DNA from: Verrucomicrobiota bacterium
Lineage (GTDB): Bacteria > Verrucomicrobiota > Verrucomicrobiia > Chthoniobacterales > UBA6821
Direction of reading: 5' to 3'
Length of the DNA: 64,000 nt
Assembly: GCA_021413925.1 (NCBI GenBank)
Contig: JAIOPL010000004.1
Coordinates: forward strand, 1 to 64,000
The position numbers were made by a program, and so were the translations under genes. The notes beneath the pieces are model-generated. The model ran no database searches. It was not told where the DNA came from and saw only the letters and a list, made by a program, of their open reading frames with translations. Numbering within the stretch: position 1 is the stretch's first letter; every line of letters starts with the position of its first letter. This document shows positions 1-64,000 of the stretch, in pieces.

Positions 1-1416
1 GTTGCTTCCAAGACCAGCGACATCGCCGGTGACGGAACAACGACCGCGACCGTACTCGCCGAGGCCATCTACAAAGAGGGTCTCAAGAACGTCACCGCCG
101 GTGCCAACCCCACTTCCCTGCAGCGCGGAATCAACAAGGCCGTCGACGCCATCGTCGGTGAGCTTGCCCGCATCAGCAAGAAGGTGAAGGACAGCTCCGA
201 GATCGCTCAGGTCGCCACCGTCTCCGCCAACTGGGACACCACCATCGGCCAGATCATCGCTGACGCGATGGACAAGGTCGGCAAGGATGGCACCATCACG
301 GTCGAAGAGGCCAAGTCCATCGAGACCTCCCTGGACGTCGTCGAGGGAATGCAGTTCGACAAGGGCTACCTCTCCCCGTACTTCGTGACCAACGCCGAGG
401 GAATGGAAGCATCACTCGACAGCGCCTACATCCTCATCCACGAGAAGAAAATCAGCTCCCTCAAGGATCTGCTTCCTCTCCTCGAGAAGGTTGCCAAGAG
501 CGGCAAGCCACTCCTTATCATCGCTGAGGACGTCGAGGGCGAAGCCCTTGCCACCCTCGTGGTGAACAAGCTCCGCGGCACACTCCAGATCTGCGCCGTC
601 AAGGCTCCCGGATTCGGAGACCGTCGCAAGTCCATGCTCGAGGACATCGCCGTCCTCACTGGCGGACGCTGCATCACCGAGGATCTCGGCATCAAGCTCG
701 AGAACATCACCCTTGAGGACCTCGGTCGTGCGAAGCACATCACCGTCGACAAGGAGAACACCACCATCGTCGAAGGATCCGGCAAGAGCTCTGACATCCA
801 GGGCCGCGTCGGTCAGATCCGTCGCCAGATCGAGGAGACCACCAGCGATTACGACCGTGAGAAGCTCCAGGAGCGTCTTGCCAAGCTCGCAGGCGGTGTC
901 GCCGTCATCAACGTCGGTGCAGCCACCGAGACCGAGATGAAGGAGAAGAAGGCCCGCGTCGAAGACGCCCTTCACGCCACCCGTGCGGCAGTCGAGGAGG
1001 GTATCGTCCCAGGCGGCGGTGTCGCTCTCATCCGCGCTCAGAAGGTGCTCGACACCCTCAAGCTAGAAGGTGACGAACTCGTCGGCCTTGAGATCATCCG
1101 TCGCGCCGTCGAGGCTCCTCTCCGCCAGCTTGTTGCCAATGCAGGCAAGGAAGGCGCACTCGTCGTCCAGGAAGTCAAGAAGGGCAAGGGCAACGAAGGC
1201 TACAACGTCGCCACCGGCGAATACGTCGACCTCGTGAAGGCTGGCATCGTCGATCCGACGAAGGTCACCCGCAGCGCCCTGCAGAACGCCGCTTCCATCA
1301 GCGGACTCCTCCTCACCACCGAGGCCGTCATCGCTGACGCTCCCGAGAAGGAGAAGGGTCCAGCCATGCCTCCGGGCGGTGGCGGAATGGGCGGAATGGG
1401 CGGAATGGACTACTAA
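1..1416 (+). CDS. groEL: Chaperonin GroEL, 5' end outside the window
   Basis: ATP-driven cytoplasmic chaperonin that folds proteins inside a double-ring cage with GroES. Frame 1 is open from the first base, so the codons before the first in-frame ATG (184) are coding. Residues 11-20 of the fragment carry the nucleotide-binding DGTTT motif. The [38 protein letters not shown] and [12 protein letters not shown] blocks follow in normal order. The end is the usual Gly-Met-rich tail ([11 protein letters not shown]). By comparison with E. coli GroEL about 75 N-terminal residues are missing, together with any upstream groES and promoter. Identification is secure. Confidence 0.98.
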
Positions 1417-1453
1417 GTCTGACTCCCACGCTTCTCAAAGAAGTTACAGCAGC

Positions 1454-1487
1454 AGCCGGGTCAGAAATGACCCGGCTGTTTGCTTTT
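1454..1487 (+). terminator. Rho-independent terminator of groEL
   Basis: A perfect 10-bp stem AGCCGGGTCA/TGACCCGGCT (1454-1463 and 1468-1477) closes a GAAA tetraloop and is followed by a T-rich run (GTTTGCTTTT). It lies 38 bases after the groEL stop codon. Confidence 0.93.
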
Positions 1488-1533
1488 CTGAAAGAGTTTG
1501 ATGGACTAGTTCGGCCATCAGGAATTGCCCGAA

Positions 1534-1623
1534 TCAGAAGAGACTCAGCGTTCCCGCGCAACCCGAAAGGATAAGAACGAGTGATGTGATCAAGGTCAGC
1601 ATGATCAGTGAAGTTGTTTTCAT
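1534..1623 (-). CDS. Possible 29-aa lipoprotein (entericidin-like size)
   Basis: A short minus-strand frame in the otherwise empty stretch after groEL. The peptide starts MKTTSLIMLT, has a hydrophobic core and a lipobox LSGC ending at Cys22, and stops after CAGTLSLF. The layout is that of a minimal bacterial lipoprotein, similar in size and form to entericidins, but no family-specific residues can be claimed. No clear ribosome binding site precedes the ATG. It could be a chance frame. The rest of 1488-1740 shows no other gene. Confidence 0.35.
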   Translation of the reverse strand: MKTTSLIMLTLITSLVLILSGCAGTLSLF

Positions 1624-1740
1624 GTTGGGAGTGCTTAGTTCGCCACAATTTGTCACTCGAGCCCTCTAAGCATATTCATTAGCCGTTTCTAAGTACTTCC
1701 CCATCTAGTCCGGGGGATCTTCAGGGAGTAGGGTTGCCCT

Positions 1741-1923
1741 ATGAAAGCAACAACCATGATTGGGATCTGCAGTTTGATAATCACGCTATCGCTGACGTCA
1801 TGTTTCTGGCTGAGCAGCACAACGAGAACAAGTGATGCCACCCCTCAATCCACGACCACTTATACCCAGCATACCAGGACCACGCCGAACACGACTACCA
1901 CAACGCGTTCCGTAAACTACTAA
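1741..1923 (+). CDS. Small Thr-rich lipoprotein
   Basis: 60 residues. An N-terminal hydrophobic segment ends in a lipobox LTSC (Cys21), so the product is probably lipid-anchored. The mature part is almost entirely Thr, Ser, Asn and Gln, ending in a run of Thr, and looks unstructured. An AGGGAGTAGGG stretch just upstream can serve as the ribosome binding site. No family is recognised. It precedes another small membrane-protein gene by 49 bases, so the two may form a small envelope unit. Confidence 0.55.
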   Translation: MKATTMIGICSLIITLSLTSCFWLSSTTRTSDATPQSTTTYTQHTRTTPNTTTTTRSVNY

Positions 1924-1972
1924 AAACCAAACGCATCTCTCACCAAAACATAACCCCAAACCTGCCACCATT

Positions 1973-2122
1973 ATGCTCTACACAATCGCCATGGTTCTTC
2001 TTGTCCTCTGGGCGCTCGGACTCGTCAGCGCGTACACAATGGGAGGGTTCATCCATATCCTGCTTGTCTTCGCCCTTGTGGTGCTTCTGATCCAGATCAT
2101 CCAGGGACGCAAGATCGGCTGA
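1973..2122 (+). CDS. lmo0937-family small membrane protein
   Basis: A 49-residue protein starting MLYTIAMVLLVLWALGLVSA. It has two hydrophobic segments (about 3-21 and 27-42) joined by YTMGGFIH, and ends QIIQGRKIG. The pattern of LGLVS, YTMGGFIHILL and a short basic tail matches the lmo0937 family of small bacterial membrane proteins from memory. Their function is not established; several are linked to stress or general envelope responses. It is short enough to be missed by gene callers with a 60-residue cut-off. Confidence 0.75.
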   Translation: MLYTIAMVLLVLWALGLVSAYTMGGFIHILLVFALVVLLIQIIQGRKIG

Positions 2123-2294
2123 CACACTTCAGCTTGCTAATGATTAGAGGGAGAAAAATATACGAAACCTCCCAAACCTCACCTTGGCAGCAGGCGAAAT
2201 TCTCTTGGCTATTGCCCTCAATTTATTGGGAGAGGGGTGAATTAGCCGCTTTTTCCTTCGCCATTCAGAAAACTGTGATCAGTCTGAGAAAATT

Positions 2295-2837
2295 ATGAAA
2301 ACAGCCCTCTTCACAATCCTGCTTTGTACCGTGGTGCTATTAGGTGGATGCATGTCAACGCCTCCAAAAAAAGCACCTTTGAGAACGGTTGATCATGTGG
2401 ATCTGAACCGGTTCATGGGTGAGTGGTATGTGATCGGCACTATCCCGTGGATCGTCGAGAAGAACAATGTGGGGACGATGGATATCTACAAGATGAGGCC
2501 AGATGGTCGGATCGATATTACTTATGCCTTTCACAAGAAGGTCCTCACGGCAAAACGCCAGGCGATGCATGCGATCGGAACTGTGCTCGACACTAAGACC
2601 AATGCCCGTTGGGGAGTCCAGTTTCTCTGGCCCTTCAAGGCTCCCTACCTCGTCATCGATCTCGCACCTGATTACAGCACAACCATCATTGGTTACCCAT
2701 CAAGGGATCTGATCTGGATCATGGCGCGGACACCGACCTTGCCTGAAATCACGTATCAGGCGCTTCTGCAAAAGGCCGCCAACCAGGGCTACGACACCAA
2801 TCGCATTGTCAAAGTTCCTCAGAAAAAGGGTCTTTAG
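2295..2837 (+). CDS. Lipocalin family lipoprotein (Blc-like)
   Basis: 180 residues. The signal peptide ends in the lipobox LGGC (Cys19), so it is probably an outer-membrane lipoprotein. The lipocalin signature GxW is seen at residues 42-44 within FMGEWYVIGTIP. The later YLVIDLAPDYSTTIIGYPSRDLIWIMAR block corresponds to the last strands of Blc, including the conserved Arg. Bacterial lipocalins bind fatty acids or lysophospholipids and are tied to membrane repair. Length is normal. It stands alone, with 170 bases upstream and 200 downstream. Confidence 0.93.
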   Translation: MKTALFTILLCTVVLLGGCMSTPPKKAPLRTVDHVDLNRFMGEWYVIGTIPWIVEKNNVGTMDIYKMRPDGRIDITYAFHKKVLTAKRQAMHAIGTVLDTKTNARWGVQFLWPFKAPYLVIDLAPDYSTTIIGYPSRDLIWIMARTPTLPEITYQALLQKAANQGYDTNRIVKVPQKKGL

Positions 2838-3035
2838 GTGGATTGACGCCTAACAGTCTCCATCCTCACTCATTATCTAGAGCATCTTGCGTTCAATCAG
2901 TCGTTTTTTGGGCGATCATCTTGACCGTCGATAATTAAAAGGACTCGCGCATCCGTAACGCCTGCGCGAAATTCTTCTGCCTCTCTACCATCCTTTTGAC
3001 TTGCCGTCCGGATGGGCAAGGAATGCGATCCACCC

Positions 3036-3329
3036 ATGCACGCCGTCATACGCCACTACCACTTCGATCCCAAGGACAGTAAGGAGATCGCCGAGAAGCT
3101 TACCAACGGCTTCATGCCGACCATGAAGAATGCCAAGGGGTTTGTCCGCTACTACTGGCTCGATAACGGAAAGGGCGAGGGAGCCTCCTTCAGTCTTTTC
3201 GGTAGCCGGGAAGAGGCGGAGGCCTCGGTGCCTCTGGCCGCCGAGTGGGTTCACGAGAACTTCACGGACTCCCAGATCATGAAGCAGAAGCCTGAAGTCA
3301 TCGAGGGGACCGTGGTCGCCCACGATTGA
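3036..3329 (+). CDS. Dimeric alpha-beta barrel protein (ABM-like)
   Basis: 97 residues from MHAVIRHYHFDP. The pattern of an N-terminal strand, the helix SKEIAEKLTNGFMPTMKNAKGF, strands VRYYWLDNGKGEGASFSLFGSREEAEAS and a final helix is that of the antibiotic-biosynthesis-monooxygenase/YdhR-like ferredoxin fold, which usually works as a dimer. No catalytic residues can be assigned. An in-frame ATG lies 24 bases upstream (3012), but AAGGA at 3019-3023 places the ribosome binding site before 3036. Confidence 0.65.
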   Translation: MHAVIRHYHFDPKDSKEIAEKLTNGFMPTMKNAKGFVRYYWLDNGKGEGASFSLFGSREEAEASVPLAAEWVHENFTDSQIMKQKPEVIEGTVVAHD

Positions 3330-3387
3330 TTGCCATGCTGATCAGGGGTCCAATAAGTATCGGTTATTTCTCCACAATACTCATGTC

Positions 3388-3858
3388 ATGACCACGACGC
3401 GCGTCATTCACGTTCCACTCGGTTCAGGGAAATCCTTCTGGGGTCCCGGCGGTGACCGCTACCGCTTCCTGATCACGGGGGAAACCAGCGGTGGCTCCTG
3501 TTTTATCGTGGAGTGCCTGGTGCCGCCAGGCGGTGGACCTCCGATGCACACCCATCTCCGGGAGGATGAATGTTTCTATCTCCTGGAAGGGGAGTTGGAG
3601 ATCGAGGTGGGGGGCAAGAGTGTCGATGTCCGAGCCGGAGATTTCGTCCATGCACCGCGTGGGGTTCCTCACACCTATCGCAACACGGGATCAGGCCAGG
3701 CCAAGATGATCGCGACCTTCACCCCGTCTGGGATGGAGGGGTGGTTTGAGAAGACATTGGATCCTGTTGGTGAGGGAGAGGAGGTGCCGCCGCCGCCAAG
3801 TCCCGGAATGGTCCAGCGCATGCTGGATGCGGGGCCTGAATTCGGCGTCGAATGGTGA
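3388..3858 (+). CDS. Cupin domain protein
   Basis: 156 residues, a single-domain cupin of the quercetin-dioxygenase-like type. Metal-binding motif 1 is seen as PPMHTHLREDE (His54, His56, Glu61) and motif 2 as GDFVHAPRGVPHTYRNTG (His95), so all four usual metal ligands are present. The C-terminal tail is Pro-rich (EEVPPPPSPG). The substrate cannot be told from sequence. It follows the ABM-like gene by 58 bases on the same strand and may be co-transcribed; both families often act in small-molecule oxidation. Confidence 0.88.
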   Translation: MTTTRVIHVPLGSGKSFWGPGGDRYRFLITGETSGGSCFIVECLVPPGGGPPMHTHLREDECFYLLEGELEIEVGGKSVDVRAGDFVHAPRGVPHTYRNTGSGQAKMIATFTPSGMEGWFEKTLDPVGEGEEVPPPPSPGMVQRMLDAGPEFGVEW

Positions 3859-3918
3859 TCTCCAAGGGATTGATCCGGAGAGACGTTCCAAGGACTTAGA
3901 GCATCCTGATTGCAAAAC

Positions 3919-4974
3919 ATGAGGAGGCTCACCGCAGTGATAGGATTTGTTGCTACTGCGGTAACTCTGCAGTCCGTATCGCTGGCTGGAATCGGGCAAC
4001 AATCATCCTTGCCACACGATACCCTCTCACTGACCAATGATGGGATCATGGACAACCGGAAGATTATCGGAGCTCTTTCAGGAAAGGTTATTCATTTGCC
4101 GGACGTCAATAAGGCGCCGATGCCATCGATCGCTTCATCAGGCATGGTGATGAATGGGAAGCCATTTTCAGGAATCAACATGGTCACTTCGCCGGGTCAG
4201 CCCGATGTGAGGAGCTTCAAAAGGAAGTTCGGTCTCCTGATCCCTGCCACCAACACGAGCATGGAGTCGGAACTCTGGAGCATCATCTGCAACAATCAAG
4301 GCGCCGGAGGGCTTGACGGGGTGGGGATCCACACGGTCAACATACAAACCCCCAAGGCGCAGCTCAAGACGGAGGCTGATCTGCTTGCCTACAAGGATCA
4401 ATTCATTGCCGGACTGGACAAGGCCATCCAGCAGGCAACCCTGGCGCAGCCAGAATACCTCATCATGGGCATGAGCTTGGAGCATATCCTGTACGGCATC
4501 GGTGAGATCAGATCACTGATGAGCGGTATCGAGTCCCGTTACGACTATTCATGGGCAACATGGCATGATGCAGCTGATGCCGCCTTGAAGAAGTACAAGG
4601 CAAAGCGGATCGGCCTGATCACTCCCTTTGATAAGAAAGGAAATGAGAATGCCATCAAGATGTTCGAGGATCTCGGATACGAGGTTGTCGCAAGCTTCGG
4701 CTTTGCTTGCGCCAACGCTATGGATATCGCCCACATTCCCGACTCGGCTAAGGAGGAGGTGATCGTAAGGTGTCTGGCGACGCCTGAAAACCATCTCGAT
4801 GCAGTCGTCCAATTGGGCACGAACATGAGCATGATCCATGTCACCGAGAAGCTGGAGTCGAAGCTGGGCATTCCGATTCTGGGAATCAATGCGGTCACCT
4901 TCTGGTATGCCCTGAGGGAGAACGGCTTCAAAACCCCCTTGGTCAAGTCTGGGCGGTTGCTGAGGGAATTTTAA
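3919..4974 (+). CDS. Exported Asp/Glu-racemase superfamily protein (maleate isomerase/arylmalonate decarboxylase-like)
   Basis: 351 residues from ATG 3919; a TTG at 3910 is also in frame. The C-terminal two thirds match the maleate isomerase/arylmalonate decarboxylase branch: RKFGLLIPATNTSMESELW, a YLIMGMSLE block, the domain-2 segment KRIGLITPFDKKGNENAIKMFEDLGYEV, and VVQLGTNMSM...LGIPILGINAVTFWYALR. Two things are unusual. It has a Sec-like signal peptide (MRRLTAVIGFVATAVTLQSVSLAG) and about 100 residues before the first core strand. The positions where family members carry catalytic Cys read MGMS and QLGTN. It may therefore bind rather than turn over a dicarboxylate. Fold assignment is firm; activity is not. 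Confidence 0.72.
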   Translation: MRRLTAVIGFVATAVTLQSVSLAGIGQQSSLPHDTLSLTNDGIMDNRKIIGALSGKVIHLPDVNKAPMPSIASSGMVMNGKPFSGINMVTSPGQPDVRSFKRKFGLLIPATNTSMESELWSIICNNQGAGGLDGVGIHTVNIQTPKAQLKTEADLLAYKDQFIAGLDKAIQQATLAQPEYLIMGMSLEHILYGIGEIRSLMSGIESRYDYSWATWHDAADAALKKYKAKRIGLITPFDKKGNENAIKMFEDLGYEVVASFGFACANAMDIAHIPDSAKEEVIVRCLATPENHLDAVVQLGTNMSMIHVTEKLESKLGIPILGINAVTFWYALRENGFKTPLVKSGRLLREF

Positions 4975-5342
4975 CTCGGCACTCGAATCACTCAAAGGAC
5001 ACGTTCAGTAGATCATAACCCTTCCCCTTGATCTCCGGGACCGCCCCGATCCGCTTCTCTAGATGATCAAAGAACCTCACCCCGGTAAATAGCCCGGACT
5101 TGGTAAACGATTGGGCTTTCTGGTGGAGGGGCATCGGGGATGTCGGAGTGTAGGACAACAAGCATCCCCATCCAAGCCGGATCATTCAGCCCATCCCTTT
5201 TATCCCCTTGATCACTGTGAATCCTTCGCTGTCTCAGCCCCTAAAAGCCTAACAGCCTGTAGCCTAAACTCCTCGGCTACTCATCCCCCTAGACCTTTGG
5301 GTGATCTGGGGACATGATGGGTATAACACACGACCGACACCT
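4975..5342. other. Gene-free stretch with a possible gene remnant
   Basis: No convincing gene in 368 bases. On the minus strand a frame (4988-5185) ends LEKRIGAVPEIKGKGYDLLNVSFE, weakly recalling the N-terminus of restriction-type helicases (RIxxLPxxKEKGxxFE). If real it is a broken fragment. Around 5248-5275 there is a degenerate repeat of AGCCTAA/AGCCTGT units like the spacer repeats elsewhere in the window. Confidence 0.3.
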
Positions 5343-5777
5343 ATGAACCTCACACAACACGCTCCCCGCAGTCCCCGCGTCCGCCTCGGCGGTTATGTCA
5401 TTCTTCCCCGCATGCTCGACAAGGGCCGTGCCACCGTTGCCGGTACCAACGGCGAGTATCACTACAACTGCCCGCTTGATGAGCACTTCTTGAAATTCAC
5501 CGGAGTTGATCCGGAAGCTCTCCTCGTGGAAATTAAAGCCGGTAAAGGCGACGGAGAAATTCTCGAGTGGATCAAAGCCAACTCCGCAACCAAGTCGACA
5601 GAACTTGAAATCAAGTCATGGTCCTCCTGGCAAGAGAGCCGCGTTCCCTCATCCGTGGATACCCGCGAGTACATGCACGAGGCCCAGAAGAAAATCGCTC
5701 CGCACAGGGATGATATCGGCGCCTGGTTCGAGCTTCTGGACGTGGATGATTTCGTCACCTTTGGAGGTAAGGCCTAG
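5343..5777 (+). CDS. DUF5069 protein, copy 1
   Basis: 144 residues from MNLTQHAPRSPRVRLGGYVILPRMLDKGRATVAG. The LPRMLDKGRA start, the GEYHYNCPLDEHFLKFTGVD block, DGEILEWIKAN and the final GAWFELLDVDD are characteristic of DUF5069, a small soluble family common in Verrucomicrobiota and of unknown function. The ATG at 5343 is preferred over 5301 because the family begins near this point. Two further members lie at 32.9-34.0 kb. A strong terminator follows directly, so this gene is probably monocistronic. Confidence 0.88.
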   Translation: MNLTQHAPRSPRVRLGGYVILPRMLDKGRATVAGTNGEYHYNCPLDEHFLKFTGVDPEALLVEIKAGKGDGEILEWIKANSATKSTELEIKSWSSWQESRVPSSVDTREYMHEAQKKIAPHRDDIGAWFELLDVDDFVTFGGKA

Positions 5778-5796
5778 GCCCTAGGCTTTAGTGACT

Positions 5797-5839
5797 AAAA
5801 CCTTCGAGTCTTTTCAGCTGAAGAGACCTGAAGGTTTTT
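5797..5839 (+). terminator. Rho-independent terminator after DUF5069 copy 1
   Basis: A long hairpin pairs AAAACCTTC-(GA)-GTCTTTTCAG with CTGAAGAGACCTGAAGGTTTT, a stem of about 20 pairs with one small internal mismatch, and ends in TTTTT. It starts 20 bases after the stop codon. Confidence 0.9.
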
Positions 5840-5875
5840 ACAAGGATTCCGCCATCAATATCTTTTAAAACTCTC

Positions 5876-6706
5876 ATGGACATTGCCTTTGCATCGCTTC
5901 CCCTTGAAGACACGCCCGCTGACATCCTAGGCAAGGCCCAGCGTGGGCTTTCGCTCTCCGATGAGGCTCTTGCAGCTCGCGCAGGGGTCATGGTTGAGGA
6001 GATCCGCGAACTCAAGAGTTGCGGAATGGATGCTGAAATCCTTCGCCGGGTTTCCGGGGTTCTCAGTCTGGGAGCTAGGTCGCTGACCGAGATGGCGAAC
6101 GGCCGGTATGTCCCGGCACATGTGGAGCCTCCCGAGGGACTCTTCTGCACGAGCACTCCCTATCACGACATGATGGTGAATTCCTTCGTGGTCTGGGATC
6201 CCGAAACTCGCGAGGCCGCGTTCTTCGATACCGGGAGTGATGCCGAGTCTATGCTCGTCTTTGCCTCAACGAACAATCTGCAGGTGAGACAGATCTTCAT
6301 CACTCATATCCACGGCGATCATATTCTGGATCTCGACCGGGTGCTCGCCAAGACGGGCGCGCAGGCGCTGGTCTCCGCGCTGGAACCGCTCGAGGGGGCG
6401 GAAGCCTTCCAACCGGGAACTAGTTTTTCTATCGGCAGCCTGACGGTCTCTACTCGTAGGACCAGCGGTCATGCCACCGGGGGGATCACCTATGTGGTGG
6501 AGGGGCTCTCGAAGAGCCTTGCGATTGTTGGAGATGCCATGTTTGCAGGCTCTATGGGAGGAGGCAAAGTCAGCTATGATGAGGCGCTAAGGACCAGCCG
6601 ACAGGAGATCTTGTCACTGCTGGATGAGACCATCATCTGCCCGGGACATGGTCCCCTGACGACCGTCGGGGAACAAAGGCGGGCTAATCCCTTCTTCGCT
6701 GATTAG
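5876..6706 (+). CDS. Metallo-beta-lactamase-fold hydrolase with an N-terminal HTH-like domain
   Basis: 276 residues. The C-terminal two thirds are a glyoxalase II-type metallo-beta-lactamase domain: the zinc motif HIHGDH (144-149), then SGHATGG, VGDAMF and CPGHGP give the remaining His/Asp/His ligands. Residues about 15-75 (LGKAQRGLSLSDEALAARAGVMVEEIRELK...EILRRVSGVLSLG) look like a helix-turn-helix of the XRE kind, which ordinary glyoxalase II enzymes lack. The substrate is unknown. Its stop overlaps the end of the convergent transporter gene by 4 bases. Confidence 0.85.
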   Translation: MDIAFASLPLEDTPADILGKAQRGLSLSDEALAARAGVMVEEIRELKSCGMDAEILRRVSGVLSLGARSLTEMANGRYVPAHVEPPEGLFCTSTPYHDMMVNSFVVWDPETREAAFFDTGSDAESMLVFASTNNLQVRQIFITHIHGDHILDLDRVLAKTGAQALVSALEPLEGAEAFQPGTSFSIGSLTVSTRRTSGHATGGITYVVEGLSKSLAIVGDAMFAGSMGGGKVSYDEALRTSRQEILSLLDETIICPGHGPLTTVGEQRRANPFFAD

Positions 6707-8046
6707 CCCAGAATCAGCATCCCCAGGGCGGCTACTCCCATGATCGCCGTGGCGATCCATCCGAGGATGACGATCGGTCGGCTTGCCGTGTAGTCGCCCA
6801 TCACGGACTTCTTGGATGCCAGGATGATGATCACGGCCATCAGGGGGACGGCCACTACACCATTGATCACGGCGCTCCAGACAAGAGCCTTCATGGGACT
6901 AATCGGCGAGTATTGGATACCCAGAGCGGCAAGCACGCTGATGATAATCACACCGTAAAAACCGCGTGCATCACGGACCTTCCTTTCCAGCCCCCACTTC
7001 CATCCCATGGCCTCGGATAGGGCGTATCCCGCTGATCCTGCGAGCACGGGGACGCCGATCAGTCCAACGCCCATGATTCCCATCGCGAAGAGGAGAAAGG
7101 CCAAGTCACCCGCGAGGGGGCGGAGGGCAGTGGCGGCTTGGGATGCTGTCTGGATGTCGGTGATGCCGGCTGCATGGAGCGTCACTGTCGTGGCCAGGAT
7201 GATGAAATAGGCAGTAATGTTGGAGTAGAACATCCCGCTCCAGGTGTCCCATCGGATGCGGCGGAGTTCCTTGGGAGCCGAGGTGGGATCTTTCAAGAGG
7301 GGGAGCTTCCCCTGGTCGCGGTGCATCTCTTCGACCTCCTCCGAGGCTTGCCAGAAGAAGAGGTAGGGGCTGATCGTGGTACCGAAGACGGCCACTATCA
7401 TGGTGGCGGCCTGTGCATTCGGGGTAAACTTCGGCCAGACCGTGCGGATTGCCACCTCATACCACGGGACATTGACGGTGAAGAGAACGGCCGCATAGGC
7501 CAGCAAAGAGAGGGTGAGCCACTTCAGATAAAAAACATACCGATGGTAAGGGACGAGCACCTGGAGCAGGAGTGTCACCGCAACGAACAGGAGTGTCATG
7601 AACCGGGGGTTCATCCCTGTGACCAATTCGCCGACCTCGCCCATCGCTGCCACATCGGCGGCGATATTGAGTGTGTTCGCCACCAGCAGAAGAATAACGA
7701 CTCCCTTCAGAATAAGGGGAGGGAACGCGTCCTTGATATTGGCCGCTAGGCCCCGTCCGGTAACCCTGCCGATCAGCCCACAAATAAACTGGATGGCGGC
7801 CATCAATGGAAAAGCCAGAGGCATTGTCCAGAGCATGTTCAAGCCGAACTGCGCTCCCGCCTGCGAGTAGGTAACCACACCGCTTGGATCATCATCAGCC
7901 ACACCCGTTATCAACCCGGGGCCACACTTCGAAAGAGGGTGATCCTTGAGGCGTTTCCATACCCCATGCCGGTTTTCCTGTGGCGAGGAGTGTTCCTTCA
8001 CTAGGACATCATAATTGAAAAGTGCTTTCCGAAGGTGATTAGACAA
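6703..8046 (-). CDS. NRAMP-family divalent metal transporter
   Basis: 447 residues with about 11 hydrophobic segments. After a 40-residue cytoplasmic N-terminus comes the first transmembrane helix motif, here DDDPSGVVTYSQAG (Asp53-Pro-Ser-Gly) in place of the classical DPGN of MntH. This variant is typical of a widespread NRAMP-like group annotated as divalent metal or iron transporters. The acidic metal ligand (Asp) is kept; the helix-6 metal-binding Met of MntH cannot be located with confidence. It would be an inner-membrane, proton- or sodium-coupled importer. Gene ends overlap tail to tail with the hydrolase. Confidence 0.88.
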   Translation of the reverse strand: MSNHLRKALFNYDVLVKEHSSPQENRHGVWKRLKDHPLSKCGPGLITGVADDDPSGVVTYSQAGAQFGLNMLWTMPLAFPLMAAIQFICGLIGRVTGRGLAANIKDAFPPLILKGVVILLLVANTLNIAADVAAMGEVGELVTGMNPRFMTLLFVAVTLLLQVLVPYHRYVFYLKWLTLSLLAYAAVLFTVNVPWYEVAIRTVWPKFTPNAQAATMIVAVFGTTISPYLFFWQASEEVEEMHRDQGKLPLLKDPTSAPKELRRIRWDTWSGMFYSNITAYFIILATTVTLHAAGITDIQTASQAATALRPLAGDLAFLLFAMGIMGVGLIGVPVLAGSAGYALSEAMGWKWGLERKVRDARGFYGVIIISVLAALGIQYSPISPMKALVWSAVINGVVAVPLMAVIIILASKKSVMGDYTASRPIVILGWIATAIMGVAALGMLILG

Positions 8047-8351
8047 CCAAGCAATTTGCTTATCTTTAGAGATTTACGAGTGATCTGCTCAAAAAAAGAG
8101 ACCGCCAAGTACAGAGTACCAGCGGCCTTAAAAAGTCATCCCCTTCGGATAACGCAGCCTCGAGAATACCCCCCGATACCTCGCGGCTGCGTTATTTCTC
8201 CGAGGAGATTTTTTTACCCTAAAGCACATATCTCGTCATGCAAAGCATTCATTGTGACAATTTCGACAAATTCCGGAAACACAAGGAAGCCGATGCCAAT
8301 TTCAACCTCAAATTCCATGGGATTTATTCAGCGCTTCCCTAGGCTACAATC
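8047..8351. other. Divergent spacer with a large inverted repeat
   Basis: 305 bases between the divergently read transporter and methyltransferase genes, so promoters for both must lie here. An 11-bp perfect inverted repeat ATAACGCAGCC/GGCTGCGTTAT (8149-8159 and 8185-8195) frames a smaller CGAG/CTCG stem and is followed 12 bases later by a run of T. It can act as a hairpin or as an operator; I see no clear promoter boxes. Confidence 0.45.
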
Positions 8352-9224
8352 ATGAGCACCGACGCGGCCTTCGAACTTGTCACCCTGAAAGGGGGGGGGC
8401 GGAGCATCCGCTCCAAGGCGCACGGGGAGACGATGCATATCGGAACGGACCCTCGCACCGAAGCTCTCGAGCTCCATGTCGGCCAGCAGCGTCTTGCGGA
8501 ACGGGTGAGGGAATGGGAGCGCCACGATCCTTTTGTTATTTGGGACATCGGCCTCGGCCCTGCTGGTAACGCTATCACGGCGATCGAGGTCATCAGTGAG
8601 GTGATCAATTCTGGAAATCGTGAGAGCTCTACGCCTGTTGAGATCCATAGTTATGAGATCTCGACGGAGGTGCTGGAGTTTGCCCTCGGTCATGCCGGAG
8701 AGCTGGAATACCTGGCCGGTTGGGAAACTATCCTCCGCGAACTACTGGAGACTGGGAAAGCATCACCCGCACCCTCGATTGACTGGCGACTCCACCGGGG
8801 GGATTTCTCCAGGCAGCCTCATGATGCGCCGGCCCCCTCCGTCATCTTCTTTGATCCCTACTCGCCAGCCCAGAACTCCGAGATGTGGAATCTGGAGACA
8901 TTCCGATCGATGTGGGGGGCCGTGAGTGCTCCGGGGGCTCCGGGTTGCACGATGACGAACTACACCCGATCGACCTCTGTCCGCGTGACGATGCTGCTGG
9001 CGGGATGGTTTGTCGGCACAGGGGTGCCAACAGGTGAGAAGGAAGTAACGACAATCGCGGCAAACCGACTTGATCTTCTCAAGGAGCCGCTCGACGCCAC
9101 TTGGCTAACTCGGGTCCGTTCTTCAACGAACGCCGAGCCGATGCGTGGCCGCAACAATGAGAGGGGACCCATCTCACCCGAGGACTACGCCCGTCTCATC
9201 GCCCATCCGCAGTTTCTGGGCTAA
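8352..9224 (+). CDS. MnmC-like SAM-dependent methyltransferase
   Basis: 290 residues, one domain. The SAM-binding motif DPFVIWDIGLGPAGNAI (59-75) and the downstream FFDPYSPAQNSEMW match the methyltransferase half of MnmC, which finishes mnm5(s2)U at tRNA wobble position 34. The FAD-dependent oxidase half of the fused enterobacterial enzyme is absent, as in many bacteria. The SSTNAEPMRGRN segment near the end is less usual. Substrate assignment to tRNA is inferred from the family. Its stop lies only 3 bases from the stop of the comM 3' fragment on the other strand. Confidence 0.82.
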   Translation: MSTDAAFELVTLKGGGRSIRSKAHGETMHIGTDPRTEALELHVGQQRLAERVREWERHDPFVIWDIGLGPAGNAITAIEVISEVINSGNRESSTPVEIHSYEISTEVLEFALGHAGELEYLAGWETILRELLETGKASPAPSIDWRLHRGDFSRQPHDAPAPSVIFFDPYSPAQNSEMWNLETFRSMWGAVSAPGAPGCTMTNYTRSTSVRVTMLLAGWFVGTGVPTGEKEVTTIAANRLDLLKEPLDATWLTRVRSSTNAEPMRGRNNERGPISPEDYARLIAHPQFLG

Positions 9225-9227
9225 GAA

Positions 9228-9958
9228 TCACTGCCAGACATTCCGGTCCAGATTCCGGTAGCTGAGGGCTTCCAGGAGATGATCGGGCGAAATAACAGGA
9301 CTTGCATTCAAGTCGGCAATGGTAAGCGCGACTTTCAGGATACGGTCGTAAGCGCGTGCGCTGAAGTTGAGATCCGTCATGGCGTTCTTGAGGAGTTCGT
9401 TGCCACGGGCATCCAGTCTGCAGTGTTCCTTGAGCTGTGCGTGACTCATGCGGGCATTGAAGGTGACCTTCCTGGACTTTGTAAACCGTCGGTTCTGAAT
9501 CTCCCGGGCGCTGACGATTCTCTCCCTGATGATTGCAGAGGATTCTGCCGGCACGTTGTCGGATAGTTCCTTGTACTCCACGGACGGGGCCTCCACGTGG
9601 AGATCAATAATACCATTTACGCGATTAGTCTGGTGGAATTGGCGAAGGAATTTTGGTGATGGGCTAGGCGGAAGACTGAGGGCTATCTGAAGATAACCCG
9701 AGGGATGACAACAACGCCCATCGCCGAAAGAACCTGCTGATTCTACCGGAATAAGAGTGGAGATGGTATAAGGTCGAGAAGCGGACCCGAGATCTTCTGA
9801 CGATAGCGCTCTACCTGTCCGGGAGAGCAACGGCATTGACGCTTAGGATCGCCGTAGTAGCCGCAGGGACAGGGATTCATGGCTGCGACGAGCATGAATT
9901 CACATGGAAAACTCATTGTTCCACGGGCCCGTGTAATTACTACAGAGCCAGCTTCAAG
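9228..9958 (-). pseudogene. Truncated and interrupted second copy of the comM 3' end
   Basis: The minus strand matches the last ~190 codons of the intact comM gene (11948-12523) at roughly 80-90% by eye. It covers the stretch from [32 protein letters not shown] through GPLLD, then DLHVEAPSVEYKELSDN to the natural C-terminus [15 protein letters not shown]. About 160 bases (roughly 9609-9770) with no counterpart interrupt it and bring a stop codon. Similarity ends abruptly near 9958. No start or Walker A is present, so it cannot make ComM. Its tight tail-to-tail spacing to the methyltransferase gene suggests it is the original 3' end of the locus. Confidence 0.88.
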
Positions 9959-10236
9959 TGGTTTGTGTTATAGCCACCTTTTCCCATCTCTGGACCTAGA
10001 GAATGGGTTTATTGAAGTAACGGTTTCAAATCCCGTCAGCCGTATTTCTTGAGATTCCGGAGAGTTTCTTCATTCTGAGGAGGTTCCAGGGGGATAGTTG
10101 GATAGTACAAAGAGCGACGGAGTTGCTATGTGGTTGGGTTTAGTCATCACTTCTCCTTTATCTTTTCTGTCTCGGAGCCTGGTGGATAACTTTTTCAACT
10201 ATACTATTCTCCTTTTTTACCGAATCTTCTTTTTTC

Positions 10237-11796
10237 ATGTCGAAATGTTGCACCGAATCAGTTCTCTCCCGAGTGTCTGAGGTGTTCCTGCCGTTGCGCT
10301 CTATTTTTCCGCAGGTTGTTGAACGTTTTCTGCCGGCCTCCTTGGCCGCAATCATTTGCGCGGTCAATGTTTCTGCCCAGAACTTCCCCCCGCCGAATCC
10401 CTACATGGGACCGGATGGCACCTCCACCATGCATGCCAATGCGGCATCGTCAGACGCCACCGCAAATCCGGGTCCCGGGGTGGGTCCGGTCTCCTTTGTT
10501 TCCCAATCCTATGGTGCCGTCTTTGCTTCAATCCTTATGGCTAGCGATGGGATGTTGGTAAGCGTGGCGACCAAGATATTGGACCAGACACCCTATGTCT
10601 ACCTGCTGGACCCGGTGTCTTTGGCCAGTCAAGCCGAGATGAAACTAGTGAAGTCGACCACGAGCGACCTTGCCGGGGGTATCTATTCCTATCTGGACAA
10701 CAACAGCAACCTTGTCCTTGTAAACGCCAATGGTGACCTGCAACGCATCAGTCACTCTCAGCAAACCAATGGTTCGTGGCAGTTGACGGTGCAACAGTCC
10801 GTGCAGATCGGTTATCCTGATGTGGTGGGACTCACGCCAGATTATCAGGGCAATGTCTGGTTTGCTACGGCGCAGGGAGCGACTACAAACGCAGGTGCCG
10901 TGGTGGGGTATTATTCGCCTTTTTCCAAGCAAACCTTCGCCTTTCAGTTGCCTGCAGGAGAGCAGGTTGCCAACAGCATTTCCTCCTCGCCTACCGGTGT
11001 GGCCGTGGCGTCGACGGCTGCCCTCTACATGTTCAATGCCAATGGCACAAACGGCGCAGTGACCGAGAATTGGCGCACGGCCTATGACCGGGGGCCAGCC
11101 CGCAAGCCGGGTCAGTTAAGCTGGGGCACGGGGTCCACACCGTCGTTCTTCGGGCCAACCACCGGTTTTGAATATCTCACGATCACCGATAACGCGGCCC
11201 CGCAGGAGCATATGCTCGTGTTCAATGCCACAAACGGAGGTCTCATCGGATCATCCCCCTTCCTGACCTCCGGAGTGAATAGCGGGACGGAGGACGCCGC
11301 AATAGCCGTTGGCAACAGCATTTATCTGTCGAGTACTTACGGATACGTCTATCCTCCCGGTGCCGCCACCGGACCCAGCATTCCGACGAATGCCCCGTTT
11401 GTCGGTGGAATGCAGCGTGTCGACGTCCTGGCAGATGGTAGCGGTCTAACTAATGTCTGGATGAACCAGACACTGGCTTCCGCAGCGGTGCCGCGTCTCT
11501 CCACAGCCGACAATCTAATCTACTCAGTTACGTACTCAACCAATACGGGGATATATAGTTTCGTTACGGTGAATCCGGAGGACGGATCAGTGTTGAGCAG
11601 TACAGATGTTGGAACCGCCAATACGTTGCAGATGGTCGGTGTGATCGGGCCTAGCGGAGTCCTGTACCAAGGCACTGAGACTGGGCTGTTCAGCGTGACT
11701 TCAGTTCCAGAACCCTCGACCTACGCCTTGCTAGGTCTCGGTGCCTTGGCACTCTTGATCGCGTATCGTCGGAAGAGCAGGAAGAAGGCCTCCTGA
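10237..11796 (+). CDS. PEP-CTERM-anchored exported protein
   Basis: 519 residues. The N-terminus has a long basic/hydrophobic leader ending near NVSAQN, consistent with Sec export. The C-terminus (490-519) is a textbook PEP-CTERM sorting signal: VPEPSTYALLGLGALALLIAYRRKSRKK, i.e. the motif, a transmembrane helix and a basic tail, processed by exosortase-type enzymes. The body is rich in Gly, Ser, Thr, Asn and Val and has repeated strand-like stretches (GNVWFATAQGATTNAG, GVLYQGTETGLFSVTS) reminiscent of a beta-propeller; no enzyme motif is seen. It is flanked by the comM fragment and intact comM, i.e. it is cargo of an insertion. No exosortase gene is in the window. Confidence 0.82.
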   Translation: MSKCCTESVLSRVSEVFLPLRSIFPQVVERFLPASLAAIICAVNVSAQNFPPPNPYMGPDGTSTMHANAASSDATANPGPGVGPVSFVSQSYGAVFASILMASDGMLVSVATKILDQTPYVYLLDPVSLASQAEMKLVKSTTSDLAGGIYSYLDNNSNLVLVNANGDLQRISHSQQTNGSWQLTVQQSVQIGYPDVVGLTPDYQGNVWFATAQGATTNAGAVVGYYSPFSKQTFAFQLPAGEQVANSISSSPTGVAVASTAALYMFNANGTNGAVTENWRTAYDRGPARKPGQLSWGTGSTPSFFGPTTGFEYLTITDNAAPQEHMLVFNATNGGLIGSSPFLTSGVNSGTEDAAIAVGNSIYLSSTYGYVYPPGAATGPSIPTNAPFVGGMQRVDVLADGSGLTNVWMNQTLASAAVPRLSTADNLIYSVTYSTNTGIYSFVTVNPEDGSVLSSTDVGTANTLQMVGVIGPSGVLYQGTETGLFSVTSVPEPSTYALLGLGALALLIAYRRKSRKKAS

Positions 11797-11824
11797 AGAA
11801 CTGCTCAGACTGACACCAGAAGAC

Positions 11825-11855
11825 CCATCCTCTTTTGGCAACGGGGGATGGCTTT
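11825..11855 (+). terminator. Terminator of the PEP-CTERM gene
   Basis: Stem CCATCCTC/GGGGATGG (with one T-G pair) around a TTTTGGCAACG loop, followed by CTTTT, 28 bases after the stop codon. Confidence 0.75.
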
Positions 11856-11947
11856 TATGCATTCATGGAGCCAGCCCGAGTCTCGGTTTTTCCAAGGGAC
11901 TCCTTCGCTCTGAAGAGGTTCGTGAACACCGTCCGAATTTGCCGCTC

Positions 11948-13489
11948 CTAATGGAGCCTGCGATCAAGATTCCGGTAGCTTAGCGCCTCCAGGAGATGAT
12001 CTGAGGCGATGGAGTCACTTCCGGCCAGATCAGCGATAGTTCGTGCGACCTTGAGTATGCGGTCATAGGCACGGGCGCTGAAGTTCAGGTCGCTCATGGC
12101 GTTCTTCAGGAGTTCGTTGCCATGGTCATCCAGTCTGCAATGTTCCTTGAGTTGGGCGTGGCTCATGCGAGCGTTGCAGGTAACTTTCTTTACCCTTCGT
12201 GACTTGGCGAAGAGTTTTTGTTGGATGTCACGTGCTAAGACAACCCTATCTCTGATTGTTGCAGAAGACTCAGCGGGAGTATTGTCCGAGAGATCTTTGT
12301 ACTCCACGGCAGGGGCCTCAACATGGAGATCAATCCGGTCGAGGAGAGGGCCGGAGATCTTCTGCCGGTAGCGTTCAACCTGATTGCCAGAGCATTTACA
12401 CTCCCTTTTAGGGTCGCCGTAATAGCCGCAGGGACAGGGATTCATGGCTGCGACGAGCATGAATTCACATGGAAAACTCATTGTTCCACGGGCTCTTGTA
12501 ATTACTACAGAGCCAGTCTCAAGGGGCTGACGGAGCACTTCCAGGGTCGAGCGATGGAATTCCGGAAGCTCGTCCAGGAAAAGCACCCCGTGATGAGCTA
12601 GGCTGACTTCCCCCGGAGTGATATTGCTTGTACCCCCGAGCAGGCCGATATCCGAGATCGTGTGATGGGGATCACGAAAGGGGCGCTGACGGACAATGGC
12701 CTCACCGGGAGAGAGAAGCCCGCATACGGAGTGAATCTTGGTTGTGTCGATCGACTCCTCGAGTGACATCGGCGGCATGATCGTGGGGATGCGCTTTGCG
12801 AGCATCGACTTGCCCGATCCGGGTGGGCCGAGAAGCAGGAGATTGTGCCCTCCGGCCACAGCCACCTCGATCGCACGCTTCACCTGGTGCTGTCCCTTGA
12901 CTTCGGAGAAATCGACTTCGAAGGAATGCTCCTGTGGCCAGTGCTCCAAGAGATCGCTCACGACCGGCGTGAGTTCCGAGGCTTTGCTCAGAAACTCGTA
13001 TGCCTCGCGTAAGTTTTTCACTCCATAGACTTCGATCCCTTGAACGACGGAAGCTTCCCTCACATTGGCAAGGGGAAGGATCACCGCTTTACGCCCCTGG
13101 GCACGAGCCTCCAGCGTGAGTGGAAGCGCTCCCTTGATAGGGCGCACTTCACCGGTCAGGGCCAACTCCCCGGCGACGGAGCAGCGGGAGAGTCTGGGTA
13201 GATCTTCCTCACGGTCCGTGGCTATCATGCCGATAGCGATTGGTAGGTCGAAGCTCGGGCCCTGCTTTCTGATATCCGCCGGCGCGAGATTCACAGTCGT
13301 GCGTTTGCGAGGCCATCGATAACCGCTGTTCGAGAGTGCAGCGATCACCCGGTCCTTGCTTTCCTTCACCGCCGCGTCCGGGAGGCCCACCACAATGATC
13401 GAGGGCTCGCCTGGCCCCGTGTTGACTTCGATTTCGATTTCGGTTGCGTCGATGCCGACCACGGCTGCGGAAAATACACGGGTGATCAT
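11948..13489 (-). CDS. comM: ComM/YifB-family AAA ATPase (Mg-chelatase-like)
   Basis: 513 residues, full family length. Order: N-terminal Lon-protease-like fold ([19 protein letters not shown]), Walker A GPPGSGKS (221-228), Walker [11 protein letters not shown], a Cys-rich insert ([17 protein letters not shown]), and the C-terminal lid ([13 protein letters not shown]...[16 protein letters not shown]). ComM is a hexameric helicase that drives branch migration during integration of DNA taken up by natural transformation. The last third is duplicated at 9228-9958, so this 3' end may have been supplied by incoming DNA. It reads away from the sigma-factor gene. Confidence 0.95.
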
Positions 13490-13625
13490 GATGGACTTAA
13501 GAAGAACCCATCACACATGGCCGAGGCTTTGTAAACAAGGTGATGCGATTTATGAAAAGATTTCGAACGCACGTGCCGAAGGGTTTGTCAAATAAGCAAA
13601 AGGAAACACCCAAACAAAACACATC

Positions 13626-14483
13626 ATGAACTACGAAGACTCAGATTCCGGATTCCAACTCTACCTGCGCCAAATTGCCCAGTACCCGCTGCTGACGCCT
13701 GTGCAGGAAATCAACCTTGCTGCCAAGATCAAGAAAGGGGACAAGGCCGCTACTGACGAAATGATCAGAGGCAACCTCCGCCTCGTGGTGAAGATCGCCC
13801 GTGACTACGCCAATCTGGGACTTCCCCTCCTCGACCTTATCTCCGAGGGAAATATCGGCCTCATGAAAGCTGTTGAGCGCTTCGATCCGGCCAAGGGAGG
13901 AAAGCTCTCCACCTACGGATCCTGGTGGATCAAACAGTCGATCAAGCGGGCCCTTGCGAATCAGGGCAAGACGATCCGCCTGCCGGTCCATCTGGTAGAC
14001 AAGATCGCCAAGATCCGCCGCGTCGGCGCAGGACTCAGCGATGAACTCGGGCGCGAAGCCACGGACGAGGAGATCGCCGAGGAGGTAGGCATGGATGCCG
14101 GCAAGGTAACCTTGCTCAAGCAGGCAGCTATCCGACCCGCGTCGCTGGATGCTCCTCTCGGTGATGAAGACTCTACGGAGTTCGGCGAGATGGTCGGAGA
14201 TGTGGCTGCAGTCGATCCCTTCGAGAACCTGAGCGACAAGAACATGCAGTTGGAGGTCGTGGATCTGCTTGGGCAACTCGATGAACGCGAGCACAAGATC
14301 ATCGCAGCCCGGTTCGGTCTCGACGGAAACGATCCGATTACACTTGAGGAAGTGGGTGAGAAGTTCGGGGTCACCCGCGAGCGGATCCGCCAGCTACAGA
14401 ACATCGCCCTGAGCAAAATGCGCAAAGCCCTGGCGAAGCGCGAACGGGCAACTCCGGAGAACTACCTGGCCCATGCCGCCTAA
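13626..14483 (+). CDS. Sigma-70 family RNA polymerase sigma factor (RpoD/RpoS-like)
   Basis: 285 residues. Region 1.2 is DSGFQLYLRQIAQYPLLTPVQE, region 2 is LISEGNIGLMKAVERFDP...LSTYGSWWIKQSIKRAL (core binding and -10 recognition), region 3 lies around ATDEEIAEEVGMDAGKV, and region 4.2 is ITLEEVGEKFGVTRERIRQLQNIALSKMR (-35 helix-turn-helix). There is no region 1.1 and no large non-conserved insert, so it is an alternative group 2-type factor rather than the main RpoD. AAGGAAA upstream serves as ribosome binding site. It converges on recD2 with 24 bases between stops. Confidence 0.93.
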   Translation: MNYEDSDSGFQLYLRQIAQYPLLTPVQEINLAAKIKKGDKAATDEMIRGNLRLVVKIARDYANLGLPLLDLISEGNIGLMKAVERFDPAKGGKLSTYGSWWIKQSIKRALANQGKTIRLPVHLVDKIAKIRRVGAGLSDELGREATDEEIAEEVGMDAGKVTLLKQAAIRPASLDAPLGDEDSTEFGEMVGDVAAVDPFENLSDKNMQLEVVDLLGQLDEREHKIIAARFGLDGNDPITLEEVGEKFGVTRERIRQLQNIALSKMRKALAKRERATPENYLAHAA

Positions 14484-14507
14484 CCGATAACGCTCTGGGG
14501 AGCCCGA

Positions 14508-16727
14508 TCAGTTTCCCGCCAAACGATGAAGCAGCCCGCCATGACGATGGCGGGTTGACTCGTTTCGGACAGCCATGCCGAGCGCTTTTTTCTGGCCCAC
14601 CAGTACGACCATCCTTTTTCCGCGGGTCACCCCGGTATAGAGCAGGTTTCTCTGGAGTAGGAGGTACTGCTGCATGGCCAGAGGAATCACGACCACCGGG
14701 AATTCCGAACCCTGGCTCTTGTGGATGGTGATGGCATAGGCCAGCTCCAGCTCGTCGAGCTCATTGAACTCGTAGATCACCTCGCGCGTTCCGAAGCGGA
14801 CCAGCAACTGCTTCTCTTCCCGATCCATGGAGCGGATCCGGCCGATGTCGCCGTTGAAGACCTCCTTGTCGTAGTTGTTGGAGGTCTGGATGACCTTGTC
14901 GCCTACCCGGAAGAGATTACCGTAGGCCTGGTATTCATCGCGGTATTCGCTTTTAGGATTCAGCGCGGCTTGGAGGCGGAGATTTAACTCCTTGATACCG
15001 AGGCTGCCGCGGTGCATCGGGCTCAGTATCTGAATCCCCTCGATCGGATCGACGCCGAGATGCTTGGGCAGGCGGTCACGCACCATCGATACCAGAGTCG
15101 CGGCGCATTCCTCGGGATCCTCGCGGTCGATGAAGACAAAGTCAGAATCCTTCGGTGCCTCGATGATATCGGGAATCTCACCGCGGTTGATGGAATGAGC
15201 CCCGCTGATGATGCGACTGTCACCAGTCTGGCGGAAGATCTCCTTGAGGTGAACTACCGGAATCATTCCGCTGCGGATGATGTCTCCAAGGACGAGTCCC
15301 GGGCCGACGCTAGGTAGCTGATCGGCATCCCCGACCAGGATCAGCCTGGCTTTTCGTGGCAGAGCATCCAGGAGCCGGCTCATGAGGGGAACGTCGACCA
15401 TGGAGACCTCGTCGATGACAACGACATCGCCTTCCAGGGGGTTCGATGCATTCCGCTGGAAGCCACCTCGTGCCGGCTGAAACTCCAGGAGTCGGTGGAG
15501 CGTTGAGGCTTCGAGTCCCGTGGCTTCCGCCATCCGCTGTGCGGCGCGACCCGTGGGGGCTGCCAGGATGCACGTGAGCTTCTTGGCGGTGAGAATCTTC
15601 AGGAGTGACTGCACCAGAGTTGTCTTGCCGACGCCCGGTCCCCCGGTGATCACCACGGCGCGGCTACGCAGTGCGATTTTGAGTGCCTCGTGCTGGCTGG
15701 GGGAGAGTTTGCGTCCTGTCTTTTCCTCGACCCAGGGGATCGCCTTCTCCACATCGATTGGCGGTTCGGGTTCCTTGGCCTCCGAAAGGCGTCTTAGCTG
15801 TCTGGCAATCCGTTCCTCGGCATCACGTAACAGGGGGATGAAGATCATCTCCTCCCCTTCGATCTTTTCGGAGATGATCCGGTCATCCTTGAGATGGCGC
15901 TCAAAGGCCTGCGCGACAATCCCTTCGTCGACTTCCAGTAGCCGGGTGGCTCCCTCCAGCAGTTCACGACGGGGTAAGGCACAGTGCCCCTCGGTCGTAG
16001 CTTGATCGAGCAGATGTTCCAGGGCTGCTCGTGCGCGGAGCAGGGAATCCGCTTGCAGACCCAGCTTCTCGGCGACTCCGTCCGCGGAATGGAAACCGAT
16101 TCCATGAATGTCACGCGCTAGTCGGTAGGGGTCAGCCCTGATTAGTTCGATCGCCTCTACCCCGTAGGATTTATAGATTCGGACGGCGCGATTCGTCCCG
16201 AGTCCGTGGGCATGGAGAAAGAGCATGATGTCCCGCACCACCTTCTGCTCGGCCCAAGCATCCTTGATCCGCTGGCGGCGCTCCCGTCCGATTCCCTCGA
16301 CTTCTTGAAGACGCTTTGACTGGTTCTCGATGATGTCGAAAACTTTGACTCCGAATCTCTTCACAAGCTTGGTGGCATAGACAGGACCGATCCCTTTGAT
16401 CATCCCGCTGCCGAGGTATTTCTCTATACCCTCGAGCGATGTGGGCGGCTGGGTCTTCAAGGTGTGAGCCTTCAGCTGGATGCCGTGGTCGCGGTCCTTC
16501 TCCCAGGTACCCTGGGCGGTGATCCATTCCCCTGGTGCCACGGAGGGTAGGGAACCGAGGACGGCAAGCGGTTCCTTGCGGCCCTGCACCTTCACCTTAA
16601 GGATGCAGAAACCGGTCTCCTCGTTGTGGAAGGTGACGCGCTCTACCTGACCGCTCAGGGCATCGTCGGGACCGCCGGGTACCGGTTCATTGTCCGGCTT
16701 TTTTCGGAAAGGTCGGCGCTGAGGCAT
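14508..16727 (-). CDS. recD2: RecD2-type SF1B DNA helicase
   Basis: 739 residues, normal for RecD2. An N-terminal OB-like region (VERVTFHNEETGFCILKVKVQGRKEPLAVLGSL) is followed by helix-hairpin-helix segments (YLGSGMIKGIGPVYATKLVKRFG, EVEGIGRERRQRIKDAW). The helicase core has Walker A TGGPGVGKTT (361-370), VIDEVSMVD, GDADQLPSVGPG, FRQ and the C-terminal ELAYAITIHKSQGSEFPVVVIP. It is a 5'-to-3' helicase for repair, working without RecBC. The ATG at 16727 gives a basic, Pro-rich start. Confidence 0.95.
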   Translation of the reverse strand: MPQRRPFRKKPDNEPVPGGPDDALSGQVERVTFHNEETGFCILKVKVQGRKEPLAVLGSLPSVAPGEWITAQGTWEKDRDHGIQLKAHTLKTQPPTSLEGIEKYLGSGMIKGIGPVYATKLVKRFGVKVFDIIENQSKRLQEVEGIGRERRQRIKDAWAEQKVVRDIMLFLHAHGLGTNRAVRIYKSYGVEAIELIRADPYRLARDIHGIGFHSADGVAEKLGLQADSLLRARAALEHLLDQATTEGHCALPRRELLEGATRLLEVDEGIVAQAFERHLKDDRIISEKIEGEEMIFIPLLRDAEERIARQLRRLSEAKEPEPPIDVEKAIPWVEEKTGRKLSPSQHEALKIALRSRAVVITGGPGVGKTTLVQSLLKILTAKKLTCILAAPTGRAAQRMAEATGLEASTLHRLLEFQPARGGFQRNASNPLEGDVVVIDEVSMVDVPLMSRLLDALPRKARLILVGDADQLPSVGPGLVLGDIIRSGMIPVVHLKEIFRQTGDSRIISGAHSINRGEIPDIIEAPKDSDFVFIDREDPEECAATLVSMVRDRLPKHLGVDPIEGIQILSPMHRGSLGIKELNLRLQAALNPKSEYRDEYQAYGNLFRVGDKVIQTSNNYDKEVFNGDIGRIRSMDREEKQLLVRFGTREVIYEFNELDELELAYAITIHKSQGSEFPVVVIPLAMQQYLLLQRNLLYTGVTRGKRMVVLVGQKKALGMAVRNESTRHRHGGLLHRLAGN

Positions 16728-16765
16728 GGTTGATCATGCCACGGGAATCCCCTCAAGCCAATGCA

Positions 16766-17308
16766 TCACTCTCCGGCGACCATGGCCAGGACCCGTTCTG
16801 CCTGCTTGAGGTGGAGTCCGAGGTGGAATCCGAACATGCAATGCCACTTGTGGGCATCGAAAGATCCGAAAACGGAGTGGGGAGTCTCAGCTGTACCACG
16901 GAGCGGAGGCAATGTCCCAATCATGATCAGATAGTCGTCGATTGATTGGCGGAAGGCCTCCACCTGCTCGGGGCCTGATAGTCCCTCGGGGAGTACGTCG
17001 GTCTTCGGATTGATCGGGTGCTCTGGTGTCGGATCCTTACCCAGAGACAGTTGCCGGACATTTCGTTGGATCATCCCGTTTACGAACGCATTGTGCTCAA
17101 GGATTTGGAAAAAGGACCATCCCCGCATCTCCGGGTCGACTCCGATCATCGTGGGAACTGTGACCGGTTTGGCACCATTCTCGGATTCCATCTGCTTCGC
17201 AAGTTTCAGATAGGAGCCAGCATGGGTGCGGATGATCTGCGAGGCCCTCTTCCGTGAGGTCAGGAGGAACTTAGTCCTGATTACGGTTCTTATGATGGGA
17301 TTGCTCAT
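16766..17308 (-). CDS. DinB-like/DUF1569 protein
   Basis: 180 residues, all-helical. The ILEHNAFVNGMI helix and the C-terminal HKWHCMFGFHLGLHLKQAERVL helix supply the His residues typical of the DinB/YfiT metal-binding four-helix bundle; MRGWSFFQ fits DUF1569. Members are thiol transferases or of unknown function. It follows recD2's start by 38 bases on the same strand but is transcribed first. An oddity is the basic N-terminus TVIRTKFLLTSRKRASQIIRTHAG. Confidence 0.75.
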   Translation of the reverse strand: MSNPIIRTVIRTKFLLTSRKRASQIIRTHAGSYLKLAKQMESENGAKPVTVPTMIGVDPEMRGWSFFQILEHNAFVNGMIQRNVRQLSLGKDPTPEHPINPKTDVLPEGLSGPEQVEAFRQSIDDYLIMIGTLPPLRGTAETPHSVFGSFDAHKWHCMFGFHLGLHLKQAERVLAMVAGE

Positions 17309-17325
17309 GCTTCATCAGTTCTCTC

Positions 17326-17353
17326 TTCCTGAGTTCCTGAGTTCCAGATTAAT
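17326..17353. repeat. Spacer repeat TTCCTGAG units plus AGATTAA
   Basis: TTCCTGAG is repeated in tandem (TTCCTGAGTTCCTGAGTTCC) and followed by AGATTAATTC, just before the dienelactone hydrolase start. A close relative lies at 19088-19108 and a partial one at 37664-37691. Confidence 0.6.
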
Positions 17354-17361
17354 TCGCACCA

Positions 17362-18105
17362 ATGACCATCCAGGAACCTGCCTTCATTGATCTTCCAACT
17401 CCGACCGGACCGATGCGTGTGCATCGCTTTCTTCCGCAGGAGGGAAGCTGGCCCGCCGTGATCCTCTATTCCGAGATCTACCAGATGACGGGACCGATCG
17501 CCCGTCTGGCGGCGCGTCTTGCGTGCGAGGGCTTCGAAGTGCTTATCCCCGAGGTCTACCATGAGTACGAGGCTCCGGGGACAGTTCTCTGTTATGACAA
17601 AGAAGGAACCGACCGGGGAAATTTCCTTAAGTTTGAGAAACCGGTCTCGGGATTTGATTCCGATGCCAAGGCCTTGATCGATTACGTTCTGAGTCGTCCG
17701 GAGTATCGGAGGAAAGGTGTAGGGACGATCGGCTTCTGCCTAGGCGGCCATCTGGCCTTCCGTGCCGCTTTGGACACGCGGGTGCAGGCCTCAGCTTGCT
17801 GGTTCCCGACCGATATCCACTCGGCTACATTAGGTAAGGGCCAGAGCGATGATACCCTCGCTCGCAGCAGAGAGATCACATCGGAGTTGCTCATGATCTT
17901 CGGCCGTCAGGATCCCCATGTCCCTGCCGAGGGACGCCGGAAGATCTACGATCATTTAACTGAGACTGGGCGGAACTTCACCTGGCACGAGTTCAACACG
18001 GCCCATGCCTTTGCCCGGGATGAGGGAATCCGCTATGACGCGACGGCGACCCGAATCGGCTGGGAAATTACTTTGGAGCTATTTAAGAGAAAACTTACTT
18101 CCTGA
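17362..18105 (+). CDS. Dienelactone hydrolase family protein
   Basis: 247 residues, alpha/beta hydrolase. The nucleophile is Cys in GTIGFCLGGHLA, as in dienelactone hydrolases; the acid is the Asp of MIFGRQDPHVPAEGR and the base the His of FNTAHAFARDE. It would hydrolyse a lactone or ester in the cytoplasm; the natural substrate is not evident. No signal peptide. Its 3' end overlaps the stop codon of the ribD 3' fragment by 11 bases, which looks like an original tail-to-tail arrangement. Confidence 0.92.
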   Translation: MTIQEPAFIDLPTPTGPMRVHRFLPQEGSWPAVILYSEIYQMTGPIARLAARLACEGFEVLIPEVYHEYEAPGTVLCYDKEGTDRGNFLKFEKPVSGFDSDAKALIDYVLSRPEYRRKGVGTIGFCLGGHLAFRAALDTRVQASACWFPTDIHSATLGKGQSDDTLARSREITSELLMIFGRQDPHVPAEGRRKIYDHLTETGRNFTWHEFNTAHAFARDEGIRYDATATRIGWEITLELFKRKLTS

Positions 18106-18213
18106 CCAACCCTGAGATCATCACGTCCGATCCGATCTTGGTGTAGCTGGCATCAGTCAGATGTACGGAGGAGATTCGGGCGCTGACGGCGGGGACGCTT
18201 CCGCCTTGGATTA
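18095..18213 (-). pseudogene. Truncated second copy of the ribD 3' end
   Basis: The minus strand encodes IQGGSVPAVSARISS...SYTKIGSDVMISGLVRK and a stop, matching the last ~38 residues of the intact RibD (IQGGSVPAVSGRIFP...KIGSDVMISGIVRKG) at about 80-85% by eye. Similarity stops sharply near 18213. The fragment has no start. Together with the intact gene it brackets a toxin-antitoxin pair, in the same way that the comM fragment and comM bracket the PEP-CTERM gene. Confidence 0.85.
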
Positions 18214-18300
18214 GCCCTTCAACGCATACGCCGCGACTTCCAGACCGGGGATCTGTGTGAAGTGTTTGGTATTGCGGTGGGTAAATATGAAATAAGGGAT
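18211..18300 (-). pseudogene. C-terminal remnant of a second VapC-type PIN toxin
   Basis: Read from the minus strand this gives FIFTHRNTKHFTQIPGLEVAAY and a stop six codons on. THRNTKHFxxIPGLEV is the usual last part of VapC-type PIN proteins. Nothing upstream continues the domain, and the following bases (18310-18393) are simple repeats, so only a relic is left. It abuts the ribD fragment exactly. Confidence 0.6.
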
Positions 18301-18357
18301 GTGTAATGGGGGGCGTTAGAATGCAAAAGGTAATGAAGGTTGAAAGGGATTCCTGAG

Positions 18358-18394
18358 AAAGAACCACGAACCGCACGAAAGGACACGAACGCCG
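18358..18394. repeat. Degenerate CACGAA-type simple repeat
   Basis: The stretch AACCACGAACCGCACGAAAGG followed by ACACGAACGCCG is built from CACGAA units spaced 8-9 bases apart, immediately after the vapC stop codon. The preceding bases AAGGTAATGAAGGTTGAAAGG are similar low-complexity purine-rich repeats. Confidence 0.55.
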
Positions 18395-18401
18395 AAAAAA
18401 G

Positions 18402-18773
18402 TTAGAGGAGTTTTAACCCTAGTGTAACGAGAGGCTCGAAATCAGTTCTGTTACCCGATGCAAGTGATGCGTTGCACCTTATGGCTACGGCGGCGATGCA
18501 ACAGTCAGCATAGCTTTTGGAGCGGCGCCCTGACTTGTTAAAAAGTTCCGCAGCGAGTTCGGCATCCTTACCAATCATTGCTTCCACGATAGGAAGAATT
18601 CGACGGCAAAGGGTGACTGAATGTTGCGAGTTAGGACCGCAGAGGAACTCTCCCCATGCCACGGCACTGATACCAATCGGTGATCCACTTTCAATCCATT
18701 CTGAGAGAAGTGAGGATTGGCTGCTCGTGGTGACGAGGGCATCGATCAGGAAGTTGGTGTCCAGATGGATCAC
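18402..18773 (-). CDS. vapC: VapC-type PIN-domain toxin ribonuclease
   Basis: 123 residues. All four acidic residues of the PIN active site are present: Asp5 (MIHLDTNFLIDAL), Glu42 (SAVAWGEFL), Asp90 (KSYADCCIAA) and Asp111 (SGNRTDF). It would cleave RNA, often initiator or other tRNAs, when freed from its antitoxin. It begins 21 bases after the antitoxin stop, the usual order in vapBC. It sits on the islet between the ribD fragment and intact ribD. Confidence 0.92.
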   Translation of the reverse strand: MIHLDTNFLIDALVTTSSQSSLLSEWIESGSPIGISAVAWGEFLCGPNSQHSVTLCRRILPIVEAMIGKDAELAAELFNKSGRRSKSYADCCIAAVAIRCNASLASGNRTDFEPLVTLGLKLL

Positions 18774-18794
18774 GATACCCTGATGTCTAAAATG

Positions 18795-19040
18795 TTAACG
18801 TCGCGCCTGGACAACGGAGTCTTTCCAGGCATCTGCCTGCGCAGAAGTAAGGCAAACTTCGCGTTGGAGTTGCCTGAGAGCTTGGAGTGCCGAAGCGACG
18901 GGTTCTATTGGGAGAGTGCTTGCGGCTACCGAGACGGCTCTTTTCAAGGCTTCCTGTGGAGCAAGATGCCATGTTTCAGCCAAGGATCGGAGGGTTGAAG
19001 TTGCCGCATCGTCCAACTCAATTGTGACCGTGGAAGACAT
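18795..19040 (-). CDS. vapB: VapB-type antitoxin
   Basis: 81 residues. The start MSSTVTIELDDAATSTLRSLAETWHLAPQEALKRAV is a short strand and two helices, i.e. a ribbon-helix-helix DNA-binding domain; the rest is the toxin-binding tail. It lies directly upstream of vapC, so autoregulation of the pair is expected from family knowledge. The CDS begins 78 bases from the intact ribD 3' end. Confidence 0.85.
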   Translation of the reverse strand: MSSTVTIELDDAATSTLRSLAETWHLAPQEALKRAVSVAASTLPIEPVASALQALRQLQREVCLTSAQADAWKDSVVQARR

Positions 19041-19117
19041 ATAATGAATCTAGATCATTCGGTTCTCTGCTGCAACCTCCCAGTCTCTTTCCTGAGTCCC
19101 AGATTAAATATGCAGCT

Positions 19118-20182
19118 TCACCCCTTCCTCACAATCCCTGAGATCATCACGTCTGATCCGATCTTGGTGTAGGTGACATCCTTCAGTTGGGTAGGGAAGA
19201 TTCGGCCGCTGACGGCGGGGACGCTTCCGCCTTGAATCACCGGGGCGAGGAAGAAGCGGACTTCGTCGACAAGCTTGCGCCTGAAGGCTTCTCCAAGCGT
19301 TTGTCCGCCACCCTCGATCAGGACGCTGGAGATGCCACACTTGCCAAGTTCCTGCAGGACCTTCCGGAGCGTCATGCTGCTGAAGACCAGTGTGCGGGCG
19401 CGGTGGGTGTCGGTGAGGAGTTTGGATTTCTTGGGGATCTTGCCGGTGCGTGACCAGACGACTCTCCATGGTTGGGGATGACCTTTTGGAAGTTTGATGC
19501 CTCGGATGGTGAGGGAGGGATCATCGGTACGGACGGTGCCTGCTCCGATAAGGATTGCCTCGACGGAGGCCCTGAGGCTCATGGCTTCTCTGCGACTGGC
19601 TGCCGAGGTGATCCATCTCCGATGGGGAGGTGAGTCGATCCGTCCGTCGAGTGACATCCCCGCCTTAGCGATGACCCAGGGAAGGCCTGTAGAGGCACGG
19701 TGGTTCCAATGGGAGTTTAACGTGGCACATTCCCTTGAGAGGATCCCCTCGGTCACTTTGATGCCGGCCTTGCTGAGAATCTTTGCCGCCCGTCCCTTGT
19801 GTCGTTTGTCGGGGTCGGTGGCGCCGTAGACGACTCGTGAGATTCCTGCCCCGATAATCGCCTCCGTGCATGGTGGGGTCTTCCCGTGGGAGGAGCAGGG
19901 TTCCAGTGTGACGTAGAGGGTCGCGTCCGCAAGCGGACGAGGCTGAAGGCTGGAGGCTGAAGGCTGAAGGGGAAAATCGGAAATCAGTTTTCTGATGGCC
20001 TCGATCTCTGCGTGGGGGAGGCCTGCGGCATGGTGGTATCCCTTGGCGATGACTCTACCGTTTTTCACAATCACTGCTCCAACGGCCGGATTCGGAGCTG
20101 TCAGTCCTTGGGCCTTCGTTGCTTCCTGAATCGCCAGACGCATGAAGCGTTCGTCGGATTTGAGGTCAAGTTGCGAGGTCAT
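19118..20182 (-). CDS. ribD: Bifunctional riboflavin biosynthesis protein RibD
   Basis: 354 residues from MTSQLDLKSDERFMRLAIQEA; a longer frame to 20224 exists but the family starts here. N-terminal deaminase: zinc ligands in GLPHAEIEAI and PCSSHGKTPPC, with TAPNPAVGAVIV. C-terminal reductase: KAGMSLDGRID, SVEAILIGAGTVRTDDPSLTIR, LIEGGGQTLGEAF. It performs the second and third steps of riboflavin synthesis. Just before LYVTLEPC there is an insertion (ISDFPLQPSASSLQPRPLADA) coded by a GGCTGAA repeat. The last ~115 bases are duplicated at 18095-18213. Confidence 0.95.
   Translation of the reverse strand: MTSQLDLKSDERFMRLAIQEATKAQGLTAPNPAVGAVIVKNGRVIAKGYHHAAGLPHAEIEAIRKLISDFPLQPSASSLQPRPLADATLYVTLEPCSSHGKTPPCTEAIIGAGISRVVYGATDPDKRHKGRAAKILSKAGIKVTEGILSRECATLNSHWNHRASTGLPWVIAKAGMSLDGRIDSPPHRRWITSAASRREAMSLRASVEAILIGAGTVRTDDPSLTIRGIKLPKGHPQPWRVVWSRTGKIPKKSKLLTDTHRARTLVFSSMTLRKVLQELGKCGISSVLIEGGGQTLGEAFRRKLVDEVRFFLAPVIQGGSVPAVSGRIFPTQLKDVTYTKIGSDVMISGIVRKG
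19941..19972. repeat. GGCTGAA simple repeat inside ribD
   Basis: GGCTGAAGGCTGGAGGCTGA followed by AGGCTGAAGG runs in frame through ribD and encodes LQPSASSLQP on the minus strand. The same unit fills the spacer between holA and uvrB (35364-35399). It lies in a loop just before the zinc-binding motif, where extra residues can be tolerated. Confidence 0.75.
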
Positions 20183-20199
20183 GGTGGTTGGAAATATTC

Positions 20200-20320
20200 C
20201 CGCTGAGGCGCAGAGACGCAGCAACGACCGGGATAGCCAAAACAGGGAAACAGGGATGGAGATGCATGGAAGTTTTTTTTACAGGGATGAAGGGGATAAA
20301 ATGGGGGGCACAACCGAGAC
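20200..20320. repeat. Low-complexity spacer repeats upstream of ribD
   Basis: Short degenerate repeats follow one another: GAGGCGCAGAGACGCAGC, then ACAGGGAAACAGGGATGGAGATG, then ACAGGGATGAAGGGGATAAAA. They belong to the same class of drifting tandem repeats as the other spacers. The run of eight T at about 20273 lies between them. Confidence 0.5.
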
Positions 20321-20360
20321 CTTGTTTCTGAGGCCAATCTGAGTCAGATCCCCGGCTTGT

Positions 20361-20690
20361 CCAACCCAGTTGGCATGGGCTTTGCAAAGCAAAGCCGGTT
20401 GCCTTTGGGATCATCTTTACAAGCTCACTTGCAAGAGTGATGCCAAGGCCAACCGTAGCGAAGTTCTGCCTGGCAGCAACTTCTACAATGCCATTCTTAC
20501 TATCCCTTTGCCGGCACTTGCTACCCGGCAAGCAGTACCGCCCTTCCGGGTCACGCATTCGCGTGAACTTCCGCGCCGCTTCCCAGCGGTTTGGTTCATC
20601 TCCTTCATCCCTGTGCGTAAATCATTTCTCTACCTCTACGTTTGCTTGCCTGGCCTCGGTCTGATGACCTGCGGTGCAGCTGCACCTCCG
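20361..20690. ncRNA. Hairpin-rich non-coding stretch, possible structured RNA or repeat element
   Basis: No gene can be supported, but at least seven stems follow each other: CCAAC/GTTGG (20361-20373), GGCTTTG/CAAAGCC (20378-20396), TCACT/AGTGA (20425-20440), GAAGTTCTGC/GCAGcAACTTC (20460-20483), TTGCCGG/CCGGCAA (20508-20531), TCACGC/GCGTGA with loop ATTC (20551-20566), CCGCT/AGCGG with loop TCCC (20576-20589), and the palindrome GGTGCAGCTGCACC (20673-20686). TTGGCAT (20370-20376) can also pair with ATGCCAA (20440-20446). I recognise no known RNA family; strand is undecided. It could instead be a multicopy palindromic repeat. Confidence 0.45.
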
Positions 20691-20764
20691 CTTGAGAAGG
20701 ATTCTTTGATTTCATCCTGTATTTCGTTCTTTAGGTCGGGGTTGCCTTTGAACGATCCTAGGGA

Positions 20765-21895
20765 ATGGACACTAAAGAAAACAGCTCCGAGACATCCTCT
20801 GCCCCAAAAATCAAAACGGGCCAGGAGATCGATGTGGAAATCAATGACATCGGCTTCGGCGGCAGGGGGGTCGGCCGGATCGATGGGGTGGCCTGTTTTG
20901 TGCCGGGTGTGATCGAGAAGGAAAAGGTCCGTGTCAAAATCGCCAAGGTGAAGTCACGCATGATGGAGGCCTGGCTGCTTGAAGTGCTTGAGCCCTCACC
21001 TTACCGGGTCGAGCCTCCGTGTCCTGTGTTCCTCAAATGCGGTGGTTGCTCCTACCAGCATATCGACTATCCCCATCAGCTGCAGATTAAGGAGACTCAG
21101 CTCCGCGAGGCCCTGCGCAGGCTTGGGGGCCTAAGCGAACCACCTGTACTGCCGATGATCGCATCGCCAGAGCCCTACGGCTACCGTAACCGGATCGCCG
21201 TCCATGTGCGTGACGGGAATGTTGGATTCTTTGCCGAGGGATCGAACCGCGTGATTCCGGTGAAGAAGTGTCTGATCGCTTCGCCCGAGGTTGATCTGGG
21301 ATTCCAGGATCTGCTCAAGGAGCGCCCGCGTGACGGCGACTACCTTATCGGTGAGAAGAAGCGCTATGGGGGCTTTCGCCAGGTGAACAATGCCGTGGCT
21401 GAGATTCTGAAAGAGACAGTCCGGGAAGCCGTCAGACCTTCTGGCGAGGCCGCTCCGATCGCCGGATTGCTTGTGGATGCCTATTGCGGAGCCGGGTTCT
21501 TTGCCCATGAGTTGCAGGAGCTCTTCACGAAGGTGATCGGCATCGAGCGCTCGATCGCCTCGGTGGCGATGGCGAGCCGTCAGGCCGCCGAGAACGAGGA
21601 GTATCTGGCGGGTGATGTGGAGCTGAAGTTGAGTGAGGCGCTGGGAGCCGGCAAGCCTGAGGAGACCGTCCTCCTGCTGGATCCCCCCTCTGAGGGGCTT
21701 GCTGAATTGGCCATGGAAGCCATTTTGCAAAATCCTCCTGCGCGCATTGTCTATGTATCGTGTAATCCGGCAACGCTTGCCCGCGATGCCAAGCGACTGG
21801 CCGGCAACTATCGTCTCGTTCAGGTGACCCCGCTCGATATGTTTCCTCAGACGGCCGAGATTGAGTCGGTTTCCGTTTTTAAACTCATTCCATGA
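20765..21895 (+). CDS. TrmA/RlmCD-family RNA uracil-C5 methyltransferase
   Basis: 376 residues. An N-terminal TRAM domain (TGQEIDVEINDIGFGGRGVGRIDG) is followed by the Fe-S cluster Cys set CPVFLKCGGC (Cys86, Cys92, Cys95) with the fourth Cys in VIPVKKCLI. The SAM motif is LLVDAYCGAGFFA, and the catalytic Cys lies in IVYVSCNPATLARD. It methylates U to m5U in rRNA or tRNA; which site is not decidable. It is somewhat shorter than E. coli RlmD (433). Its stop overlaps the next gene's start (ATGA). Confidence 0.92.
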   Translation: MDTKENSSETSSAPKIKTGQEIDVEINDIGFGGRGVGRIDGVACFVPGVIEKEKVRVKIAKVKSRMMEAWLLEVLEPSPYRVEPPCPVFLKCGGCSYQHIDYPHQLQIKETQLREALRRLGGLSEPPVLPMIASPEPYGYRNRIAVHVRDGNVGFFAEGSNRVIPVKKCLIASPEVDLGFQDLLKERPRDGDYLIGEKKRYGGFRQVNNAVAEILKETVREAVRPSGEAAPIAGLLVDAYCGAGFFAHELQELFTKVIGIERSIASVAMASRQAAENEEYLAGDVELKLSEALGAGKPEETVLLLDPPSEGLAELAMEAILQNPPARIVYVSCNPATLARDAKRLAGNYRLVQVTPLDMFPQTAEIESVSVFKLIP

Positions 21896-23073
21896 TCACC
21901 CGACGCTTCGGCCGGACCGGTCTCGAGATGCCCGTCCTCTCCTGCGGGGGGATGCGCTACCAGCACAGTTGGAACGACAAGGATGCCGGCGGGATCACGC
22001 CCGAGGGACAGGCCAACCTTGAGGAGTGCATCCGCAAGGCGCTCGCCTCCGGCATCAACCACATCGAGACCGCACGTGGCTACGGAACCTCGGAGGTCCA
22101 GTTGGGCAAAATCCTTCCCCGGCTCCCTCGTGGGGAAATGATCATCCAGACCAAGGTCGCCCCGTCCTCCGCCGCTGACTTTCGCGCGACCTTCGATCAG
22201 TCGATGCGCAACCTGCAGTTGGGACATGTTGACCTTCTCTCCATCCACGGGATCAACAACCGGGAGTGCTGGGAGGAGACAATCCGCCCCGGCGGGGCGC
22301 TCGAGGCAGCGCGGCAGATCATCCATGAGGGAAGGGCCACCTTCCTTGGTTTCTCGACGCACGCCCCGTGCGATCTCATCGAGGAGATCGTGGAGAGCGA
22401 TGCCTTCGACTATGTAAACCTCCACTGGTATTTCATGAACCGCACCAACTGGAGTGCTGTCGAGGCGGCCACCAGGCATGACATGGGGGTCTTCATCATC
22501 AGCCCCACGGAGAAGGGGGGATGCATGCACCAACCCTCGGAGAAGCTCTCCGGGCTCTGCTCCCCCTACTCGCCGATGGTCTTCAACGACCTCTACTGCC
22601 TCATGCATCCCGAGGTCCACACGCTGAGCATCGGAGCCGCACGACCTTCGGATTTCGACGAGCATCTGAAGATCCTTCCTCTCATGGAACACAAGGAGAC
22701 CTGGGATCGGGTCCGCGAAGTGGCGGGGCGCCTCGAGGAGGAGTTTCAGCGTGCCAATAGATTTCCCATTCCGGCGCGCTGGGATAGGGATCTGCCAGCC
22801 TTCGGGGAGGTGCCGGGCGAGATCAATCTTCAGGAGATCGTGAGACTTCGGGCGCTGGACCGGGCCTTCGACATGCAAACATACGGGAAGCTCCGCTACA
22901 ACTTGCTCGGCAACGGCGGTCACTGGTTCCCCGGTATCAATGCCGCGGAGTTCGACGAGGCTGCGATCGGAGAGATCGGCAGGAAGGCCGGATACCCCTC
23001 GTTGGTAAACATCCTGCACGAAGCCCATGACCGCTTCGGTGATGCACCCCGAAAGCGGCTCCAGCAGGACTGA
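21892..23073 (+). CDS. Aldo/keto reductase family protein
   Basis: 393 residues, longer than the ~320 of simple members. The TIM-barrel start is [20 protein letters not shown]. The catalytic Lys (QTKVAP) and His (LLSIHGIN) are visible, but the usual Asp of the FDTAxxYG motif reads IETARGYG, a Glu. The last ~100 residues (from [13 protein letters not shown]) form an extra C-terminal helical part without a 4Fe-4S Cys motif. Substrate unknown. It overlaps the methyltransferase gene by 4 bases and is 5 bases from uvrA, so probably co-transcribed. Confidence 0.85.
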
Positions 23074-23078
23074 GCAAA

Positions 23079-26006
23079 ATGACTGAGGCGCAGGTTCCCA
23101 ACTCTTTCATCCGGATCAAGGGGGCGCGGCAGCACAACCTGCGCAACATCGACGTCGAGATCCCGCGCAACAAGCTCGTGGTCATCACCGGCCCGAGCGG
23201 TTCGGGAAAATCCTCGCTTGCCTTCGACACGCTCTTTGCCGAGGGGCAGAGGCGCTATGTCGAAAGTCTCTCGGCCTACGCGCGGCAGTTTCTCGACCAG
23301 ATGCAGAAGCCCGATGTGGATCACATCGAGGGCCTCTCTCCGGCGATAGCCATCGAGCAGAGGATCGCCCCGCCGAATCCCCGCTCGACGATCGCCACGA
23401 CGACCGAGATCTACGATTACCTCCGCGTCCTCTACTCCTCGATCGGGGTGCCCCATGATCCGAAGACGGGAGCCGCGGTGCGCCGCCAGTCACCCCAGCA
23501 GATCGCGACCGAGATCCTTTCCTGGCCCGAAGGAACCCGCATGATGCTTCTGGCACCGCTTGTCAGGAATGAGGTGGGTGAGTTCCGCGATGTCATCGAT
23601 CGGGCCCGACGTGAGGGATTTGTCCGACTGCGGATCGATGGTGAGATCATCGATCTGGGCCGACCCGAGCCGATCAAACTTCTCAAGACCAAGAAGCACA
23701 CGATCGAGGCCGTGGTAGATCGTCTGGCACTTCGTCCCGAGGGCGAAGGGGAGGGGATCCGTGAACGCCTGCTCGATTCGCTAGAGACCTCGCTGCGCTG
23801 GGGGAAGAACATGGTGACCGTTCTCCATCAGGCACCCGGTGCGGCGCCCGATGCTTGGGAGGAGAGGCCCTTCTCCACCGATTTCTGCAATCCGGAGACC
23901 GGCTTTACGATGCCTCGACTGACTCCCCGGCACTTTTCCTTCAATAGCCATCTTGGTGCCTGCCCTGCCTGCCAGGGACTCGGGACCGAGCCTTTCTGTG
24001 ATCCGGGCCTGCTCGTGGATCCTGAGATGACTCTCTCCAAGGGGGCGATCAGGCCCTGGCGGACTCCCGACAAGCGGATGGGGCAATACTATCAACTCGT
24101 TCTGGAAGCTCTCTGCGAGCAGACGGGAGCCGGTATCAATGTTCCCTTCCGCGATCTTCCCGAGGCGTTCAAACAGAAGCTTTTCTACGGAACCGGCGGG
24201 GAGTCGCTGGAGCTCGGCGGGACAAAAGGAAAGGGGGCGAAGGCGTCGCAGAACAGGCCCTTCGAGGGACTGGTCGCCATGGTGGAGAGGCAGATGGAGA
24301 CCTCGGCCAGCGAGCTGAAGAAGAACCGTTTGAAGGCCTACTTCGCCCGGAAGGCCTGTACGACCTGCGGCGGGGCTCGTCTTCGTCCCGAGATCCTCGG
24401 GGTGACGCTTGAGAGCATTGTTGGGCCCGACAAGAGGGAATGGAACATCGAGGAGTTCTGCGCGCTTCCCGCCTCCCTTGCCTGCGAGGTGCTGGCGGGA
24501 TTGCAGCTCTCGGCCGCGGATCGCAAGGTGACGGTGGATCTCCTGCGAGAGATCGGCGCCAGACTCGGATTTCTGGTCGAGGTGGGGCTCGGCTACCTCA
24601 CCCTCAACCGTGAAAGCGGGACGCTTTCCGGCGGGGAGGCGCAGCGCATCCGACTTGCCACGCAGATCGGATCCGGTCTCGCGGGGGTGCTCTATGTGCT
24701 GGATGAGCCGAGTATCGGGCTTCATCAGCGCGATAATGACCGCCTCCTTGGGACGCTCCGCGGTTTGAGGGATCTGGGGAACTCGGTCGTGGTTGTCGAG
24801 CACGACGAGGAGACGATCCTAGCCGCAGACCATGTTCTCGACATGGGGCCTGGTGCCGGTCCACGGGGAGGAGAAATTGTCGCCGAAGGCACGCCTGCCG
24901 AGATCCTGGCCAATCCCGCTTCGCTGACGGGTCAGTTCCTCTCGGGCAAGGCGAAGATCTCCGTTCCGAGGATCCGCAATCGTCCCCCCGTAAAGCCGGC
25001 CCCAGGTCCCGGATGGTTGACCGTAATTGATGCCTCCGAGAATAATCTAAAGAATATCACGGTCGGTTTTCCCGTCGGTCTCTTCACGGTGGTGACGGGG
25101 GTTTCCGGTAGTGGCAAGTCCACGCTGGTCAACGACATCCTGCACCGTGCGCTGGCGCGTCAGTTCTACGGGGCTAAGGATGTCCCTGGTGAACATGGAC
25201 GGATCTTGGGTGAAGAGGCCTTCGACAAGGTTGTGGTGATCGACCAGAGCCCGATCGGCCGGACGCCTCGTTCCAATCCGGCAACCTATTCGGGTGTCTT
25301 CGGGCCAATCCGTGATCTCTTCAGTGGTCTGCCTGCCGCCAAGGTCCGCGGTTATGCACCGGCGCGTTTTTCCTGCAACGTGAAGGGAGGTCGTTGCGAG
25401 GAGTGCGAGGGGGATGGGATGATCCGGATCGAGATGCACTTCCTGGCCGATGTCTTTGTCGAGTGCGAACTCTGCCGCGGGCGCCGATTCAACCGGGAGA
25501 CCCTCGAGATCTCCTATAAGGGAAAGAATATCGCCGATGTATTGGAACTGACGATCGACGATGCGGCGGGATTCTTCCGCTCGATCCCCGCCATCCATGG
25601 CAAGCTCGAGATGCTTCAGGAGGTCGGCCTCGGCTATCTCAAGCTAGGTCAGTCGGCCACCACTCTCTCGGGCGGGGAGGCCCAGAGGCTGAAGGTGGCC
25701 AGTGAACTTTCCAAGAAAGCCACCGGCCGGACACTCTACCTGCTCGACGAACCGACAACGGGGCTTCATTTTGCAGATATTCAGAAATTGCTGGAAGTGC
25801 TGCTGAGGTTGCGCGACGGCGGAAATACACTCATTGTCATCGAACATAATCTCGAAGTCATCAAATGCGCAGACTGGATCATCGACATGGGGCCCGAAGG
25901 GGGAGAGCAGGGGGGCAGCCTTGTGGTCTTCGGGACACCCGACGAAGTGGCCGAGTATGCCGGAAGTCATACGGGATCTTGGTTGCGACGTGTCTTGCAG
26001 CGGTAA
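23079..26006 (+). CDS. uvrA: Excinuclease ABC subunit A
   Basis: 975 residues. It has two ABC ATPase halves, with Walker [10 protein letters not shown] near the start and [10 protein letters not shown] in the second half, and signature sequences [12 protein letters not shown] and [12 protein letters not shown]. Zinc-finger Cys pairs are [22 protein letters not shown] and CELCRG. It recognises bulky DNA lesions and loads UvrB, whose gene is 9 kb downstream on the other strand. Length is normal (E. coli 940). Confidence 0.98.
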
Positions 26007-28456
26007 TTATTGCTTGCCCGTTTCTTTCGGCGCAGGAGAGTACTTCAACACCACCTGTCGACCTGGCCAAAACAGCCGCTCTCGAACACCTTCCCCAAGT
26101 CTCTGCGGCCCTCCTCCGCACCCAGATCCAGCAGGAGCAGGATCCGGCTAAGAAAACCGAACTGACACAGCGCTTGGCGGCTCTACTTGTTTCGGGAGGT
26201 CGCTTCGAGGAGGCATTGGCCGTCATCGCCACGCTTGATTCCTTGAATGATCCGACCCTTTGTTATTGGAAGGGACTGGCTCTACTTGGGAGCGGCGATC
26301 CTTCCTCGGCCAAGGAGATCTTTTTAACCCTGAGGGAGAAGAATGCGCACATCCCGGGTGTTGAGTCGGACACACTCGCTCTCTGCCTAGCAAGAGCACT
26401 CCGAGGGAACAATGATCCGACCGGAGCACTGGTTGTTCTGGAGAAAATTCCCGGCGACTCCCCGGTAGCTGAGGATGTTCTTCTGGAGAGATGTACTGAT
26501 TTGTTAGCTCTCGGCAAGACCGAGGAGGCCCTAAAAGCGATCCCCTCCTCCGGTTTCCGAAGCGACGAGGGGAAAGCCTCGGCTTCCTATCTGAAGGCCC
26601 TTGCAGCATGGCGTACCGGTAAGATTGTCGATGCCAGAAAACTCTTTGCAGCGATCCCACCCGTGTCACCCTGGATTATTTCAGCGGCGACGCTGGGTGA
26701 GGCTCTTTGTCTGTCCACTTCCACGAACTCGATCAGTACGCTCAAGGGAATCGAGTTGCTGGAGAAACGACTTGATGCCGTCGATCAGGCGCCCCTTGTT
26801 GAAGAGCAGTTCCGCTTGCTGGACCAGCTCTACGCAAAGGCCGCCACTCCGGATATTGCTATGTTGAAGAAATGGTCCGGGGATGTATCCAAACCCGCAC
26901 GGGCAAAGCTGGCCTCCTATTATCAGGCGAAGGGAGAGTTAAGACTGGGGCATTCCGAGTTAGCTGAATCCGTGCTTGATGGCCTGATCAAGTCCTATCC
27001 GGCCGATCCCCTGACCGACCGGGCAACAATCCTGCTTGTCTCCTCAAAGCTGCAGCATGGTGTGGGCACAGAAGCTTTCAGTCTGGCTGCCGACAGAGAC
27101 TCTGCAACGCCCGAGATCCGTGCCCAGTTGGCATACCTCAGGGGGCTTGCTGCGTCGTCAGCCGGAAAGCCGGAGGAGGCAAAGTCAGCCTTCACTCAGG
27201 CATCGACGCTGGATCCTTCTCTTGCCCAGGATGCACTCTTCAACCAGGCAGTCCTGATTGCAAAGACGGGAAGGGGATCTCTCGATCTTTCCCAGGTCGC
27301 ACAGGAAATGGCGCAGAGCAACGCCGGAGCTGCCTCCGAGGAGATGCAGCTACAGATTGCCCTGGATCTTGCACGCAGGGGTGAGGCTTCCGGTTTGCCG
27401 ATGATCCTCCTTGTCGCCGACAAGGCAACTGACCCCACGATCAAGTCGCGCGCCCGACTGGCCGCCTCCGAGCTGAACATGAAATCTGGAAAGGGGGAGG
27501 CTGCGATCAGTGACCTCGCGAAGGCTGTCCACGAGAACTCATCCGAACCGGAGAGGGAGGACTACCTGAATGTCTTTTTGAAGGATACCGGAAGGAAGGT
27601 GGATGGGGCCGCCGTGATCGGCGCTGCCCGTGCTTTCCTAGAGAAGCATCCTGACTCCCGTTTCGTCCCCGAGGTCCGACTGAAGCTCGCGGAGGCGCTT
27701 CTTTCCTCCGGGGATGTCCAGGGAGCAAGGGTGGAGTTCGAGCAGCTTGCTGCTTCCGGCGCGGGAACTGATCTCGGGCGCCATGCCCTTTTCCTGGCCG
27801 CCCAGTCTGCGGCCCGTTCGATGGATCCAGCATCGATCGATGATTCCCTGATGCTGCTGGAGCGTGTTGCGGAGACGGGAGGCAGTGATCGCATGGTCTG
27901 GCAGGCCCGCCTTCAGGAAGGAGCACTAAAGAATGCCCAGAATCTTCCTCTGGAGGCACTTGCTATCTACGACAAGATCCTCTCTTCACGGTCTTCTGGT
28001 GGAACCAACGCATCCGCCGGACCGGATGCCGAACTGATCGCCGCCGCCCTCATGGCCAAGGGGGATACCCTTCATCAACTCGGGGCCAAGGATCCCCTCA
28101 AGGAACGCGAGGCCCTTAAGAGCTGGCAGGAGCTGGCATCCGATCCCTCGATTTCACTCCGCTGGCGGAATCAGGCTCTCTGCAAGAGTGCTCTTATCCT
28201 GGAGAGTCTCGGTGAATGTGACGCGGCCCTCGCCACCTGCTATCAGGTGTTTAAAAATCCACGCTCCAATGAGCCGGAGCAGCTCTGGCATGACAAGGCA
28301 GCCTTTGAGGGGGGCCGCTTGCTTGAGAGTCGCAAGCAGTGGAACGATGCGGTAGCGCTCTATGGGCAGATTGTCGCCGAGGGCGGTCCCAGGGCCGAGG
28401 AGGCGAAAGCCAGGATCTCCAAGCTGCGTTTGGAAAACTTTCTCTGGGAAAACTGA
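25979..28456 (+). CDS. Exported TPR protein
   Basis: About 825 residues from TTG 25979; the only in-frame ATG (25865) would overlap uvrA by 142 bases. The leader [21 protein letters not shown] is a clear export signal, but with the TTG start it lacks the usual basic residues (the preceding codons read CRKSYGI). IIAC could also serve as a weak lipobox. The rest is a long series of TPR-like helix pairs (GGRFEEALAVIATL, GKPEEAKSAFTQASTLDPS, SSGDVQGARVEFEQLAA, RKQWNDAVALYGQIVAEGGPRAEEAKARI). It resembles periplasmic scaffold proteins. No enzyme motif. Confidence 0.8.
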   Translation: MVATCLAAVIIACPFLSAQESTSTPPVDLAKTAALEHLPQVSAALLRTQIQQEQDPAKKTELTQRLAALLVSGGRFEEALAVIATLDSLNDPTLCYWKGLALLGSGDPSSAKEIFLTLREKNAHIPGVESDTLALCLARALRGNNDPTGALVVLEKIPGDSPVAEDVLLERCTDLLALGKTEEALKAIPSSGFRSDEGKASASYLKALAAWRTGKIVDARKLFAAIPPVSPWIISAATLGEALCLSTSTNSISTLKGIELLEKRLDAVDQAPLVEEQFRLLDQLYAKAATPDIAMLKKWSGDVSKPARAKLASYYQAKGELRLGHSELAESVLDGLIKSYPADPLTDRATILLVSSKLQHGVGTEAFSLAADRDSATPEIRAQLAYLRGLAASSAGKPEEAKSAFTQASTLDPSLAQDALFNQAVLIAKTGRGSLDLSQVAQEMAQSNAGAASEEMQLQIALDLARRGEASGLPMILLVADKATDPTIKSRARLAASELNMKSGKGEAAISDLAKAVHENSSEPEREDYLNVFLKDTGRKVDGAAVIGAARAFLEKHPDSRFVPEVRLKLAEALLSSGDVQGARVEFEQLAASGAGTDLGRHALFLAAQSAARSMDPASIDDSLMLLERVAETGGSDRMVWQARLQEGALKNAQNLPLEALAIYDKILSSRSSGGTNASAGPDAELIAAALMAKGDTLHQLGAKDPLKEREALKSWQELASDPSISLRWRNQALCKSALILESLGECDAALATCYQVFKNPRSNEPEQLWHDKAAFEGGRLLESRKQWNDAVALYGQIVAEGGPRAEEAKARISKLRLENFLWEN

Positions 28457-28482
28457 GTCTTTCTGGCAAAATCCACCTCTTC

Positions 28483-29559
28483 ATGAGCTCACATATCAAA
28501 CTCTTCAGCCCAGGACCCGTTGAGGTCTCTGAGAAAACTTTCCAAGCCTTCCGCAAGCCGATGATCGGACATCGCGGCAATGACTTCAAAAAGCTCTACG
28601 CTTCTGTTCAGCCGGGTCTTCAGCAACTTTTCCACACGAAGCGCCCCGTTTATATCTCCACCTCCTCTGCCTGGGGAATCATGGAGGGCGCTCTTCGCAA
28701 CCTTGTCAAAGGGAAGGTCCTTAACTGCATGACCGGAGCCTTCTCCGACAAGTGGAACGATGTTGCCAAGCGCTGCGGCTACGAGGCCGAGAAGCTTCAG
28801 GTCGAGTGGGGTAATCCGATCACTCCCGAACTCCTGCGCGAGCGTCTCTCCAAGGGGGACATCGATGTCGTGACCCTGATCCATAACGAGACTTCGACCG
28901 GATGCATGAATCCGCTCAAGGAGCTCACCGATGTGCTCAAGGAATTCCCCGAGGTCCTGCTGATCGTCGACACGGTCTCCTCATTCTCCGTGCTTCCCGT
29001 CCCCATGGATGAGCTCGGCATCGACGTGATGCTGACCGGCAGCCAGAAAGCTCTCGCCCTGCCTCCCGGTATGGCGCTCTTCTCGGTCTCCGAGAAGGCA
29101 ATGAAGCGCGCCGCCGAGATCAAAGGACGCGGCTACTACTTCGATTTCCTCGAGTTCCAGAAGAACCACGAGGGGGACATGACCCCAAGCACCCCGGTCA
29201 TTTCGCACATCTTTGCGCTCCAGTCGAAGCTTGAGGATATTGCCACCGAAGGTCTTGAGAACCGCTACGCCCGTCACTCCGCCACTAATGCACTTGTCCA
29301 CGATTGGGTGAAGGCCCGCGGCTGGGAGTTCTTCGCACCCGAGGGGTATCGCTCCGTCTCGTTGACCTGCGTCAAGAACAACAAGGGCGCGGATGTCGCT
29401 GCCTGGATCGGCCGCCTCAAGGCTAAGCACTCCTGCATCATCGACGGAGGCTACGGAAAGATCAAAGGCGAGACCTTCCGTATCTCGAACATGGGTGACG
29501 AAACCGTGGAGACCATCTCCCAGCTTCTTACCTGGCTCGACGATACCTTCGAGGGCTGA
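28483..29559 (+). CDS. Class V aminotransferase (serine/alanine-glyoxylate type)
   Basis: 358 residues from MSSHIKLFSPGPVEVSEKTFQAF. The PLP-binding Lys lies in LTGSQKALALPPG, and the cofactor Asp in LLIVDTVSSFSVLPVPMDELGID. HNETSTGCMNPL and the start PGPVEV are typical of alanine-glyoxylate/serine-pyruvate aminotransferases; phosphoserine aminotransferase-like roles are possible. Cytoplasmic, PLP-dependent. It starts 26 bases after the TPR gene. A perfect palindrome overlaps its stop codon. Confidence 0.9.
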   Translation: MSSHIKLFSPGPVEVSEKTFQAFRKPMIGHRGNDFKKLYASVQPGLQQLFHTKRPVYISTSSAWGIMEGALRNLVKGKVLNCMTGAFSDKWNDVAKRCGYEAEKLQVEWGNPITPELLRERLSKGDIDVVTLIHNETSTGCMNPLKELTDVLKEFPEVLLIVDTVSSFSVLPVPMDELGIDVMLTGSQKALALPPGMALFSVSEKAMKRAAEIKGRGYYFDFLEFQKNHEGDMTPSTPVISHIFALQSKLEDIATEGLENRYARHSATNALVHDWVKARGWEFFAPEGYRSVSLTCVKNNKGADVAAWIGRLKAKHSCIIDGGYGKIKGETFRISNMGDETVETISQLLTWLDDTFEG

Positions 29560-29578
29560 TCCGGGTATACCCGGATCA
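29557..29578. terminator. 22-bp perfect palindrome at the aminotransferase stop
   Basis: TGATCCGGGTA is followed at once by its exact reverse complement; the first three bases are the stop codon. As RNA it would fold to a GC-rich hairpin with a minimal loop, but there is no T-run, so it may be a 3'-end stabiliser, a Rho-type stop or a protein-binding site rather than an intrinsic terminator. Confidence 0.5.
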
Positions 29579-29590
29579 TAAGTATGAGGG

Positions 29591-29688
29591 ATGAATGATG
29601 AAGTATGAAGTATGAAGGGAGTCATTTTGCGATGATCTCCAACGTCTCTTCAGATTAATTTCATACTTCATACTTCTGACTTCATAAT
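29591..29688. repeat. Inverted simple repeat before ileS
   Basis: GAAGTATGAAGTATGAA (29600-29616) is repeated in perfect inverted form at 29660-29676, separated by 43 bases that include TTCAGATTAATTT. It ends about 20 bases before the ileS start. The arms are tandem GAAGTAT units like those before uvrB. The stem could form in the ileS leader. Confidence 0.8.
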
Positions 29689-29697
29689 TTTTCCATC

Positions 29698-32457
29698 ATG
29701 TCCCGCTACAAAGATACCGTTCTTCTTCCAAAGACCCCCTTCCCGATGAAGGCGGGACTGGCCCAGCGCGAACCGGAGCTTCTGGCCAAGTGGGAGAAAG
29801 AGGGCCTCTACGCTTCCATTCAGAAGGCACGCGAGGGATCGCCGAAGTACGTGCTCCATGATGGCCCTCCGTTTGCGAACGGGGATGTCCATATGGGGAC
29901 CGCCCTGAACAAGGTGCTCAAGGATCTTGTTGTCAAATCGAAGACGATGGCTGGATTTCAGGCCCCCTTTATTCCGGGATGGGATTGTCACGGTCTGCCG
30001 ATCGAGTTCCGCGTGGTGAAGTCCTCAGCCGGCCTAACACCGCTACAGGTCCGTCAGAAATCCGAGGAGTATGCCCGCAAGTTCATCGACATCCAGCGGA
30101 CCCAGTTCCGCAGGCTCGGAGTCTTCGGGGACTGGGAGCATCCTTACCTGACACTCGATCCTTCGTACGAGGCGGCGATCATCCGTTCCTTCGGCCGCAT
30201 GGTCGAGAAGGGGCTGGTCTACCGGAGCAAGAAGCCGGTCCTCTGGAGCACCGGTGCCCAGACAGCCCTGGCAGAGGCCGAGGTCGAATATCAGGATAAG
30301 ACCTCCCCGGCGATTTTCGTGAAGTTTGTTATCGAGACTCATGAGGCTGCATCGGCCGGTCTTCCGACAGACAAGCCTCTCTCAGTCGTCATCTGGACGA
30401 CCACTCCCTGGACACTGCCTGCGAATCTCGCGATCGCTGTCCATGCCGAATTCGACTATGTGCTGCTCGAGAATGCCTCGGAGCGCCTGATCGTGGCAGC
30501 GGGGCTTTCGGACAAGTTCAAGGAGTCAACCGGATTGGAGCTTTCCCAGCATGGTGAGGCCCGCAAGGGAGCCACGCTCGAGGGGATTAAAGCACGTCAT
30601 CCCTTCTTGGACAGGATTTCGACAATTCACACCGCAGAGTTCGTGACGCTCGAGACCGGCAGCGGTTGCGTTCATATCGCTCCCGGTCACGGTGATGATG
30701 ATTACCAGCTTGGACGGAGAGTCGGCCTCGAACTCCTTTCTCCCGTGGATGACTACGGTAAGTTCACCGAGGAGTGTGGCGTTCCATCGCTGGTCGGGCA
30801 GAATGTCTTTGAGGGCAACGAGGAGGTGATCCGGATTCTCGCTGAGAAGAATGCCCTGATGGGTCGTCAGGACTACCAACATAGCTATCCCCATTGCTGG
30901 CGCTCCAAGACCCCGATTCTTTTCCGTGCTGTGGAGCAGTTCTTTATTCGTATCGACGCGCTGCGCGAGACCGCTCTCAAGGAAATCGACGCCACGAATT
31001 GGATCCCGCATTGGGGACGCAATCGCATCCGCGGAACGGTCGAATCACGTCCTGACTGGTGTATTTCCCGCCAGCGTAGTTGGGGAGTTCCTCTTCCTGC
31101 TTTCTATACGCCCGAAGGGGAGCCGATCCTGGATCCTGCTGTCATCGCGAAGGTCTCCGAGGTGGTGGCTGAGAGGGGATCGAACGCCTGGTTCTCCCTG
31201 GATGATGCCGAGTGGTGCCGCCTGACCGGGGCTCCTGTCGGATCAGTTCGTCGCAATGATACCCTCGATGTCTGGCTCGACAGTGGAGTGAGCCATGAGG
31301 CTGTTCTGCGTGGACGTCCGGAACTTCAGTTTCCTGCCGATCTCTATCTCGAGGCGACGGACCAGCATCGCGGGTGGTTCCAGTCCTCGCTCATGACCTC
31401 GGTGGCATTGAATGAGAAGGCTCCCTACAAGACCGTCCTGACCCATGGTTTCGTGGTCGATGTCGATACACGCCAGAAGATCTCGAAGTCTAATCAGGGA
31501 CAGGGAGGTTATCAGAAGCCGACCGAGGCCGATCACTTTGTGAAGACCTATGGTGCCGATATCGTCCGACTCTGGGCTAGCAGTGTCCAGTTTACCGACG
31601 ATGTTCCCTTCTCCGAGGAGATCTTCGCGCGTCTCACCGATTCCTATCGGAGGATCCGAAATACACTCCGCATCCTGCTTGCCAACCTGGCCGACTACGA
31701 TGTTGCGGCACCTGTCTTGGAACCGACGTTAATCGACCGATGGATCCTGGCTCGACTGCAGGAGACAGTGAACACCTGCCGCAAAGCCTACGATGAGCTG
31801 GCCTTCCAGAAGGCATATCAGGCGATCACCCAGTTCTGCGCTGTGGAACTGAGCAGTATCTACGTCGATGTGACCAAAGACCGTCTCTACTGCGATAGCG
31901 TTTCCTCGCCCCGTCGCCGGGCCACCCAGGCTGTAATGGCCAAGGTTTTTGAGGATTTGTGCCGCCTGCTTGCCCCGGTTCTTGTCTTCACTGCCGAGGA
32001 GGCATGGGGTCACTTCCGGACCGAAGGTTCCGTGCATATGGAGCTCTTTCCTGAGGAGAAGGCTCCCGATCAGGAAATCCTGACGCGCTTCGAGGCACTC
32101 CTTGCACTACGCGCTGATATCTCCCAGGCATTGGAAAAGGCTCAGCGCGACGGGATGATTGGTAAGCCTCTTGAGGCCACGGTCGCTGTCACTACGGAGG
32201 ATTCTTTGGTGCTGAGCGCCGTTGAAGAAGGTGAGAACAACGGTCTTGCCGAGATCGAGGAGTTTTTGATCCTGAGCAATCTCTCCATCTCCAAGGGAGA
32301 GAAAGGAATTGTGATCGGCAAGAGCACCGCCGAGAAATGTGAGCGTTGCTGGCGTCATCGTGATGAAGTGGGTTCCCATGCAACTCATCCGACGCTCTGC
32401 GGGCGCTGCGTAGATGCGGTGGAAGCCTTGGGTGTCTCACCGTCTGTTTCCGCATGA
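29698..32457 (+). CDS. ileS: Isoleucyl-tRNA synthetase
   Basis: 919 residues. The class I signature is present as HMGT (65-68) within GPPFANGDVHMGTALNKVLKD, and the second as KISKS. Editing-domain motifs TTPWTLPANLAIAV and the tryptophan-rich TDQHRGWFQSS are normal. A C-terminal zinc finger CERCWRHRDEVGSHATHPTLCGRC follows, as in bacterial IleS. It charges tRNA-Ile with isoleucine. It overlaps lspA by 4 bases (ATGA), making an ileS-lspA-DUF5069 operon. Confidence 0.98.
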   Translation: MSRYKDTVLLPKTPFPMKAGLAQREPELLAKWEKEGLYASIQKAREGSPKYVLHDGPPFANGDVHMGTALNKVLKDLVVKSKTMAGFQAPFIPGWDCHGLPIEFRVVKSSAGLTPLQVRQKSEEYARKFIDIQRTQFRRLGVFGDWEHPYLTLDPSYEAAIIRSFGRMVEKGLVYRSKKPVLWSTGAQTALAEAEVEYQDKTSPAIFVKFVIETHEAASAGLPTDKPLSVVIWTTTPWTLPANLAIAVHAEFDYVLLENASERLIVAAGLSDKFKESTGLELSQHGEARKGATLEGIKARHPFLDRISTIHTAEFVTLETGSGCVHIAPGHGDDDYQLGRRVGLELLSPVDDYGKFTEECGVPSLVGQNVFEGNEEVIRILAEKNALMGRQDYQHSYPHCWRSKTPILFRAVEQFFIRIDALRETALKEIDATNWIPHWGRNRIRGTVESRPDWCISRQRSWGVPLPAFYTPEGEPILDPAVIAKVSEVVAERGSNAWFSLDDAEWCRLTGAPVGSVRRNDTLDVWLDSGVSHEAVLRGRPELQFPADLYLEATDQHRGWFQSSLMTSVALNEKAPYKTVLTHGFVVDVDTRQKISKSNQGQGGYQKPTEADHFVKTYGADIVRLWASSVQFTDDVPFSEEIFARLTDSYRRIRNTLRILLANLADYDVAAPVLEPTLIDRWILARLQETVNTCRKAYDELAFQKAYQAITQFCAVELSSIYVDVTKDRLYCDSVSSPRRRATQAVMAKVFEDLCRLLAPVLVFTAEEAWGHFRTEGSVHMELFPEEKAPDQEILTRFEALLALRADISQALEKAQRDGMIGKPLEATVAVTTEDSLVLSAVEEGENNGLAEIEEFLILSNLSISKGEKGIVIGKSTAEKCERCWRHRDEVGSHATHPTLCGRCVDAVEALGVSPSVSA

Positions 32458-32915
32458 AGCGTTTTTTACCATGGGGAGTGATTCTGATTCTGGCGATGCT
32501 GGATCAGTTCACGAAGATCTTGGTCCTCCGATTCATCCCCTTTCAGGAATCGATCCCGGTCATCCACGGCTTTTTCTCTCTCACCCATGTCTACAATACG
32601 GGTGCTGCATTCGGCATGCTTCATGACAGCAACTTGTTTTTTATCATTCTGGCGACGGTGGCCTTCGCTACCCTCGTCGTGATGAGAAAGCACTTTCAGG
32701 GAGGTTTGATGCAGACCGGCTGGATCCTACTGCTTGCGGGCATCATCGGGAATGTGACTGACCGACTGCGTCTGGGCCATGTCGTTGATTTTCTCGACTT
32801 CCAGTTCGGGACCTATCACTGGCCCTCCTTCAATGTCGCTGATTCCTGCATCTGCATCGCTGCGGCTCTCTTTCTCTTGAGTAGCTTTCAAGCCCCTTCT
32901 AAATTGGCGGCATGA
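32454..32915 (+). CDS. lspA: Lipoprotein signal peptidase (SPase II)
   Basis: 153 residues with four transmembrane helices. Both catalytic Asp residues are in place: Asp112 in GHVVDFLDF and Asp130 in FNVADSCI; GNVTDRLRLGHV is conserved. It cleaves lipoprotein signal peptides after lipidation in the inner membrane, and would process the many lipoproteins coded here. ileS-lspA is a widespread gene pair; here a DUF5069 gene is attached by another 4-base overlap. Confidence 0.97.
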   Translation: MKRFLPWGVILILAMLDQFTKILVLRFIPFQESIPVIHGFFSLTHVYNTGAAFGMLHDSNLFFIILATVAFATLVVMRKHFQGGLMQTGWILLLAGIIGNVTDRLRLGHVVDFLDFQFGTYHWPSFNVADSCICIAAALFLLSSFQAPSKLAA

Positions 32916-33343
32916 GCAACACACTTCCTGTCAGTCCCTACGACACCACTCACGGACTCGTCTATTTCCCCCGGATGATCGATAAGATACGCCTGCATGC
33001 CTCCGGTCAGCTGGGTTCCGATTATGTGCCGAACCTTGGCAAGGGATTCGATGTGCGCTGCTGCTCTCTTCTCGGAGTTGGCTATGACGCGTTAGTCAAG
33101 GCCGTGGGCTCTTCCATGAATGATGAGCAGGCTTGGGAGTGGGTCTTGCAGAATGGCAAGGCTCCAAGCGAAGAGCAGATTGAAGTCTGGAACGGCTTCA
33201 TGACACGCCGCGGATGGAATGATGACCTGGTTGAGATGCTTGAAAAACGCAAGAAGGAGGGCGGTTTTGAGAGCCGCGCCGATATCCGGACGATGTTCGA
33301 CTATATCGATGCCGACGAGGGGAGAGCGATCAGATCAAACTGA
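32912..33343 (+). CDS. DUF5069 protein, copy 2
   Basis: 143 residues. LVYFPRMIDKIRLHASGQLG is the typical DUF5069 start, followed by GFDVRCCSLLGVGYDALVKAV, DEQAWEWVLQNGK and DIRTMFDYIDADEGR. Function unknown; soluble, with no signal peptide. It overlaps the lspA stop by 4 bases, so it is translated with ileS and lspA. It lies tail to tail with copy 3, the two separated only by a repeat block. Confidence 0.88.
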   Translation: MSNTLPVSPYDTTHGLVYFPRMIDKIRLHASGQLGSDYVPNLGKGFDVRCCSLLGVGYDALVKAVGSSMNDEQAWEWVLQNGKAPSEEQIEVWNGFMTRRGWNDDLVEMLEKRKKEGGFESRADIRTMFDYIDADEGRAIRSN

Positions 33344-33438
33344 TCGCCGAAACCTGAAACCTGAGACCTGAGACCTGAGACCTGAATCGGAGGTGGTCGA
33401 GAAGTCGACAATACTCAGGTTTCAAGTTTCAGGTCTCA
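33326..33438. repeat. Hairpin and inverted CCTGAGA repeats between two DUF5069 genes
   Basis: GCGATCAG/CTGATCGC (33326-33347) forms a hairpin over the stop of copy 2. Then AACCTGA units are repeated in tandem with CCTGAGA (33351-33386), and CTCAGGTTTC...TTTCAGGTCTCA (33414-33438) is the same unit inverted, reaching the stop codon of copy 3. The whole 92-base spacer is repeat. It may stop transcription in both directions. Confidence 0.75.
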
Positions 33439-33951
33439 TCCTTTTCTGACATAGCTCAGGATTTTTTCCTGATCGCCATCCGACGCCCAGACGATCCTAA
33501 GGAAGTCAGCCGGATGGATATCGTGTTCCTTCAGGAAGCGACGATCCCCTCCGCAGCAGTACATGATTTCGTGGCAGAGGCCGCCCTCGAGGAAGCATTG
33601 TGCCTTCTTGATAATGCGGGGAAGCCATGGGATCCCAGCAAGCGCTTCGGGCTTTGGAGGGAGTGAATCCGCCTCGGTGACTACAGAATTGGTGATGCCA
33701 TGCTGATGATAGAGAAAGTAATCGCGCCTGGCAGCGGCCAAAAGCAGGACAGTGTTCCAATCGGGCTCGCCAGCCCCATTCATATCTTCAGCGTAATCGT
33801 AGAGATTTATCGGACGCAGGCCGATCGAAGTGAGAAAGGCGGTTTCTTCGGGCGAGAAGTAGGAATCCAGTTCCCTGTTTCCCTCTTTGTTGAGTGCGAC
33901 GGCCTTGTCGTAGATTTCGCGGAGTTTTTGTGTCCAGAGATAAGAACTCAT
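33436..33951 (-). CDS. DUF5069 protein, copy 3, with N-terminal extension
   Basis: 171 residues. The C-terminal half (IPWLPRIIKKAQCFLEGGLCHEIMYCCGGDRRFLKEHDIHPADFLRIVWASDGDQEKILSYVRKG) follows the DUF5069 plan seen in copies 1 and 2. The first ~95 residues (MSSYLWTQKLREIYDKAVALNKEGNRELDSYFSPEETAFLTSIGLRPINLYDYAED...) are an extra all-helical domain with a DYFLYHQHG segment. Three Cys cluster in CHEIMYCCGG. Role unknown. It follows dodecin on the minus strand, probably in the holA-dodecin unit. Confidence 0.78.
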   Translation of the reverse strand: MSSYLWTQKLREIYDKAVALNKEGNRELDSYFSPEETAFLTSIGLRPINLYDYAEDMNGAGEPDWNTVLLLAAARRDYFLYHQHGITNSVVTEADSLPPKPEALAGIPWLPRIIKKAQCFLEGGLCHEIMYCCGGDRRFLKEHDIHPADFLRIVWASDGDQEKILSYVRKG

Positions 33952-33968
33952 GATGGGTGAGGGTTAGT

Positions 33969-33988
33969 GGCTTACTGCTTACTGCTTA
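33969..33988. repeat. TTACTGC tandem repeat at the dodecin stop
   Basis: GGCTTACTGCTTACTGCTTA contains TTACTGC in tandem and ends in the dodecin stop codon. It is another short heptamer-type repeat in a spacer. Confidence 0.6.
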
Positions 33989-34192
33989 TTCGAGAGTAGC
34001 TCCGATCTTTACGGTCACCTGCCAATGGGCAATCTTGCCCTCCTCGAGATGAGCGCGCGTCTCGACCACTTCGAGCCATCGCAGATTCTTTTCTGAGAGG
34101 GCGGCCTTGGCCACCGCATTCTGGACGGCATCCTCGATGCTGATGGGAGAGGAGCCGACGAGTTCGATCTTTTTGTATGTGTGGTTGCTCAT
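33986..34192 (-). CDS. Dodecin
   Basis: 68 residues from [31 protein letters not shown]. The pattern of a strand, a helix, and strands [17 protein letters not shown] and [15 protein letters not shown] is that of dodecin, a dodecameric flavin-storage protein; the Trp in NLRWLEV is the one that stacks on flavin. A strong ribosome binding site (GGAGG, plus-strand 34204-34208) lies at the holA stop, so the two genes are coupled. Confidence 0.93.
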
Positions 34193-34208
34193 AAGGAAAT
34201 TATCCTCC

Positions 34209-35357
34209 TTAAGCAGCCTTCTGTCGATTGATAGGATTTTTTGCAACGATGCGCACCAGTAGCTGTGTGAGGAGTGTATCCTCGGAGCCGTGCCCCCGCA
34301 GAAGAGCGGCATTGGCATCACGGCAGGCCAGAAATGCGGAGACGAGATGATCGCGGTCGAAGCGCGCGGCATTCACCGCGGCGAGTCCGATGCCGTAGGT
34401 ATTGAGCGTTCCATCCTTCTTGCGGGGTAGATGGGCGGTCTCCTCGGATCGAAGGCGTTTCAGGTCGGAGGCAAAGAACTGGGGTTGGGCGGGCGGTCGC
34501 ATTTTGTGACGCTCCATGAGATCCTTCGCCACGAGAAGATTACGCACGGTCGGGACGATGGCCGCAAGCAGGATGCCGATCGTGTTTTCCCCCTGACGGC
34601 GGAGTTGAGCCAGCGTATCAAGACAGAGAGGGAGGTTTCGTTTGTTGATAGCGTCGCTCAGGTCGAAGATTCCTCCGGCCCGGGTGAGGGGGACCAGATC
34701 GCGGACAAGGGTCTCGGTAATGATTGCTCCCTCACCGGCAGCCGTCGTGAGTTTTGCCAGTTCCGCATCCAGTTGACCCGAGCTTGCACCTACTCGGGTG
34801 GTCAGCACCACGGCGGCATGAGGATCCATTTTGACCCCTCGATCGCGGCAGCGGTCGATGACCCAATCAATGAGATCGTCCTCCGTAGCCCCGAAGCCGA
34901 AATCGGGTTTGTCGCAGAGCGTCGTCAAGGCGATCTCCGAGAGTTTCTTGTAAAAGGATTTCCGTTTGTCCGGCTCGGGAGCGCTGATCAGTAGGGTGAT
35001 GCCTCCGGGAAGTCCCTCCTCCAATAACTTCAGTAGTTTTTCCAAAGCATTCTGAACAGCCTCGGAACGTCCCTGCACGCTATCCTTCAGAAAGGTGACG
35101 CCTTTCATCCAGACGAGCTTTTCACCGAACATCGGAACAGTCAGGATTCCTTGAATGGTGCTTGCCACCATCTCTATCGAACAGTCGACGGTATCGGCCG
35201 GGGCCTCGATGACCTCAATGCCGAAACCTCCGTCATCCGCGGGAGCCAGCTTCGCGGCAAGTCCTTGGGCCGTACGCCGCACCTCCGCCTCGTCACTACC
35301 GGTCACGAAATGCAGATTCGGGCTCTTGGCTGCGGCTGGGGATTTGCGGGTGGCCAT
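34209..35357 (-). CDS. holA: DNA polymerase III subunit delta
   Basis: 382 residues; family about 340. The order of an N-terminal AAA-like domain ([25 protein letters not shown]), [31 protein letters not shown], then [30 protein letters not shown] and the C-terminal collar [45 protein letters not shown] is that of HolA. It opens the sliding clamp as part of the clamp loader. It has no Walker A of its own, as expected. Confidence 0.9.
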
Positions 35358-35363
35358 CTAAGA

Positions 35364-35399
35364 AAGGCTGAAGTCTGAAGGCTAAAGGCTGAAGTATAA
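35364..35399. repeat. GGCTGAAG repeat filling the holA-uvrB spacer
   Basis: AAAGGCTGAAGTCTGAAGG followed by CTAAAGGCTGAAGTATAAA occupies nearly the whole 44 bases between the two genes. The unit equals that found inside ribD at 19941-19972. Confidence 0.75.
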
Positions 35400-35401
35400 A
35401 C

Positions 35402-37552
35402 TTATCTTCTCCATCCTTTTTTCGACTTGGTGAGTTTATCTTTTGATTTAGGACGGTTGGTCATGGAGGTGGTGACGGCGCCTCCGCCTTTCAGCTCCAT
35501 GATCTGGTCGCGAAGCAGGGCGGCGCGTTCGTACTCGAGTTTCTTGGAGGCCTCCTTCATCTCGCCCTCCAGTTCCTTGATCAGGCTGGTCACGTCAAGC
35601 GGCTGCTCCTGCACGCGCGCCGAAACGGCGTCCTCTCCCTCGAGGATGACCCGCAGGCTCTCCTGCACGGGGCGCTTCACGCTGTGAGGAATGATGCCGT
35701 GCTTCCGGTTATGCTCCATCTGACGACGGCGCCGATCCTCGGTGACCTCGAGAAGATCGCGGATGCTTCCGGTGATCTTGTCAGCAAAGAGAACAACCTC
35801 TCCGTTCACATGACGGGCGGCACGGCCCGCCGTCTGGATCAGGGAGGTGCGGCTGCGGAGGAAGCCCTCCTTGTCGGCATCCAGGACGCAGACAAGGCTG
35901 ACCTCGGGGAGATCGAGTCCCTCGCGGAGCAGGTTGATCCCGACTAGGATATCAAATTCCCCCGAGCGAAGTGAACGCAGGATCTCGACCCGCTCGATGG
36001 TGTCGATGTCGCTGTGAAGATAGCGGACCTTGAGACCCACATCCTTGAGATAGTCGGTAAGATCCTCGGCCGTGCGTTTGGTGAGAGTCGTGATCAATAC
36101 CCGTTCGTTGATTTCCACACGACAACGGCAGAGCTCAATGGTTTCGTCAATCTGGCCTTTGAGAGGGCGGATCATGATGCGCGGGTCGAGCAGGCCCGTG
36201 GGCCGGATGATCTGCTCCACGATAAGCTGGGAGCCAGTCGTGGAGGTGTCGAGCTCCTCAGTAGCGGCATTCGGCTTGATGAGGGAGAGGGGAATGGGTT
36301 GGGCCTGGAGCGTAGCCAGATCCACGAAGCCGGTGTTGCCTACCACGCTGTTGCGCAGTTCCAGAGGGGCCGGGGTCGCGCTGATGTAGAGACCTTGTCC
36401 GGTCGTCTGCATGAATTCGCTGAAGTTCAGAGGGCGGTTGTCTAGCGCGCTCGGCAGACGGAATCCGTACTCCACCAGAGTCATCTTGCGGGCCCGGTCC
36501 CCCGCATACATCCCCCCGACCTGAGGCAGGGTGGCATGGGACTCGTCCACCATCAGGAGGGTGTCTTCCGGCAGGAAGTCCATCAGCGTGTAGGGGCGGA
36601 CACCGGGATCGCGTCCGGTGAGGTGACGTGAGTAATTCTCGATGCCGTTGCAGTAGCCCATCTCCTGCATCATCTCGAGATCATACTCGGTGCGCATTTT
36701 CAGTCTCTGTGCCTCAAGGTACTTGCCGTTCTCTTCGAAGAATGCCACCCGCTCCACCATCTCCGTCCTGATACTCCTCATGGCCGTCTGCATCTTATCC
36801 TTTGGGGTCACGAACTGCTTCGCAGGGAAGAGGGTGAGGTGGGTCAGGTCTCCGCGGGACCGACCGGTGAGTGGATCGAAGAGGGCCATCCTGTCTACCT
36901 CGTCTCCGAAGAACTCGATCCGCACGGCCTCCTCGTCGTTCTGGGCCGGGAAGATCTCGAGCACATCGCCGCGGACGCGGAACTTGCCCCGGGCGAACTC
37001 GATCTCGTTCCGCTCGTAGAGCATCTCGACGATCCGCTTCAGTACCTCCTCGCGGGTGATCCGGTCTCCTTTCTTGAGGGTCATCACCATCTGCATGAAA
37101 TCCTCCGGCGAGGCCAGGCCATAGATGCAGGAGACGCTGGAGACCACGATCACATCGCGACGCGTCAGTAGGGAACTGGTGGTTGAGAGGCGTAGTCGCT
37201 CGATCTCCTCGTTAATCGAGCTGTCCTTCTCGATGTAGGTGTCCGAGCGGGGAATATAGGCCTCCGGCTGGTAGTAGTCGAAGTAGCTGACGAAGTACTC
37301 GACCGCGTTGTTGGGGAAGAACTGCTTGAACTCCGAGTAGAGCTGGGCGGCCAGCGTCTTATTGTGGGAAATGATCAGCGTCGGCCGATCCAGATTCTTG
37401 ATAATGTTGGCCGCCGTGAATGTCTTCCCGGAGCCGGTCACTCCCAGCAGGGTCTGGTGACGGTTCCCCATTCGGATCGAGCGTGTCAGCTTCTCGATCG
37501 CCTGCGCCTGATCTCCTTGGGGCTTGTAGTCGGAGCGGAGGTCAAAGGACAT
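35402..37552 (-). CDS. uvrB: Excinuclease ABC subunit B
   Basis: 716 residues from [23 protein letters not shown]. coli has 673. Walker A is GVTGSGKTF (37-45). The beta-hairpin that clamps DNA is [43 protein letters not shown] and the helicase motifs [19 protein letters not shown] and [22 protein letters not shown] follow, with the UvrC-contacting UVR motif ([21 protein letters not shown]) near the end. A basic tail ([15 protein letters not shown]) extends past it. The ATG at 37552 is preferred over 37606, which lies in a repeat. Confidence 0.98.
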
Positions 37553-37558
37553 CTGGCG

Positions 37559-37592
37559 AAAAGTATAAAGGATGAAGTCAGAAGTATGAAAC
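37559..37592. repeat. GAAGTAT-type repeat upstream of uvrB
   Basis: AAAAGTATAAAGGATGAAGT followed by CAGAAGTATGAAACC: degenerate units of the kind that form the inverted repeat before ileS. It precedes the uvrB start by 6 bases. Confidence 0.6.
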
Positions 37593-37663
37593 CGAGAAAC
37601 ATTCATTCTCTACTCAAAGCATGGCCAGCGCAACAGAGGGATCCGTTCTCGGTCTTGCCCTCA

Positions 37664-37691
37664 TTTCCTGAGTTCCTGATTTCCCTATTAA
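37664..37691. repeat. TTTCCTGAGTTCCTGATTTCC spacer repeat
   Basis: Tandem TTCCTGA units followed by CTATTAAAC in the divergent spacer between uvrB and mqnE. It resembles the elements at 17326-17353 and 19088-19108, where the unit is followed by AGATTAA. Confidence 0.55.
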
Positions 37692-37745
37692 ACTCCTACA
37701 GATTCGATTCTGGCGAACCGATCGGGGGTGTTATAGAGTGGTCTA

Positions 37746-38882
37746 ATGAACAAGCGCCTGCTCGATCCTGCCCTCCTGCCCATCCTCGGGAAGGTTGAGG
37801 CCGGGGAAAGGCTCACCGGTGAGGAGGGGCTCTCACTCTATGCTTCGCGAGATCTGAACGGGCTTGGTTCTCTGGCCAACATCGTCCGGGAGCGCAAGAA
37901 CGGGAACGTGGCGACCTATGTCTTCAACCGCTACATCAACTACTCCAATATCTGCATCCTGAACTGCCAGTTCTGCGCCTTCAGCGCCAAGAAGCGGGAT
38001 GATCACGCCTTCGAGCTGGCCATCGCTGATGTGGCGGCCAAGACCAAGGAGGCCTGGGAAAACGGGGCGACCGAGATTCACATGGTGGGCGGGCTACACC
38101 CGACACTTCCCTCCTCGTGGTACCTGGAACTGCTCGGAGCCATGAAGGTGGCGGCACCGGGGATTCATCTGAAGGCCTTTACTGCAATCGAGATACGCCA
38201 TCTCTCGGACCGAATCTTCAAGAAACCGCTGAAGGAAACCCTCGAGATCCTCAGGGGCGCTGGACTCAATGCCTTGACTGGGGGAGGGGCTGAAATCTTC
38301 GACCAGGGAGTCCGCGACACCATCTGCCGGGGCAAAGAGACGGGAGAGGAGTGGATCGAGGTGCATCGCACCTGGCACAAGATGGGCCAGAGGAGCACAG
38401 CCACCATGCTTTACGGACACGTCGAGACGGCCGCTCACCGGATCGATCACCTCCTGAAACTCCGTGAGTTGCAGGACGAGACCCATGGATTCACGGGATT
38501 CATCCCCTTTGCCTTCGTCCCCGAGACGACGGAACTGGCCCATATCCGGCCCGCCTGCTCCACGGATGAACTGAAGAATCTGGCCATCTCTCGCCTCATG
38601 CTGGATAACTTCGACCATATCACCGCCTACTGGGTCAGCCTGGGGCTCCCGCTGGCCTCCATCGCCCTGAACTACGGGGTAGACGACCTTCATGGCACCA
38701 TCCAGGAGGAGAAGATCTTCCATATGGCCGGAGCAAAGACCCCCCAGCAGCAGACCATCGTGGCCATGGAGAAGGCCATCCGCGAGGCGGGTAGGGAGCC
38801 GATGCAACGAGACACCTTTTACCGCAGGATCGAGTCGACCGTTCCCAAGAAGGCGACCGCTTCTGAAACTGTTCCCGCGTGA
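37746..38882 (+). CDS. mqnE: Aminofutalosine synthase (radical SAM)
   Basis: 378 residues. The radical-SAM Cys motif CILNCQFCAF binds the 4Fe-4S cluster, with EIHMVGGLHPTLP, HLKAFTAIEI and NALTGGGAEIFDQGVRDTICRGKETGEEW following as in MqnE. It joins 3-enolpyruvoylbenzoate to SAM to make aminofutalosine, an early step of the futalosine route to menaquinone. Its stop overlaps the GTG start of mqnA by 4 bases, so the first two steps of the route are encoded together. Confidence 0.95.
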   Translation: MNKRLLDPALLPILGKVEAGERLTGEEGLSLYASRDLNGLGSLANIVRERKNGNVATYVFNRYINYSNICILNCQFCAFSAKKRDDHAFELAIADVAAKTKEAWENGATEIHMVGGLHPTLPSSWYLELLGAMKVAAPGIHLKAFTAIEIRHLSDRIFKKPLKETLEILRGAGLNALTGGGAEIFDQGVRDTICRGKETGEEWIEVHRTWHKMGQRSTATMLYGHVETAAHRIDHLLKLRELQDETHGFTGFIPFAFVPETTELAHIRPACSTDELKNLAISRLMLDNFDHITAYWVSLGLPLASIALNYGVDDLHGTIQEEKIFHMAGAKTPQQQTIVAMEKAIREAGREPMQRDTFYRRIESTVPKKATASETVPA

Positions 38883-39643
38883 GCATTCCCAGTCCCCGGA
38901 TAGGCTGCGTTCCTTATCTTAATGCCCGTCCTCTATTAGAGAGATTATCCTTTCCAATTCGTAAGTTGGTTCCCGCTAAGTTAGGTGAGGCCTTTCAGGT
39001 GGGTGAGTTAGATGTCGCACTGCTCTCTTCTATTGATGTTATTACACAGGAGAATCCCCATGCTGTTGACGGTATCTCGATCTCATCACGTGGTGATGTC
39101 CATAGTGTGGTTTTGGCCTATGAGGGGGATCTCAAGGAGGTCAAGAGGGTGGTGCTGGATCCAGCCTCCCATACCTCTAATGCCCTCCTGCGGATTGTGC
39201 TTGAGGAATTTCATGGAATCTCACCCGAGTATGTCCATTCTTTAGAGGGTGAAGCTAAAGAATGTGCCCGTTTGATGATTGGAGATCCTGCCATTCTTTA
39301 CAGGAAAGAGGCCCTTGCTTCAGAGATACGATTCCTGGATCTTGGGGGTGAGTGGTTCCGCCATACAGGTCTTTCATTTGTCTTTGCCATGTGGTCACTT
39401 AAGTCTGATTATACTTATAAAAAGGAGTTATCAGACATGCTCCGGAGTGCTAAGGAGCTGGGAATGGCCTCTCGACCCGAGATCGTCATCTGCGAGCCTG
39501 ATCCGGACTTCGCCTTGCACTATCTGACCGAGTCAATCCGCTATGATCTAGGAGATGAAGAGAAGGCCGGTCTTGCACTTTTCAGGGAGTTCTTGGAGAA
39601 AAAAGAAATCACTAAATCTCATAAGGAAATAATTTATTACTAA
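38879..39643 (+). CDS. mqnA: Chorismate dehydratase
   Basis: 254 residues from GTG 38879. RIGCVPYLNARPLLERL, GELDVALLSSIDVI, VHSVVLAYEGDLKEVKRVVLDPASHTSNALLRIVL and LIGDPAIL-like MIGDPAILYRKE are MqnA signatures. It dehydrates chorismate to 3-enolpyruvoylbenzoate, feeding MqnE. The gene is clearly AT-richer than its neighbours (many TTA, TCT, ATT codons) and ends KKEITKSHKEIIYY in very AT-rich DNA, although its overlap with mqnE is intact. Confidence 0.94.
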   Translation: MSIPSPRIGCVPYLNARPLLERLSFPIRKLVPAKLGEAFQVGELDVALLSSIDVITQENPHAVDGISISSRGDVHSVVLAYEGDLKEVKRVVLDPASHTSNALLRIVLEEFHGISPEYVHSLEGEAKECARLMIGDPAILYRKEALASEIRFLDLGGEWFRHTGLSFVFAMWSLKSDYTYKKELSDMLRSAKELGMASRPEIVICEPDPDFALHYLTESIRYDLGDEEKAGLALFREFLEKKEITKSHKEIIYY

Positions 39644-39662
39644 ATTATAATAGAATTTAAAA

Positions 39663-40025
39663 ATGAAACTTTTATTATCCCACTTAATTCTGATACTTCT
39701 GATTCCCTTAGCTTGTAAACTGCAAGCTCAGACTCAATCTCCTCAGCAGGTGCTTGCTGCCATGGACAAGTCCCGGGAGCAGGTGATCAGCCAACTCTCC
39801 TTCAGCGATAAGATGAAGATGAGATCGGCTCTGGGGGTCATCCAGAGCAATCCTCAATTCATCACGGCCAACAATGCGGTGAATAACGCCACAACTCCCG
39901 AGGCTAAGATCGAGGCGAGGAGGGCCTTTGCGAGGTTAAAACTCGATCTGATTTCCCAGCAAGATCCCTCGTTGAAGACGGTGGTGGAGAAGATCCGTTT
40001 GGCCCAGACCGCAGTTCTGAAATAA
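39663..40025 (+). CDS. Small exported protein
   Basis: 120 residues. The signal peptide MKLLLSHLILILLIPLACKLQAQ is probably cut after AQA or QAQ. The mature part is helical and charged (SPQQVLAAMDKSREQVISQLSFSDKMKMRSALGVIQSNPQF...EAKIEARRAFARLKLDLI). No family is recognised. The first 60 bases continue the AT-rich composition of the mqnA end; the rest is normal. It lies 19 bases after mqnA and may be co-transcribed. Confidence 0.7.
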   Translation: MKLLLSHLILILLIPLACKLQAQTQSPQQVLAAMDKSREQVISQLSFSDKMKMRSALGVIQSNPQFITANNAVNNATTPEAKIEARRAFARLKLDLISQQDPSLKTVVEKIRLAQTAVLK

Positions 40026-40103
40026 GGCATCTTTCTCTTCAGCTCCTGCGAATCCTGCAGAGGAGAGGGAAAGGTGGTCCGCAGTGAGGTTGATCAGGTG
40101 CGA

Positions 40104-40643
40104 TTACCTCCGGCTCCAGGAGGCCGATCCGCCGCGAAAGCCCGTGGCACTACCCGAGCCGTGACTCCAAGATGCGGAGCCGCCGCGGTAACCTGTTGCG
40201 CTGCCGCTGCCATCGCTCCAGGAGGCTGAACCCCCACGGGCACCCGAAGCGCTACCCGAGCCGTCGCTCCACGAGGCGGTGCCTCCCCGTGCACCATACG
40301 CATCTCCCGTACCGTCATAGGAGTATCCGTAGCCTCCGTGATAGTTATTGTAGTAGGCGCCGCTATTATACGCACCATGGTAGACGGCCGCATTGGCCGC
40401 GTTGACATAAGGCGTTGAGTAGACAGTGGCGCTCACGCTACGATAATAGGGGCTGGCATAGTAGGCTGCGGGATAGGAATAATAAAATCCTCCGTAGTAT
40501 CCGGGGCCGACCCAGCCATAACCGGGAGCCACGACAGGAGGAACATAGGCAGGCTGTGCATAGTTCATGTTATTGCAGGCGGCGAGGAGCAGGACCATAA
40601 TGCCAAGGAGGGAGGCCGAGAGGATGTGCGGGAGTGTTTTCAT
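40104..40643 (-). CDS. Repeat-containing Gly/Ser/Tyr-rich lipoprotein
   Basis: 179 residues. Signal peptide with lipobox LLAAC (Cys23). A Tyr/Pro/Gly-rich middle (APGYGWVGPGYYGGFYYSYPAAYYASPYY) is followed by four tandem units of about 17 residues with core RGGSASWSDGSGSA, the last truncated at RGGSASWSRR. No known domain. The repeat is 51 bases long in DNA and GC-rich, so the copy number may vary between strains. It may be a surface or periplasmic structural protein; it is co-directional with the DUF2092 gene upstream. Confidence 0.8.
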   Translation of the reverse strand: MKTLPHILSASLLGIMVLLLAACNNMNYAQPAYVPPVVAPGYGWVGPGYYGGFYYSYPAAYYASPYYRSVSATVYSTPYVNAANAAVYHGAYNSGAYYNNYHGGYGYSYDGTGDAYGARGGTASWSDGSGSASGARGGSASWSDGSGSATGYRGGSASWSHGSGSATGFRGGSASWSRR

Positions 40644-40680
40644 CGGATGGTTCGTGAATTGGGATTAAATCATAGTTTCC

Positions 40681-41436
40681 TTAGCGTCCGGCATCCTTGA
40701 GCACCGTCTTGAAGGGGATCTCCTTGAAGCCGGAGGGAGGGTGGAAAGTAAAGGCATCACCTAAGAACCAGGGGTGAAGGTTCCAGTGGGAGAACTCGAT
40801 GAACTTGCGGGGGAAGTTGGTCCTGTCAGTGAAGGTGGCGGCGAGTCTGTAGGGGAGTGCGACCTTGCCGGTGGAGATCCAGAGTTCCCAGTTCACGCCG
40901 GGTGCGCGGAAGGCGAGATGATCGCACAGGATGCCGTTGACCTTGGTTTGCCCCACGACGACAGCGCTCTGGATGTTCTTGGTAAGACGGGCTTCAGGGG
41001 CACTTACGAGCAGGGGGGAGAAGTGCAGATCGATGCCGGTCTGCTGACGGAGGCCAACGAGCATGTCGTCAATGGTCGCCGGTGCCTTGGTGGTCGAGTA
41101 AACCTTTGCCTTGGGGGCAACGGCCGAGACGGAGCTTCCATCGTAGAAAAACTCAAAGGCGGGTGCATCCCCTCCTTGGATCAGGCTCATCCTGTTCGGA
41201 CGCTCAAGGGCGACCTTGCCGAGCGAGCGGAGCGTGATGAACTGACCGGTGACGCACGGAACCTCGAGGATGCTGTTCGAGCGGAAGGTAAAGGCCTTGG
41301 CCTTGGAGAGGGTGGTGCTCATGCGCTTGAGATGGGCCACGGCATTGGGATCAATGCGTGCACTTGTCTCGGCATAAAGAGAGCTGGTCGACAACAAGAG
41401 GAGTGCGCTCAGGGAGAGGAGAAGCGTTTTTTTCAT
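40681..41436 (-). CDS. DUF2092 periplasmic protein
   Basis: 251 residues. Signal peptide MKKTLLLSLSALLLLSTSSLYAE. The mature protein has the DUF2092 pattern: LKRMSTTLSKAKAFTFRSNSILEVP, RPNRMSLI, FFYDGSSVSAVAPKAKVYSTTKAPATIDDML, and the closing NWELWISTGKVALPYRLAATF, related in plan to the LolA/LppX lipoprotein-carrier fold. It probably binds a lipid or lipoprotein in the periplasm; this is inferred from the fold only. Confidence 0.85.
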   Translation of the reverse strand: MKKTLLLSLSALLLLSTSSLYAETSARIDPNAVAHLKRMSTTLSKAKAFTFRSNSILEVPCVTGQFITLRSLGKVALERPNRMSLIQGGDAPAFEFFYDGSSVSAVAPKAKVYSTTKAPATIDDMLVGLRQQTGIDLHFSPLLVSAPEARLTKNIQSAVVVGQTKVNGILCDHLAFRAPGVNWELWISTGKVALPYRLAATFTDRTNFPRKFIEFSHWNLHPWFLGDAFTFHPPSGFKEIPFKTVLKDAGR

Positions 41437-41665
41437 TAGGAATCAGTAGGGAGTTAGAGGGAATAGTCATGCTTGGATGGGAAACTTCCAGTTTAAAAGA
41501 CTGCATTGGCAAACAGAGAAACCTAAAAATATTACCACCTAAATATTTGCCCATTTTATGCATGCTTGGCAGTGATGAGAGCACTTTTGGATGAGTCGTG
41601 AATGGATCCTTTCCTTCCATTGTGGCTGGTTTTGAATCTAGTGTGCCTCATGATAGGTGCTTTTC

Positions 41666-42625
41666 ATGAAACGAGATCCAAATAATTTACAATGTTTGCC
41701 GCGCATCCTTTTTGCGGCCCTCGCAATGATTTGCGGCGGTTGCGCCGTAGCGAGTCACGCGATCAAATCTGATTTCACGACCTACAACTCGATTATCCAG
41801 TTCAACCAGTCCCAGCAGATGCTGATGAACTTGGTGCGCCTGCACTATAGGGAGTCGCCTTCGTTCCTCCAGGCGGGTTCGCTCACCGCTTCCTACGAGA
41901 GCACGGCTACCGCTGATGGAGGGATCAGCGGTCTCAGCGGTCTTAGCGGATTGGTTGCCCAATCGGCCAATGTGGCTACCGGTTACGGAGACCTGAAATA
42001 CAATTTCTCGGCGAAGCCGACAATCACCTACACGCCGATCGACGGGAAGAATTACGTTCAGGAATTTCTCACCGAGATCTCCCCAGATACCTTTTGCCTA
42101 CTTTTAAAATCGGGTTGGAAGATCGAAAAGCTGGGCAATCTTCTTGTCGATAAGGTCATCCCCGAAGAGGGAAAAAAAATGATTAACCGTGGCGATGCCA
42201 AGAGTTATCCGAGGTATCAGGCCTGGTTGAAGTCTCTGCAAGCCGCCCAAGACAAGGATGAGCTTGATGTCATTGCGGGTGAGCAGGGAACGGAGATCAG
42301 GGCCGAAAATCAGATGACTCCCGTGAAGAGGATCGTCTTCCGCTCGCTTTTGGACGTGATGTTCAATGCAGCCATGAGTACCGAGACCCCGTCGATCCAT
42401 CGGAAACGGATCAGGCCGAATGAGAGGAATCCCGAGATAACGATCCATGCCTCCTTCTTGCCCCCTAATGACGCCTCGGTCTGGGTGAGATTTGCTGGGC
42501 ATTACTACAGCATAAGTAATTCCGACGTCACTTCGAAGGACACCTTTGCCCTTCTGATGGAGCTTTATAGGCTGCAGGCTGCGCCATCAACAGGAGCACC
42601 CGTCCTGACGATCCCCGCCCGATGA
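41666..42625 (+). CDS. Lipoprotein of unknown function
   Basis: 319 residues from ATG 41666; a GTG at 41657 is in frame. The signal peptide ends in ICGGC. A conserved-looking block FTTYNSIIQFNQSQQMLMNLVRLHYRESPSFLQ follows, a pattern I know from uncharacterised Gram-negative lipoproteins, then a Gly/Ser-rich stretch (ISGLSGLSGLVAQSA). The remainder is mixed alpha/beta. Its stop overlaps the start of the MscS gene by 4 bases. The 230 bases upstream are an AT-rich divergent spacer with no visible gene. Confidence 0.75.
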   Translation: MKRDPNNLQCLPRILFAALAMICGGCAVASHAIKSDFTTYNSIIQFNQSQQMLMNLVRLHYRESPSFLQAGSLTASYESTATADGGISGLSGLSGLVAQSANVATGYGDLKYNFSAKPTITYTPIDGKNYVQEFLTEISPDTFCLLLKSGWKIEKLGNLLVDKVIPEEGKKMINRGDAKSYPRYQAWLKSLQAAQDKDELDVIAGEQGTEIRAENQMTPVKRIVFRSLLDVMFNAAMSTETPSIHRKRIRPNERNPEITIHASFLPPNDASVWVRFAGHYYSISNSDVTSKDTFALLMELYRLQAAPSTGAPVLTIPAR

Positions 42626-44901
42626 TCATGGGTTGCACCACACTTTCATCTCCGTTTCGCCTCATGGCTTCGGGTCGCCTCAGGAGCCTGCTTTTTCTGA
42701 TTCCGTGGATTTTGGTGTCAGTTGGTTGGGCTTCCGGTGACACGCCCTGGACAGGGACTTGGCAAACGCAAACGCAGGAGGAGGAATTCCCCATCACCTT
42801 GAAGCAGGATGGAGTGGTGGTGACCGGTTCCTATCCTCTCCAGAACAAGGGACGGATCGAGGCGAAGGTCAGAGGGTCGAACCTCGAGGGTCGCTGGATT
42901 GCGGGTGATCTCTCCGGAAAATTCGCGCTCTACCTTGGCAAGGACAACCGGACCTTCATTGGACGCAATGAGAGCGGCGAGTGGTGGACCGGAGAGCGTC
43001 TTGCGGCGACCTATGATATTCCCTTGGAGAACCTGAATTCTCCGAGGGAGGCGCTCGCTTTTTTTATCCGGGTGGGGAATCAAGCCCAAAACAGTAACGA
43101 CGAGGCATGGGGCGCTGCCTTGAGGGCTGTTGATTTCGGTAGTGGCCAGGCGGCCATGACCCGCGGTGAAAAACTCCGTCAGGCCAAGGAGCTGTTCCGG
43201 CTTCTGGATTTGGCAACCTTCCGTCTCTCCTCGATTCCGGATGCTCCGCCAGACGGCTCTTTGGCTGTGGAACTCAGTCAGGCGGGCTCGCAGACCGTAC
43301 TGTCACTGAATATGAGGAGGGATGGTGAGGGGAACTGGCGTCTCCTAATGCCTGGGCCCAAGGAGATTGAAGCCTCGTTCGTCTCAATGTCCGGAGGGAA
43401 GGCCCCGCAGGGCCCGCTCCGCCCTCTGCATACTCCTCGCCAGACGGTGGAATCGTTCCTGAAGGGAATTACCATGGGAGGCCCCGAGGGATATGCTCTC
43501 GCCCTCTCCACTATGGACCTGAGCGATTTTCCTGAGTTCCTCAGAAAAACTGATGGCATCCATGCTGCGGAGTGCCTTTACATGGTTCTTAAACGCATCG
43601 GGTTCTCTCAACTGCAATCTCTCCCCGACGATGTCGCCAACCGGACGCCATGTGTCCTTTTTGTGCTCGGCAGCAACCGGATTGTCATCGCGCCCACCGG
43701 TGATTCCTCAGATGCCCCATGGCGATTCACTGCAAAAACCGTCCGAGAGATTCCCGATCTGTTTTTTGCCACGGAGAGTCTCCCCGAGTCCCCCTACTCC
43801 CTGGCCCCGAGGAAACTCCAAAGCCCTTATTTTATCCTTCGCGGGCTTGTTGCAAAACGCGCGCCTGTTTTGCTGGGGAAATTGCGCTACTTCGAGCTAT
43901 GGCAGGTTTTGGCCGCTCTCTTGGCGGTATCGGTAGGCCTCGTGATAGCCTGGTTGCTTGCATCGCTGGGGTGCATCGCCATGAGGCGCCTTCAGGGGGA
44001 GGGATCCTCTTCTTCCCGTGTGTTTCTCATCTCTCTGATGCTGCTGATTGCTGTCGTTCTCCTGAATCCGGTTCCGGGAATCCTGGGAATACCCGAGAGG
44101 ACGCGAGCTTACACAGTGCCGTTCTTGGGATCCCTCGTGACGATTGCAGCCTGCATTGTTGCATGGCATCTCCATCGGGTCCTTGGTGCGTTATTTGCCA
44201 AAACAACCTCGCGCACGGCTAACCGGGTGGACGACATCCTGCTTTCTTTTGTCCTGACCGCCCTTCGGATAGGCATCATTGTGGCCGGGGCTCTTGGGAT
44301 TGCTTGGTTTCTTGGGATTCCCGCACGGGGGATGCTGGCGGGACTCGGCATCAGCGGCCTCGCCTTCGCACTGGCTTCCCGAGACACACTCGCCAATCTC
44401 TTCGGTGCAGGCATCCTCCTAATCGACCGCCCATTCAAGAAGGGCGATTGGATTCAGACTGACAAGATCGAGGGCTCGGTGGAGGAGGTCGGCGTCCGCT
44501 CGACGAGGGTGCGTACCGCAGAGGATAGCCTCGTTGTCGTTCCAAACGGCAAACTCGCGGATTCAATCATCAACAACCTCGGCACGCGCCGTCAGCGTTT
44601 GGTCAGAATGCAGTTGCTCATCACAGGGGGAGGTACTCCGGAAAACATCAACGCATTCACCAGCGCGGTGCGTGCCCGCATGGCCGAGGACAAGGAGTTT
44701 TCCGAGCGAAAGCTCGAAGTCAGCGTTACGAGCATCGGTAAATCGGGAATCGAGGTGGAACTCCACGGATACCTCAATGTGACCAATAGCCGAGACGAGA
44801 CCGCAGCGCGGCATCAGTTGCTTCTGGATGTCATGACTCTTGCCCAAAAGTCCAACTTGATTCTTGGTGATGGCATTGCCAAACCAGTTCCTCCTTCCTA
44901 G
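42622..44901 (+). CDS. MscS-family mechanosensitive channel with large periplasmic domain
   Basis: 759 residues. After an N-terminal signal-like helix there is a ~380-residue periplasmic part (GTWQTQTQEEEFPITLKQDGVVVTGSYPL is a lipocalin-like strand pattern). Several transmembrane helices follow, then the MscS core: pore helix GMLAGLGISGLAFALASRDTLANLFGAGILLIDRPF, the beta-domain KGDWIQTDKIEGSVEEVGVRSTRVRT, and VVPNGKLADSIINNLG. It would release solutes on osmotic downshock from the inner membrane. Larger than MscS (286), in the range of MscK/YbiO-like channels. Confidence 0.92.
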   Translation: MIMGCTTLSSPFRLMASGRLRSLLFLIPWILVSVGWASGDTPWTGTWQTQTQEEEFPITLKQDGVVVTGSYPLQNKGRIEAKVRGSNLEGRWIAGDLSGKFALYLGKDNRTFIGRNESGEWWTGERLAATYDIPLENLNSPREALAFFIRVGNQAQNSNDEAWGAALRAVDFGSGQAAMTRGEKLRQAKELFRLLDLATFRLSSIPDAPPDGSLAVELSQAGSQTVLSLNMRRDGEGNWRLLMPGPKEIEASFVSMSGGKAPQGPLRPLHTPRQTVESFLKGITMGGPEGYALALSTMDLSDFPEFLRKTDGIHAAECLYMVLKRIGFSQLQSLPDDVANRTPCVLFVLGSNRIVIAPTGDSSDAPWRFTAKTVREIPDLFFATESLPESPYSLAPRKLQSPYFILRGLVAKRAPVLLGKLRYFELWQVLAALLAVSVGLVIAWLLASLGCIAMRRLQGEGSSSSRVFLISLMLLIAVVLLNPVPGILGIPERTRAYTVPFLGSLVTIAACIVAWHLHRVLGALFAKTTSRTANRVDDILLSFVLTALRIGIIVAGALGIAWFLGIPARGMLAGLGISGLAFALASRDTLANLFGAGILLIDRPFKKGDWIQTDKIEGSVEEVGVRSTRVRTAEDSLVVVPNGKLADSIINNLGTRRQRLVRMQLLITGGGTPENINAFTSAVRARMAEDKEFSERKLEVSVTSIGKSGIEVELHGYLNVTNSRDETAARHQLLLDVMTLAQKSNLILGDGIAKPVPPS

Positions 44902-44957
44902 CGAGGATTGTGAGAAATGCTGCGAGGCATAAGAATCGATGTTTCAGTGGTACTCGC

Positions 44958-45536
44958 ATGAATCATCAAAACCTTCTGACTTCCTTGGGCGTCGTCATTG
45001 CATCACTGATCGCCCTGTGTCCGGCACGGGCCCTGCCAACAGATGTAATCCGCGTTCCCGTTGTGATTTCCGGTGGTCATGAAACCGATCCGCGCGATCA
45101 CGGGAGACCTGTTGTCTTGGTGGCAGGAGGTTTGGGGGTGGCTCCGGAGACTTTCCGCGAGGCCTTCAACAGGGTTCATCCGGTGGCCCCGGGAAGTTAT
45201 CCCGATCAAGGGCGTGCCCAGCAGAACAAGTCGGTCCTGTTGTCTGCTCTGGGCAAGTACGGAATCACCAACGAAAAACTGGACTCAGTTTCTGATTATT
45301 ACCGTTATCAACCGGGAACCGGTCAACTCTGGCCGACAAAAGCGGCCGTGATCACGGCGCTTGTGGAAAACGGCACGGTAACCTCCTTTGAAATAAACGA
45401 TGGAGGATCGGGTTATTCCTCCCAGCCATTGATTTCAGTGCCTGGGGCCAAGTACGGGAGGTTGACGGCGAATCTCTGCTACGGACCGGATCTTCGGAAG
45501 AACGGATCAATAGGTGCGCTTACCTTTTCCAGATAA
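44958..45536 (+). CDS. Exported protein of unknown function
   Basis: 192 residues from MNHQNLLTSLGVVIASLIALCPARALP; a longer frame to 44910 exists. Signal peptide with probable cleavage after ARA. The mature part begins VIRVPVVISGGHETDPRDHGRPVVLVAGGLGVAPETFREAFNRVHP, and has near the end SFEINDGGSGYSSQPLISVPG, a motif often met in repeats of secreted beta-rich proteins. No catalytic motif is recognised. It stands alone between the channel and the RND genes. Confidence 0.7.
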   Translation: MNHQNLLTSLGVVIASLIALCPARALPTDVIRVPVVISGGHETDPRDHGRPVVLVAGGLGVAPETFREAFNRVHPVAPGSYPDQGRAQQNKSVLLSALGKYGITNEKLDSVSDYYRYQPGTGQLWPTKAAVITALVENGTVTSFEINDGGSGYSSQPLISVPGAKYGRLTANLCYGPDLRKNGSIGALTFSR

Positions 45537-45599
45537 GGGTTTTCCTGCTCTTTATGAGCAAGCTAGTCAATTGGGAGCTTCTCTGTTAGTCCCTTCTTC

Positions 45600-46859
45600 G
45601 TGAAAATCTCTCTCTCACGCTTTGCCGTTACCACGGTGGTAATGGCTGCACTTATCTCCGTTCTCTCCTCTTGCAAAAAAGAGGCGCCTGAGGCTGGTCC
45701 GCGGCCCCCGGTTCCCGTGACGTTCGGAACGGTGATCCAGAAAGACATGCCGAATCATAAGGAGTGGATCGGCAACCTTCAGGGCACGGTCACCTCGCTC
45801 GTGAAGCCCAACGTCTCCGGCAATATCATTCAGCGCTACTATACGGAAGGTAGCGTCGTGAAGCAGGGGGAACCGCTCTTCCAGATCGACCCGGCTCCGT
45901 TCCAGGCCGATATCGACCGCGCCAAGGCCGATCTCGCAACCGCCATCGCCCAGGAGACCAAGGTCCAGCAGGATTTCGTCCGTGCCCAGAGCCTGCTTGC
46001 CGGCAAGGTGATAAGCGTTCAGGAGTTCCAGAACCAGCAGCAGAATTACCAGGCGATGGTCGCCCAGGTGGCCGGAAAGCAGGCCGCGGTGCAGTCAGCC
46101 CAGGTAAACCTGGATTTCACCAAGATCGTGGCACCGATCGACGGCATGGCTGGACTCGCCAACTACGAGGTCGGCACCTATGTCGGCCCCACCTCCCAGC
46201 AACCACTCACAACCATCGTGGCGATTGATCCGATCAAGGTGGTGTTTCAGGTCGGGCAGGACGACTACCTGAGCCTAATCGCCGGAAGCCTCAAGAACCC
46301 CTCCACTGCCGCCGAGCAGAGGAAGGAGGACCGCGAGGCCGGCATGCAGATGGTGCTCTCCGACGGGACCCTCTACCCGCAGAAGGGAACCTTCCGTGCG
46401 GTCAACAACCAGATCAGCACCCAGACCGGATCGATCACCGTGGAGGGGAATTTCCCGAATCCCGGCACACTCCTTCGACCCGGTCTCTTCGCACGCGTGC
46501 AGGCCACCGTGGGAGTTCAGAAGGATGCCCTCGTGGTGCCGCTTGACTCCGTCATCACGATTCAGAACCTCCATCAACTCGCCGTGGTGGGTCCCGACAA
46601 CAAGGTGTCGATCCGCAATGTGAACGTCAGCTTCATGACCCGTGAGGAGGCCGTGATCATCTCCGGTGTCTCCAAGGGTGAAAAGATCGTCGTCCAGGGC
46701 ATCCAGAAGGTGACCGACGGTTGCACGGTGACGCCATTACCTGCGGCCGCCACCACATCCACCCCCCCACCTGTCCCAGAACAGGGTGCCTCCATAACCA
46801 TCCCGGCGGCCTCCTCTGCCAATCCCCAGTCCTCCGCCGGAGCCGCAGCCAAGAAGTAA
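45600..46859 (+). CDS. RND efflux periplasmic adaptor (AcrA/MexA-like)
   Basis: 419 residues from GTG 45600. Signal peptide with lipobox LSSC (Cys25), so membrane-anchored. Lipoyl-like halves VKPNVSGNIIQRYYTEGSVVKQGEPLFQIDP and VNLDFTKIVAPIDGMAGLANYEVGTYV flank a coiled-coil hairpin (residues about 100-170, e.g. AKADLATAIAQETKVQQDFVRAQSLL). The beta-barrel and membrane-proximal domains follow, with a Pro/Ala tail. It links the inner-membrane pump to an outer-membrane channel. The pump gene follows after 33 bases. Confidence 0.94.
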   Translation: MKISLSRFAVTTVVMAALISVLSSCKKEAPEAGPRPPVPVTFGTVIQKDMPNHKEWIGNLQGTVTSLVKPNVSGNIIQRYYTEGSVVKQGEPLFQIDPAPFQADIDRAKADLATAIAQETKVQQDFVRAQSLLAGKVISVQEFQNQQQNYQAMVAQVAGKQAAVQSAQVNLDFTKIVAPIDGMAGLANYEVGTYVGPTSQQPLTTIVAIDPIKVVFQVGQDDYLSLIAGSLKNPSTAAEQRKEDREAGMQMVLSDGTLYPQKGTFRAVNNQISTQTGSITVEGNFPNPGTLLRPGLFARVQATVGVQKDALVVPLDSVITIQNLHQLAVVGPDNKVSIRNVNVSFMTREEAVIISGVSKGEKIVVQGIQKVTDGCTVTPLPAAATTSTPPPVPEQGASITIPAASSANPQSSAGAAAKK

Positions 46860-46892
46860 CCCGCATTACCCGGCACCCAGCACCAGCCCGTC

Positions 46893-49800
46893 ATGGCGAA
46901 ATTCTTCATCAACCGGCCCATTGTGGCCATGGTCATCGCGATCATCACGGTGATCCTCGGTGTGGTCTGTCTGCTGGGCCTTCCCGTCTCCCAGTTCCCG
47001 AACATCGTCCCGCCCCAGATCCAGGTGGCCGCCACCTATCCCGGCGCCGACGCGGTGACGGTGAAGCAGGCGGTTGCGACCCCGATCGAGCAGCAGGTCA
47101 ACGGCGTCGACAACATGCAGTACATGTACTCCCTGAACTCCAGTTCGGGGCAGTCGCAGCTCAACGTCATCTTCGCCAACAACACGGTCCCTACCACCGA
47201 CCAGATCCTGACCCAGATCCGTCAGGCGCAGGCGCAGTCCCAGCTTCCCCAGCAGGTGGTCAAGCAGGGCATCAACGTCATCAAGACGTCTCCCTCTCCC
47301 CTGATTTGCTTCGCCCTCTATACCGACGACGATCGCTACGACTCGGTCTTCCTGGCCAACTACGCCTACGTCAACATCGTCAATCCGCTCACCCGTCTCA
47401 CGGGCATCGCGAGCGTCACGGTCTTCGGAGCGGGGACCTACGCGATGCGCCTCTGGCTTGATCCGGCCAAGCTCGCCAACTTCAACATCACGACCCAGGA
47501 GGTCTACGACGCGGTCAACCAGCAGAACACGGTCAATCCCTCCGGACAGACCGGGGCGGAGCCGGTTCCTCCCGGCCAGCAGATGACCTTCACCGTCCGT
47601 GCGCCGGGCCGCCTCATCACCGAGGAGGAATTCGCCAACATTGTCATCCGCGCTGACAAGAATGGATCGGTCGTTAAGGTGAAGGACGTCGCCCGCGTCG
47701 AGCTCGGTGCCCAGACCTACAACCTTGCCGGCCGCTTCAATGGTCACCCCGCCGCGATCGTCGCGGTCTACCAGCTCCCCGGCAGCAATGCGCTCCAGGT
47801 CGCCGAGATGGCCCGCAAGCTGATGAACTCCTACGTCCCGACCTTCCCGGCCGGACTGAAGATGAAGACGGCCCTCGACACCACGCTGGCCGTGACGGCA
47901 AGCATGGACGACATCAAGAAGACGCTCGTCGAGGCGATGATCCTCGTGCTGATCGTGGTCTTTGTCTTCCTTCAGAACTGGCGCGCGACCCTGATCCCCG
48001 CCCTCGCCGTGCCTGTCTCGCTGGTGGGCACCTTTGCCCTCTTCCCTCTCTTCGGTTTCTCGCTGAACACGCTCTCCCTCTTCGGTCTCGTGCTGGCGAT
48101 CGGTCTGGTCGTCGACGACGCCATCGTCGTGGTCGAGGCGATCGAGCACCACATCGAGGAGGGCCTCCCGCCCAAGGAAGCCGCCGCCAAGGCGATGGAG
48201 CAGGTGACCGGCCCGCTCGTGGCCACGGCCCTCATCCTCTCCGCTGTCTTCATCCCGACGGTCTTCCTGCCCGGCATCACCGGCGGACTCTACCAGCAGT
48301 TCGCCCTGACGATCTCGATCTCTGTCATCATCTCGACTTTCAACGCCCTGAGTCTCAGCCCCGCCCTAGGGGCCATGCTCCTGCGTCCGCGCAAGGAGGT
48401 GGGGGGACCCCTTGGAGCATTCTACCGTGGGTTCAACCGGATCTTCGACGCAGGGCGGAACAAATACCTCGGCACCTGCCGCTTCCTCCTGCGCAAGACC
48501 TTTGTGACAGGAATCCTGCTCGCGGGCATGGTCGCCCTCTCGGGATTCTTTGGATCAAAGCTCCCGGGTTCCTTCGTGCCGGAAGAGGACAACGGCTACC
48601 TCTACGCCTTCTCCCAGCTCCCTAACGCCTCCTCCCAGCAGAGGACAGACGCTGTTTCCAAGCAGGTTGCCGACATCGTCAGTAAGATCCCGGGTGTTGA
48701 GCACGTGACGACCATCGTCGGCTTCAATCTCCTCTCCGGCGTCCAGAACACCTACAGCGCCTTCTACTTCATCACGCTCAAGCCTTGGGAAGAGCGCACC
48801 AAGCCGGGTGAGGATGCCTTCGGTCTCCTGCGGACCATCAACCAGAAGATCGCCCCCATTCCCGGAGCGATCAACTTCGCCTTCCCGCCGCCGGCCATCC
48901 CCGGCATCGGAACATCTGGCGGCACGACCTTCATCCTCGAGGACCGTCTCGGCACCGACCCGAACTTCCTGCCGACCAATACGGCCAAGTTCATGGCGGC
49001 GATCAAGAAGCGTCCGGAGGTCGGCTCGGTTACGACGACATACCTCCCCTCCGTGCCGCAGATCTCGATGACAATTGATCCGGCCATGTGCCTGATGCTC
49101 GGTGTCGACCTCCACGAGGCGTACTCCACACTCCAGGCCTTCCTGGGAGGAATCCCGGTCAATTACTTCAACCGATTCAACCTGCAGTACTACTGCTACA
49201 TCCAGGCGGAGGGGGCGGCCCGCACCGATCCGAAGGGTGCATCCCTCTTCTACGTGCGCAACAAGAACGGCGATCCGGTGCCGCTCTCAAGCCTCCTGCA
49301 GGTGAAGCAGATCACTGGTCCCGAATTCGTGATGCGCTTCAACATGTTCGATTGCGCCCAGATCAACATCAACGGCGCCCCCGGCGTGAGCACCGGCCAG
49401 GTGATGAAGGCGCTCGAGGAGACCTTCAAGACGACAATGCCCCCCGGTATGGGCTTCGACTACTTCGGGATGTCCTTCGAGGAGAAGCAGGCGGCAGAGG
49501 GGATTCCTCCGGGAGCCATCTTCGCCCTCTCCCTCCTCTTTGTCTTCCTAATTCTGGCGGCACAGTACGAGAGTTGGTCGCTCCCGATGAGCGTGCTCTT
49601 CTGCACGCCGATCGCTGTCTTCGGTGCGGTGGCGATGCTCTTTGTCCGCAAGATGGACAACGACGTCTACGCCCAAATCGGACTCATCATGCTCATCGGC
49701 CTAGCGGCCAAGAACGCCATCCTGATCGTGGAATTTGCCAAGGAGGAGGTGGAAAAGGGACGTCCCGTCATGGATGCGGCGCTCGATGCCGCGAAGCTCC

Positions 49801-50009
49801 GTCTCCGTCCCATCCTGATGACCGCCTTTGCCTTCATCCTCGGGTGCGTCCCCCTTGCAATCGCCACGGGATCGGGTGCGGTCTCACGCAGGGTTCTTGG
49901 ATCAACCGTGGTCGGCGGAATGCTGGCTTCTACCTTCATAGCGATCTTTGTCATCCCCGTTTGCTTCTCCTGGTTTGAGAAGAAGAAGGTTGAAGGGTTG
50001 AAGGGTTGA
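46893..50009 (+). CDS. RND multidrug efflux permease (AcrB/HAE1 family)
   Basis: 1038 residues, normal. [43 protein letters not shown] is the family start; [30 protein letters not shown] and the proton-relay [22 protein letters not shown] (paired Asp) are present, as is [16 protein letters not shown] in the second half. It exports hydrophobic compounds using the proton gradient. The last codons (VEGLKG) are formed by a simple repeat. No outer-membrane TolC-type gene follows, so the channel must be coded elsewhere. Confidence 0.96.
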
Positions 50010-50013
50010 AGGG
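49988..50013. repeat. GGGTTGAA tandem repeat over the permease stop codon
   Basis: Three 8-base units GGTTGAAG run across the end of the RND permease gene; they supply its last residues VEGLKG and the TGA stop. Confidence 0.75.
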
Positions 50014-50087
50014 CTTGTCTCTCCTAAAATCTCACACCGAATTACTCCTTGCCAGTAGGTGAGGGGATGCGCATAACAAGGATCTCT

Positions 50088-50642
50088 ATGGATAACACTT
50101 CACCCATCCCGCAGTTTCCCGTTCCTCAGCTCTCCCGCGGTTGGGCGATCGCCGGCGGTATCGCCATGATCCTACTCGGCTTCTTTGCCCTGGGTGATCA
50201 GCTCGTTTCCACGGCGGCCGTGGCCACCTTCATCGGATTCATCCTGATGTTTGGTTGCGCCTTCCATCTGATCAAGGTCTTCACGATCGGGGATTGGAAA
50301 TCCCATTTCTGGTTTGCTCTTGTCTCTGTTGCCTACGGAGTAGCCGGTTATGTCTTCATCGCCCATCCGTTCAAGGCCGCTATCGCCTTCACCCTCTTCC
50401 TTGGTTGGGCCATCCTTATCGGTGGTATCTTCCGTATTTTCTTTGCCTTCAAGATGCGCCACCACAAGGGTGCCTCCTGGGTTCTCTTCAGTGCCGTCAT
50501 CTCCATCATCCTCGGTGGACTAATCATCTCCCAGTGGCCCGGCACGGGACTTTACATGCTTGGTCTTTTCCTTGGTATTGAGCTCATCTTCGCTGGCGTC
50601 GGTTGGCTCGGTCTCGGTCTCTCATCAGAGAAGAAGGCCTGA
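50088..50642 (+). CDS. HdeD-family membrane protein
   Basis: 184 residues from MDNTSPIPQFPVPQLSRGWAIAGGIAMILLGF, with AAGGAT as ribosome binding site; a TTG at 50049 and ATG at 50067 are also in frame. Six transmembrane helices in three pairs, with WAIAGGIAMILLG and ISIILGGLIISQWPGTGLYMLGLFLGIELIFAGVGWL, are typical of HdeD/DUF308 proteins, named after an E. coli acid-resistance gene. The biochemical role is unclear. It may belong to the RND operon, and a terminator follows. Confidence 0.9.
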   Translation: MDNTSPIPQFPVPQLSRGWAIAGGIAMILLGFFALGDQLVSTAAVATFIGFILMFGCAFHLIKVFTIGDWKSHFWFALVSVAYGVAGYVFIAHPFKAAIAFTLFLGWAILIGGIFRIFFAFKMRHHKGASWVLFSAVISIILGGLIISQWPGTGLYMLGLFLGIELIFAGVGWLGLGLSSEKKA

Positions 50643-50666
50643 TTCCTCGTATCGGACTTCTCAAGT

Positions 50667-50699
50667 GAAACGCCGGGCAACTGCCAGGTGTTTCTTTTT
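50667..50699 (+). terminator. Rho-independent terminator after the HdeD-like gene
   Basis: Stem GAAACGCC/GGTGTTTC (one G-T pair) extended by GGC/GCC inside, followed by TTTTT. It starts 24 bases after the stop and separates the efflux block from the TPR-Exb operon. Confidence 0.9.
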
Positions 50700-50766
50700 G
50701 TATGTCCGGAGGTTCTGGAACCTGTCAATCCAATCATGAGTTCTTGTGAGAGGGACTTTTTAAGTA

Positions 50767-53700
50767 ATGTCTTTTTTTTTGGAATCTGTATTCTCACAGT
50801 TATTCCCCTTGATCATGACTGGATCCGAACAGAGCATCTTTCCTGTTAACAAGAAGTCCCCGTCCATGCCTGCAGGTGCGCTACGTAGTGCCGTGGTAGC
50901 TTTGGCATTGTTGACCCAGTCAATGTCACCGCTGCTTGCGGCCGATCCCGCGCCAAGTGGAGGCCCTGAGGAAATTTTTAATCAGGGTGGCACCGCCTTC
51001 CAGGCGGGTGATTTTGCAGGGGCCGCCAAGAAGTTCGAGGCCGTGCTCGCCATGGGACCCCAGGGGGAGAATCTCGAACTGGTGCTCTTCACCCTGGCGG
51101 CGACCTACTACAACCAGAAGAACCTTCCCAAGGCCGAGGAGTATTTCAAGCGGGTGGCCACCGAGTTTCCCAACGGCAAGCAGAAGAGCAAGGCGCTCAT
51201 CTCGCTTTCCCAGATCCAGACACAATCAGGCCGCAAGGAGGAGGCAGCCAAGTCCCTTGCGCAGGCCGCCGAGTGCGGTGGTGATCTAGGCGACCGTGCC
51301 AGATTCGCCCAAGTCTCACTGCTTATGGAGACAGGGAAAACGGACGACGCTGTCAAGGTGCTCAAAGGGCTGCTCGCCGGAGGCATCAAGGATGACCAGT
51401 CCGTGCAGGCGGCCATGGCGCTGACCGAGATCGAGGCCAAGAGGGGGAACCTGGACGACGCGCTCAAGCTGCTCGACCGGTTACAGGCGGCCAGTAACAT
51501 CGTCGACAATCCTCTCCAGCTCGACATGCTGGCCGTGAGGATCGGGGATGGTCTTCTTGCCAAGGGGGAACGCCAGAAAGCTCTGCGGATGTACGCCATC
51601 GTGCGGCCCGCGGACGTTGTGTCCTCCCTTCAGAGAGACCGGATCGCTGCGATGGAGAAGACGATCGCTGATAACAAGGCCAGCCTCCAGACCAACCCCA
51701 AGGCCTTCATGGAGGTCAACGCCGCCAACGCCCGCATCGCCAAGGACATGGAGGATCTCAAGAAGTCGCTGGATCAGTATGCCAAGCTCCCCGATATCAC
51801 CTCGGCGATCAGGTTGCGTCAGGCCAAGGCCTACGACGAACTCGACCTCAAATGGGAGACCATCCTCATCTGGGAGAATCTCCTCGGGGGAAAAGATCCC
51901 AAGATTCGTGAGGATGCCCTCTTCAGTATTGCCGCCGCATACTGCTCGCTCGTCAGGCCCGATGACGCAGTCCCTGCCCTCGACCGCTACTTGGGGGAAT
52001 ACCCCTCTGGAAAATACGCCCCCCAAGCGGGATTCCTGAAGGGGGCCGTTGCTCTGGAAGCCGGGGACTTTGCCAAGGCGGAGACGGTTTTCTCCACCGC
52101 CCTCAACAACGCGGCCAGTTCGCCTCTGGCCGGCGACATGCAGTTCCTGATGGGCAACACCCAGTTCGCCCAGGCTGCCGATCCTGAGAAAAGGGACAAA
52201 TACAAACAGGCCATCGAGAGTTACAAAAAATACCTCGCCAAATACCCCACCGGCAGGTTTGCCGAGGAGGCCGAATACCGCCTTCCGCTTTCTTACTTCA
52301 TGATCGGCGGTCAGGAGGGGTACACCAAGGCCCTCGAGGGATTCCAGGCCTTCGTCAAAAAGAACCCCCAGGCCCAGTTCGCCGGGGATTCCGAGTACCG
52401 CATCGCCCTCTGCTACAACGCCGCCGAGAAATACGACGAGGTCATCAAGCGCTGCGACGAATGGAGAGGGAAGCACGGAGGCGAACCCATGCAGGCCGAG
52501 GTCATGGCGCTCCAAGGGGACGCCTATGCGGCCAAGGAGATGGCGGCGGAATCCGCGGCTGCTTACCGGAAGTCCGTCGAGTTGGGTGAGTCCGAGGAAG
52601 TTCTCAAATACTCCCTCTTCGAGGCCAACAAGCAGTACCAGAAGCTCAACCGCTGGGACGAGATCGCCGACATGTTCAGCGTCTTTGCCTCGCGCCACCC
52701 GGATCATCCCGCGGCCACGGCCGCCGTCTACTGGGTCTCCAAGGCCAAGATCAAGGATGGCAAAGCTGAAGAGGCCAAGCAATACCTCGCCGAGACCATC
52801 CTCAAGACCATCAACGACCGCAGGAAGGACGCCGTCGAGCAACTCCTGTCCCAACTGGCCCAGACCTGCTCCAAGCGCATCCGTCCGCCGCTCATGGCCA
52901 GGGAATCCGGCTCGCCCTCACCTGTCGTGGCGGCTTCTTCAGCCTCCGCCACCAACGAGCCCGTGGCAGGCCAGCCCGAGGCTCCCCGCCCCACTCCCGC
53001 TCCGACGCCTCCTTACGACTCCGATGCCGACTTTGCCAAGTATCTCAATGAGACCAACGTGGCCGCTGTCGGGACCAACTCACTTGCCAAGGCTCGCCTC
53101 CGTTACGCCCAGGCAGAACTTGCCGGCTTCACCAAGCGCCAGGAGAGGCAGAAGGAGCTTATGGCCACCATCTACCGCGAGTTTCCAGCCGACCAGCTCA
53201 GCGCCATGCTCCTGGCGCAGTGCGGAGAAATCGCACTGGACAAGGGCGAGCTCGACAAGTCCGAGGCCTTTTACAGGGAACTCATGACCTCTTTCCCCAA
53301 GAGCGACCTGCTCGAATACGCCTACTGCGGCATGGGTGAGGTCTCTTTGGCGCGAAATCAACCCTCCGATGCGCTCCGATGGTTTGACGACGCCGTTGAG
53401 AAGGCGAACGCCGAAGCCAAGCTCGCCCAGGTAACTTACGGGAAGGGGAAGGCACAGTTCGGTTTGGGGAAATATGACGAAGCGAAAAAGACCTTTGAGT
53501 TAGTTGCCGGCAACAAGGAGTGGAGGGGAGAGATCACGGCTCGTGCGCTTCTCTCGCTCGGCGAGTTGGAGGAGAAGAGGGGTAACACCGCCGCCGCCAT
53601 CCAGTATTACCAGCGTGTCTTCGTTGCCTATCAGCGTTATCCCGACGTGGTGGTTTCCGCCTACCTCAAGTCAGCCGATGGCTTCATCAAGCTGGGCGAG

Positions 53701-53865
53701 CCCGCCAAGGCCGCCGCCCATCTCCGGGAAATGCTCTCCAAACCGCGCCTGGCCCAGATTCCGCGCGCCGAGGAGGCCCGCAAAAAACTCGAAGGACTTC
53801 CCGCCGCGCCACCTTCGGCCGAGTCCGCCGCACCGGCCGCCTCCCCAGCCCCCGCCACGCCATGA
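50767..53865 (+). CDS. Large exported TPR protein of the Exb operon
   Basis: 1032 residues if started at 50767; ATGs at 50815 and 50866 are alternatives, the last giving the neatest leader MPAGALRSAVVALALLTQSMSPLLAADP. AGAGGGA-like AGAGGGAC precedes 50767. The rest is TPR after TPR (AGDFAGAAKKFEAVL, KNLPKAEEYFKRVATEFP, KYKQAIESYKKYLAKYPTGRFAEEAEYRL, KYDEVIKRCDEWRGKHGGEP, GNTAAAIQYYQRVFVAYQRYP), interrupted by a Pro/Ala linker at about 715-760 and closed by a Pro/Ala tail. It resembles periplasmic YbgF/CpoB-type scaffolds, much enlarged. It overlaps the next gene by 4 bases. Confidence 0.88.
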   Translation: MSFFLESVFSQLFPLIMTGSEQSIFPVNKKSPSMPAGALRSAVVALALLTQSMSPLLAADPAPSGGPEEIFNQGGTAFQAGDFAGAAKKFEAVLAMGPQGENLELVLFTLAATYYNQKNLPKAEEYFKRVATEFPNGKQKSKALISLSQIQTQSGRKEEAAKSLAQAAECGGDLGDRARFAQVSLLMETGKTDDAVKVLKGLLAGGIKDDQSVQAAMALTEIEAKRGNLDDALKLLDRLQAASNIVDNPLQLDMLAVRIGDGLLAKGERQKALRMYAIVRPADVVSSLQRDRIAAMEKTIADNKASLQTNPKAFMEVNAANARIAKDMEDLKKSLDQYAKLPDITSAIRLRQAKAYDELDLKWETILIWENLLGGKDPKIREDALFSIAAAYCSLVRPDDAVPALDRYLGEYPSGKYAPQAGFLKGAVALEAGDFAKAETVFSTALNNAASSPLAGDMQFLMGNTQFAQAADPEKRDKYKQAIESYKKYLAKYPTGRFAEEAEYRLPLSYFMIGGQEGYTKALEGFQAFVKKNPQAQFAGDSEYRIALCYNAAEKYDEVIKRCDEWRGKHGGEPMQAEVMALQGDAYAAKEMAAESAAAYRKSVELGESEEVLKYSLFEANKQYQKLNRWDEIADMFSVFASRHPDHPAATAAVYWVSKAKIKDGKAEEAKQYLAETILKTINDRRKDAVEQLLSQLAQTCSKRIRPPLMARESGSPSPVVAASSASATNEPVAGQPEAPRPTPAPTPPYDSDADFAKYLNETNVAAVGTNSLAKARLRYAQAELAGFTKRQERQKELMATIYREFPADQLSAMLLAQCGEIALDKGELDKSEAFYRELMTSFPKSDLLEYAYCGMGEVSLARNQPSDALRWFDDAVEKANAEAKLAQVTYGKGKAQFGLGKYDEAKKTFELVAGNKEWRGEITARALLSLGELEEKRGNTAAAIQYYQRVFVAYQRYPDVVVSAYLKSADGFIKLGEPAKAAAHLREMLSKPRLAQIPRAEEARKKLEGLPAAPPSAESAAPAASPAPATP

Positions 53866-54719
53866 TGACCCCCACGACACCGCCGCGCCGCCGCATGCTT
53901 TCCCGGAGACTCACAGTTCTCTTCCTTCTCTTCCTCGGGACCGCATGCGACCTGCGGGCCGAGAATGTCACCACGACCGATGGTCAGGTCTACGCCAACA
54001 CCACCCTTCGGAAGGCAGGATCCAACATCATGATCCAGATCGTCATGCCGGGAGGGGGATCGATGGAGATGGGATTGCCCATTGCCAGGATTGCCAAGGT
54101 CTCCTTCGTCGAGCCACCCGAGCTTGCCAAGGCCTCCGATGCCGCCTCATCTGGAAACGCCCCCGAAGTTCTAGTACTGACCGAGAGCTATGTCGCTAAG
54201 CAGGGAGATCTCAAGGAAGTTCCCGGTTCCTGGTGGCCGCAGATGGCGCGACTCCGCCTCTTTGCTCTGGCCGCCTCCGCAAAGGATGCCGACGCGGCCG
54301 CGCTCGCCCGCGAGATCGGTGTGATTAACAATCCTGCCTCCGAATCTCTCGCGCGCGGGGGCGCACTCTTCGGACCACTGGCCTCCGGTGACACCGCGGC
54401 GGTCGTCGTCGGTGCCAAGGCGCTGCCCTCCATTGGAGGTGATGCCGGATCCTCCCTGGCCCAACTGGCCCTCGGACGTGCCCTCCTTGATAAGAAGGAT
54501 TTCGCGGCCGCCATCAGGGCATTCCTCACCATCAAAGTCTTCTATCCCTCACCAGCCATGCTCCAACCGGCGGCACTGCTCGGCGCCGTCAAAGCCTACG
54601 AGGGACTCAAGGACGCCAAGAGGGCCGCGCGTACCCTGACCGAAATCGTCGATAACTATCCTGCCTCCCCGCAGGCCTCCGATGCCAAGAAAATGATCGA
54701 GGCGCTACCCAAGCCCTAG
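53862..54719 (+). CDS. Exported TPR-like protein of the Exb operon
   Basis: 285 residues. A basic start MMTPTTPPRRRMLSRRLTVLFLLFLGTACDLRAE gives a signal peptide; GTAC could be a lipobox (Cys29) or cleavage follows RAE. Next is a short beta domain (VTTTDGQVYANTTLRKAGSNIMIQIVMPGGGSMEMGLPIARIAKVSFVEPP), then helical repeats ending DFAAAIRAFLTIKVFYPSP...DAKRAARTLTEIVDNYPASPQASDAKKMIEAL, i.e. TPR/YbgF-like. It begins within the stop of the large TPR gene and precedes exbB by 91 bases. Confidence 0.8.
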   Translation: MMTPTTPPRRRMLSRRLTVLFLLFLGTACDLRAENVTTTDGQVYANTTLRKAGSNIMIQIVMPGGGSMEMGLPIARIAKVSFVEPPELAKASDAASSGNAPEVLVLTESYVAKQGDLKEVPGSWWPQMARLRLFALAASAKDADAAALAREIGVINNPASESLARGGALFGPLASGDTAAVVVGAKALPSIGGDAGSSLAQLALGRALLDKKDFAAAIRAFLTIKVFYPSPAMLQPAALLGAVKAYEGLKDAKRAARTLTEIVDNYPASPQASDAKKMIEALPKP

Positions 54720-54810
54720 TCGGGAGCTGCAGCGGCTTTCTCTTTTTCTCTCCTGGTTAGTTTTCAAGTTGAAAGAAGCCCTTAGTTGAATACATTTCAT
54801 CAGATAGCAA

Positions 54811-55650
54811 ATGAACTCCCCACGTCGCCTCCTCAGCACCAGCCTCCTTATCGGATTTCTCTTCATCGGTTCAGCTGCCGTCATGGCTGAAGAAACCGGA
54901 AAGAAAGACCCCAAGGCCGCGCATTCCAAGACCCTGCTTGAGACCCTTGTTGAGGGGGGATGGGTCATGTTCCCGATCGGCATCATGTCGATCCTCACCG
55001 TCTATCTTGCCACGGACGGCGTCATGCGCACATCCATCAAGAAGACTGCTCCTCCGGCGTTTGAAGCCGAGGTAAAGCGTCTCTTTCAGGCCGGAGACTA
55101 CGTCGGAGCCTACACCTTCTGCCGCGACAACAAGTCTCCCCTGACGAATGTTCTCCGCGTCGGTATCTCGCTGCTTGGGGATGGAAAGACGATGGTTGAG
55201 GAGGGAATGGTTTCGGAAATGCACAAGGAGAGCGCCTCCTTCGGCACACAGATTAACTACCTCTCCGTCATCGGTGTTGTCACTCCGATGATAGGATTGC
55301 TTGGAACCGTCACTGGTATGATCAAGGCCTTCAGCACCTTGGGGAGTTCCGGCATCGGCGACCCTTCCAGCCTCTCGGGTGCCATTGGCGAGGTGCTGGT
55401 CGCCACGGCGAGCGGTCTCGTCATCGCGATTCCTGCCTTCGGCATGTTTTACTTCCTACGAAGCCGCTCCACCTCGGCGATGCATCACATCCAGGATGTG
55501 ATCAACCAACTCTTCCGCAAGATGCCCTATGATGTCCTTGCCGGCGTTCACATAAGCGGTGAGGAGATCTACGCGAACGTTCCCAACTGGATTGTCTACG
55601 AGGAGCCAGCAGCAGAAGAGCCGCCAGCAGAGGAGCCCGCCGCGGCCTAA
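54811..55650 (+). CDS. exbB: MotA/TolQ/ExbB proton channel protein
   Basis: 279 residues. A cleavable-looking N-terminal segment (SLLIGFLFIGSAAVMAEE) precedes the three-helix ExbB core: GGWVMFPIGIMSILTVYLATDG, then LSVIGVVTPMIGLLGTVTGMIKAF and EVLVATASGLVIAIPAFGMFYFL, the pair lining the ion path with its Thr. An acidic/Pro/Ala tail follows. It forms the pentameric stator that, with ExbD, turns ion flow into motion. Two ExbD genes follow directly. Confidence 0.94.
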   Translation: MNSPRRLLSTSLLIGFLFIGSAAVMAEETGKKDPKAAHSKTLLETLVEGGWVMFPIGIMSILTVYLATDGVMRTSIKKTAPPAFEAEVKRLFQAGDYVGAYTFCRDNKSPLTNVLRVGISLLGDGKTMVEEGMVSEMHKESASFGTQINYLSVIGVVTPMIGLLGTVTGMIKAFSTLGSSGIGDPSSLSGAIGEVLVATASGLVIAIPAFGMFYFLRSRSTSAMHHIQDVINQLFRKMPYDVLAGVHISGEEIYANVPNWIVYEEPAAEEPPAEEPAAA

Positions 55651-55671
55651 CCTCCCCGCCCTCATCACGCC

Positions 55672-56139
55672 ATGGCAGGAGGAGGAGGAGGACTAGAAAA
55701 GGGAGAGCCCGATTTCCAGATCGCGCCGATGGTGGATGTCCTGCTGGTCATCCTGATCTTCTTCATGGTCATCACCTCCGCCCAGGTTCTCAACATCGAC
55801 AAGACCATCAAGCTCCCCCTTGCTCCCGAGGCCGCCAAAAAGGACGATTCCCGTTCCGAGGCCGTGGTGAATGTCCGTTGGGATCCTGCGACCAGTCGGG
55901 CTAGTTTCAACTTCCAGGACCACATCTACTCAAGGGCATCTGAGTTCGTGGAACCTCTTAAGGCGGCCAAACTTCTGGGTGAGCAGATGGCGGCCTCCAA
56001 GCCGGGCCAGAACCCGGAGTTTCGCCTTGTCATCCGAGGTGACCGCGATGTTCCGGCTCTTTTTGTTTCCCAGGCCATGAACTCGGCCGCCGAGGCCGGG
56101 ATCTCCGACATCTCCTTCTCCTCGGTCAATCATGACTGA
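55672..56139 (+). CDS. exbD: ExbD/TolR protein, copy 1
   Basis: 155 residues. A short Gly-rich cytoplasmic start (MAGGGGGLEKGEPDFQIAPM) leads into one transmembrane helix VDVLLVILIFFMVITSA with the essential Asp (PMVDVLL). The periplasmic domain ends RLVIRGDRDVPALFVSQAMNSAAEAGISDISFSSV, the ExbD/TolR dimer fold. It is the plug partner of ExbB. It follows exbB by 21 bases. Confidence 0.93.
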   Translation: MAGGGGGLEKGEPDFQIAPMVDVLLVILIFFMVITSAQVLNIDKTIKLPLAPEAAKKDDSRSEAVVNVRWDPATSRASFNFQDHIYSRASEFVEPLKAAKLLGEQMAASKPGQNPEFRLVIRGDRDVPALFVSQAMNSAAEAGISDISFSSVNHD

Positions 56140-56172
56140 GAAAACTCAGTTCGATCAAAAGCTCCGCCACCT

Positions 56173-56613
56173 ATGAAGCCCTTTGTGAACGAAGATGACG
56201 GGACCATGGGCTTCCAGATCGCGCCGATGGTGGATGTCGTCTTCGTCATCATGCTCTTCTTTATGGTCATGGCGGGGGCGGTGAAGGTGGAGAATGAACT
56301 CACCACCCGGCTTCCCGGCAGTGCAGAGAACTCCCCTGCAACCGAGTTCAATGACGAGACCATCATCGGCATCACTGACGAGGGGGAAGTCTCCCTCAAT
56401 GATGAACCCTTCGACACACCGACCAGCGCTGATCTCCCGCAGTTGCGCGCCACGCTGATGCGTCTGAAGGAAAACGCCGATAACGCCAAGCAACCCGCGG
56501 TCGTCACCATCAACAGTGATGCGCACGCCAAGTACAGCCGCACCATCGACGTCCTCAATGCCCTCGCGGCGGCCAAGATCACCAATGTGACCTTCAATGT
56601 CAACGAGGAGTGA
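56173..56613 (+). CDS. exbD: ExbD/TolR protein, copy 2
   Basis: 146 residues. The transmembrane helix with Asp is APMVDVVFVIMLFFMVMAGAV, and the periplasmic part ends VVTINSDAHAKYSRTIDVLNALAAAKITNVTFNV. Similar in plan to copy 1 (both have FQIAPMVDV) but well diverged. Two ExbD proteins may form a heterodimer within one ExbB pentamer. It starts 33 bases after copy 1. Confidence 0.93.
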   Translation: MKPFVNEDDGTMGFQIAPMVDVVFVIMLFFMVMAGAVKVENELTTRLPGSAENSPATEFNDETIIGITDEGEVSLNDEPFDTPTSADLPQLRATLMRLKENADNAKQPAVVTINSDAHAKYSRTIDVLNALAAAKITNVTFNVNEE

Positions 56614-56727
56614 GTTCATAGGCAAAATCAAGAACCTTAGACCTCTGACCTATTCTCGATTCCCTTCACCCTTTCACTTTCTTACCCTCCTCCCTCAGGT
56701 TTCAGCCTTACAGCCTTATAATTCCCC

Positions 56728-58107
56728 ATGTCCGCCACACCCGACCATTCCACATCCGCCTCCGAACCCGTTCCTGCGGCCGAGGATGCAGCGACGGCGG
56801 AGCATGTCGTGCCCGAAGTCCCTGAAACCACCCACCACTCTGTCCACCCTGCCTCCGCTGTGGATCTCCACGTCGCCCCCTCCGAGCCTCATCCCCTGAA
56901 GCGTAACCTCTGGCAGCGCTGGATGGCCTGGAGCGGAAGCTTCTTTGTCCTCAGTCTCCTCGTGCACGTCCTGCTGATTGGCGGAGCGACCGTCTTGGTT
57001 GTCCAGGTCGTGGCGGGGCGGAAGGAGAAGCTCAAGTTCACCGCGCCTCCGCCGAGTTCGGCCGGTCCCAAGACCGTCGAGCACAAGGTCAAGCTCTCCA
57101 AGGCCACGGCCAGCGCCCCGAGTGTTTCCAAGCGCATCACTTCCACGGCGGCCAATGCCTCCATAGCACTCCCCGCCATGGAGATGAGCTCCAGCTCCGG
57201 TCCCGATGTGATGGCCTCCGTCATGAGCGGTCTGGGAAGCGGGAGCCTTGGAGTGGGGGCCCCCGCTGGGGGTGCCGCGGGCGGCGGCGCCTCGATGCCT
57301 GGCGGAGGACTCACCGCTTTCGGTTATAAGGGAGCCGTCAACGTCCCCGGTCTCAAGGTCAATCTCTACGATCTCAAGCAGACACCCAATGGTACCAAAA
57401 CCGATATCGGTGAGGACTTTGACAAAGGGGCTACCGCCGAGGCGCTCTGTGATTATAAGATCATCAGAGACGTCATCGCCTTCATGGAGTCAAAATGGGA
57501 TCCGAAGCTGCTTGAGAAGAAGTATTACAAGGCCAAGGACACCATCACGGCTTACCAGTTTTGGATACCTCAAGCATTGACACAAACCGAGGTTCTCAAG
57601 GCATTCGGTGCCGACACCAGCGTCAAGCCCGGCTTCTTCATCGTTCATTACACCGGAAAGGTCACCGCACCCAGGGATGGTGAGTTCGTGTTTGTACAGA
57701 CCGGAGGTGGTAACTATTTTTATGCAATGCGTTTTGATGAGAAGAATATCTTCATTAATGCACCAACTCAAAATGTAAAAAATCTCATCTCCGTCGGGCA
57801 AACAATCCTGCCCATCAAGGTTACTGCCGGTCGCACCTATTCCATCGATCTCCTGGTGATGTTTAAAGCTGCCCGTGGCGAATACCGTCAGTTTTTACAG
57901 ATCGTGCAAAAAACCCCGGCTAAAACCTATCCGCCCGATCCCGTAATGGGTATACAGCGCCCCATCTTTCAGGTCAAGAGTGGCCTGCCGTTCCCTGAGT
58001 TTGTTAAGGTCGAGCCGAAGGATCCCCTTAACGCTCGCAATTGGAGGATTGTGAACCCAAAAGGACCCAAAGTGGAGGAGGCCATAGTCTTCCCCGCGCA
58101 AAAGTAG
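56728..58107 (+). CDS. TonB-position membrane protein with PA14-like domain
   Basis: 459 residues. Layout: cytoplasmic Pro/Glu/Ala/His-rich start (1-60), a transmembrane helix (70-94, SFFVLSLLVHVLLIGGATVLVVQVV), a basic/Pro/Ser periplasmic linker, a Gly-rich hinge (about 170-200), then a beta-rich domain. FFIVHYTGKVTAPRDGEFVFVQTGGGNYFYAMRFDEKNIFIN fits the PA14 pattern of carbohydrate- or wall-binding modules. The layout is TonB/TolA-like but a PA14-like module stands where the TonB C-terminal domain would be. It is last in the TPR-TPR-exbB-exbD-exbD operon. No TonB CTD or outer-membrane receptor is coded nearby. Confidence 0.75.
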   Translation: MSATPDHSTSASEPVPAAEDAATAEHVVPEVPETTHHSVHPASAVDLHVAPSEPHPLKRNLWQRWMAWSGSFFVLSLLVHVLLIGGATVLVVQVVAGRKEKLKFTAPPPSSAGPKTVEHKVKLSKATASAPSVSKRITSTAANASIALPAMEMSSSSGPDVMASVMSGLGSGSLGVGAPAGGAAGGGASMPGGGLTAFGYKGAVNVPGLKVNLYDLKQTPNGTKTDIGEDFDKGATAEALCDYKIIRDVIAFMESKWDPKLLEKKYYKAKDTITAYQFWIPQALTQTEVLKAFGADTSVKPGFFIVHYTGKVTAPRDGEFVFVQTGGGNYFYAMRFDEKNIFINAPTQNVKNLISVGQTILPIKVTAGRTYSIDLLVMFKAARGEYRQFLQIVQKTPAKTYPPDPVMGIQRPIFQVKSGLPFPEFVKVEPKDPLNARNWRIVNPKGPKVEEAIVFPAQK

Positions 58108-58473
58108 CTAAGCGATCAGTCAAGGAATCCGGAACTCAGAGATCCCTTGGTTGTCGGGAGGGCATTGTCGAGGGATGGCGATAGGCTATATAGTAGGTAG
58201 CCCCCTGATGCGAGCGAGCTCGTGAAAAAGTTTCGACCATGGTGAGAGAAGGGCTATTTCAACTCAGCGGAAATAGCAAAGGCTCATCTGAGGTTGACAC
58301 TCGGAGTGGTAGAGCGAGCAGGCAGGGGCTCTGCATTAGTGTTCTTTTGAGGTCTTGGGCTCTTGCTTCCTCTCCCGCGCGCCTCCTGGTCAACCAACTG
58401 CGCTGGCGGCTGTCTCTATGTTGAGCGCTTTCTTGACGATGGAGGGTCTCTTTCCCTAGCGTTTCAGACTCGG
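58108..58473. other. Gene-free stretch with several small hairpins
   Basis: 366 bases without a supportable gene. Visible structures: GCTATTTC/GAAATAGC (58253-58260 and 58270-58277), CGAGCTCG near 58215, GGCTA/TAGCC around 58187-58205, and CAAGGAATC/GATCCCTTG just after the previous stop. None has a T-run. The promoter of the BamD-like gene must lie here, but no pair of boxes is convincing. Confidence 0.4.
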
Positions 58474-59706
58474 ATGACAACAACAGGATGTATTTTTTCA
58501 TTTAGGCAAGGGCTCTTGAAATGTCTGCCGGTGATTGTTCTTCTTGCAGGCATCTCTTCTTCCCTCCATGCCGAATCCGAGGGCCTTATCAAGTCAGAGG
58601 CCATCACCAACACGCTGATTTCCTTCGGAACGGCTGCCGATCATCTTGCCGCTGCCGATGCGCTGGTTTCCTCCAATGAAACGGAGAAGGCGATCACCTC
58701 CTACCGGTTCATTGCCAAGACCTATCCCAAGAGCAAGGAGGCTCCCGAGGCCCAGTTCAAACTGGCCAAGCAGCTCAATAAGAAGGGGAACTTCGAAGCT
58801 GCTTTCAAGGAATACCAGACCCTTCTCCAAAAATATCCGCAGACACCGAACTTCGAAGAGTCGGTCGCCGACCAGATCAACATCGCGAATGAATTCCTGA
58901 AGGGAATGAAGGTGAAGTTTCTCGGGATCCCCATGGTTCCCTCCATGGAGAAAGCCGAGGAAATGTACAAGGCGATCCTCAAGGTCTCGCCCTACAGCAA
59001 GCACGCCGCCATCACTCAGTTCAATCTCGGCCTTGCGCTTCAAAAGCAGGGTAAAGCTCAGGAGGCGATCGCCGCCTACCAGAAGGTGCTCGATAAGTAC
59101 CCCAACAGTGCCGCCTGTGATTCGGCCGCCTACCAGGTCGGCTATGTCTACCAGCAACTCGGGATGACGGGAAAGTCACAGGATCTTTCCGCTCTCAAGC
59201 AGGCTCAGAATAATTATCAGGATTTCCTGCTGCAGTATCCCAATAGTGAGAAGGTCCAGCAGGCCGGCCAGAACATGAAGACGATGTTCTCCAAGGAATC
59301 GGCCGATACGTTGCGAGTCGCGCGCTTCTATGACTTCAACAAGGATTTCAAGGCCTCCTCGATCTATTACAACGATGTCCTCCGTCGCTTCCCTCAGAGC
59401 GAGGAGGCGACTGCGGCAAAGACTCGTCTGGATGAGCTGAAGGCTCTTTATGGTGAGGATTCGCTGCGCGTGGGACAGGAGCGTCCGGAGAACGGGGAGC
59501 GTCTTGCCGAGCGCCGTCGTCTTCAGGCACAGGTCGAGTCCACGGCCCTTGCGAATTATGACGGGCCGCCGAAAAAGGATGTCATTCCGGAGGAGGCTCC
59601 TCTGCCTCAACCAAAGATGAAGGGAGACCTACGCGATACACAGCCCATTCCCCTGCAGGAGCCTCCGGTTCAGACACCCGCTCAGAAAACCCCTCTCACG
59701 CCATGA
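58474..59706 (+). CDS. BamD/YfiO-like TPR protein
   Basis: 410 residues from MTTTGCIFSFRQGLLKCL; a longer frame to 58363 is unlikely. The signal peptide ends SSSLHAESE, and there is no lipobox at the cleavage site, unlike true BamD. TPRs: NETEKAITSYRFIAKTYPKSKEAPEAQFKLAKQLNKKGNFEAAFKEYQTLLQKYPQTP, QGKAQEAIAAYQKVLDKYPNSAACDSAAYQVG, and FKASSIYYNDVLRRFPQSEEATAAKTRL, which follow the BamD spacing. The tail is Pro/Gln-rich. It probably helps outer-membrane protein assembly. It overlaps lptE by 4 bases. Confidence 0.82.
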   Translation: MTTTGCIFSFRQGLLKCLPVIVLLAGISSSLHAESEGLIKSEAITNTLISFGTAADHLAAADALVSSNETEKAITSYRFIAKTYPKSKEAPEAQFKLAKQLNKKGNFEAAFKEYQTLLQKYPQTPNFEESVADQINIANEFLKGMKVKFLGIPMVPSMEKAEEMYKAILKVSPYSKHAAITQFNLGLALQKQGKAQEAIAAYQKVLDKYPNSAACDSAAYQVGYVYQQLGMTGKSQDLSALKQAQNNYQDFLLQYPNSEKVQQAGQNMKTMFSKESADTLRVARFYDFNKDFKASSIYYNDVLRRFPQSEEATAAKTRLDELKALYGEDSLRVGQERPENGERLAERRRLQAQVESTALANYDGPPKKDVIPEEAPLPQPKMKGDLRDTQPIPLQEPPVQTPAQKTPLTP

Positions 59707-60230
59707 TGACGAAGCTCAGAATCCTACTTCTTTTTCCGCTTTTTCTGGCTCTTGGCGGTTGCGGTTATCATCTGGGAGAGATCAAGCCGACGCCGATGCG
59801 CCGCGTCTCGACACTTGCGGTGAACACCTTTAAGAACTCAACACTCATGCCCAGACTCGAAGCGCAGACGGCTGATGCCGTCGTGAAGCAGTTCCAGAAG
59901 GATGGAACTTATCGGGTCGAGTCTGCGGACAGAGCGGACGCCATCGTCGAGGGTACGATTGTGAGTGTGGAGAAGCAACCGATGCGCGTCTTCTCAAGCA
60001 ATGTGCTTCAAACCTCCGAGTTTGAACTGACGCTGAGGGTCTCCTATCGGGTGATCGACCGTGTTTCCGGGGCTGAGTTGATGAAGGGCACCGCCACAGG
60101 GGTTACTCCCTTCTTCACCGAGTCCGATCTTGTCAACTCAGACCTCGTCACCACTCAGAACATGAATTACCCGATTGCTGCCCAGCGTATGGCCGTGGGT
60201 CTGGTGAGCAAGGTTTCCGAGGGATGGTAA
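59703..60230 (+). CDS. lptE: LPS assembly lipoprotein LptE
   Basis: 175 residues. Lipobox ALGGC (Cys20) followed by GYHLGE, the hallmark start of LptE/RlpB. RRVSTLAVNTFKNSTLMPRLEAQTADAVVKQFQKDGTYRV and the later FELTLRVSYRVIDRVSGAELMKG are in family order. It plugs LptD in the outer membrane to insert lipopolysaccharide, so the organism should make LPS. Translationally coupled to the BamD-like gene. Confidence 0.9.
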   Translation: MMTKLRILLLFPLFLALGGCGYHLGEIKPTPMRRVSTLAVNTFKNSTLMPRLEAQTADAVVKQFQKDGTYRVESADRADAIVEGTIVSVEKQPMRVFSSNVLQTSEFELTLRVSYRVIDRVSGAELMKGTATGVTPFFTESDLVNSDLVTTQNMNYPIAAQRMAVGLVSKVSEGW

Positions 60231-60232
60231 CG

Positions 60233-60275
60233 TGAAAAAGCTGAAAAGCTGAAACTTGAAACCTGAAAATTCAGA
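60233..60275. repeat. GCTGAAA/CTTGAAAC repeats between lptE and rsmI
   Basis: TGAAAAAGCTGAAAAGCTGA followed by AACTTGAAACCTGAAAATTCA: degenerate 8-9-base units. They fill the spacer and provide the TTG at 60256 and the first codons if rsmI starts there. Confidence 0.65.
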
Positions 60276-61044
60276 GTTGGGGAAAGAATCGGAGTTGCAT
60301 CCCCTGACGCTAGTCGCCACGCCGATTGGTAATCTCGGTGATCTCACATTGAGGGCGATCGAGGCCTTGCGGTGCTGTGATGGGGTCATCGCCGAGGATA
60401 CGCGCCGGACGACCCAGCTACTGGCTCATCTGGAGATTCGCAAGCCCCTCATTAGTTTCCATGAGCATAATGAGGAAAGACGCCTTCCTGAATTGATAGC
60501 ACGTCTCAGAAGAGGCGAGAAACTGTGTCTGGTGACCGATGCGGGGACCCCCTCGGTGAGTGATCCGGGATTTCGCCTTGTCAGGGAATGCATCAAGGAA
60601 AAAGTCGAATACACCGTTCTTCCCGGTCCTAGCGCGGTCACCACGGCGCTTGTCGGAAGTGGTCTCCCCCCTGTCCCGTTTCATTTCGGAGGCTTCCTTC
60701 CCTCGTCGGGTTCGGGAAGGCGATCGGAGCTCCGCCGTGCCATCGGACTCGGGATGACGGGAATCTATTTTGAATCACCCTATCGCTTGGTTGCCTGCCT
60801 TACGGATCTTGTTCTCCTATCTCCGGAAAGCCGTCTCTGTGTCTCCAGAGAACTCACCAAAATCCATGAGGAATACCGTCATGGCACGCCGGCGGAACTT
60901 GCTGCCCACTATACTGAAAATCCCCCACGCGGGGAGGTCACGCTGGTGATCCACCCCTCTGTGGGTATCACTGAAGAGGCTGGGGGAAAGGGCCGTAAAA
61001 AGAGCTACTCTGAAAAGACGCCCATGCCGCGGAACTTGTCGTAG
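60256..61044 (+). CDS. rsmI: 16S rRNA (cytidine1402-2'-O)-methyltransferase
   Basis: 262 residues if started at TTG 60256; TTG 60295, preceded by GGGGAAAG, is as likely and gives MHPLTLVATPIGNLGDLTLRAIEAL. The tetrapyrrole-methylase fold shows VATPIGNLGD, IAEDTRRTTQLL, LVTDAGTPSVSDPGFRLVREC, VLPGPSAVTTALVGSGLP and FESPYRL, all RsmI signatures. It methylates the 2'-OH of C1402 in the ribosomal P site. Its 3' end overlaps the convergent accA by 40 bases. Confidence 0.95.
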   Translation: MKPENSELGKESELHPLTLVATPIGNLGDLTLRAIEALRCCDGVIAEDTRRTTQLLAHLEIRKPLISFHEHNEERRLPELIARLRRGEKLCLVTDAGTPSVSDPGFRLVRECIKEKVEYTVLPGPSAVTTALVGSGLPPVPFHFGGFLPSSGSGRRSELRRAIGLGMTGIYFESPYRLVACLTDLVLLSPESRLCVSRELTKIHEEYRHGTPAELAAHYTENPPRGEVTLVIHPSVGITEEAGGKGRKKSYSEKTPMPRNLS

Positions 61045-61949
61045 CGTTGTTCCAGCAGCTTTTTCATTGGGATCTCCTTCAGTGCCGTGATAGCGGCCGA
61101 AATCGTCTCGGTGACTGTCGCGTAGATGAGCGAAGGGTCGCGATGCGCTCCTCCCAAAGGTTCCGGGAGAACCCCATCGACCAAACCGAACTCCTGAAGA
61201 TCATCGGCAGTGAGTTTTAGAGCCGCTGCGGCCTCCGGAGCGTGCTTGCGATGCTTCCAGAGGATGGCCGCGCATCCCTCCGGGGAGATGACCGAGTAGT
61301 AGGAGTTCTCCAGCATGAGGACCCGGTCCGCCACGCCGATACCGAGAGCCCCACCGCTGCCACCCTCGCCAATCACGAGTGAGATGATCTGTGTCTTCAA
61401 GGACATCATCTCCCGAAGATTCACGGCGATAGCCTCCGCAATATGCCTCTCCTCTGCACCGACCCCTGGGTAGGCGCCCGGCGTGTCGATAAAACAGACA
61501 ACGGGCAGTGAGAACTTCTCCGCCATCCTCATGAGGCGAAGGGCCTTGCGGTAGCCCTCCGGATGGGGGCTGCCGAAATTGCGGAGGACATTCTCCTTCA
61601 CATCACGACCCTTTTGCTGGCCGATGATCACGCAGCGGTGGCCTCCGATACGGCCAATGCCGGCGGGCATCGCCTTGTCATCACCAAAGAAGCGATCTCC
61701 GTGGAGTTCCACGAAGTCGGTCACGCAGGCAGCGACATAATCCAAGAAATAAGGGCGTGTGGCGTGGCGGGCGATCTGGACTCGCTGCCAGGGAGTGAGG
61801 TTGCCGTAGAGGGCCTTGCGTTCCTTCTCGAGATCCTCGCGGGCGGCGACCAGGAGGGGATCCTCGGAGCTACGCTTCTCAGCGAGATCGGCCACACGGC
61901 GTTCGAGATCGGCAATCGGAAGTTCAAAATCGAGGGGTTGTACATTCAT
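61005..61949 (-). CDS. accA: Acetyl-CoA carboxylase carboxyltransferase subunit alpha
   Basis: 314 residues. DFELPIADLERRVADLAEK is the usual start; TPWQRVQIARHATRPYFLDYV, FVELHGDRFFGDDKAM, IDTPGAYPGVGAEERHIAEAIAVNL and VIGEGGSGGALGIGVADRVLMLENSYYSVISPEGCAAILWK are conserved. It transfers carboxyl from biotin to acetyl-CoA with AccD, making malonyl-CoA for fatty-acid synthesis. Length matches E. coli (319). Its 3' end overlaps rsmI. Confidence 0.97.
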   Translation of the reverse strand: MNVQPLDFELPIADLERRVADLAEKRSSEDPLLVAAREDLEKERKALYGNLTPWQRVQIARHATRPYFLDYVAACVTDFVELHGDRFFGDDKAMPAGIGRIGGHRCVIIGQQKGRDVKENVLRNFGSPHPEGYRKALRLMRMAEKFSLPVVCFIDTPGAYPGVGAEERHIAEAIAVNLREMMSLKTQIISLVIGEGGSGGALGIGVADRVLMLENSYYSVISPEGCAAILWKHRKHAPEAAAALKLTADDLQEFGLVDGVLPEPLGGAHRDPSLIYATVTETISAAITALKEIPMKKLLEQRYDKFRGMGVFSE

Positions 61950-61982
61950 GTAGGGAAGGAGTTGGCGTCTGTGAAAAAAGGT

Positions 61983-62888
61983 TCAATGGATGATGACCGG
62001 AGTGTTCCGTGAGACGAGCGGAAAAATCTCAAGGAGATCCTCTTTGGAGAGCACATAGCCACCTGGAAGAGGAAGAGAAGATGGTGCCGGAGAGGGGGAG
62101 GTATTGGTCCCAGTCTGAGCGCTAGGAGTAGTCGATTGGGGGCTCTGTGCCGGGATATCAAAACCGACAATGGAGGAATTCCCTGCCAGAAGAATGATCC
62201 GCTCACTTTGGGCGTATGCCTTGTCTCCGAAAGCGACTCTTTTGTTTTCTGCGTTGGCAATCTTTTCGAGGATCTTGGTGTTCACAGCAGGCACGGTCTT
62301 CATGGGTGCTTGAGGCGAGGAGAGCAGGGAGTATTCCTTCACGAAGATCCCATTATCGAGAAGAGTCAGGTTCTTGGCTTTGCGGTCAAGTTCCAAGGAT
62401 GACTTCAGTGAGGGGATGACGAGTTGCTGGCCGATCTGGAGGTTGATACCGGACAGGCTGTTAGCCTTCTGGATTAATTCGGCATTCGACTTCTGCTTGG
62501 AGGCGATTTTGGCGAGCGAATCTCCTTTGACAACCGTGTAGGTGATGACCTCGGTATTCCCGGATGGCTGGAACAGCAGGCTCAAATTTGCAGAGCCTAA
62601 CTCCTGACGTGCTTCCTTCAGAAGTGGAGACTCGGGATGGGAGTCGATCCACGCTTTCAACCCGTCACGGGCTCCGACGCTATCACCGCTTGTCCGGAGC
62701 GATTTCAGATGCTGAAGTTCATGGGCTCCCGGATCCGGAGTGGGCGTTGGTGTTGCTGCGATGGCTGCGGCCTTCTCTTTCTTCTCCAAGCGCCCCGGCT
62801 TGATAAAGAGTTGGTAGCCAAAATAGCCGGCTGAGCCGAAAATCAGTAAGCCGAGAAGAAGAAGGGTTAGGGTTTTGAAGGTTCGCAT
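61983..62888 (-). CDS. LysM protein with degenerate L,D-transpeptidase-like tail
   Basis: 301 residues from MRTFKTLTLLLLGLLIFGSAGYFGYQLFIKPG (one transmembrane anchor). A coiled/TPR-like linker with DSVGARDGLKAWIDSHPESPLLKEARQEL follows, then a LysM domain (ITYTVVKGDSLAKIASKQKSNAELIQKANSLSGINLQIGQQLVIP) that binds peptidoglycan. Next, LELDRKAKNLTLLDNGIFVKEYSLLSS looks like the first strands of a YkuD transpeptidase, but no HxxxxxSHGC catalytic motif follows; instead there is a Ser/Pro linker and a short tail. Probably a wall-binding, non-catalytic protein. Confidence 0.82.
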   Translation of the reverse strand: MRTFKTLTLLLLGLLIFGSAGYFGYQLFIKPGRLEKKEKAAAIAATPTPTPDPGAHELQHLKSLRTSGDSVGARDGLKAWIDSHPESPLLKEARQELGSANLSLLFQPSGNTEVITYTVVKGDSLAKIASKQKSNAELIQKANSLSGINLQIGQQLVIPSLKSSLELDRKAKNLTLLDNGIFVKEYSLLSSPQAPMKTVPAVNTKILEKIANAENKRVAFGDKAYAQSERIILLAGNSSIVGFDIPAQSPQSTTPSAQTGTNTSPSPAPSSLPLPGGYVLSKEDLLEIFPLVSRNTPVIIH

Positions 62889-62904
62889 GAGATTGGTGAT
62901 TCCG

Positions 62905-63429
62905 TTAGAGCAGGCCGCGCCGTTTCCATTCCGCAAGGTTGCTGCCGGCGGAACGTTGGATGAGGTCCATGGTGAATTTCATCAGGCAGACCTCCCATCC
63001 CTCGTCGACACCCTCAATGAGGGTATCCATGGGGTCGTCATCGCTCCGGAGCTGCTGCGTCAGTCTGTCAATCAGGTCATCCTTAGATTCTCGGAGGATG
63101 CTCTCTGAGTAGTCCGTCTTGCGGAGGGAAAACCCGTAGCGAAGAAAATGGAGATCCTTCTGTTCCTCCATCCATCCGGCGAAGTCGCGCGCCCTTTCGC
63201 CGAATCCCTCCAGGAATAGCTTGCTGACATAGTGCGGCGCTAGAATTCTGGGCCGCTCTGCATGGATCATCCCCTGACGGAGACGAACCGTTCCGACTTC
63301 GTCCATCGGTTCGGTCACGAGTCGGAATCGAAAACTGGTCTGTCCATAGGTCTCGATCGCCGTGCTGGGAGCCACCACCACGCGGGTGTTCTCCATCGCG
63401 TAATTAAAATCATCTGTCTTGATCATCAA
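62905..63429 (-). CDS. Conserved-looking protein of unknown function
   Basis: 174 residues, soluble, acidic. It starts MMIKTDDFNYAMENTRVVVAPSTAIETYGQTSFRFRLVTEPMDEVGTVRLRQGMIHAERPRIL, a beta-rich stretch, and continues with helices (LAPHYVSKLFLEGFGERARDFAGWMEEQ...KDDLIDRLTQQL). No motif or family is recognised. It is 17 bases upstream of the LysM gene on the same strand and probably in one unit with it and perhaps accA. Confidence 0.78.
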   Translation of the reverse strand: MMIKTDDFNYAMENTRVVVAPSTAIETYGQTSFRFRLVTEPMDEVGTVRLRQGMIHAERPRILAPHYVSKLFLEGFGERARDFAGWMEEQKDLHFLRYGFSLRKTDYSESILRESKDDLIDRLTQQLRSDDDPMDTLIEGVDEGWEVCLMKFTMDLIQRSAGSNLAEWKRRGLL

Positions 63430-63566
63430 TCTGTTGGATTACCTTAGGCCTTCATTCGGAAAACGTCAAAAGAACGATGCCCTGCGATTCATTAGGGGGG
63501 AGCAATCACCCCATTCCAAGGAGTCCTCGATTTGACACACTTCCCTTTTCGGGTTTTCATAATGGG

Positions 63567-64000
63567 ATGAAGCAATTTCTTCCCATCCTACTACTCCCGA
63601 CCCTTTTCCTCGGAGGCTGCGCCCAACTAATTCAACGATCCACCTATGATCAACCCGCCTACAAGCCCAAGGATTCCTCCAAGGTCGTGGTGAAGGTCTC
63701 ACTCTCCAAGCAAATGGTCTATGTCATGGAGGGGAACAGGCCCCTTCTTGTGACGGCCTGCTGCGTCGGCATGCCATCCAAGCCCACCCCCAAAGGAAAC
63801 CTCTGCGTCACCCGAAAGGAGCGAAATAAGCGTTCAGGCAGCTATGGATTTGCCGTGATGAGGGATGCCATTGTTCCTTGTGAGGCAGGCAGCGCCAAGG
63901 GCCGGTATGTCGGTTATCCGATGCCTTATTGGGTTGAATTCGCTCCCGGCTATGGTTTCCACCAGGGATGGGTCTGGCCGACGCCCAAGACGCACGGTTG
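63567..64000 (+). CDS. L,D-transpeptidase lipoprotein (YkuD), 3' end outside the window
   Basis: 144 residues are visible. Lipobox LGGC (Cys18). The YkuD domain shows VVVKVSLSKQMVYVMEGNRPLLVTACCVGMPSKPTPKGN and GFHQGWVWPTPKTHG, at which point the window stops one codon before the expected catalytic Cys of the HGC motif. It would cross-link peptidoglycan (3-3) or attach proteins to the wall from the periplasm. The ATG at 63567 gives MKQFLPILLLPTLFLGGC; an ATG at 63562 is out of frame. Confidence 0.92.
   Translation, partial: MKQFLPILLLPTLFLGGCAQLIQRSTYDQPAYKPKDSSKVVVKVSLSKQMVYVMEGNRPLLVTACCVGMPSKPTPKGNLCVTRKERNKRSGSYGFAVMRDAIVPCEAGSAKGRYVGYPMPYWVEFAPGYGFHQGWVWPTPKTHG

Follow-up and report, generated by a model that had tools for sequence, protein, structure and literature searches.

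The hairpin-rich core of the spacer between the ribD-like gene and the tRNA (uracil-5-) methyltransferase-like gene is probably a hairpin-based mobile element of about 86 bp that does not move autonomously, carries four hairpins and inserts 5' of the dinucleotide TT. The element is dispersed in many copies with conserved stems, is shared between chromosomes and phages, has a TT at its junction, and occurs at one site for which both the occupied and the empty state can be compared. Its position and that of the surrounding features are given in Table 1 for the window, i.e. the whole stretch of 64,000 nucleotides that was analysed.

The eight stems that the original prediction had counted in 330 bases (20361-20690) are borne out as eight non-overlapping perfect hairpins (stem of at least 5, loop of 3-12); this count is reached in 1 of 386 windows of 330 nt (mean 2.8) and in 0 of 300 mononucleotide shuffles (mean 2.1). 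The fold of the region as a whole is modest (z = -1.55 as RNA and -3.58 as DNA), and by the mean energy of both strands the core ranks 244th among 6391 windows of 90 nt, or 542nd after GC correction; folding energy by itself thus not being extreme, the case is carried by the number of stems and by the copies found elsewhere. The open frames had been judged to have no supportable product, and the three largest across the hairpin region indeed have no Pfam match at E<=1; likewise, in agreement with the absence of a recognizable RNA family, Rfam 15 yields no match at gathering score in the window and 3 chance-level matches in 20100-20800.

Table 1. Features of the ribD/trmA spacer and its flanking genes (window coordinates).
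Feature	Position	Strand	Remarks
ribD-like gene	19118..20224	-	deaminase and RibD_C domains; likely start ATG near 20181-20183
Left outer repeat (GAGGCGCAGAGACGCAG...)	20183..20260	+	left edge of the block missing from G009 and G012
Dispersed ACAGGGATGAAGGGGATAAAATGGG arm	20281..20305	+	
Eight perfect hairpins	20361-20373, 20378-20396, 20425-20440, 20460-20483, 20508-20531, 20551-20566, 20576-20589, 20673-20686		
Segment A	20366..20507		separate dispersed repeat of ~142 nt; four of the eight perfect hairpins
Four-hairpin mobile element (probable), window copy	20508..20594	- (modelled strand)	plus-strand ends TTGCC...GTTTGG
Hairpin H1	20512..20540	-	GGCAC-nnn-CTTGCC, loop usually GGGA on minus strand
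Hairpin H2	20541..20550	-	CCC, short loop, GGG
Hairpin H3	20551..20566	-	most sequence-variable; pairing kept through compensatory change
Hairpin H4	20571..20594	-	conserved AA/GC internal loop, GGGA loop
TTC junction trinucleotide, right side	20595..20597	+	
Inverted counterpart of ACAGGGATGAAGGGGATAAAATGGG arm (ATCTCCTTCATCCCTGT)	20598..20616	+	copy in L010
Right outer repeat, CTCTGCG/CGCAGAG type	20634..20707	+	common to L010, L012 and the G001 orthologous spacer
TRAM / tRNA (uracil-5-) methyltransferase-like gene	20765..21895	+	

The block 20183-20707 is made up of dispersed repeats, nested in one another as a mosaic, and is not one large RNA. Used as a query against the host genome, 20340-20710 returns 11 other places, which match different parts of it and thereby reveal the mosaic; the parts of the block are outer repeats of the CGCAGAG type, inverted ACAGGGATGAAGG arms, segment A and the four-hairpin element. 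Because the eight hairpins are divided among repeats with separate distributions, there is no support for the proposal of one large structured RNA. Segment A is found at 2 places in its own genome (the window included) and in 12 matches in G006, with no match in the 14 other genomes among the 16 of the genus, and thus has a history of its own. The TTGGCAT/ATGCCAA pair, proposed to enclose two of the hairpins, is present in the window but not conserved, as the other copies of segment A read differently there. One minus-strand frame of segment A looked protein-like between two copies (by eye) and was discarded, since other copies carry indels.

The orthologous ribD/trmA spacers of G012 and G009, whose methyltransferase proteins are 97% and 93% identical to that of the window, are without everything from about 20183 to 20707. 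The orthologous spacer of G001 keeps the outer repeats and is missing the four-hairpin core, so the whole block of the window need not be a recent gain. The two genomes G006 and G000 differ 3' of an RND-efflux-like gene (named by eye) that is the same in both (L002/L058): G006 has segment A and the four-hairpin element between inverted ACAGGGATGAAGG arms, whereas G000 has segment A in reversed orientation, without the four-hairpin element.

The element itself consists of four hairpins in series over ~86 nt, with the ends TTGAY...GCTTGG and no terminal inverted repeats. The covariance model R1, built from a structure-free MAFFT alignment of ten copies that BLAST had found, scores the window copy at 95.4 bits (20508-20597). 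The covariation check called for in the original prediction is positive: in the ten-copy alignment 14 of the 27 pairs show two-sided changes and 93.9% of the cells pair, and among 123 distinct copies compensatory changes occur at all 27 pairs, with 95.9% of 3187 cells pairing against 74.3% in shuffles (reached in 0 of 500); as the larger alignment was fitted to the model, it is the independent ten-copy result that matters. On the modelled strand the loop is GGGA in 75 of 123 copies for H4 and in 80 for H1, and several unpaired bases are conserved; the tag before H3 is GTAG in 41 of 123 and GAAG in 39, with other tags in the rest. G-T mismatches outnumber A-C mismatches 64 to 26 in the model-found copies; a strand preference lacks independent support, the numbers being only 6 and 5 in the BLAST-found set, and 3 and 1, too sparse, in phage copies.

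The trinucleotide that follows ...CTTGG in the 82 host copies of at least 75 bits is TTC in 68, TTG in 9, CTC in 4 and TTT in 1, so that TT stands at the right junction in 78 of 82. The flanks have a 7-base periodicity in register with the element ends, many copies lying at the edge of heptamer arrays (for example TTCAGGT, TTCATAA or CTCTCGA), and head-to-tail tandem copies abut without a spacer, the right TT of one being the TTGA of the next. Identical 4-nt flanks are found in 11 of 81 copies, mostly in tandem arrays, against a shuffled mean of 1.9 (maximum 6 in 1000); they could represent target duplication, a reading confounded by the heptamer arrays. On contig C12, two copies are identical over 88 nt and the similarity of their surroundings stops about 25 bp outside; elsewhere, G000 and G009 match over 612 bp (95%), beyond which their spacers are dissimilar, down to the copies of the element that they hold.

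Counting copies in the genome, as had also been suggested at the outset, shows the region to be multicopy: the host genome (Spartobacteria/Chthoniobacterales, 2.40 Mb) contains 41 copies of the element at E<=2.5e-6 and 56 at E<=0.1. Copies are present in 15 of the 16 genomes of the genus, at 2 to 114 each, and R1 has no match in the 6 genomes of the sister genus; in the order as a whole R1 matches 31 of 213 genomes, those outside the genus (16) only weakly. The wider model R2, run on 26 selected genomes, has matches in 18, among them two genomes of the sister genus (8 and 5 places) and members of family f7, with as many as 10 places; these matches, at moderate scores only, may belong to a modular family that is older but built alike. 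An exact pattern for the element finds 65 stretches in GTDB genomes, all in MAGs titled Spartobacteria or Chthoniobacterales save for two contigs of one Akkermansiaceae-titled MAG. By rough gene calls, 85 of 96 copies lie outside predicted ORFs.

Phages carry very similar copies of the element as well. In IMG/VR, the exact pattern matches 11 stretches and the phage-type right end 23, a looser form of the latter finding the same 23, and R2 gives 41 matches over 24 phage loci, many of them in near-identical contigs; the gene families that these contigs contain (portal, GpA terminase, head, tape-measure and tail) mark them as phage. Neither a phage copy nor the window region has a match in INPHARED at E<=0.01, so the phage evidence rests on the IMG/VR contigs only. 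Phage copies are followed by ACA, making TTTGACA, except in L289 and in a weak match in L297. The heptanucleotide occurs 48 times in 10 phage loci, of which several are related to one another, and is followed by ATG 11-18 nt on in 29 cases and exactly 13 nt on in 16, where shuffled motifs average 0.35 and the best of them, with 11, is the overlapping TTGACAT; its 9 occurrences in 105 kb of host loci and 8 in the window never stand shortly before a start. TTTGACA-N13-ATG is thus a leader motif that recurs before genes of these phages, whether the element is present or not (L280, L281, L284, L285, L290, L291, L295-L297, L302). One such leader is empty in L290, L295 and L296 and occupied in L302, L294 and L298, the difference being exactly 86 bp immediately 5' of TTTGACA; a second, more diverged comparison agrees. 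TTTGA at both edges of the 86 bp leaves an ambiguity of 5 bp, and the pair could also reflect loss by slippage between the TTTGA repeats instead of gain. Taken with the chromosomal copies, the element appears to move between chromosomes and phages.

The position of the phage copies also lends itself to a functional reading, in which the element is a structured RNA (a 5' leader, insulator or processing signal) of phage structural genes and the chromosomal copies are phage-dispersed relics. An ATG lies 16-20 nt past the right end in 23 of the 27 phage rows examined (positions read by eye), with the element pointing towards the gene, the four exceptions being L281 (which has a heptamer insert), L283, L289 and, in L297, a match of 27 bits; moreover, a terminator-like hairpin lies just upstream in L280 and L297, and H4 with TTGTTT itself scores as terminator-like. 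We nevertheless consider this reading unlikely: the leader motif and orthologous genes also occur without the element, which is therefore not needed there, the GGGA/GAA loops are on the strand opposite to the phage transcripts, and the orientation towards chromosomal genes is only weakly biased. An orientation bias among the latter, positive with a first, rough ORF caller, was dropped when a better caller gave a weaker one (right neighbour minus in 43, plus in 28).

For a mobile element, the junctions suggest that insertion would take place directly 5' of TT on the strand reading TTGAY...GCTTGG, the targets being TTC at the edges of short tandem repeats in chromosomes and TTTGACA in phage leaders. 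The left end of the element itself begins with TT(GAY) and so allows a further insertion, which explains the head-to-tail tandems. Hairpins near both ends, a lack of inverted termini and a fixed junction dinucleotide fit single-strand transposition by an HUH enzyme, and we infer such a route from this arrangement: the folded single strand would be the substrate and would be cut at both ends next to AA, presumably by an HUH/Y1-type enzyme supplied in trans, as in the IS200/IS605 and REP systems. No copy lies beside Y1_Tnp at 30 loci from the order (about 1.5 kb a side), Y1_Tnp is present in just 2 of the 16 genomes of the genus (G000 and G006), and none of the 65 phage ORFs scanned matches a transposase or HUH family; the mobilising enzyme possibly acts in trans or has been lost. 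A fuller scenario can be put forward tentatively, namely that a phage-vectored, non-autonomous single-strand transposon targets the leader motif 5' of TTTGACA, where the spacing from motif to start is kept so that late genes tolerate the insertion, and that it lands in chromosomes in register with YYCNNNN heptamer arrays, possibly its own footprints; its enzyme would be new. The single Y1_Tnp gene of the host (L013, G000:C6:176932) has a different palindrome alongside; about five copies of this palindrome, GCTCCAACGGG-loop-CCCGTTGGGGGCG, surround the gene (by eye) and are probably its own REP.

Several known systems share part of this description. REPs and BIMEs are defined by a GTAG tetranucleotide 5' of a palindrome of 20-50 nt; PATEs are palindrome-associated mini-elements derived from IS200/IS605, which have hairpins near both ends and no inverted termini and which insert next to a fixed short sequence, causing no clear duplication; integron attC sites form one element-long imperfect hairpin with GTTRRRY/RYYYAAC ends. 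An integron-like fold, one of the candidates originally named, is at odds with four short local hairpins in a row and with the ends TTGAC and GGTTC (by eye). Classical MITEs are likewise small, non-autonomous and dispersed, but have terminal inverted repeats, and in our element target duplication is no more than possible. PATEs are similar in their termini, their terminal hairpins and possibly in insertion next to a fixed short sequence; the element differs in that no parent IS was found, its hairpins begin within about 5 nt of the ends, and two extra hairpins lie between them. A REP-type multicopy repeat is the nearest of the candidates originally listed, given 41 copies and covariation, while length, tag and insertion rule differ. 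Like REPs and BIMEs as characterized in PMC3733652, the element is a short, intergenic, many-copy hairpin repeat, clustered and sometimes within genes; unlike them, it has four hairpins in ~86 nt, is phage-borne and has no RAYT beside its copies. In the way it works the element thus resembles REPs and PATEs, without being assigned to either.

That the element belongs outright to a REP/BIME family of the GTAG type, with a RAYT transposase as the agent of spread, we regard as improbable. The many intergenic hairpins and the GTAG tag agree with it, as does the fact that the two genomes with Y1_Tnp are those with the most copies in the genus, and GTAG-tagged REPs are known in Verrucomicrobia, Opitutus terrae being rich in them (PMC3733652). 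However, the tag is inconsistent, with GAAG nearly as frequent as GTAG, the units are two to four times the length of a REP, there are 0 copies beside the 30 Y1 loci, and G009 has 44 copies yet no Y1 match. Multiplication without any enzyme, in which hairpins and short tandem repeats provoke slippage and template switching, would account for host copies in register with heptamer arrays and for a sequence with joined ends, TTGACGGCTTGTTTGA, upstream of the L281 copy (by eye), and losses between TTTGA repeats would be easy; it seems quite unlikely, as it poorly explains copies in replicons as unrelated as phages or the constant junction in phage leaders. A retrotransposed structured RNA, to which the compensatory stems, the conservation of unpaired bases and the GNRA-like loops might point, is nearly refuted barring a diverged reverse transcriptase, and the retron-like fold originally considered is not supported: RVT_1 has no match in the host genome and, in the genus, is present in one genome of 16, which makes movement through RNA unlikely.

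Many bacterial spacers are filled with short hairpin repeats, but the way they move is known for few of them, and a literature search aimed at an element such as this mobile candidate found no description. Its transfer and its enzyme can be put to the test in this family, which offers an occupied and empty pair, a well-defined junction rule and copies on phage as well as chromosomal DNA; the family also exposes the phage leader motif TTTGACA-N13-ATG and shows a repeat becoming in-frame protein sequence. The latter is seen in a glycosyltransferase gene (L089:1790-3145, minus strand), where a full element and heptamer arrays lie, in frame, in the linker between its two Pfam domains. In becoming part of a protein this copy is like the Rickettsia RPE and the intragenic REPs mentioned in PMC3733652, the element differing from RPE in sequence, organism and structure.

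Related modules and heptamer repeats are seen at further places. One contig has three identical 81-nt relatives in CGCAGAG-type repeats (L260:4683-4763, 10964-11044 and 17189-17269), their surrounding sequence being partly similar. In G116 of family f7 (L264:4237-10848), a polysaccharide-type locus with ABC-transporter-like genes (named by eye) has many related hairpin modules, both in these genes and between them, some apparently within ORFs. Within the window, the ribD-like gene contains in-frame AGGCTGA heptamer repeats at 19940-19970 (21 nt, i.e. three units or 7 codons), and inverted pairs of heptamer arrays, AGTATGA/TCATACT and ACCTGA/TCAGGT, at 29581-29700 and 33341-33460 are among its strongest GC-corrected folds.

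Follow-up and report, generated by a model that had tools for sequence, protein, structure and literature searches.

A PA14-fold output domain on a predicted motor-coupled transducer of a Verrucomicrobiota bacterium, and the exchange of output domains among its relatives

What does a motor of the ExbB-ExbD type drive when its operon closes with a protein that has the topology of TonB and ends in another domain? The question is raised by a locus in the window analysed here (the whole stretch of 64,000 nucleotides from contig JAIOPL010000004.1), which belongs to a 2.4 Mb draft genome of a freshwater Verrucomicrobiota bacterium whose close relatives are mainly Spartobacteria/Chthoniobacterales MAGs. 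The initial annotation had placed six open reading frames at 50767-58107 and read them as an energised envelope machine with an unusual output protein. The six ORFs were found there, close-packed and all in the forward direction. The first encodes a long periplasmic TPR protein (TPR1, 50767-53865; Pfam TPR_12, 1.4e-24), which is also the conserved gene 1 of the operon in relatives. As called it has 1032 aa, though its true start is probably Met34 (50866) because the alignment of homologues begins at about residue 31-35. Its N-terminus is signal-peptide-like, and no lipobox was found in 71 of 73 orthologues. The start of the second gene (TPR2, 53862-54719) overlaps the stop codon of TPR1, and its product carries TPR-type helices behind a small beta domain at the N-terminus (residues 31-82). 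The AlphaFold2 model of TPR2 had a mean pLDDT of 71.9 and its nearest solved fold was BamD 3qky (Foldseek, E 4.8e-4), the fold search giving matches to generic TPR/BamD only. Pfam recognised TPR domains in both proteins; of the two large periplasmic TPR proteins described earlier, TPR1 deserves the adjective while TPR2 has just 285 aa.

The motor genes come next, namely an ExbB/TolQ-type subunit of 279 aa (54811-55650; MotA_ExbB, 1.8e-24), ExbD1 of 155 aa (55672-56139; ExbD, 3.1e-14) and ExbD2 of 146 aa (56173-56613; ExbD, 8.1e-20). ExbD1 and ExbD2 belonged to distinct families, each keeping its position in relatives, which bears out the reading of one ExbB with two different ExbDs. The alignment of ExbB to TolQ 8odt took in LGTV and VATASGL, the two pore motifs, and the transmembrane Asp of ExbD1 matched that of TolR in LLDVLLV. 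For ExbD2, Asp21 was invariant among orthologues and the profile matched ExbD/TolR proteins in the PDB. These alignments, which contain the hallmarks of ExbBD/TolQR systems (the pore threonines of ExbB and the transmembrane Asp of both ExbDs), show the motor residues to be intact in all three subunits. The ExbD and TPR2 genes of relatives were located by tblastn and stop-to-stop searches, and the gene order of the operon was kept in relatives from several families, indicating that it is not due to chance. The gene-neighbourhood survey suggested with the initial annotation therefore found synteny conserved in related genomes.

The last gene (56728-58107) encodes a protein of 459 aa with TonB topology, as judged from the ORF, the AlphaFold2 model, the fold match and the orthologues. 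It has a single membrane helix, which is N-terminal (56944-57012) and contains S76-LLV-H80, the SxxxH motor-docking motif of TonB and TolA; the His was present in all 64 aligned transducers regardless of their output domain. The AlphaFold2 model, for which the input was an alignment of nine sequences, consisted of a helix at residues 61-98 and a beta-rich domain at 199-459, joined by a linker at about 96-194 that was disordered (pLDDT <50), with a mean pLDDT of 58.8 overall and values mostly of 70-90 within the beta-rich domain. The linker (57013-57336) carries a conserved EHKV...KRI.ST......LP segment. The best Foldseek matches of the output domain (residues 204-459; 57337-58104) were PA14 sugar-binding domains (E 9.4e-6), and VIA-align against 6m8m gave a Z of 11.1 with 159 aligned residues and an rmsd of 3.2, spanning residues 205-459. 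The Pfam PA14 match (PF07691) was weak on this protein (E 0.07, 13.4 bits, below the gathering cut-off of 24 bits) and reached 19.1 bits in a relative. In the model the fold of the head is PA14. A TonB C-terminal domain was absent both by Pfam TonB_C and in the AlphaFold2 model, and as the output domain it was ruled out. The structure prediction thus agrees with the earlier suggestion that a PA14-like domain replaces the TonB C-terminal domain, although its extent, given before as residues 280-400, had to be corrected to about 204-459.

How far the head resembles a lectin is a separate matter. PA14 lectin domains such as those of the MpAFP/RTX adhesin (6m8m), Epa and Flo5 share their fold with the C-terminal half of the transducer at about 11-13% identity. 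In the search of PDB sequences with the output-domain profile, the lectins Epa6 (E 0.004), Epa9 and Flo were near the top, which gives the PA14 assignment support from sequence that is independent of the model. The profile alignment paired an Asp-Asp of the family with the Asp-Asp of the lectins, the pair that forms the calcium site in Flo and Epa proteins. Of 19 PA14 heads compared at this position, 13 kept the pair, 2 had Asp-Asn instead and 4 had lost it; the head of this operon reads GGN at the site, and the pair was also lost in three relatives of the same genus. Unlike the PA14 lectins, this head has lost Asp-Asp, has additional helices inserted behind its first strand (about residues 229-265) and is predicted to be tethered to a motor. 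A calcium-dependent lectin function is unsupported for this particular head because of the lost pair. The glycan binding proposed in the initial annotation therefore keeps the backing of a PA14-lectin fold and of the Asp-Asp in most relatives, and loses that of the residues in the protein itself.

The operon as a whole can be placed in a known class. A 'TPR-TolQ-TolR-TolR-transducer' class of PVC bacteria was described in 2025 (Mol Biol Evol, PMC12204202), in which vWA heads on the same gene order were presented as motor-coupled transducers. As far as the transducer section of that paper describes it, the class has the same TPR gene, a tolQ-like gene, two different tolR-like genes and then the transducer, with the same SxxxH-type anchor helix and a long linker; the C-terminal domain is vWA there and of PA14 fold here. 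An HMM built on the linker of vWA-type transducers alone, with helix and head left out, matched the PA14 transducer of the operon at E 3.8e-10. Of the 13 PA14-type proteins found in the same search, 12 had E values of 1.8e-12 to 6e-7. Those of some toroid-type proteins were 5.6e-5 to 5e-3, and the first unrelated ORFs came in near 0.4; three PA14 proteins of family f15 (L115, L117 and L124) scored too weakly for the HMM alone to link them. By these alignments the anchor and linker are homologous to those of the published vWA transducers, and by comparison with the class as set out in that section the operon belongs to it, every part matching except the head. The transducer section of PMC12204202, and its text under the terms searched, mention neither PA14 or toroid heads nor an exchange of heads, and our literature search found nothing joining a PA14 domain with ExbD in the sense of a transducer. 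What is new here, relative to that account, is the PA14 head (and the toroid) on a motor-transducer class already known since 2025.

The relatives revealed that the head is the variable part. The search for ExbD2 orthologues covered 237 genomes from the class (181 with E <= 1e-12), and 80 further verrucomicrobial neighbourhoods of the operon were retrieved. The same transmembrane/linker module was found to bear vWA, PA14 or a squalene-cyclase-like alpha/alpha toroid, the last identified by Pfam SQHop_cyclase_C on two examples (8e-7 and 3e-8). A motor tree was made from concatenated ExbB-ExbD1-ExbD2 of 78 loci, at which the heads were vWA (40), PA14 (14), toroid (9), PA14 plus toroid (2) or unclassified (13); the 13 loci at which no transducer could be classified carried no label in the three-state count and were not scored as losses. 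One large clade was vWA-only among its classified heads, the other mixed all three, and at least seven head changes were counted among the three states. For example, a vWA locus (L063) and a PA14 locus (L064) from two species of one genus grouped as sisters in the motor tree with an SH-aLRT of 97. Their DNA identity over the motor genes was about 71%, and their transducers aligned just as far as the junction preceding the head; the identity of their TPR1 proteins was only 42%, and the two loci may not be strict orthologues. At L115 and L124, in two genomes, one ExbB-ExbD-ExbD motor is followed in tandem by a toroid transducer and a PA14 transducer, in that order. Judged from sequence, the output domain has been exchanged repeatedly among at least three unrelated folds. 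Some further variants were seen. Toroid heads followed ExbD2 at eleven loci and occurred in two families (f34 and f15), the tandem-transducer locus of genome G206 is also contained in L148, and an extra ExbD2 copy at two loci (L118 and L123) gave three ExbDs with one ExbB.

The sole TonB-receptor plug of the genome lies on another contig, 0.4 kb from its own TonB, and about 1 kb beyond there is an ExbB; none of the three TonB_C proteins found by the genome search is at this locus. Both OmpA/Pal-type domains of the genome are on other contigs; none was found on the contig of the operon or among its Pfam-scanned genes. The earlier statement that no receptor or Pal lies nearby fits these positions, and the view that the machine does not act on a TonB receptor is supported. 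The locus resembles TonB-ExbBD in motor type, transducer topology and SxxxH motif. It is different from that system in having two ExbDs, TPR partners and no TonB C-terminal domain, and in that the only receptor plug of the genome adjoins another TonB. With Tol-Pal it shares a TolQ/TolR-like motor and CpoB/BamD-like TPR proteins, whereas the operon is without Pal or the TolA C-terminal domain and is accessory, with a patchy occurrence in the genus. Two other motor-related loci were noticed in the same genome: on one contig (C2, L049:8393-10486) an ExbB-type channel lies behind DUF2341 and a laminin-G/ConA-like lectin domain in a fused protein of 697 aa, and on another (C9, L047:10623-17337) an ExbB-ExbD motor locus with an 882 aa TPR protein is followed by a trypsin/PDZ protease gene.

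From the evidence of sequence and model we consider the operon likely to specify a proton-driven motor of the envelope whose force transducer is modular, with a PA14 head that grips a target. ExbB would form the ring, with both ExbDs in its pore and extending into the periplasm. The PA14 protein would be held by its own helix, His80 docking on the side of the ring as in TonB and TolA, and the disordered linker of about 100 residues would span the periplasm. The target that the head grips would lie at the wall, at the outer membrane or within the periplasm and would be pulled or released by the motor; TPR1 and TPR2 may serve as periplasmic scaffolds bringing the target. Docking and force transfer are proposed because of the homology to known transducers, and we infer complex formation, force transfer via H80 docking, pulling by the head and the scaffold role of the TPR proteins; the target could be glycan, wall or protein. 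A point against this motor reading is the patchy occurrence of the operon: of 15 further genomes from the genus, in part drafts, 8 gave a match in the transducer search.

Other readings have to be weighed against this proposed force-transducing motor. In one, a polysaccharide in or beneath the outer membrane is bound by the PA14 head and then hauled inward by the motor, a step in selfish glycan uptake. The nearest folds are indeed sugar-bound PA14 domains, most of the heads examined keep Asp-Asp, and Verrucomicrobiota accumulate glycans in the periplasm (PMC13174399). However, the pair is lost in this protein and in three from congeners, the genes adjoining the operon included no recognised glycoside hydrolase or SusCD-like gene, and the vWA and toroid heads on the same module are not lectins, so that we regard this as unlikely. 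Much less probable still is a Tol-Pal-type machine that maintains the outer membrane and is tied to BamD and LptE, a tie that the initial annotation had drawn from the downstream genes. The BamD-like gene and lptE directly follow the operon here and in three other genomes (G012, G002 and G009), and the TPR2 helices are similar to BamD and CpoB. The whole operon, however, is held in the stretch from HdeD to the BamD-like gene (50643-58362, forward strand), and in G003, G006 and G010 a gap of about 0.1-0.45 kb, without the operon, separates the RND-HdeD genes from the BamD-like gene, lptE and rsmI. Of these genomes, G003 and G006 have the operon at another site and G010 has no detectable transducer. 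In the 80 other neighbourhoods neither a BamD-like gene nor LptE was detected close to the operon, and several genomes of the genus are without the operon. Adjacency thus depends on where the operon was inserted; the functional link was rejected on the empty site, and the upkeep reading is largely refuted by it. In two further genomes (G004 and G008; L163 and L164) about 2.3 kb of other sequence lies between HdeD and the BamD-like gene, and the site is possibly an insertion hot spot.

AglRQS, the gliding motor of Myxococcus, is composed of one TolQ-type and two TolR-type subunits and works with TPR proteins. The same composition here, together with the gliding suggested for the vWA class in the 2025 account (PMC12204202), would fit a surface-motility motor whose head grips the wall or an adhesin. 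The NCBIfam matches of a neighbouring TPR protein to GltE and GltC were weak, driven by the TPRs and far below cut-off, no other Glt component was recognised, and a PA14 transducer is not known as a part of Agl-Glt; a gliding function is accordingly improbable in our estimate. Equally doubtful is a reading in which the PA14 protein, though anchored, serves as adhesin or sensor and merely adjoins a motor. Proteins of the same PA14 subfamily do occur without a motor, some with a signal peptide only and some with an anchor lacking the His. Against this stand the position of the gene directly after ExbD2, the invariant His, and an anchor and linker homologous to those of motor transducers bearing other heads.

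The PA14 subfamily of the head was found in 76 of 388 genomes of the phylum. The proteins sampled included secreted forms (signal peptide plus PA14) and, in other families and classes, orphan SxxxH forms. In Akkermansia-type genomes an anchored PA14 protein has a helix without the docking His (for example L180, G122:C1:1495429-1496235, and others in L176-L186), and two motor loci (L144, G122:C1, 642-649 kb; and L145) read ExbB-ExbD-ExbD-TPR(1101 aa)-TPR(347 aa) with no transducer recognised, indicating that PA14 heads and the motor layout can occur separately, a second point against the motor reading. A tie to the Akkermansia mucin utilisation loci was dropped, as no transducer was found at the G122 locus and nothing places it in MUL1. 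Eight genomes of families f70 and f63, which belong to other classes of the phylum, had at least 7 paralogues of the subfamily each, and a sampled one (L197) has the SxxxH anchor; these are possibly many-transducer systems. The distribution suggests that the wider subfamily may be a pool whose heads could go into the making of transducers.

Transducers driven by the proton motive force have so far been described with a TonB/TolA domain at their end or, after the 2025 account, with vWA. Tentatively, and with more doubt than confidence, the operon may represent a general-purpose proton-driven platform with swappable heads, sometimes two per motor, of which the PA14 version would grip envelope or imported polysaccharide. 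Head-swapped relatives and H80 mutants, being open to comparison, would give a direct handle on function. If true, the PA14 and toroid heads, their exchange and the tandem pairs would mean that force transduction across the bacterial envelope is a plug-in system.
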